From a virus, in the IMG/VR virus record IMGVR_UViG_3300041964_000087, positions 1 through 64,000 of that record: a DNA stretch of 64,000 nt; one strand, 5' to 3'. The position numbers and the translations under genes were made by a program. Below the pieces are notes generated by a model. The model saw only the letters and a program-made list of their open reading frames with translations. It made no database searches and was not told the DNA's origin. Below are positions 1-64,000 of this stretch, piece after piece; positions within the stretch are counted from its first letter, which is position 1, and the number at the start of each line of letters is the position of its first letter.

Positions 1-1816
1 AATGCCTTGCTTTCAATCCCGCTGGCAAGGAAGCATTCGTCTGCATTGCCAACAACTGAACAGTTAGCGACAGCAGAGCAAGCGCTGTCAATAAAACAGA
101 GAGAGTCAGGAGTTAGAAGGACAGTTACTTGAACTCGTCACCACCGTTAGATTCTTGGGCGGAAACGTACCGGAGTCCGTTCAAGTGCGCTTAGGCGCAG
201 GTTTTACCACAGGGAGAGGTAGAGGCAGATGATAGTAACAACAGACGACCAACAGAGTTAGAGATACTGATGAATCATCCTCTTTTAGATAGCCAGCTCG
301 ACGCCTTTAGGGGAGTCGCAAGAAAGCTCATGCGATAAGGAGCGCGGCAACAATACAGTCGCGTAAGAGATTTCCGGCGCATCGTTGAGGAAGGATACCC
401 ACTATTGGGCTGTGGTACGAAGTCTAACTCAAAGCCTCTCAGGGTCGTTGGGCAGATTGCCAAATTGATAAAGATAATTTTGGGTGAAGTACTGGGGTCG
501 CCCACTCCTTACCCAGAATCACCGGGCGTTGGTGGAGTAGATGAGTTTGCCAAGCGACTGGGCTTAAAGAGGGTGGATTTGTTCGGATAACCGAGGTCAT
601 AAGGTTCTTAAAGAAGGTGAGGTTTTATCAGTTCAAGAACTTCAAGCTAAAGGCGGATTTTAACGACTGAGGGCAAGTTGATTGCGACGTGAGTTTTGGA
701 AGTGGCATCAGAGGAACCCCGGCAGAATAGTGACGGTTGTGTGTCAGAGATAGGACGCAGAAGTACAAGCGATAGCTTCAGAGGAAAGTGTTATCGAAAC
801 TGAGTTCCTGCGCCTATCGTTGTAACCACCCAAGCCTAAAATGCATCATCAAGCAGCCAGGGCAACCAGAAATAGAAGGGACCATCCTTCAGATTTGGGA
901 AGTAACTTACTCGTTGCGATCGCAGGTTTGACGAACCGTAAATACTCCAAAGCTGTGGGCTTAGCCCGTCGATAGCACCCTTACTGAGATAGCCGCTATT
1001 TAAGTGCTGGCGACACACCAAGGCTGATCACCCAGCAAGAGGTCAGACAAAAACCACTCCCACTGAGATGTCGAACAGAACCAGACTTCCCAAGCTTTGT
1101 CAAAGGCGCCTGGTTCCGAGTCCTAGAAATCCAAGGAGAATCAGTCTTCTTGATGACCTTACGCCGACCCACATTGGTCACTGGATGCCGTTGAACTCAA
1201 TCCCAGGCGATCGCACATCCTCAATGACGAGCAGTTACCGCCATACTCAACACCGATGGTGATTAGCGTTTTGTGCAGCGTCTGAGGCATTGCAGCGCGC
1301 ACGTAAGCGGGAGTGTATCTCCTAGAGCAGAAGCGCCGGATTAAAGCACGGTGGTTGGTTGCCTTGGATTGCTGAGAATTGTCCACGGATTAGCGATCGC
1401 ACTGCCAAGTGTGGATGAAGATTGCCAAGAACTGGGATGAGATCGCAAAAACGCAGGGGGACTGCGGATATTGCCTTGATGCTTTGTCGATTGATGGGGC
1501 GATGAAGCTTCTTAAGCCAGTGAAGGCTCAGGGTGAGGGTTCGCCGAAGAAGTACAAGAAGAGCCGCCAGAGAACGCCGAAGCTGAAACAGAGCGTGACT
1601 TGATGGCGTTCCTTGATAAGTCAGTGTCGTTCTCACCCAACAAGCTCAACTGGGCGCTGACCAATGTCGCCATTCAGACTCGCAAGCAAATTCACTCACT
1701 TGACGAGGAGAGTTGAGCATTCTACTGGAGAACTGTGAGCCGCTAGTTGAAGCCGCACGCTTAGAACTGAGCCAACGTCAACAAAAAATAGCGTCTTGAG
1801 GTCTTAATAATGCAAT
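1..1816 (+). pseudogene. Decayed coding region, many frameshifts
   Basis: No intact gene is present, yet the sequence is not random. Plus-strand frames read in succession give protein-like stretches at about 110-232, 225-590 (one in-frame TAA at 336), 586-663, 1024-1194, 1409-1603, 1546-1716 and 1713-1799; several overlap or abut the next one in a different frame. This is the pattern of one or two long genes broken by many small indels. Segments such as ELEGQLLELVTT, RVVGQIAKLIKIILGEV and SPNKLNWALTNVAIQTRK look like ordinary soluble protein. I do not recognise the family. Its place before the replication genes hints at an old early-region gene. An error-rich assembly edge is the main alternative. 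Confidence 0.5.
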
Positions 1817-1906
1817 TAGTCGCCGAAGTTTCAATTCCAAGAAGAGCAAGAACTGCTTTACGTTCTAGATGTAGCAGAGCTTAAAAAGCTCCGAAAAGCT
1901 TCTATT

Positions 1907-2119
1907 TTGTCACTGGAAGCTTATGTTCTCATCGCTATCAGAATGAGCTACCCACAAAAGAATCCCTCAATTCACATTGACAGCTTTTGTGAGCAATGGA
2001 AGCTTACCGATTATGAGCTGGACAATGCGATCGCTAAGCTTCAGAAGAAAGGATTGTTGCATCGCCCTTCTACAACCATCCAGCTTGAGTTGTTTGAGGA
2101 GGTAAGGGAGAAGGAATAG
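1907..2119 (+). CDS. Small protein, possible winged-helix, possibly 5'-damaged
   Basis: A 70-residue product if translation begins at TTG 1907. The frame is open back to about 1820 and the upstream codons (FQFQEEQELLYVLDVAELKK) look coding, so the original start was probably further upstream. An ATG at 1810 reads MQLVAE in another frame and would join with one indel, matching the decay just upstream. The part SFCEQWKLTDYELDNAIAKL followed by KKGLLHR resembles a winged-helix recognition unit of the replication-initiator type. I cannot name a family. It is either a truncated survivor of the decayed region or a small DNA-binding protein. Confidence 0.45.
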   Translation: MSLEAYVLIAIRMSYPQKNPSIHIDSFCEQWKLTDYELDNAIAKLQKKGLLHRPSTTIQLELFEEVREKE

Positions 2120-2168
2120 GTGTTCTTTCATAGGTGGCAGGGAGTAGGGGTTAGGTGGTAGTCAAACA

Positions 2169-2234
2169 TTTCCCTGTCACCTACAACCTATTTCCCTGTC
2201 ACCTACAACCTATTTCCCTGTCACCTACAACCTA
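2169..2234. repeat. Three perfect 22-bp tandem repeats
   Basis: Three identical copies of a 22-bp unit beginning TTTCCCTGTCACC lie head to tail at 2169-2190, 2191-2212 and 2213-2234, followed by a partial copy. A related purine-rich string precedes them at 2128-2160. They belong to the intergenic repeat types also seen near 35.7, 36.7 and 44.5 kb. An open frame running through them (2155-2376) is not considered a gene as a whole. Confidence 0.9.
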
Positions 2235-2326
2235 TTACCTACAAATTGTGAGCAAGCCACCCGGCATGAGACCTTGTTCCGTCTGCCAAACCTGCGACGA
2301 TTCCCGACAAATATTCCTGAAGCTTC

Positions 2327-2500
2327 ATGGCTATCCCTTTTTCCCCTATTTGCTGGGGATGTGCAGAAGAGATTAAGCCGCTGCTCTTGAAGCTAATTTC
2401 TCTAAAGAAAATAGAGGAATTTCTAGAAGCCAAGTCAAAAGGAGAGCGGCAAACCTTGCCGACTTTGCCTGCTAACCACCCAAAGATGATGCACCCATGA
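2327..2500 (+). CDS. Small lysine-rich protein (57 aa)
   Basis: ATG 2327 is the first start after an in-frame TGA at 2318, and the frame ends in TGA at 2498-2500, sharing ATGA with the next gene (ATG 2497). This coupling is the main support. The product begins MAIPFSPICWGCAEEIKPL, with a CWGC pair, then a basic helical stretch (KLISLKKIEEFLEAKSKGE). Function unknown. A competing frame at 2248-2376 starts with GTG and has a CSVCQTC motif; only one of the two, or a frameshifted fusion of both, may be real. Confidence 0.5.
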   Translation: MAIPFSPICWGCAEEIKPLLLKLISLKKIEEFLEAKSKGERQTLPTLPANHPKMMHP

Positions 2501-2685
2501 CTCAATTTGCACACAAGGAAACTTCAATAACTCGCCAGTTTTGCAGTTGTGCCAAGCGGATGACTCCTCACTCGAATGGCGTCTGTCAGTGGTGTGGCGC
2601 ATGTGTGGTTTCTTCCGAAATTAGCTCTCTGGGCGTCGTCAAGCTTGACCGCTGTGGGCAGCCAATAAAGGAAGGTGAGCAATGA
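2497..2685 (+). CDS. Small cysteine-rich, probably zinc-binding protein
   Basis: A 62-residue protein with CSCAKRM and CQWCGAC, spaced like a zinc ribbon, so metal binding is likely. It overlaps the preceding small gene by ATGA and its own stop overlaps ATG 2682 of the next gene, placing it in a tightly coupled early operon. No enzyme motif is seen. Such small zinc proteins in phage early regions often bind host proteins or nucleic acid, but nothing here shows which. Confidence 0.65.
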   Translation: MTQFAHKETSITRQFCSCAKRMTPHSNGVCQWCGACVVSSEISSLGVVKLDRCGQPIKEGEQ

Positions 2686-3524
2686 CCCAAATACTAGGTA
2701 TTGCAAGGGTTTCAGGTTACAATAGTAGAAAGATTTCGCTTCCACTCGTGCCCGGTGGTGACAACACCGGAGAGTTTCAGGAAGCGGGGCAATTAGCACA
2801 AAAAAGGACTTTGTGTAATGCAATTTCATATTACTGTGTTGCGAGATGCGATCGCAATGGGCTTCCTTGTGGAGGTGCGATCGTGAGCGATCAAAGCAAG
2901 CAAGTGCTGCGATTAAAAGACATTCCAACAGGACGCGAAGGGTGGGTTTACCTAATCCACGCGGTTGGAACTAGTCGATACAAGGTTGGACGTAGTGTTA
3001 ATCCGGTGGCAAGACACCAAACCCTACAAAACCAGTCGCCCTACCCACTAAAGATTGTTGAGTGCTTTTGGACAGTAGATGCGCCAACGGATGAAGCGGG
3101 GTGGCACAAGCAGTTATCAGAATACAGGGTATACGGAGAATGGTTTGAGCTAATTGACAAAGAGGCAAAGGCTCACTTAAACGGATTCTGTACTGGATCA
3201 GCCGTTGGTGTAGACATTTCCGGAGGATGGCTTCAGGATTTTCTTGAGAAGTTGCTAGTGGAGGACACTAGAAGGCGAATTAATCATAAATTCACCGAGT
3301 CTGGGATTTTTCGACTTTACGATTTATTTTCAACCGTTTACGAGGCGACAACAGGAAGACAGCAGCTAGAGCAGCTAACTTCCTTTCTGACGGTTGTAGC
3401 ACCAGAAAAAACCAAGGCTTACTTCTATGGTTTTGAAGAAGTCAGATTTGAAGAGCTTCACTGCTATGTCACCGGATTAATAGAAGCGTTTGCCTTGCTA
3501 GTCCTGAAAAAGGAGTGGCTGTAA
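2682..3524 (+). CDS. GIY-YIG-like (T5orf172/MUG113-type) nuclease protein
   Basis: From about residue 85 it reads GWVYLIHAVGTSRYKVGRS, then HKQLSEYRVYGEWFEL, the pattern of T5orf172/MUG113 domains, a GIY-YIG nuclease branch. The C-terminal half has no motif I know. The start is uncertain: ATG 2682 overlaps the previous stop, but GTG 2883 has a near-ideal GGAGG seven bases upstream and begins just before the conserved domain; the first 67 residues from ATG 2682 look less protein-like. The gene leads into the replication initiator, whose ATG overlaps its stop. Probable DNA-processing or homing-type role; substrate unknown. Confidence 0.75.
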   Translation: MTQILGIARVSGYNSRKISLPLVPGGDNTGEFQEAGQLAQKRTLCNAISYYCVARCDRNGLPCGGAIVSDQSKQVLRLKDIPTGREGWVYLIHAVGTSRYKVGRSVNPVARHQTLQNQSPYPLKIVECFWTVDAPTDEAGWHKQLSEYRVYGEWFELIDKEAKAHLNGFCTGSAVGVDISGGWLQDFLEKLLVEDTRRRINHKFTESGIFRLYDLFSTVYEATTGRQQLEQLTSFLTVVAPEKTKAYFYGFEEVRFEELHCYVTGLIEAFALLVLKKEWL

Positions 3525-4633
3525 TGAACCATTCTTCAAAATACTTGATTGACGAATACCCAATGACAATGCTTCCTTCTCTTGCCTCTCGGATAGGTGG
3601 AGATGAAGCGGTAGTCCTCCAGCAAATCAAATACTGGATTAAAACCAATGAGTCTTCAGGTAATGAGCGTGTCTACAAGGATGGGCGTTGGTGGGTATTC
3701 AACACCGTTCAGCAGTGGCAAGAAAAGCAGTTCATCTGGCTAGCGGTTCCAACGGTTAAGCGCATCTTGCAGTCACTAGAGCAAATGACTTTAGTTGAGA
3801 CTGAACAATTTGAAAAGAACAACCGCAACAACCGCAAGTGGTACACGATTAATCATGACGCAGTAGAACGATTAGACCAAGTGCCAACTGGTACTTGCTT
3901 CATTAAGTTAGAAGACCGGATCAATTTGATCTCATCTATGTTGACCGGATCAAATCGATCCGATGGAGAGGATCAAATCGATCCGATGACCGGATCAAAT
4001 CGATCCGATGGAGAGGATCAAATCGATCCCGTAATCCTTAGTAAAGAGATTACTAAAGAAATTAATTCAGAGACTACTCTAATTCCACCTACTCAAGAAG
4101 CTGAAGTAGAAGTTCTTGAGCCGGAATCAAGAGAAGAGACTAGCACTATCTCACTCGCTACGTTTTCAAGCAATTCAGAGGGGCAGCAAAAAAATAGAGT
4201 TGATCGTCAGGACAGATCTTCCGCCGATTCGTCGGTCGATGGCGAGTTTGTCGATCAAATTCAAATTGACACAGAACAGCTTAAGCGGATTCATACGATC
4301 GCATTTGACTGGAAATTGCGTCCTTGGCGTATTAGCTCAACTGAATTTCATCCGTCATTGACGAATGCTGTGTGGAAGTCAAACCCTGAAGAATTTTCTC
4401 TTCGAGACTCCCTAGCCCCTAACCGCAACTACATCCGTAATTTCCTTAAGAAACTTGACCGTCAGCTTGCAGGCAGTGCAACTGAGGCAATAGAAGCTTA
4501 TACCCAGTTACAGGTTTTCTGGCAGACAGTACAGGACTTAGAAAAACCTGCGTCTCAAATGACCCGGACACAGGCAAAGTTGGCTAACAACTACGAACGC
4601 ATCAAACAGAAATACGAAGGAGCTAACCAATGA
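3524..4633 (+). CDS. Phage replication initiator (lambda O-like) with internal iterons
   Basis: The N-terminal 110 residues form a winged-helix initiator domain (VVLQQIKYWIKTNES; RWWVFNTVQQWQEKQ; PTVKRILQSLEQM; KWYTIN). A middle section is a repeat encoded by four DNA iterons (see 3918-4086), then an acidic linker and a C-terminal domain. Lambda O and related initiators share this order: DNA-binding domain, origin DNA inside the gene, helicase-loading C-terminus. ATG 3524 follows AGGAG by about eight bases; a GTG nine bases earlier is weaker. The next gene overlaps by ATGA and may be the loader. Family assignment is from pattern, not alignment. Confidence 0.75.
   Translation: MNHSSKYLIDEYPMTMLPSLASRIGGDEAVVLQQIKYWIKTNESSGNERVYKDGRWWVFNTVQQWQEKQFIWLAVPTVKRILQSLEQMTLVETEQFEKNNRNNRKWYTINHDAVERLDQVPTGTCFIKLEDRINLISSMLTGSNRSDGEDQIDPMTGSNRSDGEDQIDPVILSKEITKEINSETTLIPPTQEAEVEVLEPESREETSTISLATFSSNSEGQQKNRVDRQDRSSADSSVDGEFVDQIQIDTEQLKRIHTIAFDWKLRPWRISSTEFHPSLTNAVWKSNPEEFSLRDSLAPNRNYIRNFLKKLDRQLAGSATEAIEAYTQLQVFWQTVQDLEKPASQMTRTQAKLANNYERIKQKYEGANQ
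3918..4086. other. Candidate replication origin: iterons inside the initiator gene
   Basis: Four perfect copies of the interrupted palindrome GGATCAAATCGATCC sit at 3947-3961, 3970-3984, 3992-4006 and 4015-4029, spaced 22-23 bp (about two helical turns). A degenerate fifth (GGATCAATTTGATC) is at 3918. An A+T-rich stretch follows at about 4030-4086. The copies keep the reading frame. The arrangement matches lambda ori, where four O-binding iterons and an AT-rich unwinding region lie within gene O. Confidence 0.7.
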
Positions 4634-5385
4634 TTGACCACGACACATGGGCATCCGGACTCGCTTTACTCTGTACTCATTTCAACCTTGACCTGATTGA
4701 TTCCCCTGTAGAGTCCATCTGGCGTGAATACCTTGACTCTCAACTCAATTCGGGACAGTTCACTAAGGCAGTCAAGAGCGCAGTAATCAAGCTTCCTGTT
4801 AATAAACCGCCCACCCCCGAACAGTTAGCTGAATTTGGCGGCAGTGGCAAGAAAATGCAAATCATCGCCCAGTGGGAGCGCATTGAAGAGGGCAGGAAAC
4901 GCGGTGGGATTGCCCCTGGAGACGTGAAAGCGTACGACAGCCTTATAGACTCCCTTGACCTCGACTTAGTTGCTTTAAAGGCGCTTAAAACGCTAGGCGG
5001 CATTTTGACCCTATCTCGACTTAGTGACGAGGCTATCCGATGGACTCGCAAGGAATTCTTCGAGCTATACGAAGCTTGGGACGCACAGCGAGAACAGTTG
5101 GAGTTAGAGGCTGAGGCAATCAACTCTGTTCGAGCGTTCCGCGCGGAACAGATGACCCAAGCAATCGAAGCCTCACGACAGAAGTACATTGCTGCTTTGC
5201 CGCCTGCGAGTTCTCCCATCGTTGAGGAGACTGTTTTGAATGAGATGAAAGAAGCATCCGAGAGAATGGCGATTCCAGCTAAGCCAGTGAAGGTGGTTGG
5301 GACGGCTGGTGAATACCAAGCGATCGCAAGAGATGTGATGGAGACTTGGCGACTAACCGGAAAGATAAACGAGGTTGGTTTCTAA
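4630..5385 (+). CDS. Possible helicase-loader (lambda P-like) protein
   Basis: A 251-residue protein whose ATG overlaps the stop of the initiator gene. The N-terminus (WASGLALLCTHFNLDLIDS; IWREYLDSQLNSGQFTKAVK; NKPPTPEQLAEF) has the helical pattern and the (F/P)PTPEQL-type element of phage helicase-loader N-domains such as P and G39P. The C-terminal half is highly helical and ends in a short domain after residue 225. No Walker motif is visible, so it is not a DnaC-type ATPase. The call rests mainly on position after an O-like gene. Confidence 0.55.
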   Translation: MIDHDTWASGLALLCTHFNLDLIDSPVESIWREYLDSQLNSGQFTKAVKSAVIKLPVNKPPTPEQLAEFGGSGKKMQIIAQWERIEEGRKRGGIAPGDVKAYDSLIDSLDLDLVALKALKTLGGILTLSRLSDEAIRWTRKEFFELYEAWDAQREQLELEAEAINSVRAFRAEQMTQAIEASRQKYIAALPPASSPIVEETVLNEMKEASERMAIPAKPVKVVGTAGEYQAIARDVMETWRLTGKINEVGF

Positions 5386-5744
5386 TGGCTAAGAACAAAA
5401 CCGCGCTGCCATTACTGAAGCTACTTGAACCGGAACAAAAGCCGACGTATGAACTGTTGATTGAACCCGTTCCCTTCAAGCTCTCAGTTTCCTCTGATGA
5501 AAGATTCTGGATTGTCTCAGTTCGCAAGATTGGGGATGAAGTTGTAGCGAGATATCAGCTACCCGTGCAATGGACGCTTGAAGAAGCAGGGGAGTTAATC
5601 CAACACATTCGGGGTGTGGGATGGCAGTTGAAAGAGGATGCAATTTACGAAGGGCGCCCCCATTGCAACGACGACATTGATTTTGTCTGTGAGCAGTTTT
5701 GCAAACAGCGGCGCCTGACTAGGGGGATGCAGCATGAAAACTAA
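5385..5744 (+). CDS. Hypothetical early protein (119 aa)
   Basis: ATG 5385 shares TAATG with the previous stop, which I prefer over an upstream start that would overlap the loader gene. The product has a compact alpha/beta pattern (FKLSVSSDERFWIVSVRKIG; VARYQLPVQWTLEEAGELIQ) and a cysteine pair near the end (FVCEQFCKQRR). No known domain. It overlaps the next gene by 11 bp, so it is part of the early operon. Confidence 0.65.
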   Translation: MAKNKTALPLLKLLEPEQKPTYELLIEPVPFKLSVSSDERFWIVSVRKIGDEVVARYQLPVQWTLEEAGELIQHIRGVGWQLKEDAIYEGRPHCNDDIDFVCEQFCKQRRLTRGMQHEN

Positions 5745-6171
5745 AGGCTTCGCCACGACCACCGCCCCCAAAATCGAATACCAGCTTTACCACGCCGAAC
5801 TCAAGCGCCGCTACCTAACCGATAACTCCGAACTGTTGTTGGGTTCCGCAACAATCCAGGTTCCCAAAGACTTGAAAGATCGCACAGGAGAAACGCTGAC
5901 CAAGCGTGAGGTGTGGGACGCCTTTGCTCAAGCTGTCTGCTACTGCCTGATTTCCTCCAGTGCCGGGGAAGAAAAGGGTGTGAATCAGATTTTTCTTTTC
6001 GATAACCGTTGGAATTTATTGGAGCGACTGGAAACGAATGTGTGGGAGGAGAACGGCTGCACTCCCACTTACCAGAAGCCGATGGATGATGCGACGGCTG
6101 ATGTGGCGTGGGAAGCCTTCAAGCGCTGTCAAATTGACGTGCAATGGCTCAAAGTTCCAGTTGTTGCTTAA
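5734..6171 (+). CDS. Hypothetical early protein (145 aa)
   Basis: Contiguous with its neighbours in the early operon. Sequence is soluble and well structured (LLLGSATIQVPKDLKDRTG; KREVWDAFAQAVCYCLISSS; IFLFDNRWNLLERLETNVW) but matches no family I recognise. A short dispersed hairpin repeat (6170-6193) begins at its stop codon. Confidence 0.65.
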   Translation: MKTKGFATTTAPKIEYQLYHAELKRRYLTDNSELLLGSATIQVPKDLKDRTGETLTKREVWDAFAQAVCYCLISSSAGEEKGVNQIFLFDNRWNLLERLETNVWEENGCTPTYQKPMDDATADVAWEAFKRCQIDVQWLKVPVVA

Positions 6172-6193
6172 ATACGCAGCGTTTTTCGTTTTT
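6170..6193 (+). repeat. Dispersed small hairpin repeat, AAATACGCAG type
   Basis: AAATACGCAGCG followed by TTTTTCG and a T run. One of about a dozen relatives placed at gene ends in this window; see the finding on this family. A weak stem (AAATACG with CGTTTTT) plus T-rich tail suggests a termination or RNA-end role, which is inference. Confidence 0.65.
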
Positions 6194-6206
6194 ACTTATT
6201 ACCTCA

Positions 6207-6662
6207 ATGTCTAAATTCACACAGCTTGATCTATTTCAAACCGCTGCACCTAAATCAGTCTCGACATTGAAATGCCTGTTTCTTAAACAAGCCTACGCTT
6301 ACGCTCTTTTCCACGGCAAAGACATTGAAAACAGGACGTGGAGAGTGAATCATCGAGGGCTGGTATTGATCGGCGCCTCAAAGTTTGACGAAAACTATTA
6401 CCTCGAATCAGTTCAGGTATGTATGGAGCGAGGCTTGCTCATTCCTCCCCCTGACTTACTGGCGTTTGGTGCAATCGTCGGCGTAGTTGATTTGGTCGAT
6501 ATCACTTGGGGACATGAATCGAAGGGCTGGGGATTTGCCAACCAGTGGCACTGGCACGTAACCAATGCGCGGGAGTTTCGAGAGCCGATTAAGTATCGAG
6601 GGATGCCAGGGCTGTTTGATGTGCCAATGACGCTACAGGAGGTTAATGAACTATGCAGGTAA
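6207..6662 (+). CDS. ASCH-domain protein
   Basis: Residues about 15-150 form an ASCH domain (PUA-like fold): LKCLFLKQAYAYALFHGKDI then ENRTWRVNHRGLVLIGASK, GAIVGVVDLVDI and the terminal GMPGLFDVP. ASCH proteins bind RNA or modified nucleosides; some hydrolyse N4-acetylcytidine. Which applies here cannot be told. ATG 6207 is chosen because an upstream in-frame start would overlap the previous gene and lie outside the conserved domain. It overlaps the next gene by ten bases. Confidence 0.85.
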   Translation: MSKFTQLDLFQTAAPKSVSTLKCLFLKQAYAYALFHGKDIENRTWRVNHRGLVLIGASKFDENYYLESVQVCMERGLLIPPPDLLAFGAIVGVVDLVDITWGHESKGWGFANQWHWHVTNAREFREPIKYRGMPGLFDVPMTLQEVNELCR

Positions 6663-7231
6663 ACAAGTTCCAGTTACTTGAAGAAATCCGCAATTTGAGC
6701 GAAAAAGAATCCCAGTTAGCAGGGCGAAAAGCGGCGATCCATAAAGACCAAATTCTTTATTTATTCAGCCTTGGGCAGAAGATTCAACAACTGTATGAAG
6801 CGTGCGAAAAGCATGGGGAATACAAAGTCTTATTAGCCAAGATTGATATGTATTGGGTGACCGCTAACCGGACTCGAAAGACCTGGTTGTTCTTTGGACA
6901 ATACCGCAAGGAGCCGTGGATATTTAACTTTGGCAAATCCGCTTTGTTTGAACTAGTTCACGCCTCAGAACCAGACATGGAAATTATTGAACACGCGATC
7001 GCTCTGGCAAAAAGCGGGGTGAAAGTTGGCGTCGCTTGGGTGCGGAATGCGACTGATAAGAAGCGTTCTGGGGTGCCAATAGACGCCAAAGTAGTTCATG
7101 CGGCGACGATTCGTAAAGTACGGCTCAGCGCTAAAGTCCGAAAGCTTGTTCACGCCGTTGTGGATGAGATTGGTGAGGATGAATTGGTGAAGGTACTGGA
7201 ACAAATACGGCAGCGGAAGGAGGCGAGTTGA
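6653..7231 (+). CDS. Hypothetical early protein (192 aa)
   Basis: The N-terminus is a helical, coiled-coil-like stretch (LLEEIRNLSEKESQLAGRK), followed by a domain with FNFGKSALFELVHASEPDME and a basic C-terminal section (KVRLSAKVRKLVHAVVDEIG). The helix pattern faintly resembles DUF3102/ParB-like DNA-binding proteins; I would not assign it. Its TGA stop overlaps ATG 7231 of the next frame, with GGAGG close upstream, indicating translational coupling. Confidence 0.6.
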   Translation: MQVNKFQLLEEIRNLSEKESQLAGRKAAIHKDQILYLFSLGQKIQQLYEACEKHGEYKVLLAKIDMYWVTANRTRKTWLFFGQYRKEPWIFNFGKSALFELVHASEPDMEIIEHAIALAKSGVKVGVAWVRNATDKKRSGVPIDAKVVHAATIRKVRLSAKVRKLVHAVVDEIGEDELVKVLEQIRQRKEAS

Positions 7232-8274
7232 TGCGCGGGTTTAAAAAGGGCAGCAATGAGGCGATCGCACCTGCCTCTAGAAATGAATGCTCACCATGCT
7301 CGACGAGTTTGCCGGAATCGGAGGCGCCACAATCGCCGGCGACTGGCTTGGAATTAGAACAACCCAGTTCGTTGAAATCGACCCAGACGCCCAATCCGTC
7401 CTTAGACACCACTACCCAGACATTCCAATCCACCCAGACATTAGAACCTATCACCCTAAGCCCAGAGAGTATGACATCCATTGGAGTTCATTCCCTTGCA
7501 CAGGAACAAGCTGTGCTGGCACTCGAACCGGACTTAATCACGCCGAATCCGGTTTGTGGTTTGAATCCTTGCGATGCATCGTCGAAGGAAGACCCAGTTT
7601 CGTTGCTATCGAAAATCCAGAAGGGCTTATCAACCGAGGACTTAGAGAAGTACTTGCCTCACTCAGAATGGTTGGATATACGTGGGACGATCCGCAGCTC
7701 ATATCGGCAGCATGGTTCGGTGCTGTTCACCGCAGAAACCGCTTATTCATTATTTCCTACCCCAACGAGCTACTCCGAAGGTTCCGACACCCACCGACCC
7801 GCTGGGCAGAACAAGTTAGAGCGGACGTTGAAACTGTTGCCAACACCTATCGCTTCTACGGGGGGAGTAACCCAGGACTTGACCAAGGGAGGGAATCGGT
7901 TAGAGAGAGAATTGAAGTTACTGCCAACGCCAATGGCAAGGGATGGGAAGGGTCGAACGGGAACACCAAACGAGAGTCTTGCCGAACCGATTCAGGAATA
8001 CTTGATGGGCAAAGACAAAATGCACCCAGCGGTTCCAGGATGGATGATGGGGTTCCCTCTTGGCTATGCGGAAGACGTATTGATGGTTGGTGGAAAGCAA
8101 ACCCCGCTCCTCAATACCCAGGCGTCCCCAGCCGGACGCCAGGACGCCGCGACTGTATCAAACTCTACGGTCGCTCGGTCATGCCGCAACAAGCAGCGAT
8201 CGCGCTTAAAAGAATCCAATACCTTAGCGGACTTCTTGAGCTGGGATGAATACCAAAAGCGCCGAGGGAAGTAG
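7231..8274 (+). CDS. LPTPT/WMMGFP-type protein overlapping the methyltransferase
   Basis: A 347-codon frame that starts at ATG 7231, overlapping the previous stop and with GGAGG eight bases upstream, a better initiation signal than that of the methyltransferase it overlaps. The first half is low-complexity (Ser, Thr, Pro, Gln). The second half is protein-like: SLLSKIQKGLSTEDLEKYL, IRSSYRQHGS, three near-repeats ending LFPTPT, LLPTPI and LLPTPM, then HPAVPGWMMGFPLGY. From memory such LPTPT...WMMGFP segments are found in or beside phage C5 methyltransferases. That both frames are recognisable argues for dual coding. If only one frame is functional, the methyltransferase is the safer one. Confidence 0.55.
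   Translation: MRGFKKGSNEAIAPASRNECSPCSTSLPESEAPQSPATGLELEQPSSLKSTQTPNPSLDTTTQTFQSTQTLEPITLSPESMTSIGVHSLAQEQAVLALEPDLITPNPVCGLNPCDASSKEDPVSLLSKIQKGLSTEDLEKYLPHSEWLDIRGTIRSSYRQHGSVLFTAETAYSLFPTPTSYSEGSDTHRPAGQNKLERTLKLLPTPIASTGGVTQDLTKGGNRLERELKLLPTPMARDGKGRTGTPNESLAEPIQEYLMGKDKMHPAVPGWMMGFPLGYAEDVLMVGGKQTPLLNTQASPAGRQDAATVSNSTVARSCRNKQRSRLKESNTLADFLSWDEYQKRRGK
7287..8249 (+). CDS. C5-cytosine DNA methyltransferase
   Basis: Transfers methyl from S-adenosylmethionine to C5 of cytosine in a target site. Motifs in order: I, DEFAGIGGATIAGDWLG (residues 5-21); IV, SSFPCTGTSCAG with the catalytic Cys; VI, FVAIENPEGL; VIII, HRRNRLFIISYP; a variable target-recognition stretch; and X, YGRSVMPQQAAIALKRI near the C-terminus. 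At 320 residues it is a normal length for a phage enzyme. ATG 7287 or 7296 lacks a clear Shine-Dalgarno sequence and lies inside the longer overlapping frame (7231-8274), so it may depend on translation of that frame. Likely protects phage DNA from host restriction; specificity cannot be read. Confidence 0.88.
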   Translation: MLTMLDEFAGIGGATIAGDWLGIRTTQFVEIDPDAQSVLRHHYPDIPIHPDIRTYHPKPREYDIHWSSFPCTGTSCAGTRTGLNHAESGLWFESLRCIVEGRPSFVAIENPEGLINRGLREVLASLRMVGYTWDDPQLISAAWFGAVHRRNRLFIISYPNELLRRFRHPPTRWAEQVRADVETVANTYRFYGGSNPGLDQGRESVRERIEVTANANGKGWEGSNGNTKRESCRTDSGILDGQRQNAPSGSRMDDGVPSWLCGRRIDGWWKANPAPQYPGVPSRTPGRRDCIKLYGRSVMPQQAAIALKRIQYLSGLLELG

Positions 8275-8318
8275 TTCCGGTAATAGGGATTATCGGTATA
8301 AACGCAGGGACTGCGGAT

Positions 8319-8837
8319 TTAGGCAAGATTCATTTTGCCATTTTTACCAAATGTCAGTGGAACGTTGGTCGAACTCGCGATCGCGTTCCAACTCTTAATC
8401 TCTGCCGCAGTTGGCTTGTCCGACAGTTCATCGATCAATACCCCCCACATTGCCGCCACAATTGGCAGTTCTGGGGGGTTTTGGCTGACGGCGGTTTCCA
8501 TTCTTGTGACGCGCAGGACATTTGACGCAAGAGTGACGCGATCATAGCCAGCGTCTCGCAGCATCCCAACACGAAAACCCAAGTAGTCAGGCTGCGGCAG
8601 TGGTTCGGGTGGAGGTGGGGGTAGAATCCATTCCTTAGCTGAGAAATCCCAGAAATGTGCCTCACTGGGTTGGTGCGGTTTTTCAAGAACCGTTCCTTCT
8701 TTGATATAAAAAGCGGTTGGATTGGCGGCTTGATCTGGCGATACTTCTATCACTTTCCAGCCGCTAGGTAAAACCTCAGGGAGTTCTGTTGCGTCTCCTA
8801 CTCGTTCATCGTTTTCAATTAGCCAGTAAAGCATCAA
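8319..8837 (-). CDS. Tail fibre assembly-like protein
   Basis: A 172-residue protein at the 3' end of the tail fibre block. It opens with a short beta-rich domain (MLYWLIENDERVGDATELPE; WKVIEVSPDQA), a WDFSAKEWILPPPPPEPLP linker typical of phage tail fibre assembly/cap proteins, and a helical C-terminus. Start overlaps the fibre gene stop by ATGA. It probably helps fibre folding or attachment. The call rests on linker style and position. Confidence 0.6.
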   Translation of the reverse strand: MMLYWLIENDERVGDATELPEVLPSGWKVIEVSPDQAANPTAFYIKEGTVLEKPHQPSEAHFWDFSAKEWILPPPPPEPLPQPDYLGFRVGMLRDAGYDRVTLASNVLRVTRMETAVSQNPPELPIVAAMWGVLIDELSDKPTAAEIKSWNAIASSTNVPLTFGKNGKMNLA

Positions 8838-9307
8838 GGCATCCTATATTGAATTGATAATAATCCTGGCTGTCCTGCGAGTCCATCGTTGGAACCTGCA
8901 ACGGTTCCTGTTGCCCCGCCAAGTCCCCCAAAACTTGCGCCCGCTGTTGCACCACGAGCGGCATCAGCGTTCCCTAACCCCAAAGCACCACCACTCACGA
9001 GTGTTTGAAATCCTTGAATAAGATTGACGACGGGAGAAATGATAATTACTCGTCCGCCACCGCCACCGCCACCGCCACCGCCGCGAGCGATCGCGTTTGA
9101 CCCCCTTCCGCCACGGACATCCAGTATGCTCGTTGCACCTAACGTGATTGAATTGGGGCAAAGGATTTTTATCTTTCCGCCCGTTCCGCCGCCCGCGCCA
9201 GTAATTACAAGGTTAGTGTTTCCGGCGAGGCTACTGCTTCCCGTCGTGGCATCTCCTCCACGGGCAATGATGCTCCCCGTTGATTGTGACTGTGCCGCCG
9301 CATTCAA
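8834..9307 (-). CDS. C-terminal part of glycine-rich tail fibre (frameshifted)
   Basis: Continues the fibre encoded by 9231-10205 in another frame. Deleting one base from the C run at 9275-9278 (G run on the coding strand) joins GTVTING of the upstream frame to SIIARGGDATTGSSS of this one. The product is nearly all Gly-rich repeats, including ten consecutive glycines, then GLAGQPGLLSIQYRMP. Such Gly-rich sheets form the tips of phage adhesins. Its own apparent start codon is therefore probably not used. Either a +1 disruption, an assembly error, or a phase-variable tract. Confidence 0.7.
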   Translation of the reverse strand: MNAAAQSQSTGSIIARGGDATTGSSSLAGNTNLVITGAGGGTGGKIKILCPNSITLGATSILDVRGGRGSNAIARGGGGGGGGGGRVIIISPVVNLIQGFQTLVSGGALGLGNADAARGATAGASFGGLGGATGTVAGSNDGLAGQPGLLSIQYRMP

Positions 9308-10205
9308 TTAAAATCCCACCACCACCGGGTCCACCACTCGCCAAACGAATGAAGTTCGCTGAATCAGAGCTTGTTGCCGACACGGTTCCACCGTACCCGG
9401 AGCCAGCGCCTGAACCGCAAGGATACCAATCTAAATCTTCGTAAATCTCGGTCGGTAGGTTTAGCGTAGATGTTCCGGGTCCAACACCAGGGAATCCACC
9501 GATAAGGGCGGCATTGACCCCGCTGTAGCCTTGTCCACCTGGAGCGTAAGGGGTGATTGTGACGGTTGCTCCAGTATCAATAACTAAGTCTTCCGCTACT
9601 TCCAAATGAAGGAATTGTCTAACAGTCAGTGCTGCGGTAGAACGCAGTCTAAAACTTCTGAACGTGCGCTTTCCTGATAGGGTGTCACTTCCCGATAAAT
9701 CATAATCACTACTCTCGGCGTTCCCCCCTAGCACCCGCAGGTGAGAAAAAGGAGGCGCAACTTGGAATCGTCTTCGCCTATCTGCGATCGCGGTTATCGT
9801 TCCCCCCACTGCGGTGACAAGCGCCATACGAAAAGCGGTTCTAGGCGCACGGGTAGAACTGCGGACAACTCCCGTATTGTCTACGAAGATGAAGCTCTCA
9901 GCGTTGTTTGCAACCGCAATTTGCCCAGGTGCAACCAGTAGTGGCTGATAGTTTGTCGAGTACGCCACCCCGCCGCTGTAATTTACGCTCAGCCCACTTC
10001 CAGCAAATACTGCCAACTCATCTCGAAATCCCTGCCACTGGGGCTTGATATTTCCCGCCTCGTTTGCTAAAGCATCGTCTGTTAAACGGCGCAGGTTGCC
10101 GGGAGACTCCTCTTCCGTTGCGTTTTTGTTGAACTTGGGGCGAAGGAAAGCGTTGAAGTCTTCCGGTGGAACAATCGTATTAAGGGTGTAAGTGGGAAGT
10201 ACCAT
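9231..10205 (-). CDS. Tail fibre/adhesin, N-terminal and central part
   Basis: Begins MVLPTYTLNTIVPPEDFNAF and has a phage fibre-like N-terminal attachment region (about 1-120), a beta-rich middle and the start of a Gly-rich region (GGQGYSGVNAALIGGFPGVG; GSGAGSGYGGTV). Its last 15 or so residues (GEHHCPWRRCHDGKQ) break the pattern and are the out-of-frame tail produced by the G-run shift at 9275-9278. With the downstream frame the full fibre would be about 455 residues. It probably binds the host surface. Start ATG lies just downstream of the collar-fibre gene stop. Confidence 0.75.
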   Translation of the reverse strand: MVLPTYTLNTIVPPEDFNAFLRPKFNKNATEEESPGNLRRLTDDALANEAGNIKPQWQGFRDELAVFAGSGLSVNYSGGVAYSTNYQPLLVAPGQIAVANNAESFIFVDNTGVVRSSTRAPRTAFRMALVTAVGGTITAIADRRRRFQVAPPFSHLRVLGGNAESSDYDLSGSDTLSGKRTFRSFRLRSTAALTVRQFLHLEVAEDLVIDTGATVTITPYAPGGQGYSGVNAALIGGFPGVGPGTSTLNLPTEIYEDLDWYPCGSGAGSGYGGTVSATSSDSANFIRLASGGPGGGGILIECGGTVTINGEHHCPWRRCHDGKQ

Positions 10206-11395
10206 TAAATTCCAGTGACAATCACGTAATAAAGTGTGGTTGTTCCCGTAATGGAAATACTAGGAACATTAAATGTTGTTGAACCATCCCCAGCGCCAAA
10301 TGTGGTGCCAATTATTGCAAAGAGAGCGCTAAAAGTGGTTCGTGATATTGCTTGCCCATTGGCGCGGATTGTACGAGTAGGCGGGTTTGGGGAAGACGCG
10401 ATTACAAGAGCGCTTATTTGTAATTGAATTTGTGCCGCATCCGCTCTATCTGCATATTCGCAGGTTGCTAGAGCGGTTCTATTTGTTCCAGTTCCTGTGT
10501 TAAGAGCTTGAGTCGGTGCTGTGGGAACTCCTGTTAGGTTTGGATTAGCGAGGGGCGCCCTAGTGTTGAGTTGGGCAACGGTTGCTCTGTTTATTATTTC
10601 GTCATAGACAGCATTCTTGCTGGGGGCATTTAAATCGGTGTCCCATGCCGCACTGAATGCGGCATCGTTCCCGCCCGTTCCGCCTGGTTCCCCTTTGGCG
10701 GCTGTCAACTGCCATATTGCGGGACTGGTCAAAGGCGGCTCATTGATTGAGGTATTTGCAAGGCATTGGTAAGTTGAGCCGCCCACAAGAACTTGATTGC
10801 CGCGACGGTACAGGGTAGTTGGGTTCCAGTTGCCTTGGCTGATAAAGAGGTTAACAAGAGACTGCAAGAAACTGGGGTTGCCTCGCAGCAAGTCAGCAAC
10901 TTGTTGTGCTGTCTGTGGCGTTCGGTCTGTTGCAAATCCCGTTCGTCGAAGCTGGGCAAAGTCGATGCTAGCAACGTTAGGCACGATCGCTTGGAAACTC
11001 TCGCCTGCGGTTTCCTCTCGGACTGAGGCGACTCGCTCTAAAGGGAAAGAGTCAGGCGTGCGAGTCACACCAGAGTAATACTTGCCGTCTGTGTGGAGGT
11101 TTGAGGGTAAGTCCTGGTTTGTAGCGTAGAAGCTTCCGTCTAAACGAAAGTAGTTAAAGTCAGTGAATGATTGAAGGATACTGAAAGTGTAGGAGACTTG
11201 GGCGCTGGCTGATTCTTTGAGGTCAACGTTTGCGATCGCTCCATTCACTATCGGAAAATCATGCTCAATCTGTAGTAAGTAGCTGTCTGGCGTTGTTTCG
11301 GCGTCGATTAAGGGGGCGTCCAGTTTGACACGTAGGATGCCGGAGGCGATCGCAATTCCCCCGGAGTTTTTAAATATGCCTGTAATTAAGGTCAG
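10205..11395 (-). CDS. Tail collar-domain fibre protein
   Basis: The C-terminus is a phage tail collar domain (AISRTTFSALFAIIGTTFGA; DGSTTFNVPSI). The middle carries LANPNLTGVPTAPT-type fibre repeats and a WNPTTLYRRGNQVLVGGSTY chitin-binding-like motif. The usual start would be GTG 11248, but the frame stays open upstream and encodes a fitting N-terminus (TLITGIFKNSGGIAIASGIL) back to CTG 11395, which has AGGAG seven bases before it. I therefore extend to a CTG start giving 396 residues. A mutated ATG is the alternative. It is the first fibre gene after the baseplate genes. Confidence 0.8.
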   Translation of the reverse strand: MTLITGIFKNSGGIAIASGILRVKLDAPLIDAETTPDSYLLQIEHDFPIVNGAIANVDLKESASAQVSYTFSILQSFTDFNYFRLDGSFYATNQDLPSNLHTDGKYYSGVTRTPDSFPLERVASVREETAGESFQAIVPNVASIDFAQLRRTGFATDRTPQTAQQVADLLRGNPSFLQSLVNLFISQGNWNPTTLYRRGNQVLVGGSTYQCLANTSINEPPLTSPAIWQLTAAKGEPGGTGGNDAAFSAAWDTDLNAPSKNAVYDEIINRATVAQLNTRAPLANPNLTGVPTAPTQALNTGTGTNRTALATCEYADRADAAQIQLQISALVIASSPNPPTRTIRANGQAISRTTFSALFAIIGTTFGAGDGSTTFNVPSISITGTTTLYYVIVTGI

Positions 11396-11482
11396 ATGGG
11401 TTCTCCTAGGCGCTCAATTTCCCACCTGACTATCGTAAAGCAAATGCCGACGAACGTCTCTAAGGGCTTTGTGATTAGTGAT

Positions 11483-11502
11483 TCCCCATAACGTTATGGG
11501 GA
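11483..11502. terminator. Perfect palindrome between tail genes
   Basis: TCCCCATAACGTTATGGGGA is a perfect 20-bp palindrome centred between 11513 and the fibre gene. There is no following T run on the coding strand, so it could equally be an operator or RNA-processing hairpin. Confidence 0.4.
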
Positions 11503-11512
11503 GAATTGGCAA

Positions 11513-11995
11513 TCAATATCGGTCGTACTCGCTACCAATCCCTGTGATAGTCGGCTGTTCATTTGTTATTAACTTTTGAACCATGTTTGCGATCGCTTCC
11601 TCTGGAGTTGGGAAATACACGCCGCTTCTCAGGTTGATGGTGTATATTGCCCAGTCCCATCCTTCCTCTTCTTCATCATAAAAAACTTCTGCGCCTACAT
11701 GCACAAGGAGTTGTAATAGCGTTGATTGGTCTGCACTTGGTTTGGTTTGCACGCTACAGATAGGAACTATCTTCCCTGTATTTAGGTGAAGTGCGTGACC
11801 TTTAGGGATTGGATTGATTACCAGCAACTCAGGATTCTTGTTAATGCGTGTGGTATCAACTTTAAGCGTCCCTGAAAAGCCGCCAACAAGATGAGGGTGG
11901 GTTTTAGCAAGTTCATAGTCGCTCTTGTAATTCTTGTAATTATTGGTGCTTACTCCGCGCAAGTTGTTTATCCAGCGTCGCAAATTCTGAAACAT
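11513..11995 (-). CDS. Hypothetical protein in tail cluster (160 aa)
   Basis: Starts MFQNLRRWINNLRGVST and has a beta-rich body (GFSGTLKVDTTRINKNPELL; GHALHLNTGKIVPICSVQ) with a helical C-terminus (TPEEAIANMVQKLITN). No signal peptide or known motif. A+T-rich gaps separate it from gpI on one side and the fibre gene on the other, so it may be an independently acquired accessory gene. Function unknown. Confidence 0.6.
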   Translation of the reverse strand: MFQNLRRWINNLRGVSTNNYKNYKSDYELAKTHPHLVGGFSGTLKVDTTRINKNPELLVINPIPKGHALHLNTGKIVPICSVQTKPSADQSTLLQLLVHVGAEVFYDEEEEGWDWAIYTINLRSGVYFPTPEEAIANMVQKLITNEQPTITGIGSEYDRY

Positions 11996-12132
11996 TTTAT
12001 TTTCTTCCTGTTGTAGTTTATGGGTTCGTTAGAACGAGACTTCTAAATAGTTGGTGGGTTGTTTTTCCTTGCCCCTGCACAAATGAAAAACTGAACAATT
12101 GCATTTCTGTAAAGTTGAATTAGTGAACTTTT

Positions 12133-12747
12133 TCAAATCGGTTCTCCCACAGCCGATAACCCCGCTCTAAACCTGTCGTAATGCACGAAGGAATTGTTGA
12201 GGGTAACTGGCGAACACCAGCACGGCATATACAGCCGATTCAACCGCTCTATCAACCTCCATTCGTCGCTAGTCCTCAAGTAAAACGATCGCCCCGCAGA
12301 ATTAACCAAGATTGTGTAGCTGAGTGGATCGCCGCCAATGGGGGCGCCAATTCGCGTCACGCCAGCCAGCCACGCTCCCTGAATAACGATGGTTGCATCC
12401 AGTTCAAATAAGTTGAATAAATATTGAAGTAAAAATAGCGTTCCCTTGTATGCCCAGATTGTTTGGGCGTCTTTGATTAGCTGGCGCTTGATTGAATCTT
12501 TCCAGGTTGAATCCCAGTATTCGCCTGTGAAGCCCATTAGTTGGGCTAGCCAGTCGAGGGCGTCGGCACGGGCAGTGTCTGGGTCTATGAAGTCGCGGTC
12601 GAAATTGAGGATGGCGGTTTGGATTTCAATGAGCGTGGCGTCAAACCCGCTAGTCACCCAATCACTTATTGGGGGGTCTTGGTCTTGCCATCCGTACAGC
12701 GGCAAACGGCGGAAAATTGGGCGCTGCTCTTGGTTCCAGGCTGACAT
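12133..12747 (-). CDS. Baseplate/tail protein I (P2 gpI family)
   Basis: Baseplate wedge component of contractile tails. Recognisable by ARADALDWLAQLMGFTGEYW followed by WKDSIKRQLIKDAQTIWAYK and GTLFLLQYLFNLF, the signature of phage tail protein I. Length (204) is usual. It lies directly downstream of the gpJ gene, the same order as in P2 and Mu-like phages. Between them is a short hairpin repeat. High confidence. Confidence 0.9.
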   Translation of the reverse strand: MSAWNQEQRPIFRRLPLYGWQDQDPPISDWVTSGFDATLIEIQTAILNFDRDFIDPDTARADALDWLAQLMGFTGEYWDSTWKDSIKRQLIKDAQTIWAYKGTLFLLQYLFNLFELDATIVIQGAWLAGVTRIGAPIGGDPLSYTILVNSAGRSFYLRTSDEWRLIERLNRLYMPCWCSPVTLNNSFVHYDRFRAGLSAVGEPI

Positions 12748-12768
12748 AAGTGCGATCGCGAGTTAACT

Positions 12769-12792
12769 AAATCCGCAGTGTTTTTCGTTTTT
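12769..12792 (+). repeat. Dispersed small hairpin repeat, AAATCCGCAG type
   Basis: AAATCCGCAGTG then TTTTTCGTTTTT, between the gpI and gpJ genes. Nearly identical to the copies at 6170, 30419, 36632 and 49853. Confidence 0.65.
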
Positions 12793-14032
12793 AATCGAGA
12801 TCTCCACTCAGGGTGCCAAATGAAAACTCGAAAGTTTGATTATTCCGGCTATCCACTAAATCAATAGTACAGCCTAGCTGATAACCCGCTGTCCATTCGT
12901 TCGGCAGTGGAATGTTACTGTAAAACGTCTCCACATTTACTGACTGAGTATCGTCGTCATAGCTGGCGTGATTGACGCTGAGCGCTTGCACGTCTTGAAC
13001 CCCTGCATTCTGCACAATACTGATCAGCGTGTAGAGGACAATGGTTTGACCAAGGGGTAAGTTCCCCGGCGCCAGATAAGCTTCCAACGCATCATTAATC
13101 GCCCTTGCTCGTACTTCTGGATTATCCCCAGGAATCAGCGTTGCAATTATATAGGGTTCCAGCGCGTAGAGTTCGATGCTGGAAACGGTTACACCAGTGG
13201 CGATCGCCGTATTCATATCCCCCTGCAAGAATACAGGAAGCTGCGAGTTCATCTCAGTTTGCAGGTTTAGCGCCTGTGCCGATGTCAACTGACTTCCGTC
13301 TGGGTTTAAGCAGAATATATGGACATAACCCGCCTTCTTGCTTTGCTTGTCAGGGGTTAAGAGTCCAACTGCCTTCGCCACACTACCCAGTCCCAACACT
13401 TCTGCGGCGTACTGTTCAAAGTCATCAGCACTAATCAGAACGCCCTTTTTACGCCGGATGGTTTGGAATCCCCGCGCGATCGCTTCTTCCTGCGTCTCAG
13501 CGTCCAATCCCCCCGCTGCCGCCTCAAGGTTGGTGACTGATTGGAGGAATGCTCTGGTTTGGGTAAGGTTGACAATGGTGTATGCCGGAACGTTGTAGCG
13601 GGTCCCAACTTCCTTGGCTGTAGCGGTGACGGTGAATTGGAATGTATTGGTGAGAGCCACATCCTCATCAGTGAAAAACTCGTAGCCGCCAGCGGTGACC
13701 ATATAGCCTTTGCTCAATACGAATTGAGCCAGCGTTGTTGAGAGCGTGAAGGTTAACAGCACTTGGGCTTTCCTGCCCAGTCTTCTTTGGATGCCGCAGG
13801 TCTGCAAGTGACGGATGGCGGCTTTTTCTGCGATGCGATCGCAGGCGTATTCAATTTCTAACCTACAGAACTCGAAGGCGTCGGTGATGACGACCGTTGG
13901 GGCATGGGGTGCTCGGTCGTTAAGCAGCCCTTCAGAATTGCTTTCAATTAAATTTAAAAGGTAAGGTCTAAGGTCGCGCTTGCCAAAAATACTGGGAGCA
14001 ATTAGCGGGGTGAACTGTACGGGGTTTGTCAC
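12791..14032 (-). CDS. Baseplate assembly protein J
   Basis: A 413-residue gpJ-family wedge protein. The N-terminal half has AIRHLQTCGIQRRLGRKAQV and FVLSKGYMVTAGGYEFFTDE; the middle has NLEAAAGGLDAETQEEAIAR and DDFEQYAAEVLGLGSVAKAV; the C-terminal part has PLGQTIVLYTLISIVQNAGV. This is the conserved domain order of baseplate J proteins (P2 gpJ, Mu gp47). Together with gpI, the gp25-like protein and gpV it builds the baseplate of a contractile tail. Confidence 0.93.
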   Translation of the reverse strand: MTNPVQFTPLIAPSIFGKRDLRPYLLNLIESNSEGLLNDRAPHAPTVVITDAFEFCRLEIEYACDRIAEKAAIRHLQTCGIQRRLGRKAQVLLTFTLSTTLAQFVLSKGYMVTAGGYEFFTDEDVALTNTFQFTVTATAKEVGTRYNVPAYTIVNLTQTRAFLQSVTNLEAAAGGLDAETQEEAIARGFQTIRRKKGVLISADDFEQYAAEVLGLGSVAKAVGLLTPDKQSKKAGYVHIFCLNPDGSQLTSAQALNLQTEMNSQLPVFLQGDMNTAIATGVTVSSIELYALEPYIIATLIPGDNPEVRARAINDALEAYLAPGNLPLGQTIVLYTLISIVQNAGVQDVQALSVNHASYDDDTQSVNVETFYSNIPLPNEWTAGYQLGCTIDLVDSRNNQTFEFSFGTLSGDLD

Positions 14033-14048
14033 ATTTTTACTGACTGTT

Positions 14049-14396
14049 TTAAACGAAGGTTAGATCGTCTTCACATATCCATTTAGGCTGCTCACTTGGC
14101 AGTGCATTGTCTGGCAAAAAAGCATGGTTCATTTTTTCCCATCCCCTGCTTTTCCCAAATGGCTCACATTTCCACGCCCATCCTGAATACTGAGGGTTGC
14201 CATTGCTAACACATGGATCTCTCCAGACAGCACGTTTAGCTTCAGGCGGAATAGATTGTTTTTCTGTTGGCGCAATGTTGTCAGTAAGGGTGATTACATC
14301 AGCGACAGACTGAGCAAGTTTGATTTTTAACTCATCTTTTAAGACGGCTGATTCTGGTACATTGTCAGCCCATGCTTGCAATATCTGGTCAATCAT
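14049..14396 (-). CDS. Hypothetical protein in baseplate cluster (115 aa)
   Basis: Begins MIDQILQAWADNVPESAVLK and has a Trp/Cys-containing C-terminal half (GWAWKCEPFGKSRGWEKM; KWICEDDLTF). It is packed between gpJ and the gp25-like gene with almost no spacer, so it is co-transcribed with the baseplate genes. No recognised domain; it could be an accessory or anti-host protein rather than a structural one. Confidence 0.55.
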   Translation of the reverse strand: MIDQILQAWADNVPESAVLKDELKIKLAQSVADVITLTDNIAPTEKQSIPPEAKRAVWRDPCVSNGNPQYSGWAWKCEPFGKSRGWEKMNHAFLPDNALPSEQPKWICEDDLTFV

Positions 14397-14399
14397 TCG

Positions 14400-14753
14400 C
14401 TAATCGCTAACTCTTATTCGCAACGTTCGCACTCTCTCTGGTTCAATTTTAGCCACCCAGTTGAGAACCACAATCACCAGTCCATTATCATCCACAGTTC
14501 CCAAACCCGTACACGATTGGATTGTGGGGCATTGTTCTTCGACGGCGATCGCGAGTTTTTTGGCGATTAGGTCGGGGGTGGTGAGCGTTGAAAATGTAAA
14601 ATCCGGCGTACCAGCAGAAACACGCATAATTCGCTCTTTAATACGTGTAAAGATAGTAGCGATCGCATCCTGCTGGTCACGGTCGATGCCATCTGAAAGT
14701 TTTAATCCGCCGTTTTCAATAGTCCAAGGAAAGGTTGTACTTGTTCGAGTCAT
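14400..14753 (-). CDS. Baseplate wedge protein, gp25/gpW-like
   Basis: A 117-residue protein upstream of gpJ, the place where P2/T4-type phages keep the gp25/W wedge subunit. The sequence fits: an N-terminal strand (WTIENGGLKLSDGIDRDQQD), the helix AIATIFTRIKERIMRVSAGT, and a C-terminal beta-alpha section (LIAKKLAIAVEEQ; LVIVVLNWVAKI). The conserved EPR near residue 104 matches the gp25 family. Its start codon is back to back with a plus-strand gene (CATATG). Confidence 0.7.
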   Translation of the reverse strand: MTRTSTTFPWTIENGGLKLSDGIDRDQQDAIATIFTRIKERIMRVSAGTPDFTFSTLTTPDLIAKKLAIAVEEQCPTIQSCTGLGTVDDNGLVIVVLNWVAKIEPERVRTLRIRVSD

Positions 14754-15032
14754 ATGGACAATTTAATCACTGAAACATTTCACAAAATAATAGAGATGTG
14801 GGTGCAAGCTCGTGATGAAGCAGTTATTTGCAATAGATTGCAAGCACAAGCTTACGCTGGCTTGATTGAGCAACACATTCTAGAAGAGTCAATCGGTACG
14901 GGTATTGACTTAAACGATAAGACAAAAGTGGTATGCCGTTCGCTTGTATATAACGGCACGGTACTTGCTCAACTGACTAGGGTAGGCGGCTGTTACAGAG
15001 CAACGGTTGTTAATTTTCAGCAATCGCCTTGA
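14754..15032 (+). CDS. Small hypothetical protein (92 aa), plus strand
   Basis: Divergent from the gp25-like gene with the two start codons sharing CATATG, so no intergenic promoter exists here. Residues 1-45 are helical (FHKIIEMWVQARDEAVICNR), and the C-terminal half is beta-rich. The 3' end overlaps the convergent XRE gene by 23 bp. Codon use looks like neighbouring plus-strand genes. Function unknown, existence fairly likely. Confidence 0.5.
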   Translation: MDNLITETFHKIIEMWVQARDEAVICNRLQAQAYAGLIEQHILEESIGTGIDLNDKTKVVCRSLVYNGTVLAQLTRVGGCYRATVVNFQQSP

Positions 15033-15276
15033 TCGCTTCCATCATCGCCTGAATCACTTCTGGTTTGATATCCACCCCTACCGCAGCCGCTACTTTCAAC
15101 AGCGTGGGCAGTGGAACCAGTGGGTTGGGTCGTGCCTTGCGGGTTCCTTCCACTAGCTTGATATTGTCGTGGCTCATCCCCGCCGCTGTCCCAATCTCGT
15201 GCAAGGTGCGATCGCCTCTCGCTTCCTTCAACACGCTCTCTAGTCCTGGAATCTCAATCTCAATAGATACTCTCAT
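15010..15276 (-). CDS. XRE-family transcriptional regulator
   Basis: An 88-residue single-domain helix-turn-helix protein. After a short beta N-terminus (MRVSIEIEIPGLESV) comes DRTLHEIGTAAGMSHDNIKL, with the recognition helix, then PLPTLLKVAAAVGVDIKPEV, the closing part of XRE domains. It is transcribed away from a strong promoter at 15298 whose spacer is a palindrome. The same promoter-palindrome occurs at 51635. This repressor is the obvious candidate to bind both. Confidence 0.85.
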   Translation of the reverse strand: MRVSIEIEIPGLESVLKEARGDRTLHEIGTAAGMSHDNIKLVEGTRKARPNPLVPLPTLLKVAAAVGVDIKPEVIQAMMEAIKAIAEN

Positions 15277-15297
15277 AAAAAAACTTTGTAAGCTTCC

Positions 15298-15326
15298 TTG
15301 ACAATCTTAAGCCAGTGGCTTAAATT
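15298..15326 (+). promoter_or_regulatory. Sigma70-type promoter with palindromic operator in spacer
   Basis: TTGACA (15298-15303), a 17-bp spacer and TAAATT (15321-15326), reading rightward. The spacer contains TTAAGCCAGTGGCTTAA (15307-15323), a near-perfect palindrome around a central G. The promoter at 51635 has the same layout and palindrome core. A structured leader of about 185 nt follows before ATG 15513. Divergent XRE gene suggests repression. Confidence 0.75.
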
Positions 15327-15512
15327 AGTAAATAAGCAAGCCGCCGGGACGAGTAGCCGGAAAGGGAAACCCCTAAGAGAGCTTTCGTCTCGACCCCTGG
15401 GAAGCGTGAAGCCTTTGAGCGTAGCGCCGAGATAACACAGATGAGCATCTGGATAAATGGCTTGTGCTATCAGCACTGGGTTAACCCGCCGCTGATATTT
15501 TTAGGAAACGAT

Positions 15513-15725
15513 ATGTTTAACCACTGCCTGACCACCGACGACCTCGAACTCGCACTTTTTGAAGCGATGGTTGCCCTCAACAACGGAGTTGAGATGGATG
15601 ACTCAGTAGAGTTTGACGATCACCTAGCAGCTAACTTTCCAGAAGGTCACAAGGCTATCTGCGACGCATACCGAGAGCAATCGGACGCAGTCTTCTTTCT
15701 GGAGAATCCAGAGTACGCCGAATAG
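15513..15725 (+). CDS. Small acidic protein under the repressed promoter
   Basis: A 70-residue, strongly acidic helical protein (TTDDLELALFEAMVALNNG; MDDSVEFDDHLAANFPEGH). ATG 15513 has AGGA seven bases upstream, so I prefer it to an in-frame ATG at 15441. It is the first gene downstream of the promoter at 15298. The gene in the matching position at 51727 is also small, helical and acidic but not clearly homologous. Acidic size and context would suit a DNA-mimic or anti-host protein, which is inference. Confidence 0.65.
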   Translation: MFNHCLTTDDLELALFEAMVALNNGVEMDDSVEFDDHLAANFPEGHKAICDAYREQSDAVFFLENPEYAE

Positions 15726-15790
15726 TACACGCGACCTAAGTAAGTCCTCAAACTGCCTACCCGACACATTTAAAAATCAAGGAATCCACA

Positions 15791-16342
15791 ATGCTACTTT
15801 CTACATTGACCGCTTCTCTCCAGTCCGATTACGCTAACTTGCAAGCTCAAATTGAAGCTATGCAAGAACAACAGCGCCAGATCGTTGACAAGCTCCAGCA
15901 GGTTGGCGCGGTGAGCAGCAAGATGCAGACAGCAGTACTCGCGCTGCAAGAGGCGATCGCGTCTGTTAATGAGGTTTGCCCAGAAGAGTTGGGTAACTAC
16001 AAAGAGACAATTACCAGCCTTTTTCAAACGCCTGTTGCCATCCTAGAGGCTGCGGTAGAGGAGTCAGAAACGGAAGCGCCTGAAGTCGAACTCGACACAA
16101 TTGATATTGAGCCGACCGAGTACGGAGTAGAGGAAAGCCCAGAAGATGAGACAGTGGAGGTTGCCGACGATGGCAGCAACGGTAAGGTTTATTTGACGGC
16201 TGATGAGTTGAATGAGCTACCGATTGGGAAGGTGCGATCGCTGGCGGCAAAGTTTGAGGTATCAGCCAAGGGTAAGCGTTACGAGATTGCAGCACGACTT
16301 AAGGGGATGGTCACGCAAGCTGATATGGACACGGTGAATTAG
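15791..16342 (+). CDS. Coiled-coil protein with C-terminal SAP/Rho-N-like domain
   Basis: Residues 1-60 are a coiled coil (LQAQIEAMQEQQRQIVDKLQ), followed by a very acidic linker (about 90-130) and a C-terminal 45-residue domain, YLTADELNELPIGKVRSLAA then KGKRYEIAARLKG, which resembles SAP or Rho N-terminal helix-extension-helix folds used for nucleic-acid binding. The likely role is a DNA- or RNA-associated oligomer. It follows the 15513 gene in the same direction and ends at a strong hairpin. Confidence 0.7.
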   Translation: MLLSTLTASLQSDYANLQAQIEAMQEQQRQIVDKLQQVGAVSSKMQTAVLALQEAIASVNEVCPEELGNYKETITSLFQTPVAILEAAVEESETEAPEVELDTIDIEPTEYGVEESPEDETVEVADDGSNGKVYLTADELNELPIGKVRSLAAKFEVSAKGKRYEIAARLKGMVTQADMDTVN

Positions 16343-16350
16343 TAGGAGTA

Positions 16351-16385
16351 AGACTCAAATCCGCAGCGCCTGCGGATTTGAGTCT
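16351..16385 (+). terminator. Strong perfect hairpin after 15791-16342
   Basis: A 16-bp perfect stem with a three-base loop CGC: AGACTCAAATCCGCAG pairs with its exact complement at 16370-16385. It starts nine bases after the stop codon. It contains the AAATCCGCAG core of the dispersed repeat family. There is no T run after it, so it may stabilise an mRNA end or terminate weakly. Confidence 0.6.
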
Positions 16386-16443
16386 ATTGGAAGTACCCTT
16401 TTCCAGCCACACGTAAAATCATTAACAAATTGAGGAAAAACCA

Positions 16444-17583
16444 ATGCAATACTTAGTAACGACAAAAGTTGAGCAAATCCCATCACGCCACGACAAGCTA
16501 ATCTGTATGATTGATGGCACGGTTCCAGGCTGGGACAAGCAATCAGGTGATTTTCACTTCGACCACCATAAGCCCGGTGGCGCTCAAATTCAGATTGATG
16601 AGATTCCTGTAGGGTGTATTCTTAGCTTTCCTCTAATTGAGTATGAACCTTTGTTCATCACAACCCAGTTAGATGCCGATGCTGTCATTGCTGCGGCATG
16701 GATGCAACTTAATCCGTCCTTTGTTAATGAGGAAATACGTCGGAAGCTGAGAGCGATCGCATTTGATTGCGATTACCTCTGTGTCCCTGATGAATTAAGC
16801 GACTTAGCCGGATTTGCCGCTAAAGCTGTAGCAGGAATGAAAGCGGAAGGCGTAAAGCTTCGCGAGAAGATGGAACTTCCTTCAGATTCAAAGCAATGGA
16901 CAGAAGAGCAGCGCTTGCAGTACTACTCCGAAAGCTTCAAGCGTGATGTTGATTGGATTCTGGATGCCGTCCAAGGTATCCGCCCTTTCCCTGGTGAGTC
17001 GGGTGAGGCTGATGCTCATTTTGAGAAAATCAAAGCAGATACTGAAAGGCTTTTAACGGAGTCTAGGTTACGGAAGTATTGCGGTTGCTGGATATCTGAC
17101 CAAACTGGAATGAAAGGGTACACTGATCCTCGCAGTTTTTACGCGGCAATTCCTCAACTTGATCCTGATTATGATTGCCAACCAGTGACTTTGGTTATTG
17201 GCGATCGCAAAGAAAATGATGGTATTCGCTACACACTAGGCAGTTTGCCTTTACATCCCCAGGCTTCATTACTGGACTACTCAACAGCTCATGTATGGGA
17301 GGCTCTGAGCGAAGCCGAAAGAAGACTCAATCCTGATTTTCAGGGATGGGGCGGTCGTGCTGCGGTGGGCGGAAGTTCTTGGAATAATCCTAGCTTGCTG
17401 TCGGCAACGGAAGTGATTGATATTGCAATGTTTGCGCTAGGTGTGGAAACCAAGATGAACAACCCAGAGCCTTTGCCCAAAAAAATAGTAGAGAGATTAG
17501 CAGAAAAATCTACGGTCGCAAACCTTAAAGCCTTAGAGGCTAGCATCAAGCGAACTATTGCCCGAAAGTCTACCAACCCCTAG
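16444..17583 (+). CDS. DHH-like phosphoesterase-related protein
   Basis: A 379-residue protein with FHFDHHKPGG near residue 38 and TTQLDADAVIAAAW near residue 76, resembling the metal-binding motifs of the DHH phosphoesterase superfamily (nanoRNase, RecJ-like). Near the C-terminus, GWGGRAAVGGSSW recalls the DHHA1 substrate-binding GGxxxxGGS element. This suggests cleavage of a phosphodiester or short oligonucleotide, but the motif set is partial and the N-terminal DxD is not obvious. It converges with the spike gene, overlapping by 14 bp. Confidence 0.55.
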   Translation: MQYLVTTKVEQIPSRHDKLICMIDGTVPGWDKQSGDFHFDHHKPGGAQIQIDEIPVGCILSFPLIEYEPLFITTQLDADAVIAAAWMQLNPSFVNEEIRRKLRAIAFDCDYLCVPDELSDLAGFAAKAVAGMKAEGVKLREKMELPSDSKQWTEEQRLQYYSESFKRDVDWILDAVQGIRPFPGESGEADAHFEKIKADTERLLTESRLRKYCGCWISDQTGMKGYTDPRSFYAAIPQLDPDYDCQPVTLVIGDRKENDGIRYTLGSLPLHPQASLLDYSTAHVWEALSEAERRLNPDFQGWGGRAAVGGSSWNNPSLLSATEVIDIAMFALGVETKMNNPEPLPKKIVERLAEKSTVANLKALEASIKRTIARKSTNP

Positions 17584-18364
17584 TAACTAGGCGATCGCCT
17601 GTATTATCAACTGCCCCAACAGTCGCCACGCTCTTTCCCGCAATCGTGACATCTGAAGCGTTGGTGATGGCGATCGCTTTTCCCGCTGCATCCCAAGACC
17701 ACTGACCCGCGCCCATCACCCACTTGGAACCGTCAGCGCTGGCAAAAGTCCATACCCCATTTGTCATCTCTGCATAAGCGCCGCCTTGAGTAAACCTAAT
17801 CCGGTCTGCCGCCTCAACTCTCACAGTCCCCACACCAGACGCCAATGCAGTAAACAGCAGTTCCCCAAACTCTGAATCAATCTGGTAGGTTTCACCCTTG
17901 CAGGTAATCGTCACGTCCCCGCCAATTTCCTCGGTAACTGCGCCATCAACACCAACGAAGCGATCGCCCTTCACAAGCTGCCTGTCATCTCCGGGCAGTT
18001 TTGTCGTGTTGTCCAATACTGGGGCGAGTTGTCCCGTGTCTGGCGGGTTGGTCTGGTTGGATAGGGTGCGAAGGAAGAAAGGCTTGTGAGGGTCGCCATC
18101 TACGAGGCTAATTAAGACGTGCGTACCTACTGGTGGGATGGGTTCATCAGTGACGCTGGTAGACCTACCGCAGGGGAACCAATCACTCTCAGCTTTCCCC
18201 CCTTGTGCCTGCCTTGTCACCCTAATCCGTCTCATCCCAGTGGGGTCGTCGTTGCGGGTCACAATCGCTTCTTGAATGGCTGGCTGACGGTGCAACAGTT
18301 CCCTAATTTGAGGAAGTAAGCGGACGAGTTCAGCAAGTGCAGAGGTGAAAGAGGGCGATCGCAT
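17570..18364 (-). CDS. Baseplate spike protein gpV
   Basis: Forms the membrane-piercing spike. The N-terminal helix (LAELVRLLPQIRELL) is followed by the gpV OB-fold: IVTRNDDPTGMRRIRVTRQ, PPVGTHVLISLVDGDPHKPF, then a beta-helical C-terminal shaft (GGDVTITCKGETYQID; ITNASDVTIAGKSVATVG). P2 gpV and Mu gp45 have this order. I chose ATG 18364 over an upstream TTG. The gene is separated from the other baseplate genes by the plus-strand early cluster at 14.8-17.6 kb. Confidence 0.85.
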   Translation of the reverse strand: MRSPSFTSALAELVRLLPQIRELLHRQPAIQEAIVTRNDDPTGMRRIRVTRQAQGGKAESDWFPCGRSTSVTDEPIPPVGTHVLISLVDGDPHKPFFLRTLSNQTNPPDTGQLAPVLDNTTKLPGDDRQLVKGDRFVGVDGAVTEEIGGDVTITCKGETYQIDSEFGELLFTALASGVGTVRVEAADRIRFTQGGAYAEMTNGVWTFASADGSKWVMGAGQWSWDAAGKAIAITNASDVTIAGKSVATVGAVDNTGDRLVTRGW

Positions 18365-18395
18365 TTGTAACAAGGGTAAAATAGTATTTTACTGG

Positions 18396-18761
18396 GTGGT
18401 CGATGTGTTGCCCAAAAGCATTTTAATTATTGAAGATAATCCTGCTATTTTAAATAATTTGGCAGAACTCTTAGAAAGTAGAGGCTATCTTCCATTAATC
18501 GCAGATAACGGTTATTCGGGGTTGCAAATGGCGATCGCATATCAACCCGATTTGATTTTGTGTGATTTGCATATTGGCGGATTATCGGGATTGCAAATCG
18601 CTAAAACATTGCGGAATCGGGGTAACGCTACACCCATTGTGTTTCAAACAGCGGATGTTAAGAAAGAAGTACTTGAAGAATTAGAGGGCTTCGGTGAGGT
18701 CGTTTACAAGCCTTTTTCTATTGATGAAATAATGGGCGTTGTTGATAAGTTTTTGAAATGA
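18396..18761 (+). CDS. CheY-like response regulator
   Basis: A single receiver domain. Visible are the acidic pair in ILIIEDNP, the phospho-acceptor Asp in LILCDLHIGGLSG, the switch Thr in VFQTADV and the Lys in VVYKPF, so all catalytic residues are present. No output domain follows, as in CheY/Spo0F types. The start is uncertain among GTG 18396, GTG 18405 and TTG 18408; an upstream GTG at 18345 would overlap the spike gene start. An AT-rich stretch near 18376-18391 could be its promoter. A receiver in a phage tail region suggests interference with host two-component signalling. Confidence 0.8.
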   Translation: MVDVLPKSILIIEDNPAILNNLAELLESRGYLPLIADNGYSGLQMAIAYQPDLILCDLHIGGLSGLQIAKTLRNRGNATPIVFQTADVKKEVLEELEGFGEVVYKPFSIDEIMGVVDKFLK

Positions 18762-18762
18762 T

Positions 18763-18869
18763 AAACCCCTCATCCTAAAACAAGGGGTTTCGTTGCGTTG
18801 AGTTGAAAAGTGACGTGTAGCGACGTGATGAGGCGAGTCGAGTTGAGGCGAGGAGAGATGAATCGCCAC
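18763..18869 (+). repeat. Hairpin-pentamer element, unit 1
   Basis: An 8-bp stem (AAACCCCT with AGGGGTTT, 18763-18790, 12-nt loop) is followed, after TCGTT, by 15 pentanucleotides at 18795-18869. All 15 begin with G, none has G second, and 12 have G third. Examples are GAGGC, GTGAC and GAGTC. Followed by a 25-bp sequence (starts CACTCTATCTTAAAGC) that is repeated after unit 2. It lies two bases after the response-regulator stop. Confidence 0.85.
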
Positions 18870-18884
18870 TCTATCTTAAAGCAA

Positions 18885-19008
18885 ATCGCCCAAGGGTTAG
18901 CTTAGGCGATCGCTCGTTGTGTTGTATTGAGGCGTGATGAGCTGAACAGAGAAGAGATGAAGAGTGACGTGTAGAGTCGAGGAGTGTAGAGTGGAGCCGA
19001 GATGTCAC
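18885..19008 (+). repeat. Hairpin-pentamer element, unit 2
   Basis: Stem ATCGCC/GGCGAT (18885-18910), then TCGTT and 18 pentamers (18919-19008), all beginning with G and none with G second; the last is GTCAC. A 39-bp stretch covering this hairpin is identical to 19833-19871 in unit 3. It forms a tandem pair with unit 1 and runs toward the 3' end of the convergent BRO gene. Confidence 0.85.
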
Positions 19009-19029
19009 TCTATCTTAAAGCAAATCGCC

Positions 19030-19707
19030 CTATTCTCTGCTGACGAGCATTGCGAATGGGTTCCCGACTGCGCTTATTGCGGTTTCCATCCGAGCAAACA
19101 ACGTTGGGTTACGCTTCTCTGCACAAACACTAAAGCGATACCGATGTTTAGGGCAAACCTCAATCATGTCGAAAAGTCCCCCTCGCTGAAAATACAAACA
19201 GTGTCTTGCTGCTGTACTTTTTCCTATTCCACACCCCTCAGCTAGCTCTTGGGCTGACATCCAGCGATCAGTGTCCTTGAGCAAGCAATACACCTTAAGC
19301 TGAGTCAGGCTTACTTCTGCGGTTTCTAAAAAGCGAGAGTGATTCTGGCTTGTTTCAGACGCTTTTTTAACAGGAGTAATAGGCGTGCTATAACTTCCCG
19401 TTTTGCGAATACTAGGGAGAACATCGTGAAGTACCCATCGCTTAAAGCTTTTGGCAACTGGCTTGCGAGATTTAAAAATTAGGTGATACAGCCCAGCTTC
19501 TGTCACTGTAAGCATTTCTTGACTACCACCAAGGGTGCGAACAATCTTCGCACCCTTTTCATCATCATCTAAACCACCAAGAGCTTTGCTGGTGTCAGTT
19601 AGCTCAAGGCAAAAACAAACATCCTGGGCTACCCATTCTGGACTGTCTGCCGTCCCCACGAAGCGAACATCTATATCCTTGAACCGAAAAACTGATAAAT
19701 TAGTCAT
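19030..19707 (-). CDS. BRO-N domain antirepressor-like protein
   Basis: Residues 1-105 are a BRO-N domain: DIDVRFVGTADSPEWVAQDV, GLDDDEKGAKIVRTLGG, LTVTEAGLYHLIFKSRKPVA and FKRWVLHDVLPSIRKTGSY. The C-terminal half has a winged-helix pattern (LTQLKVYCLLKDTDRWMSAQ; GIGKSTAARHCLYF). BRO proteins bind DNA and in phages often act as antirepressors. The gene is flanked by hairpin-pentamer pairs on both sides, and the upstream palindrome at 19751 may be its operator. Confidence 0.88.
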   Translation of the reverse strand: MTNLSVFRFKDIDVRFVGTADSPEWVAQDVCFCLELTDTSKALGGLDDDEKGAKIVRTLGGSQEMLTVTEAGLYHLIFKSRKPVAKSFKRWVLHDVLPSIRKTGSYSTPITPVKKASETSQNHSRFLETAEVSLTQLKVYCLLKDTDRWMSAQELAEGCGIGKSTAARHCLYFQRGGLFDMIEVCPKHRYRFSVCAEKRNPTLFARMETAISAVGNPFAMLVSRE

Positions 19708-19750
19708 GTCGCCTAGTTCTGTTAGGTTGACCGCGCCTCTGGGTATTTAG

Positions 19751-19767
19751 AGTACCGCAGAGGTACT
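19751..19767. promoter_or_regulatory. Palindrome upstream of the BRO gene
   Basis: AGTACC, five bases, GGTACT forms an inverted repeat 44 bp upstream of the BRO start, next to an AT-rich stretch (TAAAAT on the coding strand) that could be a -10 element. Plausible operator; not proven. Confidence 0.35.
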
Positions 19768-19836
19768 ACTCTATTTTACCATTAAGTAATTGCTGGCAGC
19801 CTTATGTTGCAAGGCTTTCCCCTATCAAAAAAGCAA

Positions 19837-19935
19837 ATCGCCCAAGGGTTAGCTTAGGCGATCGCTCGTTGCGTTGTGTTGAGGCGTACTGAAGAGAGAC
19901 GAGCTGAGTCGAGGCGAGGCAAGTCGAGGTGTACC
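19837..19935 (+). repeat. Hairpin-pentamer element, unit 3
   Basis: Same hairpin as unit 2 (39-bp identity), then 13 pentamers at 19871-19935. Twelve begin with G (the exception is AAGTC), none has G second, and it ends with GTACC. Seven bases separate it from unit 4. Confidence 0.85.
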
Positions 19936-19942
19936 AAATATA

Positions 19943-20040
19943 ATACCCTCCATCCAAAGACAAAGGGTATCCGATGAGTTGAGAGGAGTAGAGCCGAGCT
20001 GAGGCGAGGCGAGGCGAGTCGAGTGGCGCTGTAACGTCCC
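19943..20040 (+). repeat. Hairpin-pentamer element, unit 4
   Basis: Stem ATACCCT/AGGGTAT (19943-19970) with a loop resembling that of unit 1, then CCGAT and 13 pentamers (19976-20040), all starting with G and ending with GTCCC. It stops seven bases before the stop codon of the convergent gene at 20047. Confidence 0.85.
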
Positions 20041-20046
20041 TACATT

Positions 20047-20541
20047 CTACTTGAACGCTCTCAAATCCTCTATCAACGCTTGTTTATCCAGCATCTGCTC
20101 AGGTGACTTAATCACACGTTCCCTCAAAGCCTTGTCTGTATCTTTGGTAGAAAACGCTTCCCTCAACCCCAGATAAGCCATTGATAAGCCATACTCAACC
20201 CGTTGGGAGTGAGTCAGTTTAGCAGGTTCAACACATTCAATCTTCTGTCTATATATTTGGGTGTCACTCTTCAGCCGCTTGCCATGAACATCGTTTGCAT
20301 GGCGGCTGATATCTTTGTTGGCAAGGCGAGTAAAGCCCCTACCAATCTCACACCGAAGTACAACCGAATACTCCTTTTGGACAATACCGCAAGCTGTTTC
20401 AATAAAGTGTCGATAACGCTTTTGAACATCACAGTTAGCGATCGCGTTCAAGTCTTCATAGGAGATAAACTCACCTTCTTTCAAATCACGGAACGTTTGG
20501 ACTAACTGCTGAGTAATAGGCGATCGCTTATCAGTTTTCAT
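20047..20541 (-). CDS. Unknown protein between repeat pairs (164 aa)
   Basis: ATG 20541 overlaps the end of the upstream gene, indicating coupling; a longer start would run far into that gene. It opens with KRSPITQQLVQTFRDLKEGE and FISYEDLNAIANCDVQKRYR, a helical pattern like a winged-helix or initiator-type N-domain, followed by RGFTRLANKDISRHANDV and a basic helical C-terminus. No known family. Genes at 20047 and 20531 form a two-gene unit enclosed by hairpin-pentamer pairs, so either could act on those repeats. Confidence 0.65.
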   Translation of the reverse strand: MKTDKRSPITQQLVQTFRDLKEGEFISYEDLNAIANCDVQKRYRHFIETACGIVQKEYSVVLRCEIGRGFTRLANKDISRHANDVHGKRLKSDTQIYRQKIECVEPAKLTHSQRVEYGLSMAYLGLREAFSTKDTDKALRERVIKSPEQMLDKQALIEDLRAFK

Positions 20542-21118
20542 CGTTAAACTCCATCGTTGCAACCTTGAACCGTCCGAAGTATCCGTTATTCCGTGGACGA
20601 AAACGACCAATTCCAATCAATCGCCCTGCTTGTTCTAGATGTCGTTTCAACACATCCTCTGTGATAGTGTCGTCATAGACTAGGAACTCTACCGTTCCCT
20701 GCCATTTATAGATAACTGGATAACATTTCTGAACCCGTTTACCACTACCTCGAACACCATCAGCCGGATAGAAGCCCCATTCACCAACCCAGTCATCTTT
20801 AAGGATTGGTTGCTCGTCTAAGTCCATGAGGTACATGGGTTCAATGCACAGGATACCCGCTTCAAAGTGCTTAGTCCATGTTGACTTACCTTTGCCTGGT
20901 ATCTGCTCACCCAGAAACTTTGCCGCTTCAGATAAAGCGTTTTTCAGTGCCATGTTAGGGACAAATGTTTTGCCGTCTTGGTCAACATGAATCCGCTCTT
21001 TCCAGGTTCGTTCCTCATAGGCGTCTGCTAATTCTTTGTTGAGCTTTGGTGTGTTGTGAAACTTTGACTGAGAGTAGGGCGTTAATCCTACTAAATGCGC
21101 GATCGCAACTTTCGACAT
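20531..21118 (-). CDS. Unknown protein between repeat pairs (195 aa)
   Basis: Begins MSKVAIAHLVGLTPYSQSKF, with a central FVPNMALKNALSEAAKFLGE and a C-terminal ITEDVLKRHLEQAGRLIGIG then FRPRNNGYFGRFKV. The overall layout (strand, long loop, helix with KNAL, terminal GIGRFRP...GRF) recalls a widespread phage/mobile-element family I know only as hypothetical, with a faint similarity to Cas7/RAMP-type proteins that I cannot test. ATG 21118 is preferred over an upstream start. Units 5 and 6 of the repeat element lie just upstream on the same strand. Confidence 0.65.
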   Translation of the reverse strand: MSKVAIAHLVGLTPYSQSKFHNTPKLNKELADAYEERTWKERIHVDQDGKTFVPNMALKNALSEAAKFLGEQIPGKGKSTWTKHFEAGILCIEPMYLMDLDEQPILKDDWVGEWGFYPADGVRGSGKRVQKCYPVIYKWQGTVEFLVYDDTITEDVLKRHLEQAGRLIGIGRFRPRNNGYFGRFKVATMEFNDEN

Positions 21119-21144
21119 AACTATTTTGTGGAGAATAGCGAACA

Positions 21145-21180
21145 CCTATACTATACACAATGCAGTATCGCAGTAATGCA
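21145..21180. promoter_or_regulatory. Repeat-rich upstream region of the 20531 gene
   Basis: Contains AATGCAGTAT, AATGCAGTG and TTGCATT in direct and inverted arrangement. Its complement includes ACTGCATTACTG, a 12-mer also found at about 32311 next to the start of an accessory head/tail gene. Candidate operator. Confidence 0.3.
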
Positions 21181-21198
21181 GTGTTGCATTAATATGGA

Positions 21199-21277
21199 AA
21201 GGCGTCGCAGTTCGACTCCCCTCAATTCGTCTCAGATCGACACAACGCATCTGTACCCCTTGCTTCGGTGAGGGGTA
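21199..21277 (-). repeat. Hairpin-pentamer element, unit 6
   Basis: On the minus strand: stem TACCCCT/AGGGGTA (21254-21277) with loop CACCGAAGCA, then CAGAT and ten pentamers (21248 down to 21199), all beginning with G, none with G second, ending GCCTT. Shortest and most degenerate unit (six of ten with G third). Confidence 0.8.
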
Positions 21278-21285
21278 TCATATTA

Positions 21286-21377
21286 GGGACGACTCCACTC
21301 CTCTCAGCTCGCCTCTGCTCCACACTTCTCCTCTCTTTGCAGCACATCGCAACGGATGCCCTGCTTCGGTGGGGCAT
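21286..21377 (-). repeat. Hairpin-pentamer element, unit 5
   Basis: On the minus strand: stem ATGCCC/GGGCAT (21356-21377) with the same loop CACCGAAGCA as unit 6, then CCGTT and 13 pentamers (21350 down to 21286), all beginning with G and ending GTCCC. Eight bases separate it from unit 6. Stem bases differ from those of the other units while pairing is kept. Confidence 0.85.
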
Positions 21378-21384
21378 TGCATTG

Positions 21385-24186
21385 TCAATATTGGTTGCAG
21401 GACTGATTGTATCGATGTACCGGAATCCCCATTTTCAGCACGTCGATTCCCACTTTTGAGAGCAAGCAATAACTACCATTCAAATTAAAGACCAAGTGCA
21501 AGTGTTCACCAGAACTCGATCCCGTACTTCCCATGGTTGCAATAGTTTGCCCTTGCTTTACTTGCTGTCCTTTTGCTACTAGGATTTTCAGGCAGTGGGC
21601 ATAGAGAGAGTCATAACCGCCTCCATGTTGGACCGCTACATAGTTACCGAATCCACTGCCACACCCTTTATTGCCTTTTACGCACCCCGTCACTGTCTGA
21701 GTTACAACGCCGTCAGCCATTGCAATTATGGGACTGCCTGATGCTCCTGTTACATCAAGTATCTTATGCCGATAGCCAGCTCTGCGATTAGCCCTAGTGC
21801 CATAGCCATCGCCGATAGTTGTCGGCTTCAAAACGGGGAAGATAAAGCCTCCCGGCGCCAACGCAGGAGCCGCAAACTGAGTCACTTCCCCTGGAGTTGC
21901 AGGAGCAACAGCACCCGAAGAAGCCGGAGCAGCTGCCTGAGGAGTATAAAATTGCAGCCCAACCGTTCCTGCCCCTACATCATGATTCACAGACCCAATC
22001 CGCTTCTCTGTAGCGAACACATCAGGGAATAGCCGCTTACTGAGCGCCACGATTTCACCAGGAACAAGTTGCAGCGTCCGTTGGTTCATGACTAACACGC
22101 AGTCATCCTCGTATCCCTTCACCCTGCGCGATTCGTCTGCTATCACCTGCGCCTCAGCACGCCCATCCTGTAGGTCAATGAACCCAGCTTGCTGATTGGG
22201 TAGTCCTGTCACTGGGTCAGCGCTGGCTGTAGCACCAGCCCCAGGCGCCGCTTCACTGTTGCTTTTAAGCTTCGATTGTTCCAGTAGTTTCTTGTCTTCT
22301 GCCGACACCTTCGGTTCTTCTTTGGTAGTAACCGCAGGCGCTTTTTGCGGTTCGTAAACAGTTGTTTTGGTGACTGTCTTGCCCTCGGTTACGGTTACCG
22401 CGACAACCTTATCAACTTTGACGGGTTGAGCGTTGGGCTTGGTGGTTGTAGTCGAAGTGGTTTTAGTTCTGACAATCTTTCCCGGTTCAAGAGTCTGCTC
22501 AGTGGTGATGGTCGTGACAACAACCGTGCCATCTTCTTTGGTTACTTTAACTGGCCCTTCAACCTTCTGGGTTTTAGTTTCTTGGCTTGCCGACGCCACT
22601 GTTGACGGAGTGATAGCAGGTGTAGTTGTGCTGGCTGTCGCTGCATCCGGTTTCACCGTTCCACCAACAGCGGGTGCTGTTGCTCCGGTTGTGCCTCCAC
22701 TGCCTACCGCTTGCCCAGTTCCCGCTTTACTCTCAGGCTTGGTTTGGGCTAGAGCGCCTGTTGCCCTATCAATCGCTGTCTTGGTTTCCCCTGTCCCAGT
22801 TTCTGGTGTGCTTACCGTCGCGGCGGGTGCGTTGCTACTGGCTGCCCGTGCCTTGTCGGTGAAGCGGACGGGCTTAATCAGCACTTCCTCATCGATGATG
22901 AAATTGGTAAATTGTGGGCGTGCGAATGGCTCAACAATTAAGGTATCAGACTTCTTGCCCGTTCCTTCTGCGATACGGAACCCGGTGCGATTCGCTTCAC
23001 GGAATAGGGTAGCAAGTGCGGTTTGACCATCTTGGCTCAAGTGTTGGAACGTCAATCCCGAACCTTCCATTTCAAGCTTGAGGTTGAAGCCACTAGCCTG
23101 AAGTTCGGTGTATTGCTTGAGGTTAATGTTTTCAAATGACTGGGTGACCGGAACGCGAGTGAGCAGCCACCTGATGGACTTGCCGCCGAATGTTGTGATT
23201 TGTGCGCCGGAGGCGTCCCAACTGGTGTCAGTGGAGGTATGGATGAAGTGAAAGGCGATCGCATCTTTGAATGTCACGCCAACGCCTACTGCCACCTCAA
23301 TGATTATCTCTGTACCCTTGTTGGAGACTTCAACCGTAGGCGCAATCTCCTGAGCTACAGCTTCAGCCGGAGGGGTAACAGGTGCATCCATACTTTCTGC
23401 GGCTGATGTTGGCGCTGCCGCTGCTGTTTGTCCTTTGTAATAGGCTAGGCGTTCTGTGTAAGTCTTCCTTGCCTGCGCCATCGTCTGAACTGGCTGCCCA
23501 TAAGGACTGCCAGGTAAGCTTGCCCAGGTTGTAGCGCTTTTACGAATTGCCCCTTCTAAATCCCCGTTGTTAATCGCCGTAAAGGCGCTTAGTTGCTTGA
23601 GGTAGGCGACAGCCGCTAAGTCTTGGCTTCTAGGTGAAAAGTCTTTGACTCCAGCTTTTACCTTGAATTCATCCCATGATGTTGAAAGGAATTGATAACG
23701 CCCAGCAGCGTCACTAACTAGCCGTCCTGAACGGTGCTTTCTGCGTGGATGGTCAGCGAACCCGCTAAACTTCTCACTAGTCAGTGACATGACTGTGTAG
23801 GCTGAAGGATCTAAATAGTTAGGTACTTCGTGAGAGGCGATGACATCTAAGAACGCTTTAACCTCTGGGCTGAAGTCTGCTGTTGATACCCCTATTCCTG
23901 TACTTGTATTTCCTTCTGCGACAGGGGTAGCCGTGACGATTGGCTGGTTTTTTGTGGGGTCTTGTAACAGCTCAGCCGGAACGAGTAAGCCACCTTCCCT
24001 GACGCTGATCTCTCGGTATTTGGCGCCGATCAGTAAATTCTCATCACGCACACTGAATGATGCTGTACTCGATCTGAGGTCTTCTCCGAGAGAAATTTGG
24101 ACATTAGGTAGCAGTATTCCGTCGCCCGTTTGAAAAACATCATTATCTCCGATGCGAATTCTGATGATCTTAGAAGTTAGTTCCAT
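21385..24186 (-). CDS. Baseplate hub with GH104 muramidase and M23 peptidase domains
   Basis: A 933-residue hub/late-control-type protein. The start (IRIGDNDVFQTGDGILLPNV) is a hub beta domain. About residues 105-250 form a lambda-R-like GH104 domain: LDVIASHEVPNYLDPSAY, DAAGRYQFLSTSWDEFK, GAIRKSATTWASLPGSPYGQ. A gpD-like domain follows (LKLEMEGSGLTFQHLSQDGQ), then a long Thr/Lys/Val-rich linker and, near 790-905, an M23 LytM-type endopeptidase with HKILD and GEHLHLVF zinc-binding motifs. It would cut both glycan and peptide during injection. Its stop region borders repeat unit 5. The last residues after the M23 domain (GIPVHRYNQSCNQY) look unstructured. Confidence 0.88.
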   Translation of the reverse strand: MELTSKIIRIRIGDNDVFQTGDGILLPNVQISLGEDLRSSTASFSVRDENLLIGAKYREISVREGGLLVPAELLQDPTKNQPIVTATPVAEGNTSTGIGVSTADFSPEVKAFLDVIASHEVPNYLDPSAYTVMSLTSEKFSGFADHPRRKHRSGRLVSDAAGRYQFLSTSWDEFKVKAGVKDFSPRSQDLAAVAYLKQLSAFTAINNGDLEGAIRKSATTWASLPGSPYGQPVQTMAQARKTYTERLAYYKGQTAAAAPTSAAESMDAPVTPPAEAVAQEIAPTVEVSNKGTEIIIEVAVGVGVTFKDAIAFHFIHTSTDTSWDASGAQITTFGGKSIRWLLTRVPVTQSFENINLKQYTELQASGFNLKLEMEGSGLTFQHLSQDGQTALATLFREANRTGFRIAEGTGKKSDTLIVEPFARPQFTNFIIDEEVLIKPVRFTDKARAASSNAPAATVSTPETGTGETKTAIDRATGALAQTKPESKAGTGQAVGSGGTTGATAPAVGGTVKPDAATASTTTPAITPSTVASASQETKTQKVEGPVKVTKEDGTVVVTTITTEQTLEPGKIVRTKTTSTTTTKPNAQPVKVDKVVAVTVTEGKTVTKTTVYEPQKAPAVTTKEEPKVSAEDKKLLEQSKLKSNSEAAPGAGATASADPVTGLPNQQAGFIDLQDGRAEAQVIADESRRVKGYEDDCVLVMNQRTLQLVPGEIVALSKRLFPDVFATEKRIGSVNHDVGAGTVGLQFYTPQAAAPASSGAVAPATPGEVTQFAAPALAPGGFIFPVLKPTTIGDGYGTRANRRAGYRHKILDVTGASGSPIIAMADGVVTQTVTGCVKGNKGCGSGFGNYVAVQHGGGYDSLYAHCLKILVAKGQQVKQGQTIATMGSTGSSSGEHLHLVFNLNGSYCLLSKVGIDVLKMGIPVHRYNQSCNQY

Positions 24187-24308
24187 TGATATTTCTAATC
24201 TTCTCGTCCTTCAAGAATAATTCAAACTGATCGAGGGTATTGCGCTTTGCTCCGCTTTAACTTGTCAGCCTGGAGACTTGATGAAATGGACTTTGGGGAG
24301 CAATATAG

Positions 24309-24827
24309 ATGATTAACCCAGAAGCTATTGATTTGAATTCTCTACCTTGGCTACCACTAGAGGCTCGTTCAGCCTTTCCGCGCCAACCTGCTATTTACTT
24401 TGCAATTAATCGAGACGGGGAAGTTCAATATATCGGTATTTCCCAAGACCCTAAGCGACGGTGGGCACAGCATCATCGCTATGAGGATTTACAAGAGTCA
24501 AAAGGGGTGAAGATCGCTTATTTGTTTGTAGAAGACGTTGCGCTACTTAGACCAATCGAATCTGCCTTGATTGCCTGGTTTCGTCCACCCCTCAATGTAG
24601 TCGGCGTTTCTGGTTGTGACTTCCCCCCAAATTGTAATTTTGGGGTAAGGAGGGTAAAAGGTATCCCTGTTTACCGGGACGAAAAAAAGAGCGATCGCAA
24701 GGTAAGCCTTACCCCTACTTGCTGGGAGAAGCTGGGTCAGTTTGCCGCTAAATTGCATGAATCAGGAGAGATACCAGCCGCTTCACGTTCTGAGGCGATT
24801 GAGTGGCTAGCTAGACAGGAATTTTGA
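24309..24827 (+). CDS. GIY-YIG endonuclease-domain protein
   Basis: Residues about 25-100 are a GIY-YIG domain: AIYFAINRDGEVQYIGIS, RRWAQHHRY, and the catalytic Glu in PIESALIAWFRPPLNVVG. The C-terminal 60 residues (DRKVSLTPTCWEKLGQFAAK; ASRSEAIEWLARQ) look like a ribbon-helix-helix or helix-rich DNA-binding unit, so a site-specific nuclease is plausible. It is divergent from the hub gene, with a 122-bp gap that must hold both promoters. It could be a homing-type insertion. Confidence 0.85.
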   Translation: MINPEAIDLNSLPWLPLEARSAFPRQPAIYFAINRDGEVQYIGISQDPKRRWAQHHRYEDLQESKGVKIAYLFVEDVALLRPIESALIAWFRPPLNVVGVSGCDFPPNCNFGVRRVKGIPVYRDEKKSDRKVSLTPTCWEKLGQFAAKLHESGEIPAASRSEAIEWLARQEF

Positions 24828-24863
24828 TGAGTTTAGAAGTTGGTTGCATGGGTGCGATCGCGT

Positions 24864-25295
24864 CTAGTTAAATTCGTGTCTTTTCAGAAACTTCATCATT
24901 TCTCTACTTGTAATACTTTGCGGGAATAGAGAAGGACGATTATACCAATTGCTCCAAAAAAGAGGTTTACTGGGTTCAATAATATGCAATCGCACAAGGA
25001 CATCCAGATCACTCTCCCCAATTAACCCGTTCCAGTATGGACTGAAATCTACTAGGTAGTGCGCCCAAAATATACCTTGCTGCTCAAACGTTAGTCCAAT
25101 ACTAAAACTAAAAGGGTAATCAAGATGGCGTTCAACTTGGAACCCTTGGAGTTTACCGACAATATCCCACGACTTTAAGTATTGGCTTTCTAATTCATAT
25201 TTGACGCGGATAGCAGGTTGCCTGAGTGCAAATTCAAATAATTTACGAATGTCTCGGATTTTTGGCATTGGCTGAAAAAGCGATCGCGAACTCAA
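24864..25295 (-). CDS. Hypothetical protein (143 aa)
   Basis: Soluble protein with many aromatic residues (DYPFSFSIGLTFEQQGIFWA; PSKPLFWSNWYNRPSLFP). The indicated start is a TTG overlapping the stop of the upstream gene; ATG 25268 is an alternative giving 134 residues. No known domain. It is the last of a run of small accessory genes inserted between the hub and the tape-measure block. Confidence 0.6.
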   Translation of the reverse strand: MSSRSLFQPMPKIRDIRKLFEFALRQPAIRVKYELESQYLKSWDIVGKLQGFQVERHLDYPFSFSIGLTFEQQGIFWAHYLVDFSPYWNGLIGESDLDVLVRLHIIEPSKPLFWSNWYNRPSLFPQSITSREMMKFLKRHEFN

Positions 25296-25597
25296 TCCAC
25301 ATCTGGCATTTCTATTGTCTGCCCTGTCAGTTCATGGGTGCAATCAGGTAAATATTGAATTTTGCCATCAGTGACGAATGAGTGACACACCATTGTTTTA
25401 GTGCCATCAGGGCGTGACACTTTACTTAAAATACTGGGTTTAAATGTTGGCTTTTCTGTATTGCCGTTGAAGTCCCAGCTTGCTCCATTCGGTGAGATGT
25501 GAGGGCGGACGTAAACCTCATGACTACATTTGCAACCAGGGCAATCGAAGATGTATGCAACGGCTACTCCGTTCTCTTGTGATGTTAGAAGTTTCAT
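25292..25597 (-). CDS. DUF6527-like small zinc-site protein
   Basis: Pattern FDCPGCKCSHEVYV, WDFNGNTEKPTFKPSIL, MVCHSFVTDGKIQYLPDCTH and ELTGQTIEMPD is that of a common phage family (DUF6527, from memory). The Cys and His residues in CPGC, CH and CTH could bind one zinc. Function is unknown although the family is widespread in phages and prophages. It overlaps the downstream gene by four bases. Confidence 0.82.
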   Translation of the reverse strand: MKLLTSQENGVAVAYIFDCPGCKCSHEVYVRPHISPNGASWDFNGNTEKPTFKPSILSKVSRPDGTKTMVCHSFVTDGKIQYLPDCTHELTGQTIEMPDVD

Positions 25598-25665
25598 TTG
25601 CGATCTGCGCTTCGCAGCAGCGCTTCGCTATCGCCTTTAAATCCGCAGCGTTTGAAAGTATTTCA

Positions 25666-25881
25666 TCAAGCCGTTCGACTAACATAAGCGAACCTTGGCA
25701 CTTTTTGACCGTCGTGTGTCACGGTTTCAAGAAACATTGCATGAGGTCTAACCCACCAATCACCAGCGCGGTTCTTATATAGCACTAGCCATTCTTCTGT
25801 CTCGGAGTGGCGAACTATTCCAAGCACTTCGTACATTCCGCCTTTGAAATGTTGATAAATACCCGGTTGAATGTTTGCCAT
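25666..25881 (-). CDS. DUF1653-family protein
   Basis: A 71-residue protein with the whole family pattern: PGIYQHFKGGMYEVLGIVRH, SETEEWLVLYKNRAGDWWVR and PHAMFLETV. DUF1653 proteins are small SH3-like folds of unknown role, common in bacteria and phages. ATG 25881 gives the usual length. A copy of AAATCCGCAG lies just 3' of it at about 25641. Confidence 0.88.
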   Translation of the reverse strand: MANIQPGIYQHFKGGMYEVLGIVRHSETEEWLVLYKNRAGDWWVRPHAMFLETVTHDGQKVPRFAYVSRTA

Positions 25882-25885
25882 TTTT

Positions 25886-26353
25886 TCACACCTTACCTGA
25901 TAGCAACCAGCTCACAACAGAAGTTCCCTGACCGCCATATTCCCTCAGTTTATCCTCAGCATCCCCTAGCAGAGATTCCGCATCACCCAGCACCCCATTT
26001 AGTTCGCCAACAACTTCCAGCGCTTCCTTGGCATACCCCTGCAACCGAGGTGGAAGCTTGCCGCTGATTGAAGTAATGGCAGATTCCGCTTCACCTAAGA
26101 AACCTTTGGCGCCGCCAATACTCGCAGATATCTTGGTGAGTACAGGCTGAGCAAATGACTCAATTTGTTGGACAGATGGCAGGGGTAGCACATCGCCTTC
26201 TACCAAGTCACCAAATAGAGTGGTTAGCGCCTCTTCTGGGTCGTCAATCTGATCAAGAATCTCTGTGAAGCGTGAGACATCTTCGCCCGGAAAGACACGG
26301 CTAGCAACGAGGTTGAGGGCATCAGCAGGGAGAATGGTTATGGTGTCGGGCAT
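25886..26353 (-). CDS. Hypothetical tail-cluster protein (155 aa)
   Basis: ATG 26353 begins MPDTITILPADALNLVASRV. The body is helical with an acidic first half and a Gly/Ala-rich heptad-like second half (EVVGELNGVLGDAESLLGDA). Size and position between the hub block and the LysM-type adaptor block suggest a structural or assembly role, but no family is recognised. An upstream start would overlap the divergent Cys-rich gene. Confidence 0.6.
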   Translation of the reverse strand: MPDTITILPADALNLVASRVFPGEDVSRFTEILDQIDDPEEALTTLFGDLVEGDVLPLPSVQQIESFAQPVLTKISASIGGAKGFLGEAESAITSISGKLPPRLQGYAKEALEVVGELNGVLGDAESLLGDAEDKLREYGGQGTSVVSWLLSGKV

Positions 26354-26372
26354 TTGTTGAGGTGCGATCGCT

Positions 26373-26594
26373 ATGGACAAAAACGATTGTAGTTATGCAG
26401 CTTGGTATGACTTTGTTGGAGAGGAACCTGATGACGATTGGGACGACGAGCCAGAGGAGCAAGAGTTTGATTGCGGCTGGGTAGATGACGATATCGGCTG
26501 TTCAATGGCTGGGACTGAGGATTGCGATTTCGAGTGTCCTTACTCTGACTCTTACCACAGCAGGAGAAGCGGGAGCGATCGCGCTTGTGGATAA
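26373..26594 (+). CDS. Small acidic, cysteine-rich protein
   Basis: A 73-residue product on the opposite strand to its neighbours. It is acidic (EEPDDDWDDEPEEQEFDCGW) and then has a cysteine pattern, DIGCSMAGTEDCDFECPY, typical of small phage metal-binding proteins (C-x6-C-x7-C-x3-C spacing). I recall similar small proteins in cyanobacterial phages. Immediately divergent from the 25886 gene. Confidence 0.65.
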   Translation: MDKNDCSYAAWYDFVGEEPDDDWDDEPEEQEFDCGWVDDDIGCSMAGTEDCDFECPYSDSYHSRRSGSDRACG

Positions 26595-26603
26595 CGTTAT
26601 CCA

Positions 26604-26626
26604 CAAATCCGCAGAGGCTGCGTTTT
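26604..26626 (+). repeat. Dispersed small hairpin repeat, AAATCCGCAG type
   Basis: AAATCCGCAG-AG-GCTGCGTTTT: here the CGCAG core pairs with CTGCG to form a short hairpin with a T tail. It lies between two convergent gene ends and could serve both as a terminator. Confidence 0.6.
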
Positions 26627-26916
26627 CACTGCCAGTCGGGACAGTTCTCCCCATCCACGCCATAAGGATGCATTGCACATACTAGGCGCACACCTCCATA
26701 AATCAACCCGTGATACTCAGTACAATCTTGGCAAGGCGATGGACGGTCAAACGCTAGCCGCTTGCGTCGCTCTTGCCGCCTAGCTTCCGCCTCATCCATC
26801 TCGGTTTCAAGCGCTCTACGCTCCTCTTGGGTTCGTTCTTTGGCTGCTAGTTTGTCAATCAGTATGAGGTAGAGGAGAAAAGAGGAAAAAGCGGCAATTA
26901 CCAACTCAACCATCAC
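26626..26916 (-). CDS. Membrane-anchored small protein with cysteine motif
   Basis: One N-terminal membrane segment (VELVIAAFSSFLLYLILI), a charged coiled coil (RRALETEMDEAEARRQERRK), then a compact Cys-containing domain with CQDCTEYHG, LVCAMHPYG and CPDW that may bind metal. The domain should face the cytoplasm or periplasm depending on insertion; spanin-like placement is possible but unproven. Its start overlaps the tail adaptor stop. Confidence 0.7.
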   Translation of the reverse strand: MMVELVIAAFSSFLLYLILIDKLAAKERTQEERRALETEMDEAEARRQERRKRLAFDRPSPCQDCTEYHGLIYGGVRLVCAMHPYGVDGENCPDWQ

Positions 26917-27851
26917 ATCATCTCCATTTCATCAGTCTTCTTGATAGGAATTTCAGGAGCCTTTCCACCCGCCTTAACCGGAACTGTGCAAACGCTACCA
27001 CCCTTGGCATTAACGCCATCATATTGAATCACGACACCTACCTTTTTCTTGTCCTTATCACTTAAGGTAACAACGCCTGTTTTAACGTCTACGGATAGGT
27101 TGTTTTTAAGCGTCGGTGTAGATTTTATGAGTGATTGAACATCTGCTGACCACTGGCTGATGTTGTCCTTGAGGTATTTTTCAGCAAGTGCGATCGCGTC
27201 TGCCTGCTGGCGTTCAGTTAGAGCAAGTGCAGGTTCACCTTTGAGTGCGGCTGTCTCTTGCTGTTGCTTCAACCGTTCGGCTGCTCTTTGCTCCTGTTCT
27301 GCCTTGGTGAGCGGTCGCGGCTGTTCTTTGAAGGTAAGTGTCAGATCTCGCACATCAGTTGGTTCACCATTGGCTACAGCTACGACTCGGTAACTGTATT
27401 TGAGTAGTGACAACGGCCCAAGATTGTAGGAACCCCACGAGAACCTAAGCAGCGGTGGGGAGAACTTGTTATTGAGCGGGTCGGCTTCTAACAGCTTCTT
27501 CAGTCCATCCAGTAACACCTTGGCTGATTTCTTGTAACACCATAGGGAAAACTGCATCCCTGGTGTGGTCAGCGTTTGCCCAGTCGTGTGGCTGTACTGC
27601 GACGACGTGACCGTTGTGGCGTGTGGGCTGACTTCCCCGTAGCTTGCGGAGTTTTCAAAGTCTAGTGACTGCGGATTGATGAGAAATCCCCAAGCCAGCT
27701 TCTCCTCTTTCCCTTCCGGTTCGTACTCCAGCAGAATCGCTTCAATGTGTTGTCCCTCGGTTGTATCGGTGAGCGTTGCCCAAGCGCGATTGTTGTAGGG
27801 ATTTGGCGCTGATACGGTGTTAGGTGCTGGGGGATTGGTAGATGATTGCAT
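26913..27851 (-). CDS. Tail tube/baseplate adaptor protein (LysM/gp53-like)
   Basis: Lies directly downstream of the tape-measure gene. The first 170 residues (AWGFLINPQSLDFENSASYG; TTPGMQFSLWCYKKSAKVLL; LRFSWGSYNLGPLSLLKYSY) match the fold pattern of contractile-injection adaptor proteins that cap the tube initiation complex (T4 gp53, Afp7 type). A charged linker (LTKAEQEQRAAERLKQQQ) and a poorly conserved C-terminal domain follow. Likely joins tube and baseplate hub. Confidence 0.7.
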   Translation of the reverse strand: MQSSTNPPAPNTVSAPNPYNNRAWATLTDTTEGQHIEAILLEYEPEGKEEKLAWGFLINPQSLDFENSASYGEVSPHATTVTSSQYSHTTGQTLTTPGMQFSLWCYKKSAKVLLDGLKKLLEADPLNNKFSPPLLRFSWGSYNLGPLSLLKYSYRVVAVANGEPTDVRDLTLTFKEQPRPLTKAEQEQRAAERLKQQQETAALKGEPALALTERQQADAIALAEKYLKDNISQWSADVQSLIKSTPTLKNNLSVDVKTGVVTLSDKDKKKVGVVIQYDGVNAKGGSVCTVPVKAGGKAPEIPIKKTDEMEMM

Positions 27852-27854
27852 AAT

Positions 27855-30416
27855 TTATCCGAGTTGTGCCTCTAAGTCTCCCTCGAATGTACTTTGAATC
27901 GCTGCAATTACCGCTTGAGCGATCGCATTCGGGTCACCTGAAGCAACACTAAAATTTAGTGTGTAATTGCGTCCACCTGTTGCAGCAACCCTTCCTTTAT
28001 CTTGAAGGATAAACTCGCGGTCATTGGCAACCACCAAGTTTGCTCCACTGGGCATTGCTCTGGCTTCCCTTCCCGCTGCCCCTAGGAGTCCCCCCGCAGC
28101 GTTGGGGATATTCCCTGCAAACTTAGCACCAAAGAAGCTATTGATGCTGCTAATCGCTGATGCTCCAGCGCTACGGATGCCTGACTGAATACCAGGAACT
28201 GGGTTGAATGAATTGATTGCGCTTCCGGCTGAATCAATGGCGCTTCTTCCGGCGTTGATTAAACCCGATATTTTACCTGAAATAGCCTGAACTAAGGCGA
28301 TAGTGGCATCAATGGGAGGCTTGATATAACCTGCCACTTGATTACCGAAATTACTAATTGATTGTGATATAGATTGAAACTTAGCGCTTACTTTAGATTG
28401 AGCGTCGTTTATAGCTTGGTTGATTAAGCCCGAGACTTGGCTTCCAAAATTACTAACCGTTGTTGATATGGACTGAAACTTAGTTGATACCTTAGTCTGA
28501 GCATCAGTTGCCGCTTGATTAATAGCGGTTCTGGTGCCTGAAATTATTGGATTAAAGAACGAGGTTACAGCGTTTGATAATTCATTAAACTTTGCTGATG
28601 CCTTGTTTGCAACACCAGTTGCCCAAGTTCCTATTACACGCCCTAGATGTGTCCCCAAAACAGCCAACACCTGTCCGACCGTTTGGTAGAACGTTCCGAG
28701 GACGGAGGCAGCACCTATTGCAATTCTGCCTGGAATTGTATTAGCTAAAAAGCCAATATAAGCCCTGAAAGCGCCAACCCCAAGTGCTGCGGCGGTTGAA
28801 AAGAAGTTGCCAATAAAAGTGCTAGTTTGTGCGATCGCGCTATTAATCATCGCGCCCACTTGGGCGATCGCGCCATTAATCATCCCTCCCGCAGCGCTGG
28901 CAGTTGAGTTGAACCACTCTCCAACTGGAGCCAGTAAAGACCCAATGAAATCACCAGCCTTTGCCGCAATAGTGGCTAAGGGCTTACCCATCTGAGGGAT
29001 AGCGTCATCAACAAGGCTTGGTATCACTCCCTCGACAAAACCAACCAACGAACCACCTAACCCAATCGCTAGCGCTAATGCCGCGCGACCGACAGCAAGT
29101 AAGAGTTGTGGGTAGTTGACTTTAGAGCCAAACGTTATCGCCGCTCCAACCGCCCGTCCTAGAAAGTTGCCAAGCGAATCCCCTAGCCGATAAAAGACCA
29201 TAGGGTCTGCAAGGTACTTCGAGATAATACCTACGCCGCTACTGAACATTGATGAGGCTTTGTTGCCAACATTGAGCAAAACACCTTCCAGCCCTGTCCC
29301 AAGTTGAAAGATGAATTTTGAAACAGCGTCTAGGCTGAACTCTCCACCCCCTTTAAAGAAAGCTGTCGCCTGGGTCAGTGTGGCATTAACTTTCTTAAGT
29401 CCACCAACCAGAAAATCAATTCCTGTTTTCAGCATTGCCATTGGGTCGGGAAGTTCAATTCCCATGGCGGTCAATAGATTACCCAAGTTCGTCATTACAC
29501 CGCTTGGGCCAATCAACTGAGCCAACCCCTCATTCATGCTGCTGAACGCTGATTGAACCCCTTTTGTATTGGGTTCCAAGTCGCGCATTATTCCGAAGAT
29601 GCCAGCAGAAGGGTCGAACAGTGAGGATTGATATGCTTGTATTAATGCATCGGCACTTCCCCCCGCCTCTCTTATAAAATCTTGAGTAATAAATTTTTTG
29701 CCGACCTCTTCAAGCAATTTCACCCGCTCTTTGATGTTTAAATCCTTGAGCGTTGACTTGCCCATTTTTGCTAGTCGCTTGTCAATTTCGTTCAAGATTA
29801 CGGCGTTCTGTTCAAAAAACTGAATCTGCCGTAGCTCTGACGTTGATGCCCCACCCAGTGCTTTACTCAAGCCCAGCGTGGTGTTTCCGATCGCAACGTT
29901 CGAGCCTGCTGACAACGCTCCAAACGATTCAGAGATAGAGGCAAGCGTATCTTCAAACCCTTTTTGGTTGAGCTTACCTGCTGGGTCTTTGAATGCCTCC
30001 AAAACATTATCTTGAACCGCGATCGCAAGATTCTTGTAATCTTGAGTGGCGCCAGGTAAAGCAGCAGCCGACGCAGCCAAACGGTTGTTGAGTCGGTCGA
30101 TAAATTCTGCGGCTTGCTCGTAAGACTGCCCAGTGAGGGAAGAGAACGTTGTTGAAGCAGTGATATTTGCAAGCTGGAGGTTTTTCGCTTCCTCAAATTT
30201 GGAATTCAGGAAACCAAGCGCTTCCGATGCCTTGCTAATAGTGAATTGGATGGCATTGGCTTGCAGAACACCAGACGCGATCGCACCCGACAACCCTTGG
30301 GTTTGACTCGCAGCACTTGAGGCAGATGACCCTAAGCCTGACAAAGCGGCGCCGATTCCCTTGATTCCGGAAGTGGCGCGATCTGTGAGTTTGATTACGA
30401 GGTCAACAACGGCCAT
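27855..30416 (-). CDS. Tail tape measure protein
   Basis: An 853-residue protein that sets tail length and is released at injection. It begins VVDLVIKLTDRATSGIKGIG, with an early alpha-helical, Ala/Ser-rich region, then hydrophobic segments (AVGRAALALAIGLGGSLVGF) and near-identical repeats (KFQSISTTVSNFGSQVSGLI and KFQSISQSISNFGNQVAGYI). This composition, the length and the position after the chaperone gene are diagnostic. The predicted tail length would be moderate (about 850 residues). Confidence 0.92.
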   Translation of the reverse strand: MAVVDLVIKLTDRATSGIKGIGAALSGLGSSASSAASQTQGLSGAIASGVLQANAIQFTISKASEALGFLNSKFEEAKNLQLANITASTTFSSLTGQSYEQAAEFIDRLNNRLAASAAALPGATQDYKNLAIAVQDNVLEAFKDPAGKLNQKGFEDTLASISESFGALSAGSNVAIGNTTLGLSKALGGASTSELRQIQFFEQNAVILNEIDKRLAKMGKSTLKDLNIKERVKLLEEVGKKFITQDFIREAGGSADALIQAYQSSLFDPSAGIFGIMRDLEPNTKGVQSAFSSMNEGLAQLIGPSGVMTNLGNLLTAMGIELPDPMAMLKTGIDFLVGGLKKVNATLTQATAFFKGGGEFSLDAVSKFIFQLGTGLEGVLLNVGNKASSMFSSGVGIISKYLADPMVFYRLGDSLGNFLGRAVGAAITFGSKVNYPQLLLAVGRAALALAIGLGGSLVGFVEGVIPSLVDDAIPQMGKPLATIAAKAGDFIGSLLAPVGEWFNSTASAAGGMINGAIAQVGAMINSAIAQTSTFIGNFFSTAAALGVGAFRAYIGFLANTIPGRIAIGAASVLGTFYQTVGQVLAVLGTHLGRVIGTWATGVANKASAKFNELSNAVTSFFNPIISGTRTAINQAATDAQTKVSTKFQSISTTVSNFGSQVSGLINQAINDAQSKVSAKFQSISQSISNFGNQVAGYIKPPIDATIALVQAISGKISGLINAGRSAIDSAGSAINSFNPVPGIQSGIRSAGASAISSINSFFGAKFAGNIPNAAGGLLGAAGREARAMPSGANLVVANDREFILQDKGRVAATGGRNYTLNFSVASGDPNAIAQAVIAAIQSTFEGDLEAQLG

Positions 30417-30418
30417 CC

Positions 30419-30443
30419 AAATCCGCAGAGTTTTTCGTGTTTA
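30419..30443 (+). repeat. Dispersed small hairpin repeat, AAATCCGCAG type
   Basis: AAATCCGCAGAG, then TTTTTCGTG, between the tape measure gene and the end of the chaperone frameshift product. It overlaps the TAA that would end the frameshift product. Confidence 0.6.
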
Positions 30444-30600
30444 TTGGTTTTCTTTCCTCAGTCGTTCCACCGCTTCATTGTGGATCTTGATCATTTTAAA
30501 AAAGCGATCGCACGTCAACCCCTCGTAATACTCCATGTTGTTGAAATTCCCACCATTCAGGTGATAGACGGACTCAAGAAACGAGTCTTCGTCGAGTTTT
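30441..30600 (-). CDS. Frameshift extension of tail assembly chaperone (T part)
   Basis: Downstream of the chaperone frame (30574-31224) an open frame on the same strand reads through KLDEDSFLESVYHLNGGNF then NNMEYYEGLTCDRFFKMI and ends with TAA at 30441. It lacks its own good start until an internal ATG (31 codons). It is +1 (equivalently -2) to the chaperone frame, and the two frames overlap at CCGGGAAAACTC. Tape-measure chaperones of lambda and Mu types are made as G and frameshifted GT forms, Mu by -2. The C-terminal sequence (short, Tyr- and Asn-containing helix) fits the T part. Confidence 0.6.
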
Positions 30601-31224
30601 CCCGGCTGGTTTGTGGCGAAACGACTGGAGGGTTTTGAACACCTTCCCGTAGTCCTCTAGGGTTAACTGATAGAGGTCACCAGGCATCATCACTCGCTCT
30701 TTCCACCAACGCACACAAGCGGAAGAGGCGACACGGCAAGCTCTCTCGGTGCTGGCTACCTTGGCATCCTCTAAGGTCAAGTTCTCTTTAACAGTCAATC
30801 GCCTAAGCGTGAGTTGGTCGCCGTTTAGCAAATCAACCGTGCGCGTCCCGTCCATGAGTGTTGTGCAGTATTCATCCTGGGAATCGGGGTCAAATTGAGT
30901 AACTAGTGGGGTCAGTAGCTCCAAGAAAATTAACAGTCGCTCACTATCGTCTGCCCCGTCGATTTCCTTGGGGATTTCTGATGCGCCATTCCAGGAAGTG
31001 AGGCAGCGATCGCTCAATATTCGAGCAAGTTTATTATTCTCTGTGCTGTCAACTTGTGCGCCTAGGTCGATCAAGTCTTGGACTAATGGCATCCTAAAAG
31101 AAGCCGTTCCACCTGTCTCTAGGACAAATTCAAAGGTGATGGTTTTGGGTTTTGATTCAACCTCCAGTCCTTTTGGATCGGGTACATCAGAGTTGGTTTC
31201 TGTCAATAATTCGATGTTAGGCAT
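30574..31224 (-). CDS. Tail assembly chaperone (G part)
   Basis: A 216-residue protein between tube and tape measure, the fixed location of tail chaperones. It contains a beta-rich N-terminus (TITFEFVLETGGTASFRM) and helical segments (LTLRRLTVKENLTLEDAKVA; YGKVFKTLQSF). It binds the tape measure before tube polymerisation. Its last residues (HKPAGKTRRRLVS) are where the reading frame overlaps the candidate frameshift extension. Confidence 0.75.
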   Translation of the reverse strand: MPNIELLTETNSDVPDPKGLEVESKPKTITFEFVLETGGTASFRMPLVQDLIDLGAQVDSTENNKLARILSDRCLTSWNGASEIPKEIDGADDSERLLIFLELLTPLVTQFDPDSQDEYCTTLMDGTRTVDLLNGDQLTLRRLTVKENLTLEDAKVASTERACRVASSACVRWWKERVMMPGDLYQLTLEDYGKVFKTLQSFRHKPAGKTRRRLVS

Positions 31225-31252
31225 TCGGTAAGGTTTCCTTGAGTCACGCTAC

Positions 31253-32302
31253 TCAAAAATTTAATAAAGCCAAAATCATTGATTCTCTCTTTGTTTTGTC
31301 AGACAGCTCACGCATCCATCCTTGTTCAATTAAATCGTCTCTTAATTTATCTTCTCTCCTTCTACGTGCTGTTAAGTTGTAAAAGCGCCCACCCCCTTTT
31401 CCTGTTTTTGCTTCCTCCTCAAAAGCATTCTCGTTTGAATAACGCAATAAATTACTAATTAAAGTATTTCTTCCTCCTTCGCTCAACTTTGGATATTGCA
31501 CCCTCTTCAAAACATCCGTAGCTAACCTTTTCCTTTCGTTGTCAGACATAGACTGAATCGGCTTGATTGAGTCTAATAGCTCTTCGTCCCCCGACTCAAG
31601 AGCATTCCTAAACATTATTTTTGAACCGGATTTTTTTGTTGTGATTTCATTTACTGTCTTTCCCGCTATTTCGGCAGCTAGCCCACTTCGACCATGATCA
31701 GAAAACTGAGACAAAATATTTTCATAAGGTTTTAATATTTTCTTATATTCATTATTTTTCTTATTTCTTACCTCCTTCATCTCCCGCCGTTTCTTAGCAA
31801 GAGAGGTATCAACCGTTCCCACCTTCCTGAGTGCCTTGTCGTGAGCCTTTTTCTCCGCCGGACTCATCGTTAAGCGACACTTTTCCTTCGCCTTAAGGCA
31901 GCGTCCACCACACTGTTCAATTTTGCACTTCAGAATTTTACCGCCAACCTTGAACTCTACTGGCGACGCTCGTGACATAGCGCTAGCTCCGCTATCTGCA
32001 AATTCCTCTATCTCGTCAGCATTCAAAGGCTCAAAAGTTTTGGAGTCGAGGGAAATCGCAAACCCAAATCGTTTAGTCAGTCGAGGTGATACTTTTACCC
32101 GTGCCTCACCCTTGAACGTGCCGCCGTCAACAGTTACACCCACAACGGATAGGCTTCGACCACTAATCATTGAACGGACAATCCCGTTCACGTAGGTCAA
32201 AACCTCTGGGTCGGTGACAGCTTGCTCCTCTGAGTCGGCAAAAATAGACTTTTTGAATAACTGCCCAAGCTCAGCGTAGGCGATCGCGTGTTTAGTTAAC
32301 AC
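31253..32302 (-). CDS. CGGRC-module protein 1
   Basis: First of five paralogs. The N-terminal module (about 180 residues) has MLTKHAIAYAELGQ, SPRLTKRFGFAIS, LNADEIEEFAD, CKIEQCGGRCLKAKEKC and DTSLAKKRREM. The C-terminus (residues 185-349) is a basic helical domain unlike the other paralogs, ending GWMRELSDKTKRESMILALL. No catalytic motif is evident. It sits between tail tube and chaperone genes. The conserved module may target the protein to the virion and the variable part carry the activity; this is inference. Confidence 0.75.
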   Translation of the reverse strand: MLTKHAIAYAELGQLFKKSIFADSEEQAVTDPEVLTYVNGIVRSMISGRSLSVVGVTVDGGTFKGEARVKVSPRLTKRFGFAISLDSKTFEPLNADEIEEFADSGASAMSRASPVEFKVGGKILKCKIEQCGGRCLKAKEKCRLTMSPAEKKAHDKALRKVGTVDTSLAKKRREMKEVRNKKNNEYKKILKPYENILSQFSDHGRSGLAAEIAGKTVNEITTKKSGSKIMFRNALESGDEELLDSIKPIQSMSDNERKRLATDVLKRVQYPKLSEGGRNTLISNLLRYSNENAFEEEAKTGKGGGRFYNLTARRRREDKLRDDLIEQGWMRELSDKTKRESMILALLNF

Positions 32303-32322
32303 TTAATTACTGCATTACTGTA

Positions 32323-32760
32323 TTAAGCATATTCCATATCCTGAACGGTGAACTCTACTCGATAGACAGACGGCCCGTTGCCGCCACGATTAACATCCGG
32401 CAGCGCCTCACTCTTTGGCTTACAGCCTGTATACGTCCTGATGCGTCCACGCTGCTCTAGGGTGATGGAGCATCGCTGTAATGGTGTGACTTGAACCAGT
32501 AAATTTTCACCGCACCAGCGGCTCAACTTGTCGTCCAAATCATCATGAATTTCGGGAACGTATTCAACCTCTAACGAGATATCCTCATACGCCCGAATCC
32601 CCACGATACTGCCCATCTGATTTCTATCGGCAAGGGGGTATTTTGTGGAATCACGCGATCGCGCCCCTCCCGAAAACTTGGTGAAAAAGTGCTGACCAAA
32701 ATCCCCGCCAAGGACAACGGAGAATTCAGCTTCTGACGCCGGATCGTATTGAGTAGCCAT
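32323..32760 (-). CDS. Tail tube protein
   Basis: A 145-residue protein following the sheath gene, as in all contractile-tail phages. Beta-rich throughout (EFSVVLGGDFGQHFFTKFSG; DISLEVEYVPEIHDDLDDKL; YRVEFTVQDMEY), size and order fit the major tube protein that forms the inner channel. It is separated from the sheath stop by a 16-bp spacer. Confidence 0.8.
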   Translation of the reverse strand: MATQYDPASEAEFSVVLGGDFGQHFFTKFSGGARSRDSTKYPLADRNQMGSIVGIRAYEDISLEVEYVPEIHDDLDDKLSRWCGENLLVQVTPLQRCSITLEQRGRIRTYTGCKPKSEALPDVNRGGNGPSVYRVEFTVQDMEYA

Positions 32761-32776
32761 AAATCACATCTCCTTT

Positions 32777-34297
32777 TTAAGCCGCAGCAAGGGTACGAGT
32801 TGAGCCGCCGACAATTGCGATCGATTGATCCATTTGGTCAATTGCAACGCGATAGATATAGATCCGCAGTCGTCGAGCGGTAGGCACGGGAACTAGATGA
32901 ACTTTCGCCTGAACGATTCGCTGCTCTAAGTTGATCGCGTTTTGAAGATCGGCATTGCACTCCACTCGATAAGCCTCGCCGGGCCTGATTCCGTACAAAC
33001 AACCAGCGGCGTAGAACAGTTGGCAAACTCCTGTGAGTAGTAGTTGTACTTGGAGATAGTACTTCCCGCGACTGTCTACCGAAGTGTGGATAAGGTCAGA
33101 TACTCTAAAGGTTCGCTCTGCCGTCTCAACAAAACTGTTGAGGACAACAACAGCGTTAATTGCTTGGAATGCCGGATTAGTCGAGCGGGTGATGTCGTCG
33201 TAAGGCATCGCCCCACGTCCCCGTTCAAAAATATTGATGTTGATGCCAGCTTCTGCTAGGTCAATTTTTTGAGCTTTATCTAGTTTGTAAGCAACACCAG
33301 AAATGCCATTTAGTACGCAGCGTGGTCCACAGGGAGGTTCTTGGATGCCTTGCTCAAAATAGCGCCGAACTCCAGCACTAGCGATCGCGGTTGATGTTGC
33401 GACATAATCACTATCCCTATCAAGAAAGTAGGGGTAGGAATAATAGGAGTGACCTTGCGGCGCGATGTATGTGATTCCGTCAGCTTTTGCCTTGCGGGGA
33501 TGGTCAATGATGTCTGGGCGATGCGGGTCAAGTAACGCCATCCAGCGCAATGCACGGGCATACTCTGCCATTGCATTGCCAATCTGGGTGCGTTCAAATT
33601 GGTTGAGCGTGTTGTAGAACGCTTGTGGAGCGCATAAGAAGCCAAGCGCCTCGTCGTCATAGTTCCGAGCGATTTCCTTAAACGCTGCAATCCAATCCCA
33701 GAATTGAGGAGTGGTGGGAGTGGTAACCGCACTTACGGTGACGCTTCCCGCAGGTGTTGCAGTAGCGGTAAATGTGGAGTTGTTTTTAGACCGCAGACGG
33801 AACACACCCGTTGTGTAGTTGGGCGTTCCGTCTGTATTGAGGTTGGGTTCAGCTTCAACCGCCAGATTAACTGCCTCAGTGTTGTTGATAGCGGTTATAG
33901 CGGCAAGTGTCGCTTCTGCCAGTGTCGGCGTGCCATCGAGGACGAATGGAATGGCGGTTCCGTTGATGGTAATTGTGTAGGTAGCACTAGCCGTCAGCGT
34001 TGTGATAGTGACAGTTGCGATCGCGCTTGGTACAATCCGCGCTATATACAGCCCTTGGTCAAAGTTTTCTAAATAGTTTTCGACGCTGTTGAGTATTAAC
34101 GCATCGGACGACCCAAACAAATTCTTGAAATCGTCCATTGAACCTACGGCAGTAAATTGCAATGGGGGAACAACAGTTCCGGTCGTCGTGGCGAGTAAAT
34201 AACACCTTGAATAAACAGCAACAACTGGGATTTGCGGCCCTGCTGAGTCAACGAATAATTCATATCCGGGAGTTCCCCTGTTTAGAAGAAGCGCCAT
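32777..34297 (-). CDS. Contractile tail sheath protein
   Basis: A 506-residue sheath subunit. The N-terminus GTPGYELFVDSAGPQIPVVA and VGSMDDFKNLFGSSDALILN have the usual sheath pattern; the C-terminal part has YSYPYFLDRDSDYVATSTA, INIFERGRGAMPYDDITR and RTFRVSDLIHTSVDSRGKYY, the conserved helices and strands of the contraction core. The sheath contracts to drive the tube through the cell envelope. This gene fixes the virion as a myovirus type. Confidence 0.9.
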   Translation of the reverse strand: MALLLNRGTPGYELFVDSAGPQIPVVAVYSRCYLLATTTGTVVPPLQFTAVGSMDDFKNLFGSSDALILNSVENYLENFDQGLYIARIVPSAIATVTITTLTASATYTITINGTAIPFVLDGTPTLAEATLAAITAINNTEAVNLAVEAEPNLNTDGTPNYTTGVFRLRSKNNSTFTATATPAGSVTVSAVTTPTTPQFWDWIAAFKEIARNYDDEALGFLCAPQAFYNTLNQFERTQIGNAMAEYARALRWMALLDPHRPDIIDHPRKAKADGITYIAPQGHSYYSYPYFLDRDSDYVATSTAIASAGVRRYFEQGIQEPPCGPRCVLNGISGVAYKLDKAQKIDLAEAGININIFERGRGAMPYDDITRSTNPAFQAINAVVVLNSFVETAERTFRVSDLIHTSVDSRGKYYLQVQLLLTGVCQLFYAAGCLYGIRPGEAYRVECNADLQNAINLEQRIVQAKVHLVPVPTARRLRIYIYRVAIDQMDQSIAIVGGSTRTLAAA

Positions 34298-34312
34298 ACA
34301 TTTTCCCTCTTA

Positions 34313-35059
34313 CTATTGCGGCCACCAGCTACCATTCCACCTCGACAGCCCCGGACGGCAATCGACGTGTAGAACATTTCTCATCCCCTTGCCGGGATAA
34401 ATCCCCATGCCCCCTTGCCAATTCCTCATCAAGGGCATCAGTTCCATCGCTGTATAGGTTCGCCCATCTTTCCTGACATTCAAATCAACGGCGGCGCCTA
34501 CCTTGTGCTGGCTAAACTTTGCCCCGCCACAACGAGAGTTGAACGGCTCTGGACGGTTCCAGGATGTTACAACCCAGCTTCCCCCAAACTTGTCTCGGTA
34601 GGATTGAAGCAGGCGTGCAAGCTTGACTGTGTTTGCCAAGCATAAGTTTTCCTTGAATGGGCGAGTTCCATCATGGGTTGCCTCTCCCCAAGTGAAACTA
34701 CCGCCAGGAATGATTGGCTGGTCGGAGTAGTAGACTGCTCCAAGCATCTCAATCCGTTTACCTTGAGAAATTGGTACAGGGGTATTGCTTTCCTGAGATG
34801 CGATCGCGCGTTTTGCCTCTTTCCCCAATTCAATCAATTTCTCAAGACTGGGTTTCCATAAAATCACTGGCTCACCCAACCACACCGACTCCTTGAACGT
34901 GGCGAAAGCGGCTAGCGTTTTAGGCCCAACCTTGCCATCAATGGCGCTGTTGAGAAATCCTGCATTACATAAAAGCGTCTGTAGTTCCTTTGCCGCCTCC
35001 GTGGAAAGAGCGGTAATTGAAACTTGGTGATTGCGAATAGCGTCACTCAATGCGCTCAT
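34313..35059 (-). CDS. Endolysin: peptidoglycan-binding plus M15 peptidase
   Basis: Residues about 20-75 look like a peptidoglycan-binding domain (LQTLLCNAGFLNSAIDGKVG; PKTLAAFATFKE). The C-terminal 130 residues are a Peptidase M15 (VanY/M15A-like) domain: WVVTSWNRPEPFNSRCGG, FSQHKVGAAVDLNV with the SxHxxGxAxD zinc motif, and the final His in VLHVDC. It would cut cell-wall peptides for release. No signal peptide, so it needs a holin; a candidate is at 54143. The gene lies next to the sheath rather than in a separate lysis cassette. Confidence 0.87.
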   Translation of the reverse strand: MSALSDAIRNHQVSITALSTEAAKELQTLLCNAGFLNSAIDGKVGPKTLAAFATFKESVWLGEPVILWKPSLEKLIELGKEAKRAIASQESNTPVPISQGKRIEMLGAVYYSDQPIIPGGSFTWGEATHDGTRPFKENLCLANTVKLARLLQSYRDKFGGSWVVTSWNRPEPFNSRCGGAKFSQHKVGAAVDLNVRKDGRTYTAMELMPLMRNWQGGMGIYPGKGMRNVLHVDCRPGLSRWNGSWWPQ

Positions 35060-35634
35060 TGCTCAACCTCCGCAAATTTGGGACTGACTTCAGTAACTGC
35101 CACCTGATCGACTGGCGAACGAAACACCCCAAGGACAATGCCGCTGGGGATGAATAGTTCTCCACCTGTCTCACTGTCTTCGAGTCCTGCGAGTCCCCCA
35201 GCCACCCAATTGCACAGAATCTGGTAGGTAGCACGGTAGCGATACACTACTTCGTTTTCTACTTTGGCGCTTACTATCCCATCTGAGGTCAAGCGCAAAG
35301 GCGATCGCACTCCTGCAACTTTGGGACAAAAACCCGCGATCGCACCCATTAGCTGCTCATGAACTTTCAGTGCTTTCCTGAAGTCCCGCCGAAAGTCTTC
35401 AGCCTCTACATAATGCTGATATTCAAGCTCTCGTTGTTGCGAGTATCCAGCGTCGTAGGATGTTGCCCCCCCTGGATAACTACTCCCTTGATAGGCAATC
35501 CAATGCTGTGATTGCACTCTCAGCTTTGAATCACTGCCGTAGGGGTCGCCATTCTGGTTAAGTGAGCGACGGCTTAATGGAGCGATGTGCTGTTCAATGG
35601 CGTCTTGAATGAGGAGAGATAAGAGCATCGTCAC
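35056..35634 (-). CDS. Mu gp37-like tail completion protein (DUF1834)
   Basis: A 192-residue protein starting MTMLLSLLIQDAIEQHIAPL and with FRRDFRKALKVHEQLMGAIA and NEVVYRYRATYQILCNW, the helix/strand pattern of Mu gp37 (DUF1834) proteins, which sit at the head-tail interface. It overlaps the endolysin start by four bases. Order connector (gp36-like), gp37-like, endolysin, sheath fits Mu-like phages apart from the inserted endolysin. Confidence 0.7.
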   Translation of the reverse strand: MTMLLSLLIQDAIEQHIAPLSRRSLNQNGDPYGSDSKLRVQSQHWIAYQGSSYPGGATSYDAGYSQQRELEYQHYVEAEDFRRDFRKALKVHEQLMGAIAGFCPKVAGVRSPLRLTSDGIVSAKVENEVVYRYRATYQILCNWVAGGLAGLEDSETGGELFIPSGIVLGVFRSPVDQVAVTEVSPKFAEVEQ

Positions 35635-35639
35635 TACGC

Positions 35640-35762
35640 TCCTTTAAGGCAAAAGGCAAAAGGCAGGAGGCAGAAGGAAAATACCATTGCGCTTAATACC
35701 TGACTGCTTGCTCTTGCCTCGTATTGATAACCTTCTGCCATCTGCCTTCGTACTTCTGCCTT
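35640..35762. repeat. Heptamer-type inverted repeat element
   Basis: GGCAAAAGGCAAAAGGCAGG at one end and CCTTCTGCC...CTTCTGCCTTC at the other form imperfect arms of a small element that fills the gap between two head genes. The same sequence type occurs at 44470-44585 and inside the portal gene near 48.0 kb. Confidence 0.75.
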
Positions 35763-35764
35763 CA

Positions 35765-36208
35765 TTAGAAAGTAATCTCCCAGCGCCGTCCTTCTTCAAT
35801 CAGCCCAATTGAATAAACAGAAACCCCCGTTAAAAGGGGTTGATCTTCGTTAGAAGACACGTTCCCCGCTAGGTTCTCCAGTTCCTCGTCACTCAGCTTT
35901 TGTAATGATTTGAGCCAATCAATACTCTCTTTCGCTTGCTCCCGAATCTGGGGGTCAGTCGCCGCTAATTGGTCAATCGCCAATCGTCCAGCGTGAACCC
36001 GAACAATCTGCAAAAACCGAGGGCTAAACTCCTTGATCGGAAGCATTACCAGATAGCCATCAACAAGCTGGCTTCCTGTCTCACACGCACCCGTCAATAC
36101 CGCCTCATTGATGGCTGTGGCAGTGCGATCGCTGTAGTTAGTCGCCTGAATCAATATTTCATTTTCGTAGAGCGATCGCATATCGAGCGGTGTGATGTAA
36201 TTGCTCAT
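35765..36208 (-). CDS. Head-tail connector, Mu gp36-like (DUF1320)
   Basis: A 147-residue helical protein: YITPLDMRSLYENEILIQAT, AINEAVLTGACETGSQLVDG and HAGRLAIDQLAATDPQIREQ follow the DUF1320 pattern of connector proteins that attach to the portal. Start overlaps the stop of the next upstream gene by four bases. High confidence from motif plus position between capsid and gp37-like genes. Confidence 0.85.
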   Translation of the reverse strand: MSNYITPLDMRSLYENEILIQATNYSDRTATAINEAVLTGACETGSQLVDGYLVMLPIKEFSPRFLQIVRVHAGRLAIDQLAATDPQIREQAKESIDWLKSLQKLSDEELENLAGNVSSNEDQPLLTGVSVYSIGLIEEGRRWEITF

Positions 36209-36606
36209 GGAGTCGTCAATTTAGGTTCGTTATTAGGTGGAAACTCCTTCTCAAGAATCAAGGGAATTGCGTCATCCCATCCTTTCGGAGGTTTAGAGAT
36301 GCCATGTCCTTGAGCGATCGCTTGGATTGGCTTGTATGCTTGGGTTGCAAAAAGCTGCCTGAGTTGGCTCTCACGCTCAGCGCGGGAAATCGGGTTCTGA
36401 AGCAAGTCGGCTTCTGGCGTTACACCCATTCCTCCTGCGGGCTGGGTGGGAGGCATGGTGCTTTCACGAGTACCAAAAGGAAGCTTGATTTTGCCAAGCT
36501 CCAAGAGTGACTTGGCGTCGCTTTCTTCAAGCTCTAGCTTGTCGCCTGGGTTGTAGTTTTTGAGGTCGTGATTGACTGACTCAATCACTTCATACATTGT
36601 TTTCAC
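36205..36606 (-). CDS. Mu-like head protein with N-terminal FluMu-like motif
   Basis: A 133-residue protein whose first 40 residues (YEVIESVNHDLKNYNPGDKL then ELEESDAKSLLELGKIKL) match the short N-terminal domain of Mu-like gpF/FluMu proteins, which folds as a small beta-hairpin plus helix and marks edge strands in head-connector proteins. A Pro/Gly-rich linker and a helical C-terminus follow. It precedes the gp36-like connector, so it is probably a minor head component. Confidence 0.65.
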   Translation of the reverse strand: MKTMYEVIESVNHDLKNYNPGDKLELEESDAKSLLELGKIKLPFGTRESTMPPTQPAGGMGVTPEADLLQNPISRAERESQLRQLFATQAYKPIQAIAQGHGISKPPKGWDDAIPLILEKEFPPNNEPKLTTP

Positions 36607-36631
36607 TATTCATCCCCTTTAAGAATTGGTC

Positions 36632-36752
36632 AAATACGCAGAGTTTTTCGTATCTAGGTGGTAGGTGGTAGGTCGTAGGTTGCACCCGAAGAGGTTGGAG
36701 GTTGGAGGTTGGAGGTTTCTTCTACCACCTACCACCTAACCCCTATCACCTA
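36632..36752. repeat. Intergenic repeats downstream of the capsid gene
   Basis: Starts with a dispersed hairpin repeat (AAATACGCAGAG..., 36632-36655, with CGTAT pairing ATACG), then GGTGGTA-type heptamers, three GGTTGGA units and an inverted copy (CTACCACCTACCACC). Same style as the 2.1-kb repeat. No gene in this gap. Confidence 0.7.
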
Positions 36753-36753
36753 T

Positions 36754-37743
36754 TTAAGCGACAGCGTTTTGGATTAAGTAGCCACTATCCATGCCAGTGT
36801 TTTGGGTATCGCGCTCGAACTTGATTTTGTAATACCAGCTATCATTCATCTCCCACCAAAAGGCGTTGCTTACCTTGGGCGCACCTTTTAGAACGTAGGT
36901 ATAGAACTTCGACGGCTCAGCCATCCGGTCAATGTCGTTCGATGTTGCGTAAGTAATGCGTCCCTTTTCTCCGACAAACGCCTTGGGATTAACATAGACA
37001 AGAATCAGGTCTTTACCCCAAATAAATTCCAATGACCCAGTGACTGGATTTCTCCATACCGCCTCACCGCTCACATAATGCTGAACACCTAGGTATTGGG
37101 CAATCATTTCCTCATCAATAAAAGATGAGTTTGTTGGCGTAAAGTTGGCACGAACTTGGGGATGAGTTCTTAATGCCGAAGTAACTAACTCGCCGCCTAA
37201 TATGACATTGGGCTTGCGTCCGGTACGGGATGCGATCGCAAGTTTTGCCGTCTCAACAATCTGGTCAGGGCGTGAACCTTGGTCGTTGAATTGAGAGGTA
37301 CCGCTTAGCGCTGTTACAAGCCCGTTATAGTTGGCGGGATTTCTTGCCATTCGCGCTCGTTCACGCTCAATGTTCAACGCCTCAGCGTTCATTAATGAAT
37401 AAGTTGCACGCTTTCCAAGATCAATAGAGGCAACCTCGGCTTCTTCTTGAAATTCAATAGGAACCTTGTACGCTAAACCTTTATTCCTGAGTTGATAAGG
37501 TCTGCTAGCATAGCCCGTTTGAATTTCATTAAACGGACCACCTACAGCGCGATCGTCTTCATAGGTGTTGAAAGTGGAGTCGTCGAACTCAATAATCGAC
37601 CCAGTGCGAAACGGGACTTCCGCAAACGGAGAAATCCAGCCACCTTTGTATTCTGGGTTACTGTAGCCTGTGGCATAGCTACTTAATACGGCGTTATAAC
37701 CCGCTTTTACTTCTAGAAGGTTCATCCCCTCAAGAGTTGGCAT
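36754..37743 (-). CDS. Major capsid protein
   Basis: A 329-residue protein with the profile of Mu/HK97-fold capsid subunits of the Mu-like type: KAGYNAVLSSYATGYSNPEY, QLRNKGLAYKVPIEFQEEAE, RERARMARNPANYNGLVTAL, KPNVILGGELVTSALRTHPQ and VYVNPKAFVGEKGRITYATS. It follows the protease/scaffold and decoration genes in transcription order, as expected. Length is typical. Highly confident as capsid; subfamily by pattern. Confidence 0.88.
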   Translation of the reverse strand: MPTLEGMNLLEVKAGYNAVLSSYATGYSNPEYKGGWISPFAEVPFRTGSIIEFDDSTFNTYEDDRAVGGPFNEIQTGYASRPYQLRNKGLAYKVPIEFQEEAEVASIDLGKRATYSLMNAEALNIERERARMARNPANYNGLVTALSGTSQFNDQGSRPDQIVETAKLAIASRTGRKPNVILGGELVTSALRTHPQVRANFTPTNSSFIDEEMIAQYLGVQHYVSGEAVWRNPVTGSLEFIWGKDLILVYVNPKAFVGEKGRITYATSNDIDRMAEPSKFYTYVLKGAPKVSNAFWWEMNDSWYYKIKFERDTQNTGMDSGYLIQNAVA

Positions 37744-37755
37744 GATTTCCTCCTA

Positions 37756-38106
37756 TTAATTAGATATAAGAATTGCGCTGACCAGTTGACCCGCAGCCAG
37801 CGCTGATTGTTGGGGCAAAAGTACAGCAACAGCCGGACCCGTTGTGAAGGGAATAGCCCTTCCGTCAGCATCGGTCTGTAGTCGTCGCTCTGTTGCGTTG
37901 GCAGGTATCGCCGCTCCCACCTCGACCATCGTCACCCCTAGGTGATCGCACAGCGCTGTTTCACCCGCCGCAACGGTGTAGTCATTCACCCCAAGAGTGT
38001 TTTGACCAGCACCCGCTTGCGCTCCGGCGCGGTTAATGAAGCGTTTTCTCTCGATCGCACCCGTCGTCACAATATTGAGATTTACTACTGACTGCTTAAC
38101 TGCCAT
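37756..38106 (-). CDS. Capsid cement/decoration protein (DUF2190-like)
   Basis: A 116-residue beta-rich protein between scaffold and capsid genes. VVTTGAIERKRFINRAGAQA-type start, AAGETALCDHLGVTMVEVGA, and AVAVLLPQQSALAAGQLVSA near the end fit DUF2190 capsid-stabilising proteins. It overlaps the upstream gene by one base. Confidence 0.7.
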   Translation of the reverse strand: MAVKQSVVNLNIVTTGAIERKRFINRAGAQAGAGQNTLGVNDYTVAAGETALCDHLGVTMVEVGAAIPANATERRLQTDADGRAIPFTTGPAVAVLLPQQSALAAGQLVSAILISN

Positions 38107-39473
38107 TAACTCAACGCTCCTGTCGAAACGAGCGCGTCAATTGCTTCGGAGTAGGTAAGGTTATGCTCTTTTGCGTAAGCCTTGACCTGCCTGTCTTGGG
38201 CGGTACTCTTAGCGTCAAACCCCGCAGGCGCTTTCTCGGAGTAGAAAGGTGCGTCTTCTGGCCCAATTGGCATTTGCTTATTTGACCAAAGTTCCCGACC
38301 CTCGGACAGTTTTTTCAGGTAGGCTTCACGAGGTGTGAGTTCGCCCTCTTCTCCGTAGTCAGCCGTGCTGCTGTTGTCGAGGCTGAGGATAAACCGGATT
38401 TCTGACTCTTTCTTGCTAGGCAAGAGTTTGCGATCACGTACCAAGTCTTCACAAAATGCTGCCACTCGATCAGATTCTCGCAGCGCGGTTAGTCGCTCAT
38501 TTTCTCTCTCAAGTAAGCGTGACTTGGTTTCAAGGTTGTCAAGGCGCGATCGCATCTCCTCAAATTCTTCTGCATCTGGCATAAATTCCTCTTCCTCGCT
38601 TTCGCTGTAATCGTCCAAGAACTTCCCTAGGTTGTCCTCCTGAGGACTGTCTCCAGGGAATTCAATTCTGTTTATCCGCCGCTCTAACCGGGAGATGTCT
38701 TCCCAAGTGGCAAATGTCGGACCGGGCCGGGATGTCACCATCGCCAACTGATCGAGCATATAGGTGGGGTAAACTTTATCGGCTTCCTCTACCCCTTTTT
38801 CTTCAATGAAGCGATCGCGTACTCTTTGATAAAAGTCCTTAAATAAAACGGCAATGGAGGAACCATCCCCCATCGCCATAAATGAGGGAGTCTCCCCGAA
38901 ACTGTCAATACCTCGCAGGGCGTTGTAGACTTTGACTCCGAGTTGCACATCTTCCAGTGTCTCGTCATCAACCTCCAGCCCAAACTCAACCGCACCTTCT
39001 TGCTCTTCCTCGTAATCAGCAAATTCAGAGAGTTCTATCGTTCCTTCGCATAACTCAATGGGCGCCATGCCCTTAATCGCCGGGACATCCGCTCCACACC
39101 CAGCGACGTGACGCAGTGAGAGTTTTCCAGGGTAAGGATTGTGTACGGAGTCGGGTAGGTAAAAGGACGACGAGACACCAAGTATTTGACCGTTTCTCAC
39201 CCACTCTTTGAACTTAGGCGCAATATTCTTGAACCCAGCCCACAGCCTACCGCCCTCAACCTTCAGCTTTTCAGGGAAACCATATGCCAGCTTTGTGGCG
39301 TGCAGCTCGTCGTCGGCATAGCCAGCCGTATCGTGACTGACGATTAAGGGAGCCTTAAAATAGTTAGGATCATACGTTTCGACGACTTGTTGGAGTTCGC
39401 CTTGAGGATATCTCCGAGACAAGCCACTTGAGGACGTATGACTACCAGGCTTAAATATTTCAATCCAATCCAC
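38106..39473 (-). CDS. Prohead protease-scaffold (Mu gpI-like)
   Basis: Residues 1-160 form the protease: MDWIEIFKPGSHTSSSG, APLIVSHDTAGYADDELH, NGQILGVSSSFYLPDSV with the catalytic Ser, and RHVAGCGADVPAIKGM. Then an acidic linker and, from about 310, a coiled coil (RSRLDNLETKSRLLERENER) that acts as scaffold, with a C-terminal capsid-binding tail. Mu gpI makes both protease and, by internal initiation, scaffold Z; an internal start is likely here too (for example Met near residue 295-310). Confidence 0.83.
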   Translation of the reverse strand: MDWIEIFKPGSHTSSSGLSRRYPQGELQQVVETYDPNYFKAPLIVSHDTAGYADDELHATKLAYGFPEKLKVEGGRLWAGFKNIAPKFKEWVRNGQILGVSSSFYLPDSVHNPYPGKLSLRHVAGCGADVPAIKGMAPIELCEGTIELSEFADYEEEQEGAVEFGLEVDDETLEDVQLGVKVYNALRGIDSFGETPSFMAMGDGSSIAVLFKDFYQRVRDRFIEEKGVEEADKVYPTYMLDQLAMVTSRPGPTFATWEDISRLERRINRIEFPGDSPQEDNLGKFLDDYSESEEEEFMPDAEEFEEMRSRLDNLETKSRLLERENERLTALRESDRVAAFCEDLVRDRKLLPSKKESEIRFILSLDNSSTADYGEEGELTPREAYLKKLSEGRELWSNKQMPIGPEDAPFYSEKAPAGFDAKSTAQDRQVKAYAKEHNLTYSEAIDALVSTGALS

Positions 39474-39528
39474 GGCATGAGGGACGGAACAACTCTTTCA
39501 AGCCTAAGTTGTTAGATTTTATAAATTA

Positions 39529-39771
39529 ATGGAATTGAACGAGGCTACCATGCAAGCTGCATCAACAATCAATTACGGCGATCGCTTAACAGCATTACGG
39601 GAGCATAAAGGGTGGACAAGAGAGCGGCTGGCTGTAGCGGCTAATGTGAGTTATTGGACAGTCAGAAACTTAGAAACAAATAGATCGCCACTGCGGTTGG
39701 ACTATGCAGAAGCGATCGCGTTGGCTTATTCAATGCCGATGATTAAATTCTGGGAATGGATGTGCGGCTAG
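39529..39771 (+). CDS. XRE-family HTH regulator inside the head cluster
   Basis: An 80-residue plus-strand protein: YGDRLTALREHKGWTRERLA, VAANVSYWTVRNLETNRSPL, AEAIALAYSMPMIKFWEWM, a complete XRE helix-turn-helix. The real start may be ATG 39550. It is the only plus-strand gene within 34.3-51.6 kb and converges with the 39768 paralog, overlapping by four bases. An embedded regulator of late genes or of its neighbour is possible. Confidence 0.82.
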   Translation: MELNEATMQAASTINYGDRLTALREHKGWTRERLAVAANVSYWTVRNLETNRSPLRLDYAEAIALAYSMPMIKFWEWMCG

Positions 39772-41435
39772 AGTTTTTTCATATAAACTCTTGTTTCACC
39801 AAAGACGTCCACAACCCCACCATCTTTCTCTTCCTTGGTTGCTTTATCATCTCCTGTTAACTGGAACCTATCATTGGATTGAGCTTCTGTTAAGAAATTG
39901 TCAAACTCGGCTTTGCTGACGCGATCGCCCAATGACTCACGTACTTTAGCGATTGGCACCGAGCCATCATAATTAAACTCTTCATTTAGTCGGGAGTAAG
40001 CTTTATCAAAAGTCTTATCAGCCTCGGATTGGGTTTTAATTTTCCCGCCTTTCTTGAGTTCTGACGCAGTGCCAAGAGGGTCAAGCTCTGGTCGATCTTT
40101 CAATAACTTCTCTGCCTTTTCTCGCTTACTTGCTGGCAATGCTGCATCTATCTCAGATTGAGAAGCGGTTATCCTTGCGTAACCTCTTATTCCATCAAGT
40201 TCTGTTGTGATTGAGTCTCGGATTTTGTCTTTTGCACTATCTTCTACACTTCCGCTCTGCAACTGGATTTTGTCTTTAGCTTGAAGGTCTATTAAATATT
40301 CCTTGAACTTGTCTCTAGAGACGGTTTCGCCCAGTTCACGGCGAATTTTGTAAATAGGAACAAGACCATCGTACTTATTCTCTTTGTTGAGCTTATCAAT
40401 GGCGTGAAGGGCAACGGGTTCAAAATCTGAATAAGACTTGATAGCGTGAACTTTCGCTTTTTTGCTATCAGTGTCTGCGTCTTTCCTGGTTTGCTTGCTA
40501 CCAGCATCACCAAGCAGTGGAGTTCGATCTAACGCTTCCTTAGCTATTTTAGTTAACTCTTTTTCCCGTTTATCCAATGAAGCAACCGCTTCTCTTGCTA
40601 GCTTCTTGGTATCATCCGCCTGCTTCTTCATGTCATCAATAGCAGCTTCAATGTCTCCTGAGTCAAGCTTTTTCTTGACTCGCTTGGTATCTATTGATGT
40701 CACTTCAGCAACCGCTTTATCTACCTTGGCAACATCGTCAGTTTTGCCCTTGCGTCTGCTATCTAATGACGTAACTTTCTTCTGTTGCTCAAGCTCCTTA
40801 AGCCCTCTCTCCATTCGCTTGCCAACAATTTTCATGTCGTCAATAGTCTTCTTACCCCCCTCGATAGTCTTTCCTATACTCGTTATCCCAAGCCTGTCAT
40901 TGCGTTTTTGCTCTGCTGTCTCCCGCCGCTTTTTAGCAAGGGAAGTGTCTGGCTTGGTTGCACGGTTCTTCCCGCTAGCACTTTTCCACAGTTCCTTTTG
41001 CTCTGATGTAGGAGTAGTACGGCAGCTCTCGCCACCTTTCAAGCAACGTCCGCCACACTGTTCAATGCGACAATTGAGCGCCTTGCCTGCTCTACCACTT
41101 TTCGACTGGCGGGCAAAATCTTCTGTATCAGAGAATCGCGCAATCTGTTCGGTATTGATTAGCTTGAAACTAATCTCCGATTCGCCAAAGGTGAAGGTGA
41201 AGCGCTTGGTTAGGCGGGGGTTGACGTATTGCTGGAACTCGCCTTCATAAGTACCGTCCTCATCAACCGTTACACCGACTAGCTTGGTGATGCGCTTTTG
41301 CTTCCCGATTTGTAGAGCCTTGGTGATGTCAGCCAGTTCTGACGGGTCTGTGACGGGCGCGGATTCCTTGAAGTTGGCAAATTCTCTCGCCAGTCGTCCG
41401 AGCCTTGCAAACGCGATCGCGTATGAAGTCAGCAT
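39768..41435 (-). CDS. CGGRC-module protein 2, with two YDGxVPI winged-helix-like domains
   Basis: Second paralog, 555 residues. N-terminal module: MLTSYAIAFARLGRLAREF, VNPRLTKRFTFTFGE, CRIEQCGGRCLKGGESC, DTSLAKKRRET. A long coiled coil (about 190-320) leads to two copies of a 90-residue domain: LNKENKYDGLVPIYKIRREL followed by DKIQLQSG, and LNEEFNYDGSVPIAKVRESL followed by DRFQLTG. These look like winged-helix units of a cyanobacterial family; I recall the ...VPIYKIRRELG... form in other cyanobacterial proteins. DNA binding is the likely role. Confidence 0.8.
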   Translation of the reverse strand: MLTSYAIAFARLGRLAREFANFKESAPVTDPSELADITKALQIGKQKRITKLVGVTVDEDGTYEGEFQQYVNPRLTKRFTFTFGESEISFKLINTEQIARFSDTEDFARQSKSGRAGKALNCRIEQCGGRCLKGGESCRTTPTSEQKELWKSASGKNRATKPDTSLAKKRRETAEQKRNDRLGITSIGKTIEGGKKTIDDMKIVGKRMERGLKELEQQKKVTSLDSRRKGKTDDVAKVDKAVAEVTSIDTKRVKKKLDSGDIEAAIDDMKKQADDTKKLAREAVASLDKREKELTKIAKEALDRTPLLGDAGSKQTRKDADTDSKKAKVHAIKSYSDFEPVALHAIDKLNKENKYDGLVPIYKIRRELGETVSRDKFKEYLIDLQAKDKIQLQSGSVEDSAKDKIRDSITTELDGIRGYARITASQSEIDAALPASKREKAEKLLKDRPELDPLGTASELKKGGKIKTQSEADKTFDKAYSRLNEEFNYDGSVPIAKVRESLGDRVSKAEFDNFLTEAQSNDRFQLTGDDKATKEEKDGGVVDVFGETRVYMKKL

Positions 41436-41743
41436 TAGCTTTGCACTCCTTTAGGGAGTTTAGAGCCGGATGCTGGTATCTCCCCTTCAATCAGTTTAGG
41501 GGAATAAAACTCTAATTCAGGTTTTTTCATCGCTATGCTCAAGTCTAAAAGACTAGTCCTTTTCCCAATCAGATGCCCGTAAATCCCTGCTGACTGGGAT
41601 AGGATTGACTGAATTTCTTGAACTAAGTTTTTATCCTTACCCTCGTAAACAAGTTCACTAATACTATCAACGGTTTTTCCTTCTAAAGCAACTGTTACAA
41701 CTGTTTCACTAACTGGATCGGTGAACTGATACTTATTAATCAC
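41435..41743 (-). CDS. Small partner protein of zincin paralog 3 (102 aa)
   Basis: Its start overlaps the end of the CGGRC-zincin gene at 41736 by eight bases. It is homologous to the gene at 49873: both have G(I/F)YGH followed by a diverged LDLS segment and end SKLPKGVQS / SALPKGALS. In each case the partner follows a zincin paralog, so the pairs duplicated together. The product has an alpha/beta body and no signal peptide. The arrangement suits an immunity, inhibitor or chaperone role; none is proved by the sequence. Confidence 0.75.
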   Translation of the reverse strand: MINKYQFTDPVSETVVTVALEGKTVDSISELVYEGKDKNLVQEIQSILSQSAGIYGHLIGKRTSLLDLSIAMKKPELEFYSPKLIEGEIPASGSKLPKGVQS

Positions 41744-43085
41744 GACGCTTTAATACTCCCAAGGTAAAGTTAAAGTGTTCTCGGTCAGACGTATATAGAG
41801 AAACCATAGATTCAGGAGATGAGAAGCGCTCGACTCCCATAGAGATAACCTCAGTGGTTCCATTCTCGTAGACTTTCCCCACATAAGGCGCCAAAAACTT
41901 ATCTGGGTAAGCTATTTCATCTTTATCATAAGAGTCTGTTTTCTCTAATTTGTTTAAAGATTGCGGTTTATTTGAAGTTGCTCTTTCCCTCACCCAATCC
42001 CCTGCGGCTTTTGCTAATTCAGGGTTTTCGTATTCAATATGGTGCGCCATTTCATGAAATGTCGTCGCTTTGTCTGGGGGAATCCCTAGATTAATCATTT
42101 TGGAACTCTCAAGTGCGTAAGCACGTTCGTCAATTTGCTCCATATAACGGAGCGTTGAGGAACCCTTTCCTCCAGTCAATAAAGCGAACTCTCTTGCTTC
42201 CCCAATAATTTCTCTTCGGGACTCCTTATCAAGATTGTCTTCGTCAACATACAGTTTCTGAATAAATTGCTTTGCCGCTTTTTTCTCCTCAACCGTTGCG
42301 GATTCAATCAGAGATTTACGATAACTGCTCATCCCCTCAACGGCTTTTTTGTTTGCTTCAAGCAATGAATCACGCGCCAAATCGTGTTGATCTATCAAAT
42401 CATCCCGTTTTACCCCTTTCGGGGTACGAACGATTTTTTCCTTGAGTTGAGTGTAAGAATCAAGCTTCGTTTTTAAATTGTCTAAATCCCCTTGCAATTG
42501 CTTGGGTAATGCCTTAGCCCCAGACTCAATCAAGTCCTTGTGAGAGATTGTTCCGGTTTGCTTCAGTGTCTCTTTTTTAGACTTTTTCCCCGTAATCCTA
42601 TCAATGAAAGCCTTAATTTTTGCCGCGATCGCACCCCACCCTTTTTTCTCTTCAGGGGAATGGGCAGCATTGCAGCGAAAGTCTCCATCCTGGCACTTAC
42701 CACCACATTGGATGTTGCCCGGATTGCAGCGAAGTTTTGATTTCTTTCTAGAGCGTGCAAATTCAGGGGTTTCGGCAAACTCAGATGCCTCTTTAGCGTT
42801 GGCAAGCTTATAGGTAATTTTGTCGGGCGTTACTCGAAAATCAATAAATTGAGACTTGATTGCGTTCAAGGGTTGCTCAGCTTTTCCCCTGATCTCAAAA
42901 TCGGCTTCATCTCCCGTAAAGGTGAGGGCAAAAACACGCTTAACTGCCCCTACCTTGGGTGTAAGTCGCTGCCTGATACTTGCCTCTATTTCAGGATCGG
43001 TAATTGGTGTTGAGTCCTTTGATTCGTTGAAATCACGAACCAGATAGCCTAATCGGGCAAATGCGATCGCCTTTTTCGTCAACAT
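41736..43085 (-). CDS. CGGRC-module protein 3, C-terminal zincin (HExxH)
   Basis: Third paralog, 449 residues from ATG 43085, the start that aligns with the other paralogs (MLTKKAIAFARLG); an upstream start adds 20 unrelated residues. The module is the most diverged (NIQCGGKCQDGDFRCN). After a coiled-coil linker the last 106 residues form a metallopeptidase domain: HEMAHHIEYENPELA at residue 344, YPDKFLAPYVGKVY and TEVISMGVERFSS. HExxH gives two zinc ligands and catalytic Glu; the conserved TEVIS Glu is a candidate third ligand. Aligns without gaps with the C-terminus of 50174-51622. Confidence 0.83.
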   Translation of the reverse strand: MLTKKAIAFARLGYLVRDFNESKDSTPITDPEIEASIRQRLTPKVGAVKRVFALTFTGDEADFEIRGKAEQPLNAIKSQFIDFRVTPDKITYKLANAKEASEFAETPEFARSRKKSKLRCNPGNIQCGGKCQDGDFRCNAAHSPEEKKGWGAIAAKIKAFIDRITGKKSKKETLKQTGTISHKDLIESGAKALPKQLQGDLDNLKTKLDSYTQLKEKIVRTPKGVKRDDLIDQHDLARDSLLEANKKAVEGMSSYRKSLIESATVEEKKAAKQFIQKLYVDEDNLDKESRREIIGEAREFALLTGGKGSSTLRYMEQIDERAYALESSKMINLGIPPDKATTFHEMAHHIEYENPELAKAAGDWVRERATSNKPQSLNKLEKTDSYDKDEIAYPDKFLAPYVGKVYENGTTEVISMGVERFSSPESMVSLYTSDREHFNFTLGVLKRRD

Positions 43086-43089
43086 AATT

Positions 43090-43521
43090 TTATATATAAA
43101 GTAACTGCGCCACAGCTTTCCATGTGACCGTTGTTCCCGTATCACCGCTCACCTGGAAACTGAGGTTTATTCCAGACGTGGTAACGATTGCCTGCCAAAT
43201 TGTCACCTCTTCGATTTGCACAAGTTGAACAACGCCTCCCAGTAATCCGCCCACACCTACAACGACACTGGCGACTCCATTAATGTTTTTAGCAATGCCA
43301 GCTAATTTGTAGTATCCGACTTTATCAAGATTGGTGCCCGATACTCCACGCCCACCAATTAGGATATCGAACGCGATCGCTGTATTATTCGGAATTGCAA
43401 TTTGTCCACCATCCGCCAGAAGGGGAGTGAGTGCGGCTGTACGGGCAGTCGTGCAACTTAAAAAAGTTTGCCCATTCTCAACTTCTTGAAAAAACGCTCC
43501 GGCACCTGTAAGAACTTTCAT
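43090..43521 (-). CDS. Probable virion decoration/fibre protein (143 aa)
   Basis: Beta-rich protein with small residues and Gly/Val repeats (VASVVVGVGGLLGGVVQLVQ) and SFQVSGDTGTTVTWKAVAQL. The composition resembles head fibres or decoration proteins. It belongs to a group of four consecutive genes (43090-45421) between MuF-type genes and the accessory paralogs. No specific family recognised. Confidence 0.6.
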   Translation of the reverse strand: MKVLTGAGAFFQEVENGQTFLSCTTARTAALTPLLADGGQIAIPNNTAIAFDILIGGRGVSGTNLDKVGYYKLAGIAKNINGVASVVVGVGGLLGGVVQLVQIEEVTIWQAIVTTSGINLSFQVSGDTGTTVTWKAVAQLLYI

Positions 43522-43522
43522 G

Positions 43523-43545
43523 AAAAACGTAGAGCCTGCGGATTT
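43523..43545 (-). repeat. Dispersed small hairpin repeat, minus orientation
   Basis: On the minus strand AAATCCGCAGGCTCTACG, between two decoration-type genes. Relative of the AAATCCGCAG family. Confidence 0.55.
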
Positions 43546-43548
43546 GGG

Positions 43549-44076
43549 TTAAGCTCGGACAACAACATAACCTTGGCGTGATTCAAGGGCCGTTGCGCTT
43601 CGGGCAAATCCTAGGAATTGATTAAGGTGTCCGGAAGTGGTAACCAAGCTAGGCTGCACTCCCCCTGGCACGGTGTTACTCAAGAAGTAAGCGGCAGTAG
43701 GTGTTAAGCCCGATAGCGCGGTATTAGTCCCTGAACCAATTGGGTAGCCTGATGCGTTTTGTCCTGCGGCTGTCGCTCCCAAAGTGAAGTGTGTGGCTCT
43801 TTTCCCAATCCCGGAACTTGCATCAGCCTTTCTGAACTTAACCGTTCCCGCATCATTCCAGGCATTGAGCCAGTCACCCGCTGCTAACACTTCAGATGCT
43901 GGAGCAACAAGGATATCGGCGCCAACCCCAGTAGGAAGTACAGAAGGGTCAATCTTTCCTGATGAATCAAGAGCAAGAATTTCCCCGGCGTCTTGTGTGC
44001 CACGAGATTGAACTGTAGCTTCAACCTCACGGTAGGCAACACCCGACGAATCTAGGATTAAATATTTGTCAGCCAT
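43549..44076 (-). CDS. Probable virion surface protein (175 aa)
   Basis: Begins MADKYLILDSSGVAYREVEA and contains LALDSSGKIDPSVLPTGVGA, a motif typical of phage decoration or fibre proteins, then a Gly/Ala/Thr-rich domain (GATAAGQNASGYPIGSGTNT). The overlap with the next gene by eight bases indicates co-translation. It probably decorates the capsid or forms a head fibre. Confidence 0.65.
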   Translation of the reverse strand: MADKYLILDSSGVAYREVEATVQSRGTQDAGEILALDSSGKIDPSVLPTGVGADILVAPASEVLAAGDWLNAWNDAGTVKFRKADASSGIGKRATHFTLGATAAGQNASGYPIGSGTNTALSGLTPTAAYFLSNTVPGGVQPSLVTTSGHLNQFLGFARSATALESRQGYVVVRA

Positions 44077-44464
44077 GAAGATAAGTAATAGGAGAACTGG
44101 CTATATTAGCCATCAGTATAGTGTCAAGAGCGATCGCGACACCTACTACTAAGATAAAGCCGTTTGTTGGTCGAACTTGAGTTAATTGCCCATCAATATC
44201 AAGCCACAGCGGCTTGCTTACTTTCCACGACCAGCTTGGCTCAACTACCCGACCCGCTCGTTGAACTTGAACATTGTCGTTCATTGAAGCGGCATTCAGT
44301 GAAAGTCCGATGATTCGCCCTGGATGTGTAGGGCTAAGGCGAGAGGCGTAGTCGATTCTTCCATTCGACTCGATTACAACCAAGCGGTGACCACTCAAGG
44401 GTTTGTCGCTTAAATAGGTAGTGACAGACGGGGCTTCATTATTGGTAATTTTACGAGTTGGCAT
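44069..44464 (-). CDS. Probable virion surface protein (131 aa)
   Basis: A 131-residue beta-rich protein: SGHRLVVIESNGRIDYASRL, HPGRIIGLSLNAAS, WLDIDGQLTQVRPTNGFIL. The same style as capsid decoration/fibre proteins of phages; it overlaps the following gene. No enzymatic motif is visible. Confidence 0.62.
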   Translation of the reverse strand: MPTRKITNNEAPSVTTYLSDKPLSGHRLVVIESNGRIDYASRLSPTHPGRIIGLSLNAASMNDNVQVQRAGRVVEPSWSWKVSKPLWLDIDGQLTQVRPTNGFILVVGVAIALDTILMANIASSPITYLHG

Positions 44465-44587
44465 CTTTTTTAATGAAGGCAGAGGGCAGAGGGCAGAAGC
44501 TTGAATTCTTCCTTATTAAAACCTTCGTCGTCATCGCCTTACTTTTATCTCTCCTTCTGCCCTCTGCCATCAAACTTCTGCCTTCGT
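44465..44587. repeat. Heptamer repeats and inverted copy
   Basis: GAGGGCA-type heptamers (around 44470-44490) with an inverted copy, CTTCTGCCCTCTGCC, about 70 bp away. Same family as 35640-35762 and the insertion in the portal gene. No gene is seen in this gap. Confidence 0.75.
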
Positions 44588-45421
44588 TCAAAACCCGTAA
44601 AATTCTATTTCTGCAATATTACCGAACCCTTGAGTCGGCGAAACATACCAAGCCTCGACGCATTGCATCGCCGGGATGGACACATCATTCCATCCTTCAA
44701 TCACCAAGCTAGGAATAGTATAAACAAGCTGCACTGAGCCATCTACAAGACGGATTTGAAACCGTCCGCCAATAGACCGTGCAGTTTCGCCAATTCTGGG
44801 ATGAAACCGAATACGAGTCAAAGTCCTTGGTTGCCCGAACGCCATCCCTGCGATCGCTCCGTCTGCTGTATTGCTGTCAAAAAAGGTGTTGATGTTGCCA
44901 TCAAAAACCGAAGTATAACTGTTCTGTGGTTTGTCCTGGAAAAATCCTTCTGTACCAAAAATCGAGCCTGATAGTTTTACTATTGTTGGTGTTGGCTCTG
45001 GCTCCGTAGGGATAAGCAAGGCTTCATTTTTCCACACCTCTAACTCAATCTCTACCGCAACAGAGCAACTGAAATAAAGACTTCCTAAGTATTGCCCCAT
45101 CCCAAAATCTAAATACTTCTCGTCATCGACCTTCAGCGTGCGGTAGTTATTCCCTTGCGTGGCGCCGGACTCATATCCGTAGTGTATTTCGTTTTCAGTG
45201 CGGCACCTAAATTCAACACGGGAAGCGCCTGTAATATCAACAGCGATTTCAGTGTCAGGAGAAAGTGCGATCGCTCTTATTTCTGGACTAAATGCAATTA
45301 CCTCGTTCGTCCCGTCGCCACCTGCTACTACGCTCCCATCGGTTTCGTAATCGGCAACGTAGACGATTGGCGCACCCTTGTACTTTTTGCTATTCGGAGC
45401 GAACCAACCGCCTCCAAGCAT
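44588..45421 (-). CDS. Head-cluster protein with discoidin (F5/8C)-like domain
   Basis: A 277-residue protein. The first 135 residues are beta-rich (DTEIAVDITGASRVEFRCRT). The C-terminal 130 residues resemble an F5/8 type C carbohydrate-binding fold: SVFDGNINTFFDSNTADGA, LTRIRFHPRIGETARSIGG, EGWNDVSIPAMQCVEAWYV and GNIAEIEFYGF. It may be a head fibre that binds cell-surface sugars. It lies next to the gpG-like gene. Confidence 0.7.
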   Translation of the reverse strand: MLGGGWFAPNSKKYKGAPIVYVADYETDGSVVAGGDGTNEVIAFSPEIRAIALSPDTEIAVDITGASRVEFRCRTENEIHYGYESGATQGNNYRTLKVDDEKYLDFGMGQYLGSLYFSCSVAVEIELEVWKNEALLIPTEPEPTPTIVKLSGSIFGTEGFFQDKPQNSYTSVFDGNINTFFDSNTADGAIAGMAFGQPRTLTRIRFHPRIGETARSIGGRFQIRLVDGSVQLVYTIPSLVIEGWNDVSIPAMQCVEAWYVSPTQGFGNIAEIEFYGF

Positions 45422-45428
45422 AGGCTTC

Positions 45429-45839
45429 TCACTCTACCAAGTCTTGTAAATAATCATTCGCTATTCTCTCAATCCGCTCAATATCGCGTCTACCTACCCC
45501 AAGAAACGGGCGCCGCTTTTGCATAAATTCAGCCTGGGGGGTGTTCGCCCCAATCTCTACCCGATCATCATAAGCTCTATAACTAATCGTTCCTCGCGTC
45601 TCACCCCTGGCTTGGTTTCGCTTCAGTATCAATCCCCGACGACGCTTAGACTCCAAGTATTTAGGAGACAGCGCTGCCCAGGGTGAACCGTCTGGGTCAA
45701 CTTCATTCTTAAAGCGGTCGTCAGTTGCTAATTCCTGATCGGCGCCAATCAGTGTGGTGAGAGGAGTGGCGTCTTTTAGTCCTCTGAGTAAAGTTCGGAG
45801 GGCGTGATCGCTTTGGCTAAAATCAGCTTCGATTTCCAT
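45429..45839 (-). CDS. Virion morphogenesis protein, Mu gpG-like
   Basis: A 136-residue protein with DPDGSPWAALSPKYLESKRR, ILKRNQARGETRGTISYRAY, VEIGANTPQAEFMQKRRPFL and GVGRRDIERIERIANDYL, the full pattern of the Mu gpG/P2 gpS family, needed for tail completion and head-tail joining. It follows the MuF gene as in Mu. Confidence 0.9.
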   Translation of the reverse strand: MEIEADFSQSDHALRTLLRGLKDATPLTTLIGADQELATDDRFKNEVDPDGSPWAALSPKYLESKRRRGLILKRNQARGETRGTISYRAYDDRVEIGANTPQAEFMQKRRPFLGVGRRDIERIERIANDYLQDLVE

Positions 45840-45857
45840 ACTTCATTATCTAACCAA

Positions 45858-45880
45858 ATACAGAAAACGCTTCGTATTTG
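45858..45880 (-). repeat. Dispersed small hairpin repeat, minus orientation
   Basis: On the minus strand CAAATACGAAGCGTTTTC: AAATACG pairs with CGTTTT across AAG. Lies between the gpG-like and MuF genes. Confidence 0.55.
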
Positions 45881-45884
45881 CCCC

Positions 45885-46646
45885 TTAGTTAGCAATCACA
45901 CCCCTAATCATTTTCTGCAACGCTGACGGTTGTCGTACAATCATCTGCTCCAAAACCGCAGGACGCAGCGTATTTGGTGAGGTACCTGGAGTGTAATAAA
46001 AACCGTTATCGGCAATTGGATAAAGTTTCCCTTCAATTTTGACTGCCGGAACTTCCCCAATCTCTCCAGACGGTTGCTTATAAGCAAGGCGATCACTTAA
46101 ATCGAAATACCCGTCATCTGGTGCGGGGACAGAGAAGATACGGCACCTACAGCCCCAACCGGAGGGTAAACTCAGTCCCGACCACTGCGGATCATTCCCA
46201 TCAAACACCTTACCGTCCATCGCTTTGTGATGAGGGCGCGGATGGGGAGAATCACGCCACCGCCACATCAAGCCAGGGCGCCGCTTCTTAATCTCTGGAT
46301 TCTGCCGCTGTTGATACTGCCCCGCAGCATAGCTCATCCGCATATTGGTCTTAGCTGCAATATCAGCCCGCCACGCTACTCCTTGCTTCGGCTCCCATCC
46401 ATAGCGTTGAGCAATCTCCTGATAGTCTGACGCGAACTGAGCAAAGCCTTTCCCCTCAGCGATGTAGCGTTCAACAGCCGCTCGGAAATCAGCCAACATC
46501 TCAGCAGACATCACGCCAGCAACACTGAACGCCCAATCGTATTCCTCCCCCTGAATTGTGCTTGAGTCCTCAGTGGGGATGTTGAGCTTTTGACGGAAGT
46601 ACGTGATCGCGTCTTCAAATGGCAAGCGGGTTAAATCTGGCATCAC
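45885..46646 (-). CDS. Minor head protein MuF (Mu gpF-like)
   Basis: A 253-residue head morphogenesis protein. Helical N-terminus (DAITYFRQKLNIP; YDWAFSVAGVMSAEMLADFR), then the conserved RADIAAKTNMRMSYAAGQYQ, MWRWRDSPHPRPHHKAMDGK and LPSGWGCRCRIFS. MuF proteins attach to the portal inside the head and are often fused to toxins. Here MuF is alone, while the adjacent paralog genes could carry effectors in trans. ATGA overlap with 46643. Confidence 0.92.
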   Translation of the reverse strand: MMPDLTRLPFEDAITYFRQKLNIPTEDSSTIQGEEYDWAFSVAGVMSAEMLADFRAAVERYIAEGKGFAQFASDYQEIAQRYGWEPKQGVAWRADIAAKTNMRMSYAAGQYQQRQNPEIKKRRPGLMWRWRDSPHPRPHHKAMDGKVFDGNDPQWSGLSLPSGWGCRCRIFSVPAPDDGYFDLSDRLAYKQPSGEIGEVPAVKIEGKLYPIADNGFYYTPGTSPNTLRPAVLEQMIVRQPSALQKMIRGVIAN

Positions 46647-47695
46647 TTTTCGGTTACACCCGCCTCTTTAAGCAGTTTTTCAACTTGAGTTGTTAGCAGC
46701 GATCGATACTCGCCAGATCTGACCATCTTGTCTTTTGCTTTATCAGGAGAGTCATTGTCGAGAGTGCTTTTGGTGATGGTGTCGGATAACTTCAAAGCTC
46801 CCTTGCTTGAACCTTCTAGGTCATTCCGCACCATTGCCTTGGCTACATCTTCAATATCCTTTGAAGTCGCTTGCGGATTTTCTTTCTTTAAATATGTCGT
46901 GAGTAAGCCTTCATATTCTTTGGTTTTGTACAGTTCTTGCTTTGGCTCTTTTTCAATCCCATATTTAAACAAAGCTGTTGACGCTTTTAATCCAGTTTTG
47001 TTTGACCCTTCTATATCATTCTGTATCAGGCTATCCGTAATTTCTTTGGCGGCAGCAGAAGACTTTTTCCCTCGCTTTAATGAATCCGCGTCTTTCTGAG
47101 CCTTATCAAGTATTGCCTTGTCTTTAGCATCCCTATCCCGACTAGCTTTACTTTTGGCATCAAGCGCCGTTTTCTCCCGTCCTGCCTTCATCTCCCGTCG
47201 CTTCTTGGCAAGGGAAGTATCCACCCGCCCTTTATTCCGCAGCGCTTTGTCATGAACTCGCTTCTCTTCTGGGGTCATTGTCTGACGGCAAGCCTCCCCG
47301 CCCTTCAAGCATCTGCCACCGCAGGGACCGATCTTACACTTAAAGTTCTTAGCATCACGCTTGGTTTTAGCAAAGTCCTCCACCCCTTCAGAGAATTTTT
47401 CAATATCGTCAGCGTTGAGAGCTTTAAACTGAATCTCATCACTACCAAAAATGAAGCTGAAGCGCTTGGTCAGACGTGGATTGACATACTGCTCAAACCT
47501 ACCCTTGAAGTTTCCGCCATCATCTAGGGTGACATTAACAAACCGAGTGATTCGACCACGTAGCCGTTTCTCATAAACAGATCGAATTTCTCCAAGAGTT
47601 TCTTCATCTGTCACCGCCTCGTCAGCAAAGTCTAGCGCCAACCCCCGAAACGCTTGCCCCAGTTCACTAAATGCGATCGCCTCTCTAGTCAACAT
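46643..47695 (-). CDS. CGGRC-module protein 4, duplicated C-terminal domain
   Basis: Fourth paralog, 350 residues from ATG 47695 (MLTREAIAFSELGQAF), overlapping the end of the portal gene by 11 bases. Module: VNPRLTKRFSFIFGS, LNADDIEKFSEGVEDFAKT, CKIGPCGGRCLKGGEACR, DTSLAKKRREM. The C-terminus has two copies of a 55-residue unit (LIQNDIEGSNKTGLKAS; MVRNDLEGSSKGALKLS), each ending EYxxLLTT. No catalytic motif. Sits between portal and MuF, a position from which MuF-associated effectors are often encoded. Confidence 0.78.
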   Translation of the reverse strand: MLTREAIAFSELGQAFRGLALDFADEAVTDEETLGEIRSVYEKRLRGRITRFVNVTLDDGGNFKGRFEQYVNPRLTKRFSFIFGSDEIQFKALNADDIEKFSEGVEDFAKTKRDAKNFKCKIGPCGGRCLKGGEACRQTMTPEEKRVHDKALRNKGRVDTSLAKKRREMKAGREKTALDAKSKASRDRDAKDKAILDKAQKDADSLKRGKKSSAAAKEITDSLIQNDIEGSNKTGLKASTALFKYGIEKEPKQELYKTKEYEGLLTTYLKKENPQATSKDIEDVAKAMVRNDLEGSSKGALKLSDTITKSTLDNDSPDKAKDKMVRSGEYRSLLTTQVEKLLKEAGVTEK

Positions 47696-49826
47696 CTCTA
47701 TCCAACCTTTCTGAATACATCCCAGCAAAATATCCCGCCGCTAGACTCTCACCCAACTGGGATGCGATCGCGTCTCTATCCATCTCAGAATACAAGTCAT
47801 ACATCCCATCGAGTAGCGTCCTGAATTTCTCCTCATCCGTACCATCACCACTTGCCACTTGGTCAATAAAATCCTGAATTTTCTTGAGGTTGGGTGCGAT
47901 CGCTTCTGTTAAACCTGTCGCTGCTCGTTGCTCGTAACTATCCGCCAAATCCTCTAAGGAAGGCAGAGGCGACGCTCCTGTCGTCGCTACCGCTGCGCTA
48001 TCGAGGGCAGAGGGCAGAAGGGAAAACTCTGACGCTCCTGCGTCGCTACCGCTATCGCTATCGACTTCTGCCTTCTGCCTTCTGCCTTCTGCCTTCTGGT
48101 AGCGCCTCAAGTATTCCAGAGGGACTTCTTTACATCCCCCATACATTTCACGAGGGTAGTGATAGAGGTAGTTGGCGATCGCATCTTCAGCCGAACCAAA
48201 CCACAGCATTATCTTCGGCTCTGGGTCATCTCCTATTTGGTCAATCTCAAAGATGCGGTTACTGTCTTGTCTCAGTCCCACATAGCAATCAAGACTCTTG
48301 CCGTCTGGGGCGTAGTGGTTGCGGATATGTCCGTAGCTAGCGGCGAGTGGGATTCCGCGTGCGTCGCTTCCAATCGAGTGTTGGATTCCTATCTCCAACC
48401 CATTCCACTTAATCAGCTTCTTCGTGGGTTCACTGAACTCCTCTTCAGTCTCCTCTTCCTCTACCGCAGCGGGCCCTTCCGGTTCCACGGGCAAAGTAAA
48501 GGCTTCCCCGTAGGTTTCCTTGATGTAAGCTGGGTCAACTGACAACCCAAGGTCAAGGATTAACGCTTTATCAGTTGTTGCCCGTCCGTCGCGCTTCTTC
48601 TCCTTCGCCTCTTCAACAAGCCTTTCCTGCTCAAGCCTGCGTCGTTCTGAGTAAGTCTCACGCCGGATAATTGGCGGATTAGCGTTGCTCCAGTTGAGTT
48701 CCCCTATCAATTGCCACAAAGTAGCCAAGGGACTCTCATCTAAACTGTTGCAGTCGCTATCAATGATATTTTCGTTCCTATTCTCGCTCTGCTGTTGTTC
48801 AGCGGCGTAGGAACCCGTACTTTTCTCTGAGTATGAACCCTCACCCCATACAGCGCGCGCAATCTCCAAGGCTGCTGTGTCGTAGAGCCATTTGAGAACG
48901 TCATGCCCTTCTGACGTAGTAACTGGGAATTTAATTTCAAAACCCGTTGTAGTTGCTAAGTGGGCATTAGGACTAATCGCCCGCAGCAATCTATCAAACG
49001 CACCAAGGATTATCTGGTCTTGTGGGTCTTGAGGGTTCAAGGTGTCAGGGTAGGTGCCGTGAACGGGTGGGGAACCCAAGCGATCGCCTGTCAATACCCC
49101 AGACTTCATCGCCTCCTTTCTAATCTCGTAGAACTTGCGGATTCTATAACCCAGTCCCAGACCCCAAGGCGAACCCTTCACGCTGCCGTGCGCGTAACAG
49201 ACAAAGCGATTCTTCGGACATCTCACTCCGTCGATTGAATGCTCTTTGGTCAAGAGCCTCAACTCGTATCCATTGACAATAACAATGTCCTCTTTTGGAT
49301 CAAGTTCTTCCCCTGTAGCGGTGGGGATGCTTTTGTTCTCCGGCTCCCGATAGCGGAAGGTAAACCTTCTTTGCGGAACAACCTCACAAGTCGGGAGAAT
49401 TAATCCCTCTTTCTTTTCCCAGTCCAGTGCCACAACACTGAACCCAATCAGAAGCGCTGAATAGAGGAAATCACGGCAGATGGCTTCGTAAGGGAAAAGA
49501 TTCTTTTTCGCCTGCTTACCTTTGACGGATTCCTCATCGTCGTGGATATCGAGTAACCACTTAACCTTGTTCGCCGCTTCAACATCAGCTTTATTATCCG
49601 AGGCAGCATCAACCAAAACCGCACGACCCAGCAGCGCACCAACCCGCTCATCTAATTTCCCGCTCACCGCAGGGTCAATGAGCATTTCCTCATAACGACA
49701 GAAGTCACCCCCTAGGCGTTGGTAGAGGTAAGTGTCTTCTGGGTCGGGTCCGTTGTTGAATACCCAGGTGATTAGGTTTGGGTCAGTTTTGGTGAGTTCT
49801 AGCTTGGTGCGGGTGTCAAGTGGCAT
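47685..49826 (-). CDS. Portal protein (Mu gp29-like) fused to InPase-like domain
   Basis: Residues 1-460 are a DUF935 portal: VSGKLDERVGALLGRAVLV, YEAICRDFLYSALLIGFSVV, CPKNRFVCYAHGSVKGSPWG, GLGYRIRKFYEIRKEAMKSG, ARAVWGEGSYSEKSTGSYAA. After an acidic linker there is a domain with QHSIGSDARGIPLAASYGHI, GKSLDCYVGL and IMLWFGSAEDAIANYLYHYP, which matches the phage 'InPase' domain (PF18823 type, from memory). Then QKAEGRRQKAE, encoded by heptamer repeats, and a DUF935-like tail. The InPase unit is thus inserted before the portal tail. At 713 residues the protein is longer than Mu gp29 (about 510). Confidence 0.9.
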   Translation of the reverse strand: MPLDTRTKLELTKTDPNLITWVFNNGPDPEDTYLYQRLGGDFCRYEEMLIDPAVSGKLDERVGALLGRAVLVDAASDNKADVEAANKVKWLLDIHDDEESVKGKQAKKNLFPYEAICRDFLYSALLIGFSVVALDWEKKEGLILPTCEVVPQRRFTFRYREPENKSIPTATGEELDPKEDIVIVNGYELRLLTKEHSIDGVRCPKNRFVCYAHGSVKGSPWGLGLGYRIRKFYEIRKEAMKSGVLTGDRLGSPPVHGTYPDTLNPQDPQDQIILGAFDRLLRAISPNAHLATTTGFEIKFPVTTSEGHDVLKWLYDTAALEIARAVWGEGSYSEKSTGSYAAEQQQSENRNENIIDSDCNSLDESPLATLWQLIGELNWSNANPPIIRRETYSERRRLEQERLVEEAKEKKRDGRATTDKALILDLGLSVDPAYIKETYGEAFTLPVEPEGPAAVEEEETEEEFSEPTKKLIKWNGLEIGIQHSIGSDARGIPLAASYGHIRNHYAPDGKSLDCYVGLRQDSNRIFEIDQIGDDPEPKIMLWFGSAEDAIANYLYHYPREMYGGCKEVPLEYLRRYQKAEGRRQKAEVDSDSGSDAGASEFSLLPSALDSAAVATTGASPLPSLEDLADSYEQRAATGLTEAIAPNLKKIQDFIDQVASGDGTDEEKFRTLLDGMYDLYSEMDRDAIASQLGESLAAGYFAGMYSERLDRDVD
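47958..48100. repeat. Heptamer repeat element inside the portal coding sequence
   Basis: Four TTCTGCC heptamers (48065-48098), GAGGGCAGAGGGCAG and two copies of a GACGCTCCTG-TCGCTACCGCT string. The intergenic repeat type of 35.7 and 44.5 kb is here read in frame, giving QKAEGRRQKAE and SLLPSALDSAAV. Confidence 0.85.
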
Positions 49827-49852
49827 TGGTTAAAAGCGATCGCTCCTTATTC

Positions 49853-49876
49853 AAATCCGCAGTTTTTCGTTTTTAA
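49853..49876 (+). repeat. Dispersed small hairpin repeat, AAATCCGCAG type
   Basis: AAATCCGCAGTTTTTCGTTTTT between the portal start and the upstream gene's stop; near identical to the copy at 12769. Confidence 0.65.
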
Positions 49877-50184
49877 CTCAATGCTCCCTTCGGTAAAGCA
49901 GACGGGGTAATTTTTGGCTTAATTGACACCATTTTAAATGAGGAGAGTGATCGCGCCCCTGCGGATAAGTCTAAGTTGGTCACGCTTTCAATATCTATCG
50001 TATGCCCGTAGAAGCCAATAGAATTATTTAACTCTTGCCGCAGCCTATCTTCTAGGTGACTTTTAATTGTACTATCTTCTGTTTTTGCCGTTATTCTGGG
50101 CCTTACCGGGACATCCGGACTGTTGCCTTCAGTCGATAAAATTACCGTTACTTGCGTGCCTTGGTGCAATAAATCAATCTGCAT
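49873..50184 (-). CDS. Small partner protein of zincin paralog 5 (103 aa)
   Basis: Overlaps the end of the zincin gene at 50174 by 11 bases and is homologous to 41435-41743 (GFYGHTIDIESVTNLDLS; C-terminal ALPKGALS). The N-terminus is beta-rich (MQIDLLHQGTQVTVILSTEG). No export signal. The shared C-terminal LPKG tail may be what the zincin recognises or cuts. Proposed immunity/inhibitor or assembly partner; inference from pairing. Confidence 0.75.
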   Translation of the reverse strand: MQIDLLHQGTQVTVILSTEGNSPDVPVRPRITAKTEDSTIKSHLEDRLRQELNNSIGFYGHTIDIESVTNLDLSAGARSLSSFKMVSIKPKITPSALPKGALS

Positions 50185-51622
50185 TCAATAAAACCCCTAA
50201 TGCGTAGTGAAAATGCTCTTTATCTTTTTGGTAAAGTTCTCGCATCAGTCGAGGCGAGGCGAAATGTTCTACACCAACTGAAATCACCTCTGTATGCCCT
50301 TCCTTGTAAATTTTACCGACATAAGGATGAATGTATCTTCCGGGTAACGCTTTTTCGTCCTCATTGTAACTATTGTCATTCATTAACTCCCTTAAGGGAG
50401 CGGGAGTTAATGAGGTTGCTTTACTTTCTCTAAAAGCAACAGCGGAGCGTTGAAATGCTGTCGATTCAATTTCAATATGATGTGCTATTTCATGCAACTC
50501 ATCATGTTTCTTGGGATTTATCCCTACATCAATTAACCCGATTTCAGCGATCGTATAACCTCTGTCACTCTCACTGATTATTTTCTTGACATTTGTAAAT
50601 CCCTTGCCGCCTGTCAAAACACAAAGCTCTTCTAAATCTGCTTCAATACTTTTTTTGCGGCTGGCATCAATGGAAGATGTGTCAATCCTTCCAATAATCT
50701 CTTTAGCGGATTTAGGGGTAATACTGGATTCACTTTTTATCTTGTCTCTTAATCGAGTAAACTCTTTTTCATCCTTGGACAAACGCTTATCAGCTTCAGC
50801 TAAATAAGCTTTCTCTTTGTCTACAAACTTAACCGCAACTTTCTTAAATTCTTGCTCCGACGCTCCCGATTCGGCTAACCCCCTCATTTGCCCCTGTAAA
50901 CCCACCACTTCTTCAAGAAGCTTTGTTTCTTTCCGGGACGCTGGAGTAGTTTTTAAATCAAATTTAGTTGTAAATTCTTCACCTCTAGCGGCTAAAACCT
51001 TGTGATTAGAGCGCACAGAATTACTCGATTCTTTCTCTAAATCTTTAAGAGAAATGTCTTTTTTTGCTCCAGTCAACGGTAATTTTTCTCTTGAATCGTC
51101 AAGAGCTTTTTGAACCTTCGTTTCCCGTCGCTTCTTAGCGAGGCTAGTATCCACCCGCCCTTTGTTGCGTAGCGCTTTATCATGTGTTTTCTTCTCCTCT
51201 GAAGTCATAGCTTGGCGGCAAGTCTCCCCGCTTTTTAAGCATCTGCCACCACATGGAGCAATTTTGCACTTAAAAGTCTTAGCGTCTCGTTTCCCTTTAG
51301 CGAAGTCCTCCACTCCCTCGGAGAACTTTTCAATATCATCAGCATTAAGAGGCTTGAACTGAACTTCGTTACCACCAAAAACAAAGCTGAAGCGTTTGGT
51401 TAGGCGTGGATTAACGTACTGCTGGAATTCGCCCTTAAAGTTGCCTTCGTCATCCAGGGTGACATTAACAAATTTCGTGATTCGACCCCGTAGCCGTTTC
51501 TCGTAAACGCTGGCGATTAAATTAATAGTTTCTTTATCTGTTACTGATTCTTCAAAATTCAAGACTAAATCTCGGAAAGTTCGCCCCAATTCACTAAACG
51601 CGATCGCCTCTTTAGTCAGCAT
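50174..51622 (-). CDS. CGGRC-module protein 5, C-terminal zincin (HExxH)
   Basis: Fifth paralog, 482 residues. Module nearly identical to paralog 4 (KRLRGRITKFVNVTLDDEGN; VNPRLTKRFSFVFGG; CKIAPCGGRCLKSGETCR). Central coiled coil, then GGKGFTNVKKIISESD and the zincin domain: HEIAHHIEIESTAFQ at residue 377, LPGRYIHPYVGKIYKEGHTE and VISVGVEHFASPRLMRELYQ. It is 106 residues from HExxH to the end, exactly as in paralog 3. A terminal position in the late block just beyond the operator-promoter at 51635 (opposite direction). Confidence 0.83.
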   Translation of the reverse strand: MLTKEAIAFSELGRTFRDLVLNFEESVTDKETINLIASVYEKRLRGRITKFVNVTLDDEGNFKGEFQQYVNPRLTKRFSFVFGGNEVQFKPLNADDIEKFSEGVEDFAKGKRDAKTFKCKIAPCGGRCLKSGETCRQAMTSEEKKTHDKALRNKGRVDTSLAKKRRETKVQKALDDSREKLPLTGAKKDISLKDLEKESSNSVRSNHKVLAARGEEFTTKFDLKTTPASRKETKLLEEVVGLQGQMRGLAESGASEQEFKKVAVKFVDKEKAYLAEADKRLSKDEKEFTRLRDKIKSESSITPKSAKEIIGRIDTSSIDASRKKSIEADLEELCVLTGGKGFTNVKKIISESDRGYTIAEIGLIDVGINPKKHDELHEIAHHIEIESTAFQRSAVAFRESKATSLTPAPLRELMNDNSYNEDEKALPGRYIHPYVGKIYKEGHTEVISVGVEHFASPRLMRELYQKDKEHFHYALGVLLNAD

Positions 51623-51634
51623 TTAACATTCCCA

Positions 51635-51663
51635 TTGACATATTTAAGCCAGTGGCTTATATT
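51635..51663 (+). promoter_or_regulatory. Second promoter with palindromic operator
   Basis: TTGACA (51635-51640), 17-bp spacer, TATATT (51658-51663). The spacer holds TAAGCCAGTGGCTTA (51645-51659), the core also found at 15307-15323, and both are followed by a TTARTAAATAAG-like string. It drives 51727-51906 to the right; the divergent late gene starts 13 bp upstream. Confidence 0.75.
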
Positions 51664-51726
51664 AATAAATAAGAGGGCAACCACTACACCGCCCAATCCC
51701 AACCACCCGCCACAAAGGTTAAACAA

Positions 51727-51906
51727 ATGCAATTCTCCACCTCCACACAACAAGCCATCAACTCTTACCAAGCTCAACTCAATACTGCCATCGACAATAA
51801 CAGTGTTACCCCTGAATTCTCGGAACAGCTTCTTGATTGGCTCAGTGAACAGATTATTGACTTCGACGAGTACGAGCAAGCGTGTATGTCTTTGGGTCTA
51901 GCTTAG
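51727..51906 (+). CDS. Small acidic protein under second repressed promoter
   Basis: A 59-residue protein starting MQFSTSTQQAINSYQAQLNT and ending EYEQACMSLGLA. ATG 51727 has AGG about eight bases upstream and lies 64 bp after the -10 element. Acidic and helical (LLDWLSEQIIDFDEY). Overlapping frames on both strands are longer but lack these signals. It is the only gene of this transcript, which ends at the terminator at 51907. Confidence 0.65.
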   Translation: MQFSTSTQQAINSYQAQLNTAIDNNSVTPEFSEQLLDWLSEQIIDFDEYEQACMSLGLA

Positions 51907-51930
51907 TCCCCCCCAAAGGGGATTGTTTTT
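51907..51930 (+). terminator. Rho-independent terminator
   Basis: CCCC, loop AAA, GGGG, then ATTGTTTTT directly after the stop of 51727-51906. A short GC stem plus T run fits intrinsic termination of the small plus-strand transcript. Confidence 0.7.
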
Positions 51931-51958
51931 GAATTTAGGAGCGATCGCTCCTAAATTC
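51931..51958. repeat. 28-bp perfect palindrome around a HIP1 octamer
   Basis: The arm GAATTTAGGAGCGA is followed by its exact complement, centred on GCGATCGC. It lies after the terminator and at the 3' end of a truncated exonuclease fragment. Could be a binding site, a second terminator or an insertion scar. Confidence 0.75.
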
Positions 51959-52046
51959 ATGTAGTACTCTCGACCATCCCAATACTAATCAGATCGATGG
52001 TTTTGCCGTCTTCTATAAATTCTGTGTCTATGAAGTAACGAATAAT
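51957..52046 (-). pseudogene. N-terminal fragment of a DEDD 3'-5' exonuclease
   Basis: Minus strand codons from an ATT at 52044-52046 read IIRYFIDTEFIEDGKTIDL then ISIGMVESTT and stop. RYFIDTEFIEDGKTIDLISIGMV is the first motif (the DxE) of a phage-type DEDD exonuclease that normally runs on for about 150 more residues. GGAG lies just upstream, but the expected ATG is ATT. The rest of the gene is gone; a 28-bp palindrome begins at the break. Confidence 0.65.
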
Positions 52047-52058
52047 GGTAACTCCTTC

Positions 52059-52081
52059 AAATACGCAGTCGCTGCGGTTTT
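52059..52081 (+). repeat. Dispersed small hairpin repeat
   Basis: AAATACGCAG-TCG-CTGCGGTTTT, a perfect CGCAG/CTGCG stem with a T-rich end, immediately 3' of the terminase stop. Looks like a weak bidirectional terminator. Confidence 0.65.
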
Positions 52082-53533
52082 CTAATCGACTTTTACACGG
52101 TTCACAGTTCCACCAACATGATAATGGCGAACTGTTGATATCTCGCCATACGCACCGCTCAGGGCATCGGTTACATCATTAATAAGAGGTTGAGAAGTTC
52201 CGTCAAAACCGTGAACAGCGTCTAAAAACATCTGGTTCCACGCTCCTCTTAATAGTTTGACATTCCCTCGCTTCACTTCACCAGCGATGGGTTTAGCACG
52301 GGTGAGTTTGTCTCCCAGTGGTTTCACGCCACGGGCATCGTAACCGGATAGACGCGATCGCAAGTTCGCTTCAACCTTCAACCCTGCACTTCCCCCTTCC
52401 AATTCCCACCTGACTGGAACCTTCCGACCATCGTGTTGAGCTGTGGCAACAATCAAATCATCCCCTTCTGCGGGTCCAACTTGGTCAGCAATCAGGTGGA
52501 CAACATAATAATCAGAGCCGAAGCGTCCCAGATGCAAGCCAGCGGTGTAAAAAGAGTCGGCGTTGAACTCGCGTGCAGTAGCTGCCATATCCCAGAAGCG
52601 AACTTGAGCGTTGAACGTTGGAAGATCTTCTTCTTTTACTATCTCGAACAAGGTACGGTCAAACACCTTACCGCCACCCTTCACATCTAGCGGCTCACAC
52701 CCCAGCTCTTCATCAGCACCAATCCCGTAATCCTTGTAAAGCTGGTTGTACCAAGCGAACTCCTTTTCAAGCGTCCATTCTTCGCCACTGACAAGGGAAA
52801 TTCTTTTGTATAAGCCGTCCGCGATCGCGTCTGCCAGCGTCGTTCTGTGGAGGCTGTAGCCAAGCTTGCGTGAGCGAACTTCTTCACAGAGCTTGTTGAA
52901 TGGATTGTTTACCCCGTTGTGGGTTGAGATATATCGTATCTGCCCATTCCACATGGTTAGTGCCATCGCCGCTTTGCGTACTTCGTCTAAGTCTTGCAAA
53001 AAGGCACATTCGTCAACAACCACACTACCTTGCTTACCTCGTAAACTTGATGGACGTGAACTGAGTGCAGCGACCTTAAAGCCAGAGGCAAAGCGAACCC
53101 GGAAAACCAGGATATCTTCGTCTTCATCCTTGATAACCGTCTGCTCAATCTGCGTTGCGGCTAACTGGTAAGCTTTCGCCCAGTAAGAAACGTTCTCTAT
53201 ATAGTCAAGAGTCATTTCTTTATTTATTGCCAAATAATAGGTATCGTTGCCATTAATGCGTGCAGCATCAAGAGCCGATTTTGCCGCATCCGCCCAAGTA
53301 GCACCAATCCGTCTACTCTTCTCCCACACCATCACTTGACTGGTATCAGAAAACCATCGCGCTTGATAAGGCATCAATAACGGTGGTAAGCGTCGAAATA
53401 ACCCTTCCTCGATCTGACTGGATTTAGGCGCTGGCAATCGTTGAGCCGAACTCGATTCAATGAGTTTGAGTCTCAGCCTGGGTGGTAGCAGTTGGGAAGG
53501 TGGGAGCATGGGTGTCAGTACCAGAATCTTCAA
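52082..53533 (-). CDS. Terminase large subunit (Mu gp28-like)
   Basis: Packages DNA into the prohead. ATPase: VMVWEKSRRIGATWADAA (Walker A-like, about residue 70), VVVDECAFL (Walker B, about 175) and the coupling motif in YISTHNG. Nuclease: VRFWDMAAT (about 315), WELEGGSAGLKVEANL, and DVTDALSGAYGEI near the end. Mu gp28-type terminases have exactly these. The annotated start overlaps the small-subunit gene by 77 bp; an internal start near 53460-53510 is possible. Confidence 0.92.
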   Translation of the reverse strand: MKILVLTPMLPPSQLLPPRLRLKLIESSSAQRLPAPKSSQIEEGLFRRLPPLLMPYQARWFSDTSQVMVWEKSRRIGATWADAAKSALDAARINGNDTYYLAINKEMTLDYIENVSYWAKAYQLAATQIEQTVIKDEDEDILVFRVRFASGFKVAALSSRPSSLRGKQGSVVVDECAFLQDLDEVRKAAMALTMWNGQIRYISTHNGVNNPFNKLCEEVRSRKLGYSLHRTTLADAIADGLYKRISLVSGEEWTLEKEFAWYNQLYKDYGIGADEELGCEPLDVKGGGKVFDRTLFEIVKEEDLPTFNAQVRFWDMAATAREFNADSFYTAGLHLGRFGSDYYVVHLIADQVGPAEGDDLIVATAQHDGRKVPVRWELEGGSAGLKVEANLRSRLSGYDARGVKPLGDKLTRAKPIAGEVKRGNVKLLRGAWNQMFLDAVHGFDGTSQPLINDVTDALSGAYGEISTVRHYHVGGTVNRVKVD

Positions 53534-54122
53534 CGCCTAAGAGCTTCATCTTAATCAGTTCTGCTGCCTCATCAGACAATCCCAACTCTTCCAGTCCAAC
53601 CTCTCTATCAATAGTGGGGTCAACAATCTGGTAGCCTTGACGCTGCAAGAATGCGATCGCCTTGGGTACATTCTCCCACTCTAAACCCGCCGCTGTCCGT
53701 TCTCCATTAATCGCCCGTTCTAGAGAGAGCATCATAAAGTTGATATTGCTGGCACGGATGCTCTTAAGCTCAGCCTCTAGCCGTTCTGGGATGTCTTTCA
53801 CTTCGTCAATTCGTCTGTTGAGGAAAGCAAAGTAGGTGTCTACAACTCGTCTGGCTGACTGGTAACTATCGAGGTGCTGAACGGTTAGATTAGAAGTGCG
53901 ATCGCTTATATTCTCAATCGCCTTGTGGTCACCCCTCACCCTTGCCTCTCCCTGAAATTCCCGTCTCTGTTCAGACCACTTGGGAACATCAAATCGTGAC
54001 CAATCTTCCAATGTTTTTCGGCTATTCCCTGAATCACTCGCTAGCTGTCGCAGACTGATTTGAGAACCCCGCACGTAGCGATCGCGGCATTCTTCTTTAG
54101 TCCAAGGAGTCGGGGAGGTCAT
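53457..54122 (-). CDS. Terminase small subunit
   Basis: A 221-residue protein upstream of the large subunit. N-terminal helix-turn-helix with the start WTKEECRDRYVRGSQISLRQ then LASDSGNSRKTLEDWSRFDV, the DNA-recognition part; a helical oligomerisation middle (FAFLNRRIDEVKDIPERLEA). The length and gene order fit a small terminase (Mu gp27-like). Its C-terminus (after residue 190) is low-complexity and overlaps the large-subunit frame. Confidence 0.83.
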   Translation of the reverse strand: MTSPTPWTKEECRDRYVRGSQISLRQLASDSGNSRKTLEDWSRFDVPKWSEQRREFQGEARVRGDHKAIENISDRTSNLTVQHLDSYQSARRVVDTYFAFLNRRIDEVKDIPERLEAELKSIRASNINFMMLSLERAINGERTAAGLEWENVPKAIAFLQRQGYQIVDPTIDREVGLEELGLSDEAAELIKMKLLGVEDSGTDTHAPTFPTATTQAETQTH

Positions 54123-54142
54123 ACAATATTATCTATATCTAT

Positions 54143-54364
54143 ATGAAGCTTAACAAAACTCAGCTTGACCGCTACAGCACATTATTTGGATTGATAGCCG
54201 CGATCGCAACTGTTCTGACCACCCAAGAAGTGATTCCCAAAAAGTGGGGTGGCAGTATCAGTGGGGTAGCGATCGCGTTGGTTGGTTACTTGACTCAGCG
54301 GCCCGCTGATTCTTCCCCAACAACCGAGGATGCAGAGGATTTGGCGACAAGGGAAAACCAATGA
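54143..54364 (+). CDS. Small membrane protein, possible holin
   Basis: Two membrane segments (LFGLIAAIATVLTTQEVI; SGVAIALVGYLTQ) separated by a short basic turn (PKKWGG), with a charged C-terminus: a class II holin layout. It is the first gene of a plus-strand group divergent from the terminase genes. The endolysin at 34313 lacks a signal peptide and would need such a protein. The call is based on topology only. Confidence 0.6.
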   Translation: MKLNKTQLDRYSTLFGLIAAIATVLTTQEVIPKKWGGSISGVAIALVGYLTQRPADSSPTTEDAEDLATRENQ

Positions 54365-54648
54365 CAGCAATTGGTTTTTATGCGCCTCCCAAACGTCGAA
54401 CTCCATGCTGCGGAAACTGCCAGCACTGGAGCAAAGAGCAAGATAGTAGATCTATCGTTGAAGTCCCAATGGGAGACGAAGACAAATTTGCCCATTTAGA
54501 AGGGTGGTGCCAAATCACATCTTTAGGGAAAGCTTTTCGCACCGAAGAAGTTATATCAAAAGCGATCGCTTTTGATGTCGATGGTTACGACTCTTGCTTA
54601 AAAACTACAGAGGATTTTTACTGCAATCAATACCGTCTCCTACAGTGA
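54361..54648 (+). CDS. Cysteine-containing small protein (95 aa)
   Basis: Overlaps the holin-like gene by ATGA. RTPCCGNCQHWSKEQDSRS and LEGWCQITSLGKAF, then YDSCLKTTEDFYCNQY: the CCxxCxxW...C arrangement suggests a zinc or disulphide site, like small proteins often found in phage and cyanobacterial genomes. Function unknown. Confidence 0.65.
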   Translation: MTAIGFYAPPKRRTPCCGNCQHWSKEQDSRSIVEVPMGDEDKFAHLEGWCQITSLGKAFRTEEVISKAIAFDVDGYDSCLKTTEDFYCNQYRLLQ

Positions 54649-55118
54649 GTGAAATAATAGCCAGATTAGTCTTATATTACAGACCTTTTCAATTGAATTG
54701 GGTGGAGATGAAACAGGTAAACCTAACACTGCCTGTAGTCCGAATTGGCAGAGCCAAAGACTGTGAACTGTGTATGGATTTTATAACAGGCAAAACAGGA
54801 GCAGCAATCAGCCGCTATCATGCAACGCTCATCAAGTGGCAAGACCAAACGGACTACCAGATCAGGGACGGTAAACCGGGAGACGCGACCATCGCAACCC
54901 CTGATCCACCGTCCCAACCCAGTGGCCTCGGAACCTGGTTGAACGCCCGCAAACTGGAAGAGGGAGAAAAAGTAATCCTCAAGGATAAGGATGAAGTCTC
55001 CCTAATTAAAGGCACCGTAAAATTCGTATATCTCCGTCCTCAAAACAAAGTCAGCGACTCGCTCCCATTAAACGATGACACCTACATCCCCCCCGAACTC
55101 TACGCCGACGACGAGTGA
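54645..55118 (+). CDS. FHA-domain protein
   Basis: FHA domains bind phosphothreonine peptides. Visible: VVRIGRAKDCELCMDF (the GR site), ISRYHATLIK (SxxH), DYQIRDG and GTWLNARKLEEGEKVILK (the GTxxN equivalent). GTG 54645 overlaps the previous stop and is preferred over a longer start inside that gene. The domain takes up almost the whole protein. Next gene overlaps by 44 bp and encodes a membrane coiled-coil protein, so the two may form a complex that senses host Ser/Thr phosphorylation; inference. Confidence 0.83.
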   Translation: MSEIIARLVLYYRPFQLNWVEMKQVNLTLPVVRIGRAKDCELCMDFITGKTGAAISRYHATLIKWQDQTDYQIRDGKPGDATIATPDPPSQPSGLGTWLNARKLEEGEKVILKDKDEVSLIKGTVKFVYLRPQNKVSDSLPLNDDTYIPPELYADDE

Positions 55119-55782
55119 AGCGACACCCCTACCATCGCTTAAGAAAGGACGGAGAAAAGAGGCAGCAAGCACAGCGATCGCATTCATCAGGATTGGCTTA
55201 ATTGTCGGCGTGGGATTGATCTGTTTCCAGTGGGCAGACAGGCGCTACAAGGTAAGCGAGAAAATCCAAAAAGTTGATACCGAGGTATGGGTAGGTGTTG
55301 CGGTGACGGCACTTACTACTTACTGGCAGTGGTACAGCGAAAAGGAGAAAAAGAAGCTAGAGAAAGCGCAGGAAAAGATGATAAACAACGCCGCCTCGAT
55401 TAGAACTGTTTCCCAGGAATTTGAAACGCTGGTCAAACGCTTAGAGGGAAGAATCGATTCACTGATGCTCCAACAAGCCTCACTCAAGGCATCGCTGACA
55501 GAGACAAGTGAAATCATTAAGGCGATGGAAAAGTGCGATCGCTTGCTTGATGAGAAGGTTGACAACTACCGCTATGAGGTTCTTCAGGAGCGCTTTTCTC
55601 TGTTGCAGAGCTTCTATGAAGAGATTCGCTCTATACATGGTCAGGTGGCATATCTCAAAGGGCAGAAAGAGGCGTCGAGTCAGGCGGAATCACTGAAGCG
55701 CTTACAAGTGGCACTCAATAGCGTTTCAAATAAGATTGAGACGCTAGAGGCGACAAAGGTAATTGAACAGACCCAGAAGTAA
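55075..55782 (+). CDS. Membrane coiled-coil protein
   Basis: Pro/Thr-rich N-terminus (Thr cluster TPTSPPNSTPTTSEATPL), two membrane segments (IAFIRIGLIVGVGLICFQWA; VWVGVAVTALTTYWQWY) and a coiled coil from about residue 90 to the end (KLEKAQEKMINNAASIRTVS). The Thr-rich N-terminus overlapping the FHA gene is a conceivable phosphothreonine ligand for it. No enzyme motif. Possibly spanin- or superinfection-exclusion-like. Confidence 0.7.
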   Translation: MTPTSPPNSTPTTSEATPLPSLKKGRRKEAASTAIAFIRIGLIVGVGLICFQWADRRYKVSEKIQKVDTEVWVGVAVTALTTYWQWYSEKEKKKLEKAQEKMINNAASIRTVSQEFETLVKRLEGRIDSLMLQQASLKASLTETSEIIKAMEKCDRLLDEKVDNYRYEVLQERFSLLQSFYEEIRSIHGQVAYLKGQKEASSQAESLKRLQVALNSVSNKIETLEATKVIEQTQK

Positions 55783-55852
55783 AACCGATGGCTCGTCAGT
55801 TGACTCGGCATTCCACACGCATCCAAAATTGCGGTCATTACAGGCGTGAGAT

Positions 55853-56095
55853 ATGTTCATAATTCAAATTCACGCATATCCCCGATATGGGTACTGCACA
55901 GCCATTCGCACTTCTCTTCATGAAGCGATCGCACTTCGAGAAGACTTGGCAAAACTGGGATACCTTGGGCTTACAATCACCGAGGTTTGCAAAGATGGCA
56001 GCGTTCGATATCACTTACCAGGGATTGAACATGGTGACCCGATGGGGCTGTACAAGGAATTATTGGGTGTGGAGTATCCCGGAGCAGTTAGTTGA
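55853..56095 (+). CDS. Small hypothetical protein (80 aa)
   Basis: ATG 55853. Compact alpha/beta protein (MFIIQIHAYPRYGYCTAIRT; HEAIALREDLAKLGYLGLTI; SVRYHLPGIEHGD). Codon usage and hydrophobic pattern favour this frame over an overlapping one at 55887. Last of the plus-strand group after the terminase genes. Confidence 0.6.
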   Translation: MFIIQIHAYPRYGYCTAIRTSLHEAIALREDLAKLGYLGLTITEVCKDGSVRYHLPGIEHGDPMGLYKELLGVEYPGAVS

Positions 56096-56111
56096 TTGCG
56101 GGAAACAGGAC

Positions 56112-56134
56112 AAATTCGCAGTCACTGCGAATTT
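56112..56134. repeat. Dispersed small hairpin repeat
   Basis: AAATTCGCAG-TCA-CTGCGAATTT, a perfect 10-bp palindromic stem between convergent genes (55853 + and 56133 -). Probably a shared terminator. Confidence 0.65.
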
Positions 56135-56663
56135 ACCGTTTGCGAAACTCTGATGGCAGCATGACTTCTTCGCTCCATATCCCTAGCTTCTGCCGTTTTG
56201 CTTCCGCTTCTGCCTCCAGTAATACATCCTTGTCGCAACCTATCTTCATGTAATCACGGTACACAAAGGCTAATCCCTCGCTAACCAGCCGTGTTGCCCA
56301 GTCCGAACCATCCCCAAACCTAACTGAAGCAATGTTTCTCCCATACCTATCGGTGTCTACTGGGGTGACAACAATAGTAGAACTAGTGTTTGCTAGCAGG
56401 TTACTAATTCTTGCTTGAGCTAAACGACCCCATTTGAATTGGGTTTGCGCGATCGCATCACCTGTCTCTGTTTCCCGCCTTGAGTGGGGAACTTCTGGGG
56501 CATCAATGCAGGCGATTCGCACATCAGCGATTAAGCCGTTATCCACTACGGCTGTATCGCCATCATTTAACCGCACGATTTTTGCTGGGGTGGGTGCTGT
56601 TGCAGTGGCGGTAATGGGGAGTAGGGTGGCGATTAGGGCAAGGAAAGCTAAGTGTTTCTTCAT
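56133..56663 (-). CDS. Secreted staphylococcal-type nuclease
   Basis: Signal peptide MKKHLAFLALIATLLPITATA, then an SNase domain: RLNDGDTAVV, DVRIACIDAPEVPHSRRET (catalytic Arg and Glu positions), DRYGRNIASVRFGDG (second Arg) and SEGLAFVYRDY. It degrades DNA or RNA in the periplasm or outside. In plasmid backbones such nucleases are common, so it may belong to the plasmid-like half rather than the virion. Confidence 0.9.
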   Translation of the reverse strand: MKKHLAFLALIATLLPITATATAPTPAKIVRLNDGDTAVVDNGLIADVRIACIDAPEVPHSRRETETGDAIAQTQFKWGRLAQARISNLLANTSSTIVVTPVDTDRYGRNIASVRFGDGSDWATRLVSEGLAFVYRDYMKIGCDKDVLLEAEAEAKRQKLGIWSEEVMLPSEFRKR

Positions 56664-56781
56664 GGTTGGTTTGTGGGGGTTCTTTCGCTTAGGGTTCCCA
56701 AGTAGCTTGAAGACTGAACTCCTTCAGAGCGATCTGCCGTAAGGCGGCAGCGGCAACGCTCTCGCGTCCTTATGAAACAGA

Positions 56782-57108
56782 TTATTCGTTTTGCACTGCC
56801 TTTAAAGCTTTGAGGTTGATTGTGTTTGAATAGTGCCTGACCCACCAGACAAACTCGTATTCCAATGAATCATTATCAATAAGTCCTGATTCATCCAGAC
56901 AGCGGCTAGCAAGGTCAGTATCCTTCTCCTTGCTAGCCTTAACTTTGCCATTGGGAGCAATCACTTCCCAATCAAGACACCAGCCGTCAGCAGTGACGTA
57001 CTTGGTGTAGTTGAACCGCCAGCGGTTGCGCCGCCAGTCAGATGCCTCAATGTAGGAATCCCAGGTTTGCTGAACTGGTGCTGGTACTTGATTGGGAACG
57101 GCTACCAT
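56782..57108 (-). CDS. Hypothetical protein (108 aa)
   Basis: Begins MVAVPNQVPAPVQQTWDSYI and has RRNRWRFNYTKYVTADGWCL then DWEVIAPNGKVKASKEKDTD. No motif. Its start overlaps the stop of the transglycosylase gene by one base, suggesting co-translation with it. Confidence 0.6.
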   Translation of the reverse strand: MVAVPNQVPAPVQQTWDSYIEASDWRRNRWRFNYTKYVTADGWCLDWEVIAPNGKVKASKEKDTDLASRCLDESGLIDNDSLEYEFVWWVRHYSNTINLKALKAVQNE

Positions 57109-58355
57109 TACTTACCCCTAATTGCTTGCTGAATAAAACGTCTCCACGCTGGCTCTTTCTTGCCACTGGCATCCCGTTGGGTGATGTGCAGGTGAGCAGC
57201 ACCTATACCAGTCGCACCGCTTCTCATTTCTTTAGTTGCCTCATCGCAGTGACTGAGGTGAAGGTAGTCAAAAGACTTTTGTTCAGAGGGAACGTCAAAG
57301 CTAGCGACAGTGCCACCACCATTCTTATCCTTCCAGCAACGGAAGTTCTTAGCTTCGCCAATGGGGTAAACTTCTGTTCCTTCTGGTAGGTCAAGGTCTG
57401 TACCTTTGTGGAACCTGCTGGCACCAGGTATCCCGGTATTGCGGCGACCCCACGGGGAAGTAACGGTGTAGCCTGCAATCTGCTCACCCTTAGCAGGGGT
57501 AGACTTGTCAGGCGATTCTAGAGGATTGGCTACGCTCTTTAGTTCACGTTGGTATTTGCGCCAAACTGACTTGGTGTAATCAGAGATTGAAGGATAAGGG
57601 TGACCGTTGTAGAACTGCGGCTTGGTATTGTTCCACAAACGCGATCGCCCTGAATACCAAATTGACGCAACCCTTCTCACCCGTTCCTCTTCCGTGGCTG
57701 CTGACGCTTGAGAATTCCAAGCCTTCTCTAACTGGAACTTGATGGTTTTGATTTGGAGCTTAGGAGAGTTTAAAAATTCCCTGGCACTGAGCGAGTAGCC
57801 TAGCGCTTCCATCGTCCACGAGGAGACATTAGCTGGCATGACCTGCCCATAGCCTAAAGCACCACTATGAGGGTTGACAATGTTGAACTTACCACCTGAC
57901 TCTTGACCAATGATTGCCCGCATCAGTGCGGTAATCTTATCAACCTGTTGAGCGACGGGCTTAGACTGGACACGCTCTGAATTAGAAGCGGACACATTCT
58001 GAACTGCCTCTACCCGTGGCTGGACTATGTGCGGAGAGGGTGAGGACTCAGGCTGAACAGCAGTCCCACTAAAAGTACTGATGGAGATACCGACAACAGC
58101 AGCTAGCGTAATGAGCTGTAGCACTACCTCGTTGTATCGACCAGCAGACTTAAGTGAACTCGCCCTGGATTGCACCAGGACAGCCAGTTCATTGAAAGCG
58201 GACTGGGTCTGAACACAGTCTGAACTGAACCTGACCAGATCGTGGAAGGAGGCTAGCTTTTGCTCAACCTCCTGAACTTGGCTGAGGAGATGGCAAGACT
58301 TCGGGCTGAACGGTTGGTGAGTTAGCTGGCGTTGACGGGTTAGTGTTGCGACCAT
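57108..58355 (-). CDS. Lytic transglycosylase plus M23-like protein, membrane-anchored
   Basis: A membrane segment near residues 78-97 (VVLQLITLAAVVGISISTF) is followed by a goose-type/SLT lysozyme domain (about 140-275): MRAIIGQESGGKFNIVNP with catalytic Glu and GALGYGQVMPANVSSW. The last 115 residues form a LytM/M23-like domain: SPWGRRNTGIPGASRFHKGT, DLDLPEGTEVYPI, and HLHIT. This pairing occurs in conjugation and plasmid-transfer systems (VirB1-like) and in phage entry enzymes. Upstream gene 58264 overlaps by 92 bp. Confidence 0.83.
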   Translation of the reverse strand: MVATLTRQRQLTHQPFSPKSCHLLSQVQEVEQKLASFHDLVRFSSDCVQTQSAFNELAVLVQSRASSLKSAGRYNEVVLQLITLAAVVGISISTFSGTAVQPESSPSPHIVQPRVEAVQNVSASNSERVQSKPVAQQVDKITALMRAIIGQESGGKFNIVNPHSGALGYGQVMPANVSSWTMEALGYSLSAREFLNSPKLQIKTIKFQLEKAWNSQASAATEEERVRRVASIWYSGRSRLWNNTKPQFYNGHPYPSISDYTKSVWRKYQRELKSVANPLESPDKSTPAKGEQIAGYTVTSPWGRRNTGIPGASRFHKGTDLDLPEGTEVYPIGEAKNFRCWKDKNGGGTVASFDVPSEQKSFDYLHLSHCDEATKEMRSGATGIGAAHLHITQRDASGKKEPAWRRFIQQAIRGK

Positions 58356-58845
58356 TGGCTTGATTAAAGATAATGACAGCGGCGAGACAGAGAGTAGCGA
58401 TACCGAGGTAGGGGAGAGCCGATTTAAGCTGTATCCAGGTGAGAGGAATGACTAGGTTCTTAACGTAGGCTTCTAGTTCCTGATTGCGTTTAACCAGTTG
58501 GCGGTTACGGTCAAAGACTTTTTGCTGTTGCTCAACCTCAGCTTGGGTTTTGGATAAAGAGCTAATGCCCTGCTGGACAATCAAGCCTTCCATTGCTAAG
58601 AGCTTGACGTGAGTTAGTTCCTCATTAACCTCAGCGGCTATCTCACTACCTGACTCGGCAGCAGCAGCTATCTGTTCTTGGTCGAGGTTGTTCTGCTGTT
58701 TGAACAGCTCAAGCCTGTCTAGAATGTCTACGGGAATCTTGAGGCTTCTTAGGACTTCATTGCCTGTGCGGTTATAGAAGCGGTTGAACTTACGAGATGG
58801 TTGGTAATCGTCGTCCGGGTCTGGTTCAATGGTTGTTCGCGTCAT
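58264..58845 (-). CDS. Coiled-coil membrane protein (193 aa)
   Basis: Long coiled coil (IVQQGISSLSKTQAEVEQQQ; KVFDRNRQLVKRNQELEAYV), then one membrane segment (LPYLGIATLCLAAVIIF) and a Pro/Ser-rich tail (SPTVQPEVLPSPQPSSGG). Looks like a structural or tethering membrane protein, with the tail in the periplasm and the coiled coil in the cytoplasm. It shares an operon with the transglycosylase gene and the ParM-like gene upstream. Confidence 0.68.
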   Translation of the reverse strand: MTRTTIEPDPDDDYQPSRKFNRFYNRTGNEVLRSLKIPVDILDRLELFKQQNNLDQEQIAAAAESGSEIAAEVNEELTHVKLLAMEGLIVQQGISSLSKTQAEVEQQQKVFDRNRQLVKRNQELEAYVKNLVIPLTWIQLKSALPYLGIATLCLAAVIIFNQANGRNTNPSTPANSPTVQPEVLPSPQPSSGG

Positions 58846-58907
58846 GTCCGGTAGTAGCTAAATGACTCCACACCCCCAGCCCAATTGGACTGGGAAGGTG
58901 CAACCAA

Positions 58908-60098
58908 TTAGCTGTTGAACTCGTTGGGCAGTGAGATGGCTTGACCGATAATGTTTGCCAAGTCAGGCAGGTCAGTCACGAAACTCTCGGCATACTCAAA
59001 GTGATCGCAGAAGGCTTGACCAAATCGGTACGCTCCACCACCCACAACTTGGAAATGGACAATATTAGGAGAGGGGTTTGCCAGCTTAAGTATTTCCTTG
59101 AGGTATCGGTCGCTAGCAGTTGTGATCGCATTGCTCAGCGGGAATCGTCCTTTGTGGCAGACAAATACTTCATCTTCCCGGTTCACAGCTTCAATAAATG
59201 CGGGGTCTTCAGCGTTCTCTTCCCCGTAGCCACAATCAATAGCGGCGTACTTGTAGTAGAGGTTTAGCCCGTAGCCATCGTGACACTCTGATAAATCAGG
59301 GTCAAACGAAGACGCTTGCATGATTGGGTCAAAGACAAAGGTTGATTTGAGAAATGTTTGATAGCCAAAGTCAAACACATGGTGGTCAATCTCATCCCAG
59401 TCGGGGAAGTCCGAGCTAGAGAGGCGTGGAAACTTCTCGGCGTAGAAGGACTCCGGTACAACAGCGGTAGAAATCTGGACATCATGAACACCAGCGTCTG
59501 ACTTCCATACCCTTTGACCATCAACTATCTGCGCCGCTTTCTCTTCCTGAGTCGCCCAATCACTGGCACCTTCAAAGGGGATGGTGAGAATTAGGTTTAC
59601 CTGCCCTTGCTTTACCCCATGCAAGGTTAGAGCGCAGAGAACACGAGGCAATAGGTTAACTGTTTTCTTCTCCCCCAGTCCACGAGAGCCACCTAGCTTC
59701 TGGGCGCGTAAAGCAGCGGTGTAGGTCTTATCCAAGTAAGTGATGCTCACCCGATTCTTGGTAGCAACCTTTGCCTGGTTCTTGGCGAGGAACTTACTCT
59801 TGCTTGCACTACCAACACTGTTTGCCGCTGGCACCTCAGCAAGTTCTGTTGGCAGCTTATCAATGATGATGGTTTGGGAATCACGCCAGTAGGCGATTTT
59901 CATAAAGCGGCGACCCATGTCGATGCAAATGTTATGCCCATCAGGAAGTGCCACTGGCTTAGTTAGCTTGATGATTGCTCTGTCAGGGTCGCTGCTACTG
60001 AGCCTGATTTGCATGGTGCTATCAACTTGGTCAATGTTGTCGAACTCATCAGTCATCTGAACAACATTGGCAGCGGGTAATGCTTTTGTCTTAGTCAT
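58908..60098 (-). CDS. Actin-like ATPase, ParM/StbA-like
   Basis: A 396-residue actin-fold ATPase. Phosphate-1 loop: HNICIDMGRRFMKIAYWRD; phosphate-2 loop: HVFDFGYQTFLKSTFVFD; adenosine motif: FQVVGGGAYRFGQAFCDHF. The connecting region VNLILTIPFEGASDW is typical for plasmid ParM/StbA proteins. These form filaments that push plasmid copies apart. It is evidence that the element is kept as a plasmid. The upstream gene 60111 could encode its adaptor. Confidence 0.82.
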   Translation of the reverse strand: MTKTKALPAANVVQMTDEFDNIDQVDSTMQIRLSSSDPDRAIIKLTKPVALPDGHNICIDMGRRFMKIAYWRDSQTIIIDKLPTELAEVPAANSVGSASKSKFLAKNQAKVATKNRVSITYLDKTYTAALRAQKLGGSRGLGEKKTVNLLPRVLCALTLHGVKQGQVNLILTIPFEGASDWATQEEKAAQIVDGQRVWKSDAGVHDVQISTAVVPESFYAEKFPRLSSSDFPDWDEIDHHVFDFGYQTFLKSTFVFDPIMQASSFDPDLSECHDGYGLNLYYKYAAIDCGYGEENAEDPAFIEAVNREDEVFVCHKGRFPLSNAITTASDRYLKEILKLANPSPNIVHFQVVGGGAYRFGQAFCDHFEYAESFVTDLPDLANIIGQAISLPNEFNS

Positions 60099-60110
60099 GG
60101 TTATCCTCGT

Positions 60111-61148
60111 TTAGTTTTCTTGCATCCACAAATCTTCTTCTTCGGGGGGTGCTTGGGAGTCCCCCTGGCTGAATGCCTCGGCGTAGGCATCTACTGCCAT
60201 TGCTCTGCCTTTAGCACCTTTGCTTTTGGCTTTCTTCACAGCCTTTTGGTTCATGTCCTCAAGCTCTTGGTCTAGATACTGAAGTGCTGCTTGCTTTGCC
60301 AGTTCAACCTTGGCGGCAAACTGACTGAGTTGAGTAGCAAGAACGCGATCGCTTTCGCCCTCAAAGTCCATCACTTCCGGTTCCTGACCCCTCAAGCTGA
60401 CAAGGCGTTTGTACTCCTCAAGCCAACTCATTAGCTCTCGGTAGTCTTGCCATTGGTCAGCTAGCTTTTCCCAATAAATAGAGGAGAGCGCATAGTCCGG
60501 GTTTTCCTCACTCAACGCAGGGTCTTTGATGGGAGATGGAACACTATCTCGGTCGATGAGTACCCAATCAACCGTGAACCGACGAGTGCAGGTGTACTGC
60601 ATCAGGTTCCGGTACACGGCAACGGCATACTGAGTAAACCCGAAGTCATCCTTGAGTAGCCGCTCAGGGAAGCGAGGCTTGGTAGCACTCATTGTGGTTT
60701 TGACCCACTTGCTTACCATCCGCGATGAGAGCTTGATGATGTTCCGGCTTAGGTCTTCCTGAGTGCGGAATTGAGAGGCATCGTCAGGTACTTGGTAGTT
60801 GGTAAGATACCGCTCCTCTATTGGGCGAAATCCCCGGTTGTAGTCCTCAGATGCGATCGCCCATTCTTCCGGTGTAAAGTCCCGTTCACCCTGGATGACT
60901 TCCCTTGGAACTCGTGGAAGGTAGTTGATGAGTTCTAGTGTTCCGACCCTGGTTTCAAAGATGTAGTCCGTGTCCGGTTCGTGTTCAGCCGTTGTCCGGA
61001 TGGGTTCATCTTCTGTCTGGTCGGTGTCTTCTTCAATCGGAACGGTTTCTACTTCAACGGGCGTTGCTTCCTCTACAGCCTGCACTGGGGTTGGGTTTTC
61101 TTCCTCATCTAACGGGTCATCAGTGTACTGAATCTGTATCTTTCTCAT
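60111..61148 (-). CDS. Unknown protein next to the ParM-like gene (345 aa)
   Basis: Very acidic N-terminal third (Glu/Asp/Thr/Pro-rich to about residue 60), then an alpha-rich globular domain (ELINYLPRVPREVIQGERDF; NIIKLSSRMVSKWVKTTMSA; CTRRFTVDWVLIDRD) and a helical C-terminus with a basic patch (KKAKSKGAKGRAMAVDAYAE). The 12-bp gap to the ParM-like gene suggests joint function, perhaps the ParR-type adaptor or a regulator, but the size is larger than usual and no RHH motif is seen. Confidence 0.6.
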   Translation of the reverse strand: MRKIQIQYTDDPLDEEENPTPVQAVEEATPVEVETVPIEEDTDQTEDEPIRTTAEHEPDTDYIFETRVGTLELINYLPRVPREVIQGERDFTPEEWAIASEDYNRGFRPIEERYLTNYQVPDDASQFRTQEDLSRNIIKLSSRMVSKWVKTTMSATKPRFPERLLKDDFGFTQYAVAVYRNLMQYTCTRRFTVDWVLIDRDSVPSPIKDPALSEENPDYALSSIYWEKLADQWQDYRELMSWLEEYKRLVSLRGQEPEVMDFEGESDRVLATQLSQFAAKVELAKQAALQYLDQELEDMNQKAVKKAKSKGAKGRAMAVDAYAEAFSQGDSQAPPEEEDLWMQEN

Positions 61149-61220
61149 GTTCAGTCGTTGTCCTTGACTGGTTCAGAACTAGTCCGGTTCGTGTCCGGCT
61201 CCTCACACAACACACTCCGC

Positions 61221-61574
61221 TTACCCCATAGAACCAAGAGAGGCTTCATACCCCACCTCGGTTAATCGTTGTAGAACTGCATCGGTTTGAGACTCTTTGA
61301 CCTGCAACATCACTCCTGAAACAGGAGTGCGATCAGAGTCGCTATCCCCCACATACCGAGTGCAATGCACAGCGTCAACTTTGGATACTGTCTCAATGTC
61401 CTGGACGTAGCTGGCATCTGCTTTTACCCAGATAGTGGCTGTCCAATCAGCGGGACAATCTTGAACTTGTGGAACTGGCTTGGGGATTGGTGTTACTGCC
61501 TTGGGTGGCGTCGCTCTCAAGGGAGAACATCCAGCGGCAAGAGCGAGGCATCCGAGGACTAGGAGTTTTCGCAT
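61221..61574 (-). CDS. Lipoprotein (117 aa)
   Basis: Clear lipoprotein signal: MRKLLVLGCLALAAGCSPL, with LAAGC as lipobox. Mature part is short (VQDCPADWTATIWVKADASY; RTPVSGVMLQVKESQTDAVL). It starts inside the 61559 gene end (overlap 16 bp). Lipoproteins in this position occur in conjugation and entry-exclusion modules; no function can be read. Confidence 0.72.
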   Translation of the reverse strand: MRKLLVLGCLALAAGCSPLRATPPKAVTPIPKPVPQVQDCPADWTATIWVKADASYVQDIETVSKVDAVHCTRYVGDSDSDRTPVSGVMLQVKESQTDAVLQRLTEVGYEASLGSMG

Positions 61575-61795
61575 AATCCCAGTACCTTCTTGATGGTGTC
61601 CTGCTCTGAGTTGTGCTGGATTCTGATGGTGCCATCAGTAATCATCCAAGCCTCAACTTGACGGCTACAGGCAATACCCAAAAGCGTCTTTATGTTGCTA
61701 ACAACCTGATTGATATCAAGTTCGTTTAGTAGCCTTTCACTGGGTCGCACAATTATTAGTTGGCTGTTATCCTCAACCAACGCAAGATTTGACAT
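61559..61795 (-). CDS. Small hypothetical protein (78 aa)
   Basis: First gene of the minus-strand plasmid block. MSNLALVEDNSQLIIVRPSE, NELDINQVVSNIKTLLGIAC, ITDGTIRIQHNSEQDTIKKV. Alpha/beta, no motif. A 224-bp divergent region upstream (61796-62019) separates it from the plus-strand gene 62020 and should contain promoters in both directions. Confidence 0.6.
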   Translation of the reverse strand: MSNLALVEDNSQLIIVRPSERLLNELDINQVVSNIKTLLGIACSRQVEAWMITDGTIRIQHNSEQDTIKKVLGLCENS

Positions 61796-62019
61796 AGTAA
61801 AACTACCCTTTTTAGGGTGTGAAATTGGGCTGAAAATTCAGTAATGAAATTCACCTGCAAAGCGCTGTAATGCCTGCTGGATGAAGGTTTTGAATTCGAC
61901 TAAGCTTAATGTAGTTCCTAGGCGCGTAGATTGTCAACTCGACCCATGCTATCTTTTAGAGGAAGCTCAGGGACGCACATCATGAAAGAGTTAAATAAAT
62001 ACAGGAGTGGCAGAATGCA

Positions 62020-62481
62020 ATGGGAAAAGGAAAGGGGGAATCGAACAAACCCGATGCGCGTCGAACAGTGTGGGGGAAGAAAGGTAAAAACTTAAACATC
62101 ACGCTTACAGAAGAAGGATGGAGGTTAGCCAAGGAAAGGGCAACTCACCTCGGCATCTCAGTCTCAGAAGTAGTGGAGAGATGGGGGAGGGGGTACGATA
62201 CAAACTTTAATGAAGCCGTACCAATTCCACCTAGTCTAGATTCAAGAGCCAGTGTCGTCAGCTCAATGTCAGCTCTGGAACTATACCAAGCTCTTGGTGA
62301 GAAGATGACGGCACAGGAAATTAAAAGCAAGTTTGTTGATGACTTGCTAGAAGGCAACCTCACAGAAGCTGATGTAGTAGAAATTACAGGCTTGCTGGAC
62401 ATGGAAGATACCTCAGTCCAACGAGCAATTCAAATTGTTAAGTCAACTAAGAAAGGGGATAAGAAACCTAATGGTGTTTAA
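62020..62481 (+). CDS. Ribbon-helix-helix-like regulator with C-terminal helices
   Basis: A strongly basic N-terminus (MGKGKGESNKPDARRTVWGK) precedes NLNITLTEEGWRLAKERATH then LGISVSEVVERWGRG, the beta-helix-helix pattern of CopG/Arc-type DNA-binding proteins. The C-terminal half is helical (LEGNLTEADVVEITGLLDME). Divergent from the plasmid block, it may control it. The next gene overlaps by 11 bp. Confidence 0.7.
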   Translation: MGKGKGESNKPDARRTVWGKKGKNLNITLTEEGWRLAKERATHLGISVSEVVERWGRGYDTNFNEAVPIPPSLDSRASVVSSMSALELYQALGEKMTAQEIKSKFVDDLLEGNLTEADVVEITGLLDMEDTSVQRAIQIVKSTKKGDKKPNGV

Positions 62482-63217
62482 AAACGAAACTGATTCAGTA
62501 GACGTAGGACTTTTACAACTTGCTTGGAAGTGGAAAGGAAATCGTTTGATACTAGAGGGGATGCCGCAGGATAAAGCCCAAGAGCTAATTAAAAGACCTG
62601 GGGTACTAGAGCGTATCAAACTCCTTGTTAGGCAAGCAGGAGCAGAGATGGCTCAGATTATCCCCCCAGGTCAAAAGAATGGTTTTAGGATTTTTGCTGC
62701 GGCTCTAGAACATACCAGTGAAAAGACAATGACAAATCAAGTTCCATTATCTAACACGCGACCACCAGATGAATTTGTTTGGTTTGGTGGAATGATTACA
62801 CCAGACCTTCAGCCACACATCGAAGGGATTATTGCAAGAATGCGAGAAAGCGATAAGCCAACTGGAGTGGTACAGCCGACCATCAACAATGATGGGGTTA
62901 TCAAAACTATCCAGTGGGGAATCAATAAAGCTTCTGTCAGCTTGTTTAATTTTGATGCTCTCTCACTGGAAGACATGAAGGCAGCAATCCAGCGCGACAC
63001 TTCCGGTGATTGGTTCCCTGATGACCTGGAAGAAAAGCGACGGCTCTATGAGCAAGCTGGTAGCAATTTTGAGCAAGTTGCCCGCATTCGCACCAAGAGT
63101 GGATGGATGCTGGTTAGGTTTCAGACTCAACGACTTGATGTCGGGAATCTATTCATCAGCCAAGGGCAGCAAGAGAGTGAAGTGGTTCAGCGTCCTGACC
63201 TGTTGCTAGCTGTCTAA
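62471..63217 (+). CDS. Unknown protein downstream of RHH-like gene (248 aa)
   Basis: ATG 62471 overlaps the end of the regulator gene; an earlier in-frame start lies deep inside that gene. Sequence starts MVFKNETDSVDVGLLQLAWK and has regular helix/strand pattern (QELIKRPGVLERIKLLVRQA; PDLQPHIEGIIARMRESDK; SVSLFNFDALSLEDMKAAIQ). I recognise no family. It ends about 65 bp before a strong terminator. Confidence 0.63.
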   Translation: MVFKNETDSVDVGLLQLAWKWKGNRLILEGMPQDKAQELIKRPGVLERIKLLVRQAGAEMAQIIPPGQKNGFRIFAAALEHTSEKTMTNQVPLSNTRPPDEFVWFGGMITPDLQPHIEGIIARMRESDKPTGVVQPTINNDGVIKTIQWGINKASVSLFNFDALSLEDMKAAIQRDTSGDWFPDDLEEKRRLYEQAGSNFEQVARIRTKSGWMLVRFQTQRLDVGNLFISQGQQESEVVQRPDLLLAV

Positions 63218-63282
63218 AACCGAAATATTTTCGGATAAGAAAAGCGATCGCACTCATGAATGCGATCGCACCCTCAACAATA

Positions 63283-63319
63283 AAAATCCCCTTCAACACT
63301 CGCAGTTGAGGGGGATTTT
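63283..63319 (+). terminator. Strong hairpin terminator
   Basis: AAAATCCCC pairs with GGGGATTTT, with an inner TCAAC/GTTGA helix, giving a long stem with A-run 5' and T-run 3'. Works in either direction and ends the 62020-63217 operon. Confidence 0.82.
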
Positions 63320-63359
63320 AATAACGGTCTACTTACTTTTGCTGACTTCAGTCTAATCG

Positions 63360-63384
63360 AAATACGAAAAACTCTGCGGTTTTA
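63360..63384 (-). repeat. Dispersed small hairpin repeat, minus orientation
   Basis: On the minus strand AAAACCGCAGAGTTTTTCGT followed by ATTT; a close match to the copy at 30419. Confidence 0.6.
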
Positions 63385-63418
63385 GATGTCGCTAAAATGA
63401 ATGTAGATGCACCCTTGA

Positions 63419-63443
63419 CCCTGCTTTCCTGTTTTTTGCAGGG
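63419..63443 (+). terminator. Hairpin CCCTGC/GCAGGG followed by T-rich sequence
   Basis: CCCTGC, 13-nt T-rich loop, GCAGGG, then TTTTACTTT. Located between the operon end and the stop of the convergent gene 63446. A plausible second terminator for rightward transcripts. Confidence 0.5.
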
Positions 63444-63445
63444 TT

Positions 63446-63688
63446 TTACTTTGGCGCCTCCGCTAAATTACTCTGCCACACTTGCAAAGTTCGATTCCAC
63501 CGCTCTGCATCAGTTTTCCTTGTTGATTGCTGCTTAATTGGTACTGGCTTAATCTCCTCAATACCCCGACCAATCATCCCGCACTCACAGACGAACCATT
63601 GACTTAGATTGGTGGAATTGTAGGTGTGGAGGAATTGGGTATCGGTGGGGATTGTGTAGAGCGATCGCCAATCATGTTGGTGGATCAT
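63446..63688 (-). CDS. Small protein with CxC motif (80 aa)
   Basis: MIHQHDWRSLYTIPTDTQFL, NLSQWFVCECGMIGRGIEEI, then a basic helical C-terminus (TRKTDAERWNRTLQVWQSNL). CECG with nearby His may bind metal. Its start overlaps the stop of the 63685 gene by four bases, so the two are coupled. Function unknown. Confidence 0.6.
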   Translation of the reverse strand: MIHQHDWRSLYTIPTDTQFLHTYNSTNLSQWFVCECGMIGRGIEEIKPVPIKQQSTRKTDAERWNRTLQVWQSNLAEAPK

Positions 63689-63999
63689 GTGCGATCGCTC
63701 TCCTCTACTAGAAAAAACTTGTCACCCCTGCGAATTAACCAATCAACCTTGCTGGCAATAATGCAGTTCTTTCCACGCACAACACCAATCCGCTCGTTAT
63801 AGTTGGGTAGGACTTCCGAGGCTTCTTCCTCAATGTCTTGCTCGGAGAACAGCAATCCTTCACCCCAGAGGAAGTCATATATCTCACCGTGGCAGCAAAG
63901 CACATCCTCGCTATCAGCATATTTTGCTTTGATAAAATCTCTGACTTTTACGCAATTTAGGCAAGTGTAGATGGTCTGAAATGAGCCATCCCAGAGTGC
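63685..63999 (-). CDS. Partial zinc-type protein running off the window
   Basis: The frame is open to the right edge of the window, so the 5' end is missing and an internal GTG at 63903 is probably not the start. Visible sequence: ALWDGSFQTIYTCLNCVKVR, ADSEDVLCCHGEIYDFLWGE, then ASEVLPNYNERIGVVRGKNC. CLNC plus CCH suggests a zinc site. Similar short host-nuclease-like or hypothetical proteins are common in phages; unassigned. Confidence 0.62.
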   Translation of the reverse strand, partial: ALWDGSFQTIYTCLNCVKVRDFIKAKYADSEDVLCCHGEIYDFLWGEGLLFSEQDIEEEASEVLPNYNERIGVVRGKNCIIASKVDWLIRRGDKFFLVEESDRT

Positions 64000-64000
64000 A

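What the first reader, a model, noticed from the sequence alone, without database searches (positions are those of the whole stretch)
18763..21377. Six hairpin-plus-pentamer elements in three tandem pairs
Seen: units at 18763-18869, 18885-19008, 19837-19935, 19943-20040 (plus strand) and 21286-21377, 21199-21277 (minus strand). Each is a short hairpin followed by 15, 18, 13, 13, 13 and 10 pentanucleotides in strict 5-nt register. Of 82 pentamers, 81 begin with G, none has G at position 2, and 64 have G at position 3 (mostly GAGNN). Arrays tend to open with GCGTT/GTGTT and close with GTCAC, GTACC or GTCCC. Stems change in sequence but keep pairing (AAACCCCT/AGGGGTTT, ATACCCT/AGGGTAT, TACCCCT/AGGGGTA, ATGCCC/GGGCAT, ATCGCC/GGCGAT), which points to selection on structure. 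Known analogy: TRAP binds 11 (G/U)AG triplets spaced by two bases, also a 5-nt period. Inference: a non-coding RNA (or single-stranded DNA) that wraps on a multimeric protein. I know no described family with this layout.
Basis: partly seen in the sequence, partly recalled or inferred. Interest (0 to 1): 0.93.

Follow-up and report, generated by a model that had tools for sequence, protein, structure and literature searches.

The report
Phage RNA-guided VIPR guide-RNA locus
A virus of cyanobacteria carries six small guide RNAs written in five-letter repeats next to the CRISPR-like protein that reads them; this is a newly reported system (VIPR) with which phages silence rival phages, here in a variant spelling.

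Summary
In detail: six arrays, 82 pentamers, strict 5-nt register, all beside one gene pair of a cyanophage. It is not an orphan RNA. The 204-aa ORF next to the arrays (20531-21118, minus) is a Vipr protein. It matches SUSP1 Vipr in the PDB (E=1e-5; 4.7e-14 with a family profile), and its predicted fold (pLDDT 94) matches CRISPR Cas7-type RAMPs. Vipr and its guide RNAs (vrRNAs: YNNGG pentamers plus a 3' tail) were described in a 2026 preprint (PMC13142463). The neighbouring ORF (20047-20541) is homologous to SUSP1 vap1. On the opposite strand each unit reads: -10 box, (NN-C-D-C)n, AACG, G.U-rich tail hairpin. The -10 box is present in 13 of 13 units of three related phages (background 1.2%). 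The code triplet is therefore CDC, not the published GGY. Similar arrays occur in over 100 viral contigs, and most multi-array loci carry Vipr. A related array (L087) spells out rival vipr genes under the published one-base-skip rule, with every skipped base a codon wobble position. No target was found for the window's own arrays. Whether CDC/NN is already in the preprint's supplement could not be checked.

The parts
20531..21118 (-). vipr gene (about 195 aa from ATG; ORF with upstream GTG is 20531-21145): Cas7-like RAMP that binds the vrRNAs
   Evidence: PDB 36pp_D SUSP1 Vipr E=1e-5, 4.7e-14 with family profile; AlphaFold pLDDT 94; Foldseek top hits all CRISPR RAMPs; G-loop GRLIGIGRFRPRNNGYFGRF
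20047..20541 (-). vap gene (164 aa): predicted winged-helix DNA-binding accessory protein, overlaps the end of vipr
   Evidence: homologue of SUSP1 vap1 (L161, E=7e-8 at round 1, 1e-25 later); model pLDDT 93, H-E-H-H-E-E order then helices; Foldseek only weak wHTH matches, best E 0.06
18755..18870 (-). vrRNA 1: (NNCDC) array 18795-18869, 3' AACG, tail hairpin 18763-18790
18879..19009 (-). vrRNA 2: array 18919-19008, tail hairpin 18879-18915
19831..19936 (-). vrRNA 3: array 19871-19935, tail hairpin 19831-19867 followed by a T-rich stretch (terminator-like)
19942..20041 (-). vrRNA 4: array 19976-20040, tail hairpin 19942-19971 (terminator-like)
21284..21378 (+). vrRNA 5: array 21286-21350, tail hairpin 21355-21378 with UUCG loop
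21197..21278 (+). vrRNA 6: array 21199-21248, tail hairpin 21253-21278 (UACCCCUUGC-UUCG-GUGAGGGGUA)
18873..18878 (-). -10 box TAAGAT of vrRNA 1
19012..19017 (-). -10 box TAAGAT of vrRNA 2
19940..19945 (-). -10 box TATTAT of vrRNA 3 (inside the tail of vrRNA 4)
20044..20049 (-). -10 box TAGAAT of vrRNA 4 (overlaps the vap stop codon)
21276..21281 (+). -10 box TATCAT of vrRNA 5
21190..21195 (+). -10 box TAATAT of vrRNA 6
21119..21189 (.). divergent control region between vipr and vrRNA 6, with repeated GCAGT/AATGCAGT motifs
   Evidence: sequence, tandem repeat 21159-21193

Best explanation
The arrays are six guide RNAs (vrRNAs) of a VIPR system carried by a cyanophage. Each is its own short transcript on the C-rich strand: start just after a -10 box, 10-18 pentamers NN-CDC (D = U, A or G, never C), the constant end AACGCAACG or a variant, then a 3' tail hairpin that may double as terminator or processing signal. 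Vipr, a Cas7-like protein encoded beside them, would coat the RNA with one subunit per pentamer, holding the CDC triplet out of pairing and presenting each NN. The NNs together would recognise double-stranded DNA with one unread base between pairs, which in coding targets falls on the wobble position. Binding would block transcription of a rival phage or prophage gene; the winged-helix Vap would assist. Shown here: homology and fold of Vipr, homology of Vap, arrays, -10 boxes and tails, linkage across many phages, and a natural target under the one-base-skip rule for a relative. Inferred: transcription, RNA binding and silencing in this phage, and the identity of its targets.
For: Vipr: PDB hit SUSP1 Vipr and tblastn to SUSP1/SUSP2 phages; model pLDDT 94 with RAMP folds as top PDB hits. 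SUSP1, LESphi2 and LittleE have GGY/NN arrays flanking their vipr homologue. Among loci fetched by array pattern alone, 55 of 77 with two or more arrays carry a Vipr and 37 also a Vap, against 5 of 43 with one array. Strand: -10 TANNAT at -9/-10 in 13/13 units, background 1.2%; tail more stable on the C-rich strand in 11 of 13, with UUCG/UUNG loops; terminator-like sites on minus for vrRNAs 3 and 4; C-rich strand parallel to vipr for 197 of 221 arrays and 68 of 81 Viprs. Code: L087 array matches vipr genes of L068 (20/20), L083 and L096 (19/20) with 1-nt skip at DGQVFIPPMAFK, in frame, and about 20 vipr genes at 16/18 or better. Mechanism from PMC13142463.
Against: No target was found for the window's own arrays in viral contigs, cyanobacterial genomes (one 3-mismatch hit, about as expected by chance) or the related phages. 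Position 3 of the pentamer is only 78% C in the window. No -35 box is evident. Outside the cyanophage group the sequence 3' of the arrays does not favour the C-rich strand by folding energy. No RNA data exist here. Only one clear natural target case was found for this code class.
Confidence: 0.9

Rival explanations
1. It is VIPR, but the guide is the G-rich strand (GHG/NN), closer to the published GGY/NN, with the hairpin at the 5' end.
For: G-rich as in SUSP1, where array and vipr share the strand. The decoded target pattern is the same for either strand, so searches do not decide.
Against: -10 boxes 13/13, G.U-dependent tails and terminator-like sites on the C-rich strand. L154 (57% identical Vipr) has arrays on the vipr strand ending TCGCAAG/AGCAACG, like the C-strand AACGCAACG. 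In L158, tRNA-like elements fix the strand as AAC/NN.
Confidence: 0.12
2. RNA that wraps on a TRAP-like ring (GAG spaced by two bases) and acts as a regulator or decoy.
Against: The linked protein has the RAMP fold and is a Vipr homologue. In relatives GAG becomes GCG or GTG, which a GAG reader would not keep. Positions 4-5 carry target sequence in L087.
Confidence: 0.02
3. Degenerate microsatellite or intergenic repeat family without function.
For: Some pattern hits elsewhere are true microsatellites, for example L056 (GTGCC)n.
Against: Positions 1-3 constrained and 4-5 near uniform, recurrent starts and ends, promoters and tails per unit, linkage to vipr/vap, readable target.
Confidence: 0.01

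Closest known systems
VIPR system type II of Escherichia phage SUSP1 (PMC13142463; KT454805; PDB 36pp)
   Same: Vipr RAMP homologue, vap1 homologue, several vrRNAs of about 100 nt up- and downstream of the genes, 5-nt repeats with two variable bases, 3' tail hairpin
   Different: Repeat triplet CDC (or GHG if the strand is wrong) instead of GGY; each vrRNA seems to have its own -10 box; two vrRNAs diverge from the operon; cyanophage
CRISPR class 1 Cas7/Csm3-type RAMP effectors
   Same: Subunit fold, glycine-rich loop, one RNA segment per subunit (fold match)
   Different: No CRISPR array, no other cas genes; pairing read in dinucleotides with gaps
TRAP (MtrB) and its (G/U)AG-N2 leader RNAs
   Same: 5-nt period of triplet plus two bases
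   Different: Unrelated protein; in TRAP the spacer bases carry no information

Membership tests
VIPR | Vipr protein: about 20 kDa RAMP with RRM core and G-loop, related to SUSP1 Vipr | tested here: met
VIPR | vrRNA: tandem pentamers, conserved triplet alternating with hypervariable NN, 9-16 repeats | tested here: met
   10-18 repeats, register and NN variability; triplet is CDC, a 'related consensus', not GGY
VIPR | GGY as the conserved triplet (the consensus given in the main text; the paper also allows 'a related consensus', so this is not required of every type) | tested here: not met
   C-strand triplet CDC (G-strand GHG); the related consensus is in fig. S17, not readable here
VIPR | Invariable structured 3' tail after the repeats | tested here: met
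   AACG or similar plus hairpin on the C-strand in all six units; structure kept, sequence too divergent for one consensus stem
VIPR | vap accessory gene next to vipr | tested here: met
   vap1 homologue; fold
VIPR | Phage or provirus location, minimal locus flanked by vrRNA-bearing intergenic regions | tested here: met
   virus record with Mu-type portal, terminase, baseplate genes; ORFs
VIPR | NN read on DNA with 1-nt skip | tested here: inconclusive
   met for relative L087; no target found for the window's arrays
VIPR | vrRNA expression and co-purification with Vipr | not testable with these tools
   no RNA or protein data
CRISPR class 1 | CRISPR repeats and further cas genes | tested here: not met
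   neither the ORFs and family scans around the locus nor the tandem-repeat scan show cas genes or CRISPR repeats
TRAP-binding leader | TRAP-family ring protein as partner | tested here: not met
   linked protein is a RAMP

The most novel reading that the evidence does not exclude
VIPR has several repeat alphabets (GGY, RGY, GTT, AAC, CDC), so Vipr's triplet preference is plastic. The cyanophage clade forms a CDC/NN type, with base bias on the opposite strand to the published ones and with individually promoted vrRNAs, and members of this class are aimed at rival VIPR genes.
Probability: 0.6. Interest if true: 0.8.

Novelty: new variant of a known kind. Interest (0 to 1): 0.74.

Why it matters
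VIPR is proposed as an ancestor of CRISPR RAMP effectors and is a very small programmable DNA-recognition system. This locus puts it in phages of cyanobacteria. It also points to a repeat triplet different from the one characterised, which would mean the protein's RNA grip can change while the dinucleotide code stays. The L087 case is a sequence-level check of the one-base-skip rule in that class, with one VIPR guide aimed at other VIPRs.

Tried and rejected
Rfam found nothing in the window or in 13 related loci. Target searches for the window's arrays: five 8-pair exact scans of viral contigs gave only chance hits, with flanks matching at 14-25%. Two scans of 291 and 380 cyanobacterial genomes gave no hit for unit 2 and one 3-mismatch hit for unit 4, about the chance expectation. 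One Devosia array in 136 family genomes gave none. A first all-against-all decode was swamped by low-complexity arrays and overlaps; the filtered version is. In one search the window hits to L250, L210 and L282 are discarded, because those loci had been fetched by 8-pair patterns. A general folding test of strand over 255 arrays was uninformative, since tandem arrays and ribosome sites fill the flank. BLASTN of the region against known phages found only the BRO gene. The TRAP analogy was dropped once Vipr was identified.

Full report
What is there. The record is a 69.7-kb virus contig with contractile-tail, Mu-type portal and terminase genes; HIP1 sites (GCGATCGC) and heptamer repeats suggest a cyanobacterial host (inference). 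The arrays lie around three minus-strand genes: a BRO-N antirepressor (19030-19707), a 164-aa ORF (20047-20541) and a 195-aa ORF (20531-21118).

Identity. A literature search found one paper with this layout: the VIPR preprint PMC13142463. VIPR is a phage-encoded Cas7-like protein, Vipr, that uses vrRNAs of YNNGG pentamers plus a 3' tail, and reads DNA through the NNs with one base skipped. The 195-aa ORF hits the deposited SUSP1 Vipr at E=1e-5 and 4.7e-14 with a 31-sequence profile, the only PDB hit. Its AlphaFold model (pLDDT 94) has as its best PDB matches subunits of type VII and type III CRISPR effectors, and among viral predictions a protein named 'Cas system-associated RAMP superfamily'. 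The 164-aa ORF belongs to the same family as SUSP1 vap1; its model begins like a winged helix, but Foldseek support is weak. SUSP1, LESphi2 and LittleE, found by tblastn with the window protein, show GGY/NN arrays around their vipr homologue.

Spread. Of those with two or more arrays 55 of 77 carry a Vipr ORF, of those with one array 5 of 43. Genome contigs gave eight relatives, including a Pantanalinema (cyanobacterium) and Devosia riboflavina, seven of them with arrays.

Strand. On the C-rich strand each window unit reads -10 box, NNCDC repeats, AACG or similar, hairpin. TANNAT starts 9-10 nt before the first pentamer in all 13 units of three related phages, against 1.2% background. The hairpins gain extra pairs (mostly G.U) and UUCG/UUNG loops only on that strand; the C strand is the more stable in 11 of 13, one is equal and one favours G. 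Two are terminator-like on minus. With this strand the locus is coherent: vipr, vap, vrRNA 4, 3, bro, vrRNA 2, 1 all on minus, vrRNA 6 and 5 divergent. Across loci the C-rich strand is the vipr strand for 197 of 221 arrays. Of 81 Viprs, 68 have this orientation, and the ten best scored as GGY on the vipr strand include the SUSP1-like ones. L154, whose Vipr is 57% identical, carries RGY/NN on the vipr strand; L155 GTT/NN; L158 AAC/NN. So the triplet varies while the 5-nt layout stays.

Code. I decoded 318 arrays over 2.3 Mb. With 10-pair windows the 1-nt skip gives two 20/20 and five 19/20 sites; skip 0 none, skip 2 two at 19, shuffled order one at 19. Three of the seven involve loci fetched with a decoded pattern and are discounted. 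Of the other four, three are one array, L087 5553-5632, against the vipr genes of L068, L083 and L096: GA-TG-CA-GT-TT-AT-CC-CC-AT-GC-TT-AA spells D.QVFIPPMAFK, each skipped base a wobble base. In a scan of vipr and vap genes all hits of this array at 16/18 or better are in codon frame, nearly all at this conserved site. A rough estimate of my own puts a 23/24 match by chance anywhere in this data set at about 0.003, before counting that it lies in frame in a vipr gene. L087 shows terminase- and portal-like genes, and the Vipr model found none on its 8-kb contig. [quoted passage not shown]

What is not shown. No target of the six window arrays was found. Units 3, 5 and 6 were not tried against genomes, and unit 6 not against viral contigs. 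Transcription, binding and silencing are inferred from the homologue. Which of the paper's seven types this is could not be decided, because its supplement is not readable here; CDC/NN may already be listed there as a 'related consensus'.

Noticed in passing
L158:7278-8128 (viral contig 3300028883_000018): AAC/NN arrays on the vipr strand are separated by six copies of a 41-45-nt mini-tRNA: mostly a 6-7-bp acceptor stem plus 5-bp T-arm with TTCGATT loop, no anticodon arm. This looks like tRNA-punctuated guide arrays cut by RNase P/Z. The main text of the VIPR preprint mentions hammerheads and staggered arrays, not this.
   Followed up: partly
L163:3150-3200, 3285-3335, 4750-4800 (Mycobacterium phage LittleE): T-arm-like elements (GGTTCGAGTCC under a closing stem) also bound GGY/NN arrays in this unrelated phage; ARAGORN calls no tRNA there.
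   Followed up: partly
L087:5553-5632: A lone vrRNA-like array with hairpin beside terminase- and portal-like genes, no vipr found on the contig, decodes to a conserved stretch of vipr genes: a possible anti-VIPR guide.
   Followed up: yes
window 35646-35681, 36655-36752, 44553-44585, 48065-48098: Short tandem heptamer repeats (AAGGCAA, TAGGTGG, GAGGTTG, CTTCTGC and others), like the STRR repeats of filamentous cyanobacteria; not related to the pentamers.
   Followed up: no
window 47685-49826: Mu-type portal protein with a C-terminal inorganic-pyrophosphatase-like domain in one ORF.
   Followed up: no
window 18345-18761: A response-regulator receiver gene on plus ends directly at the tail of vrRNA 1, amid phage tail genes.
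   Followed up: no
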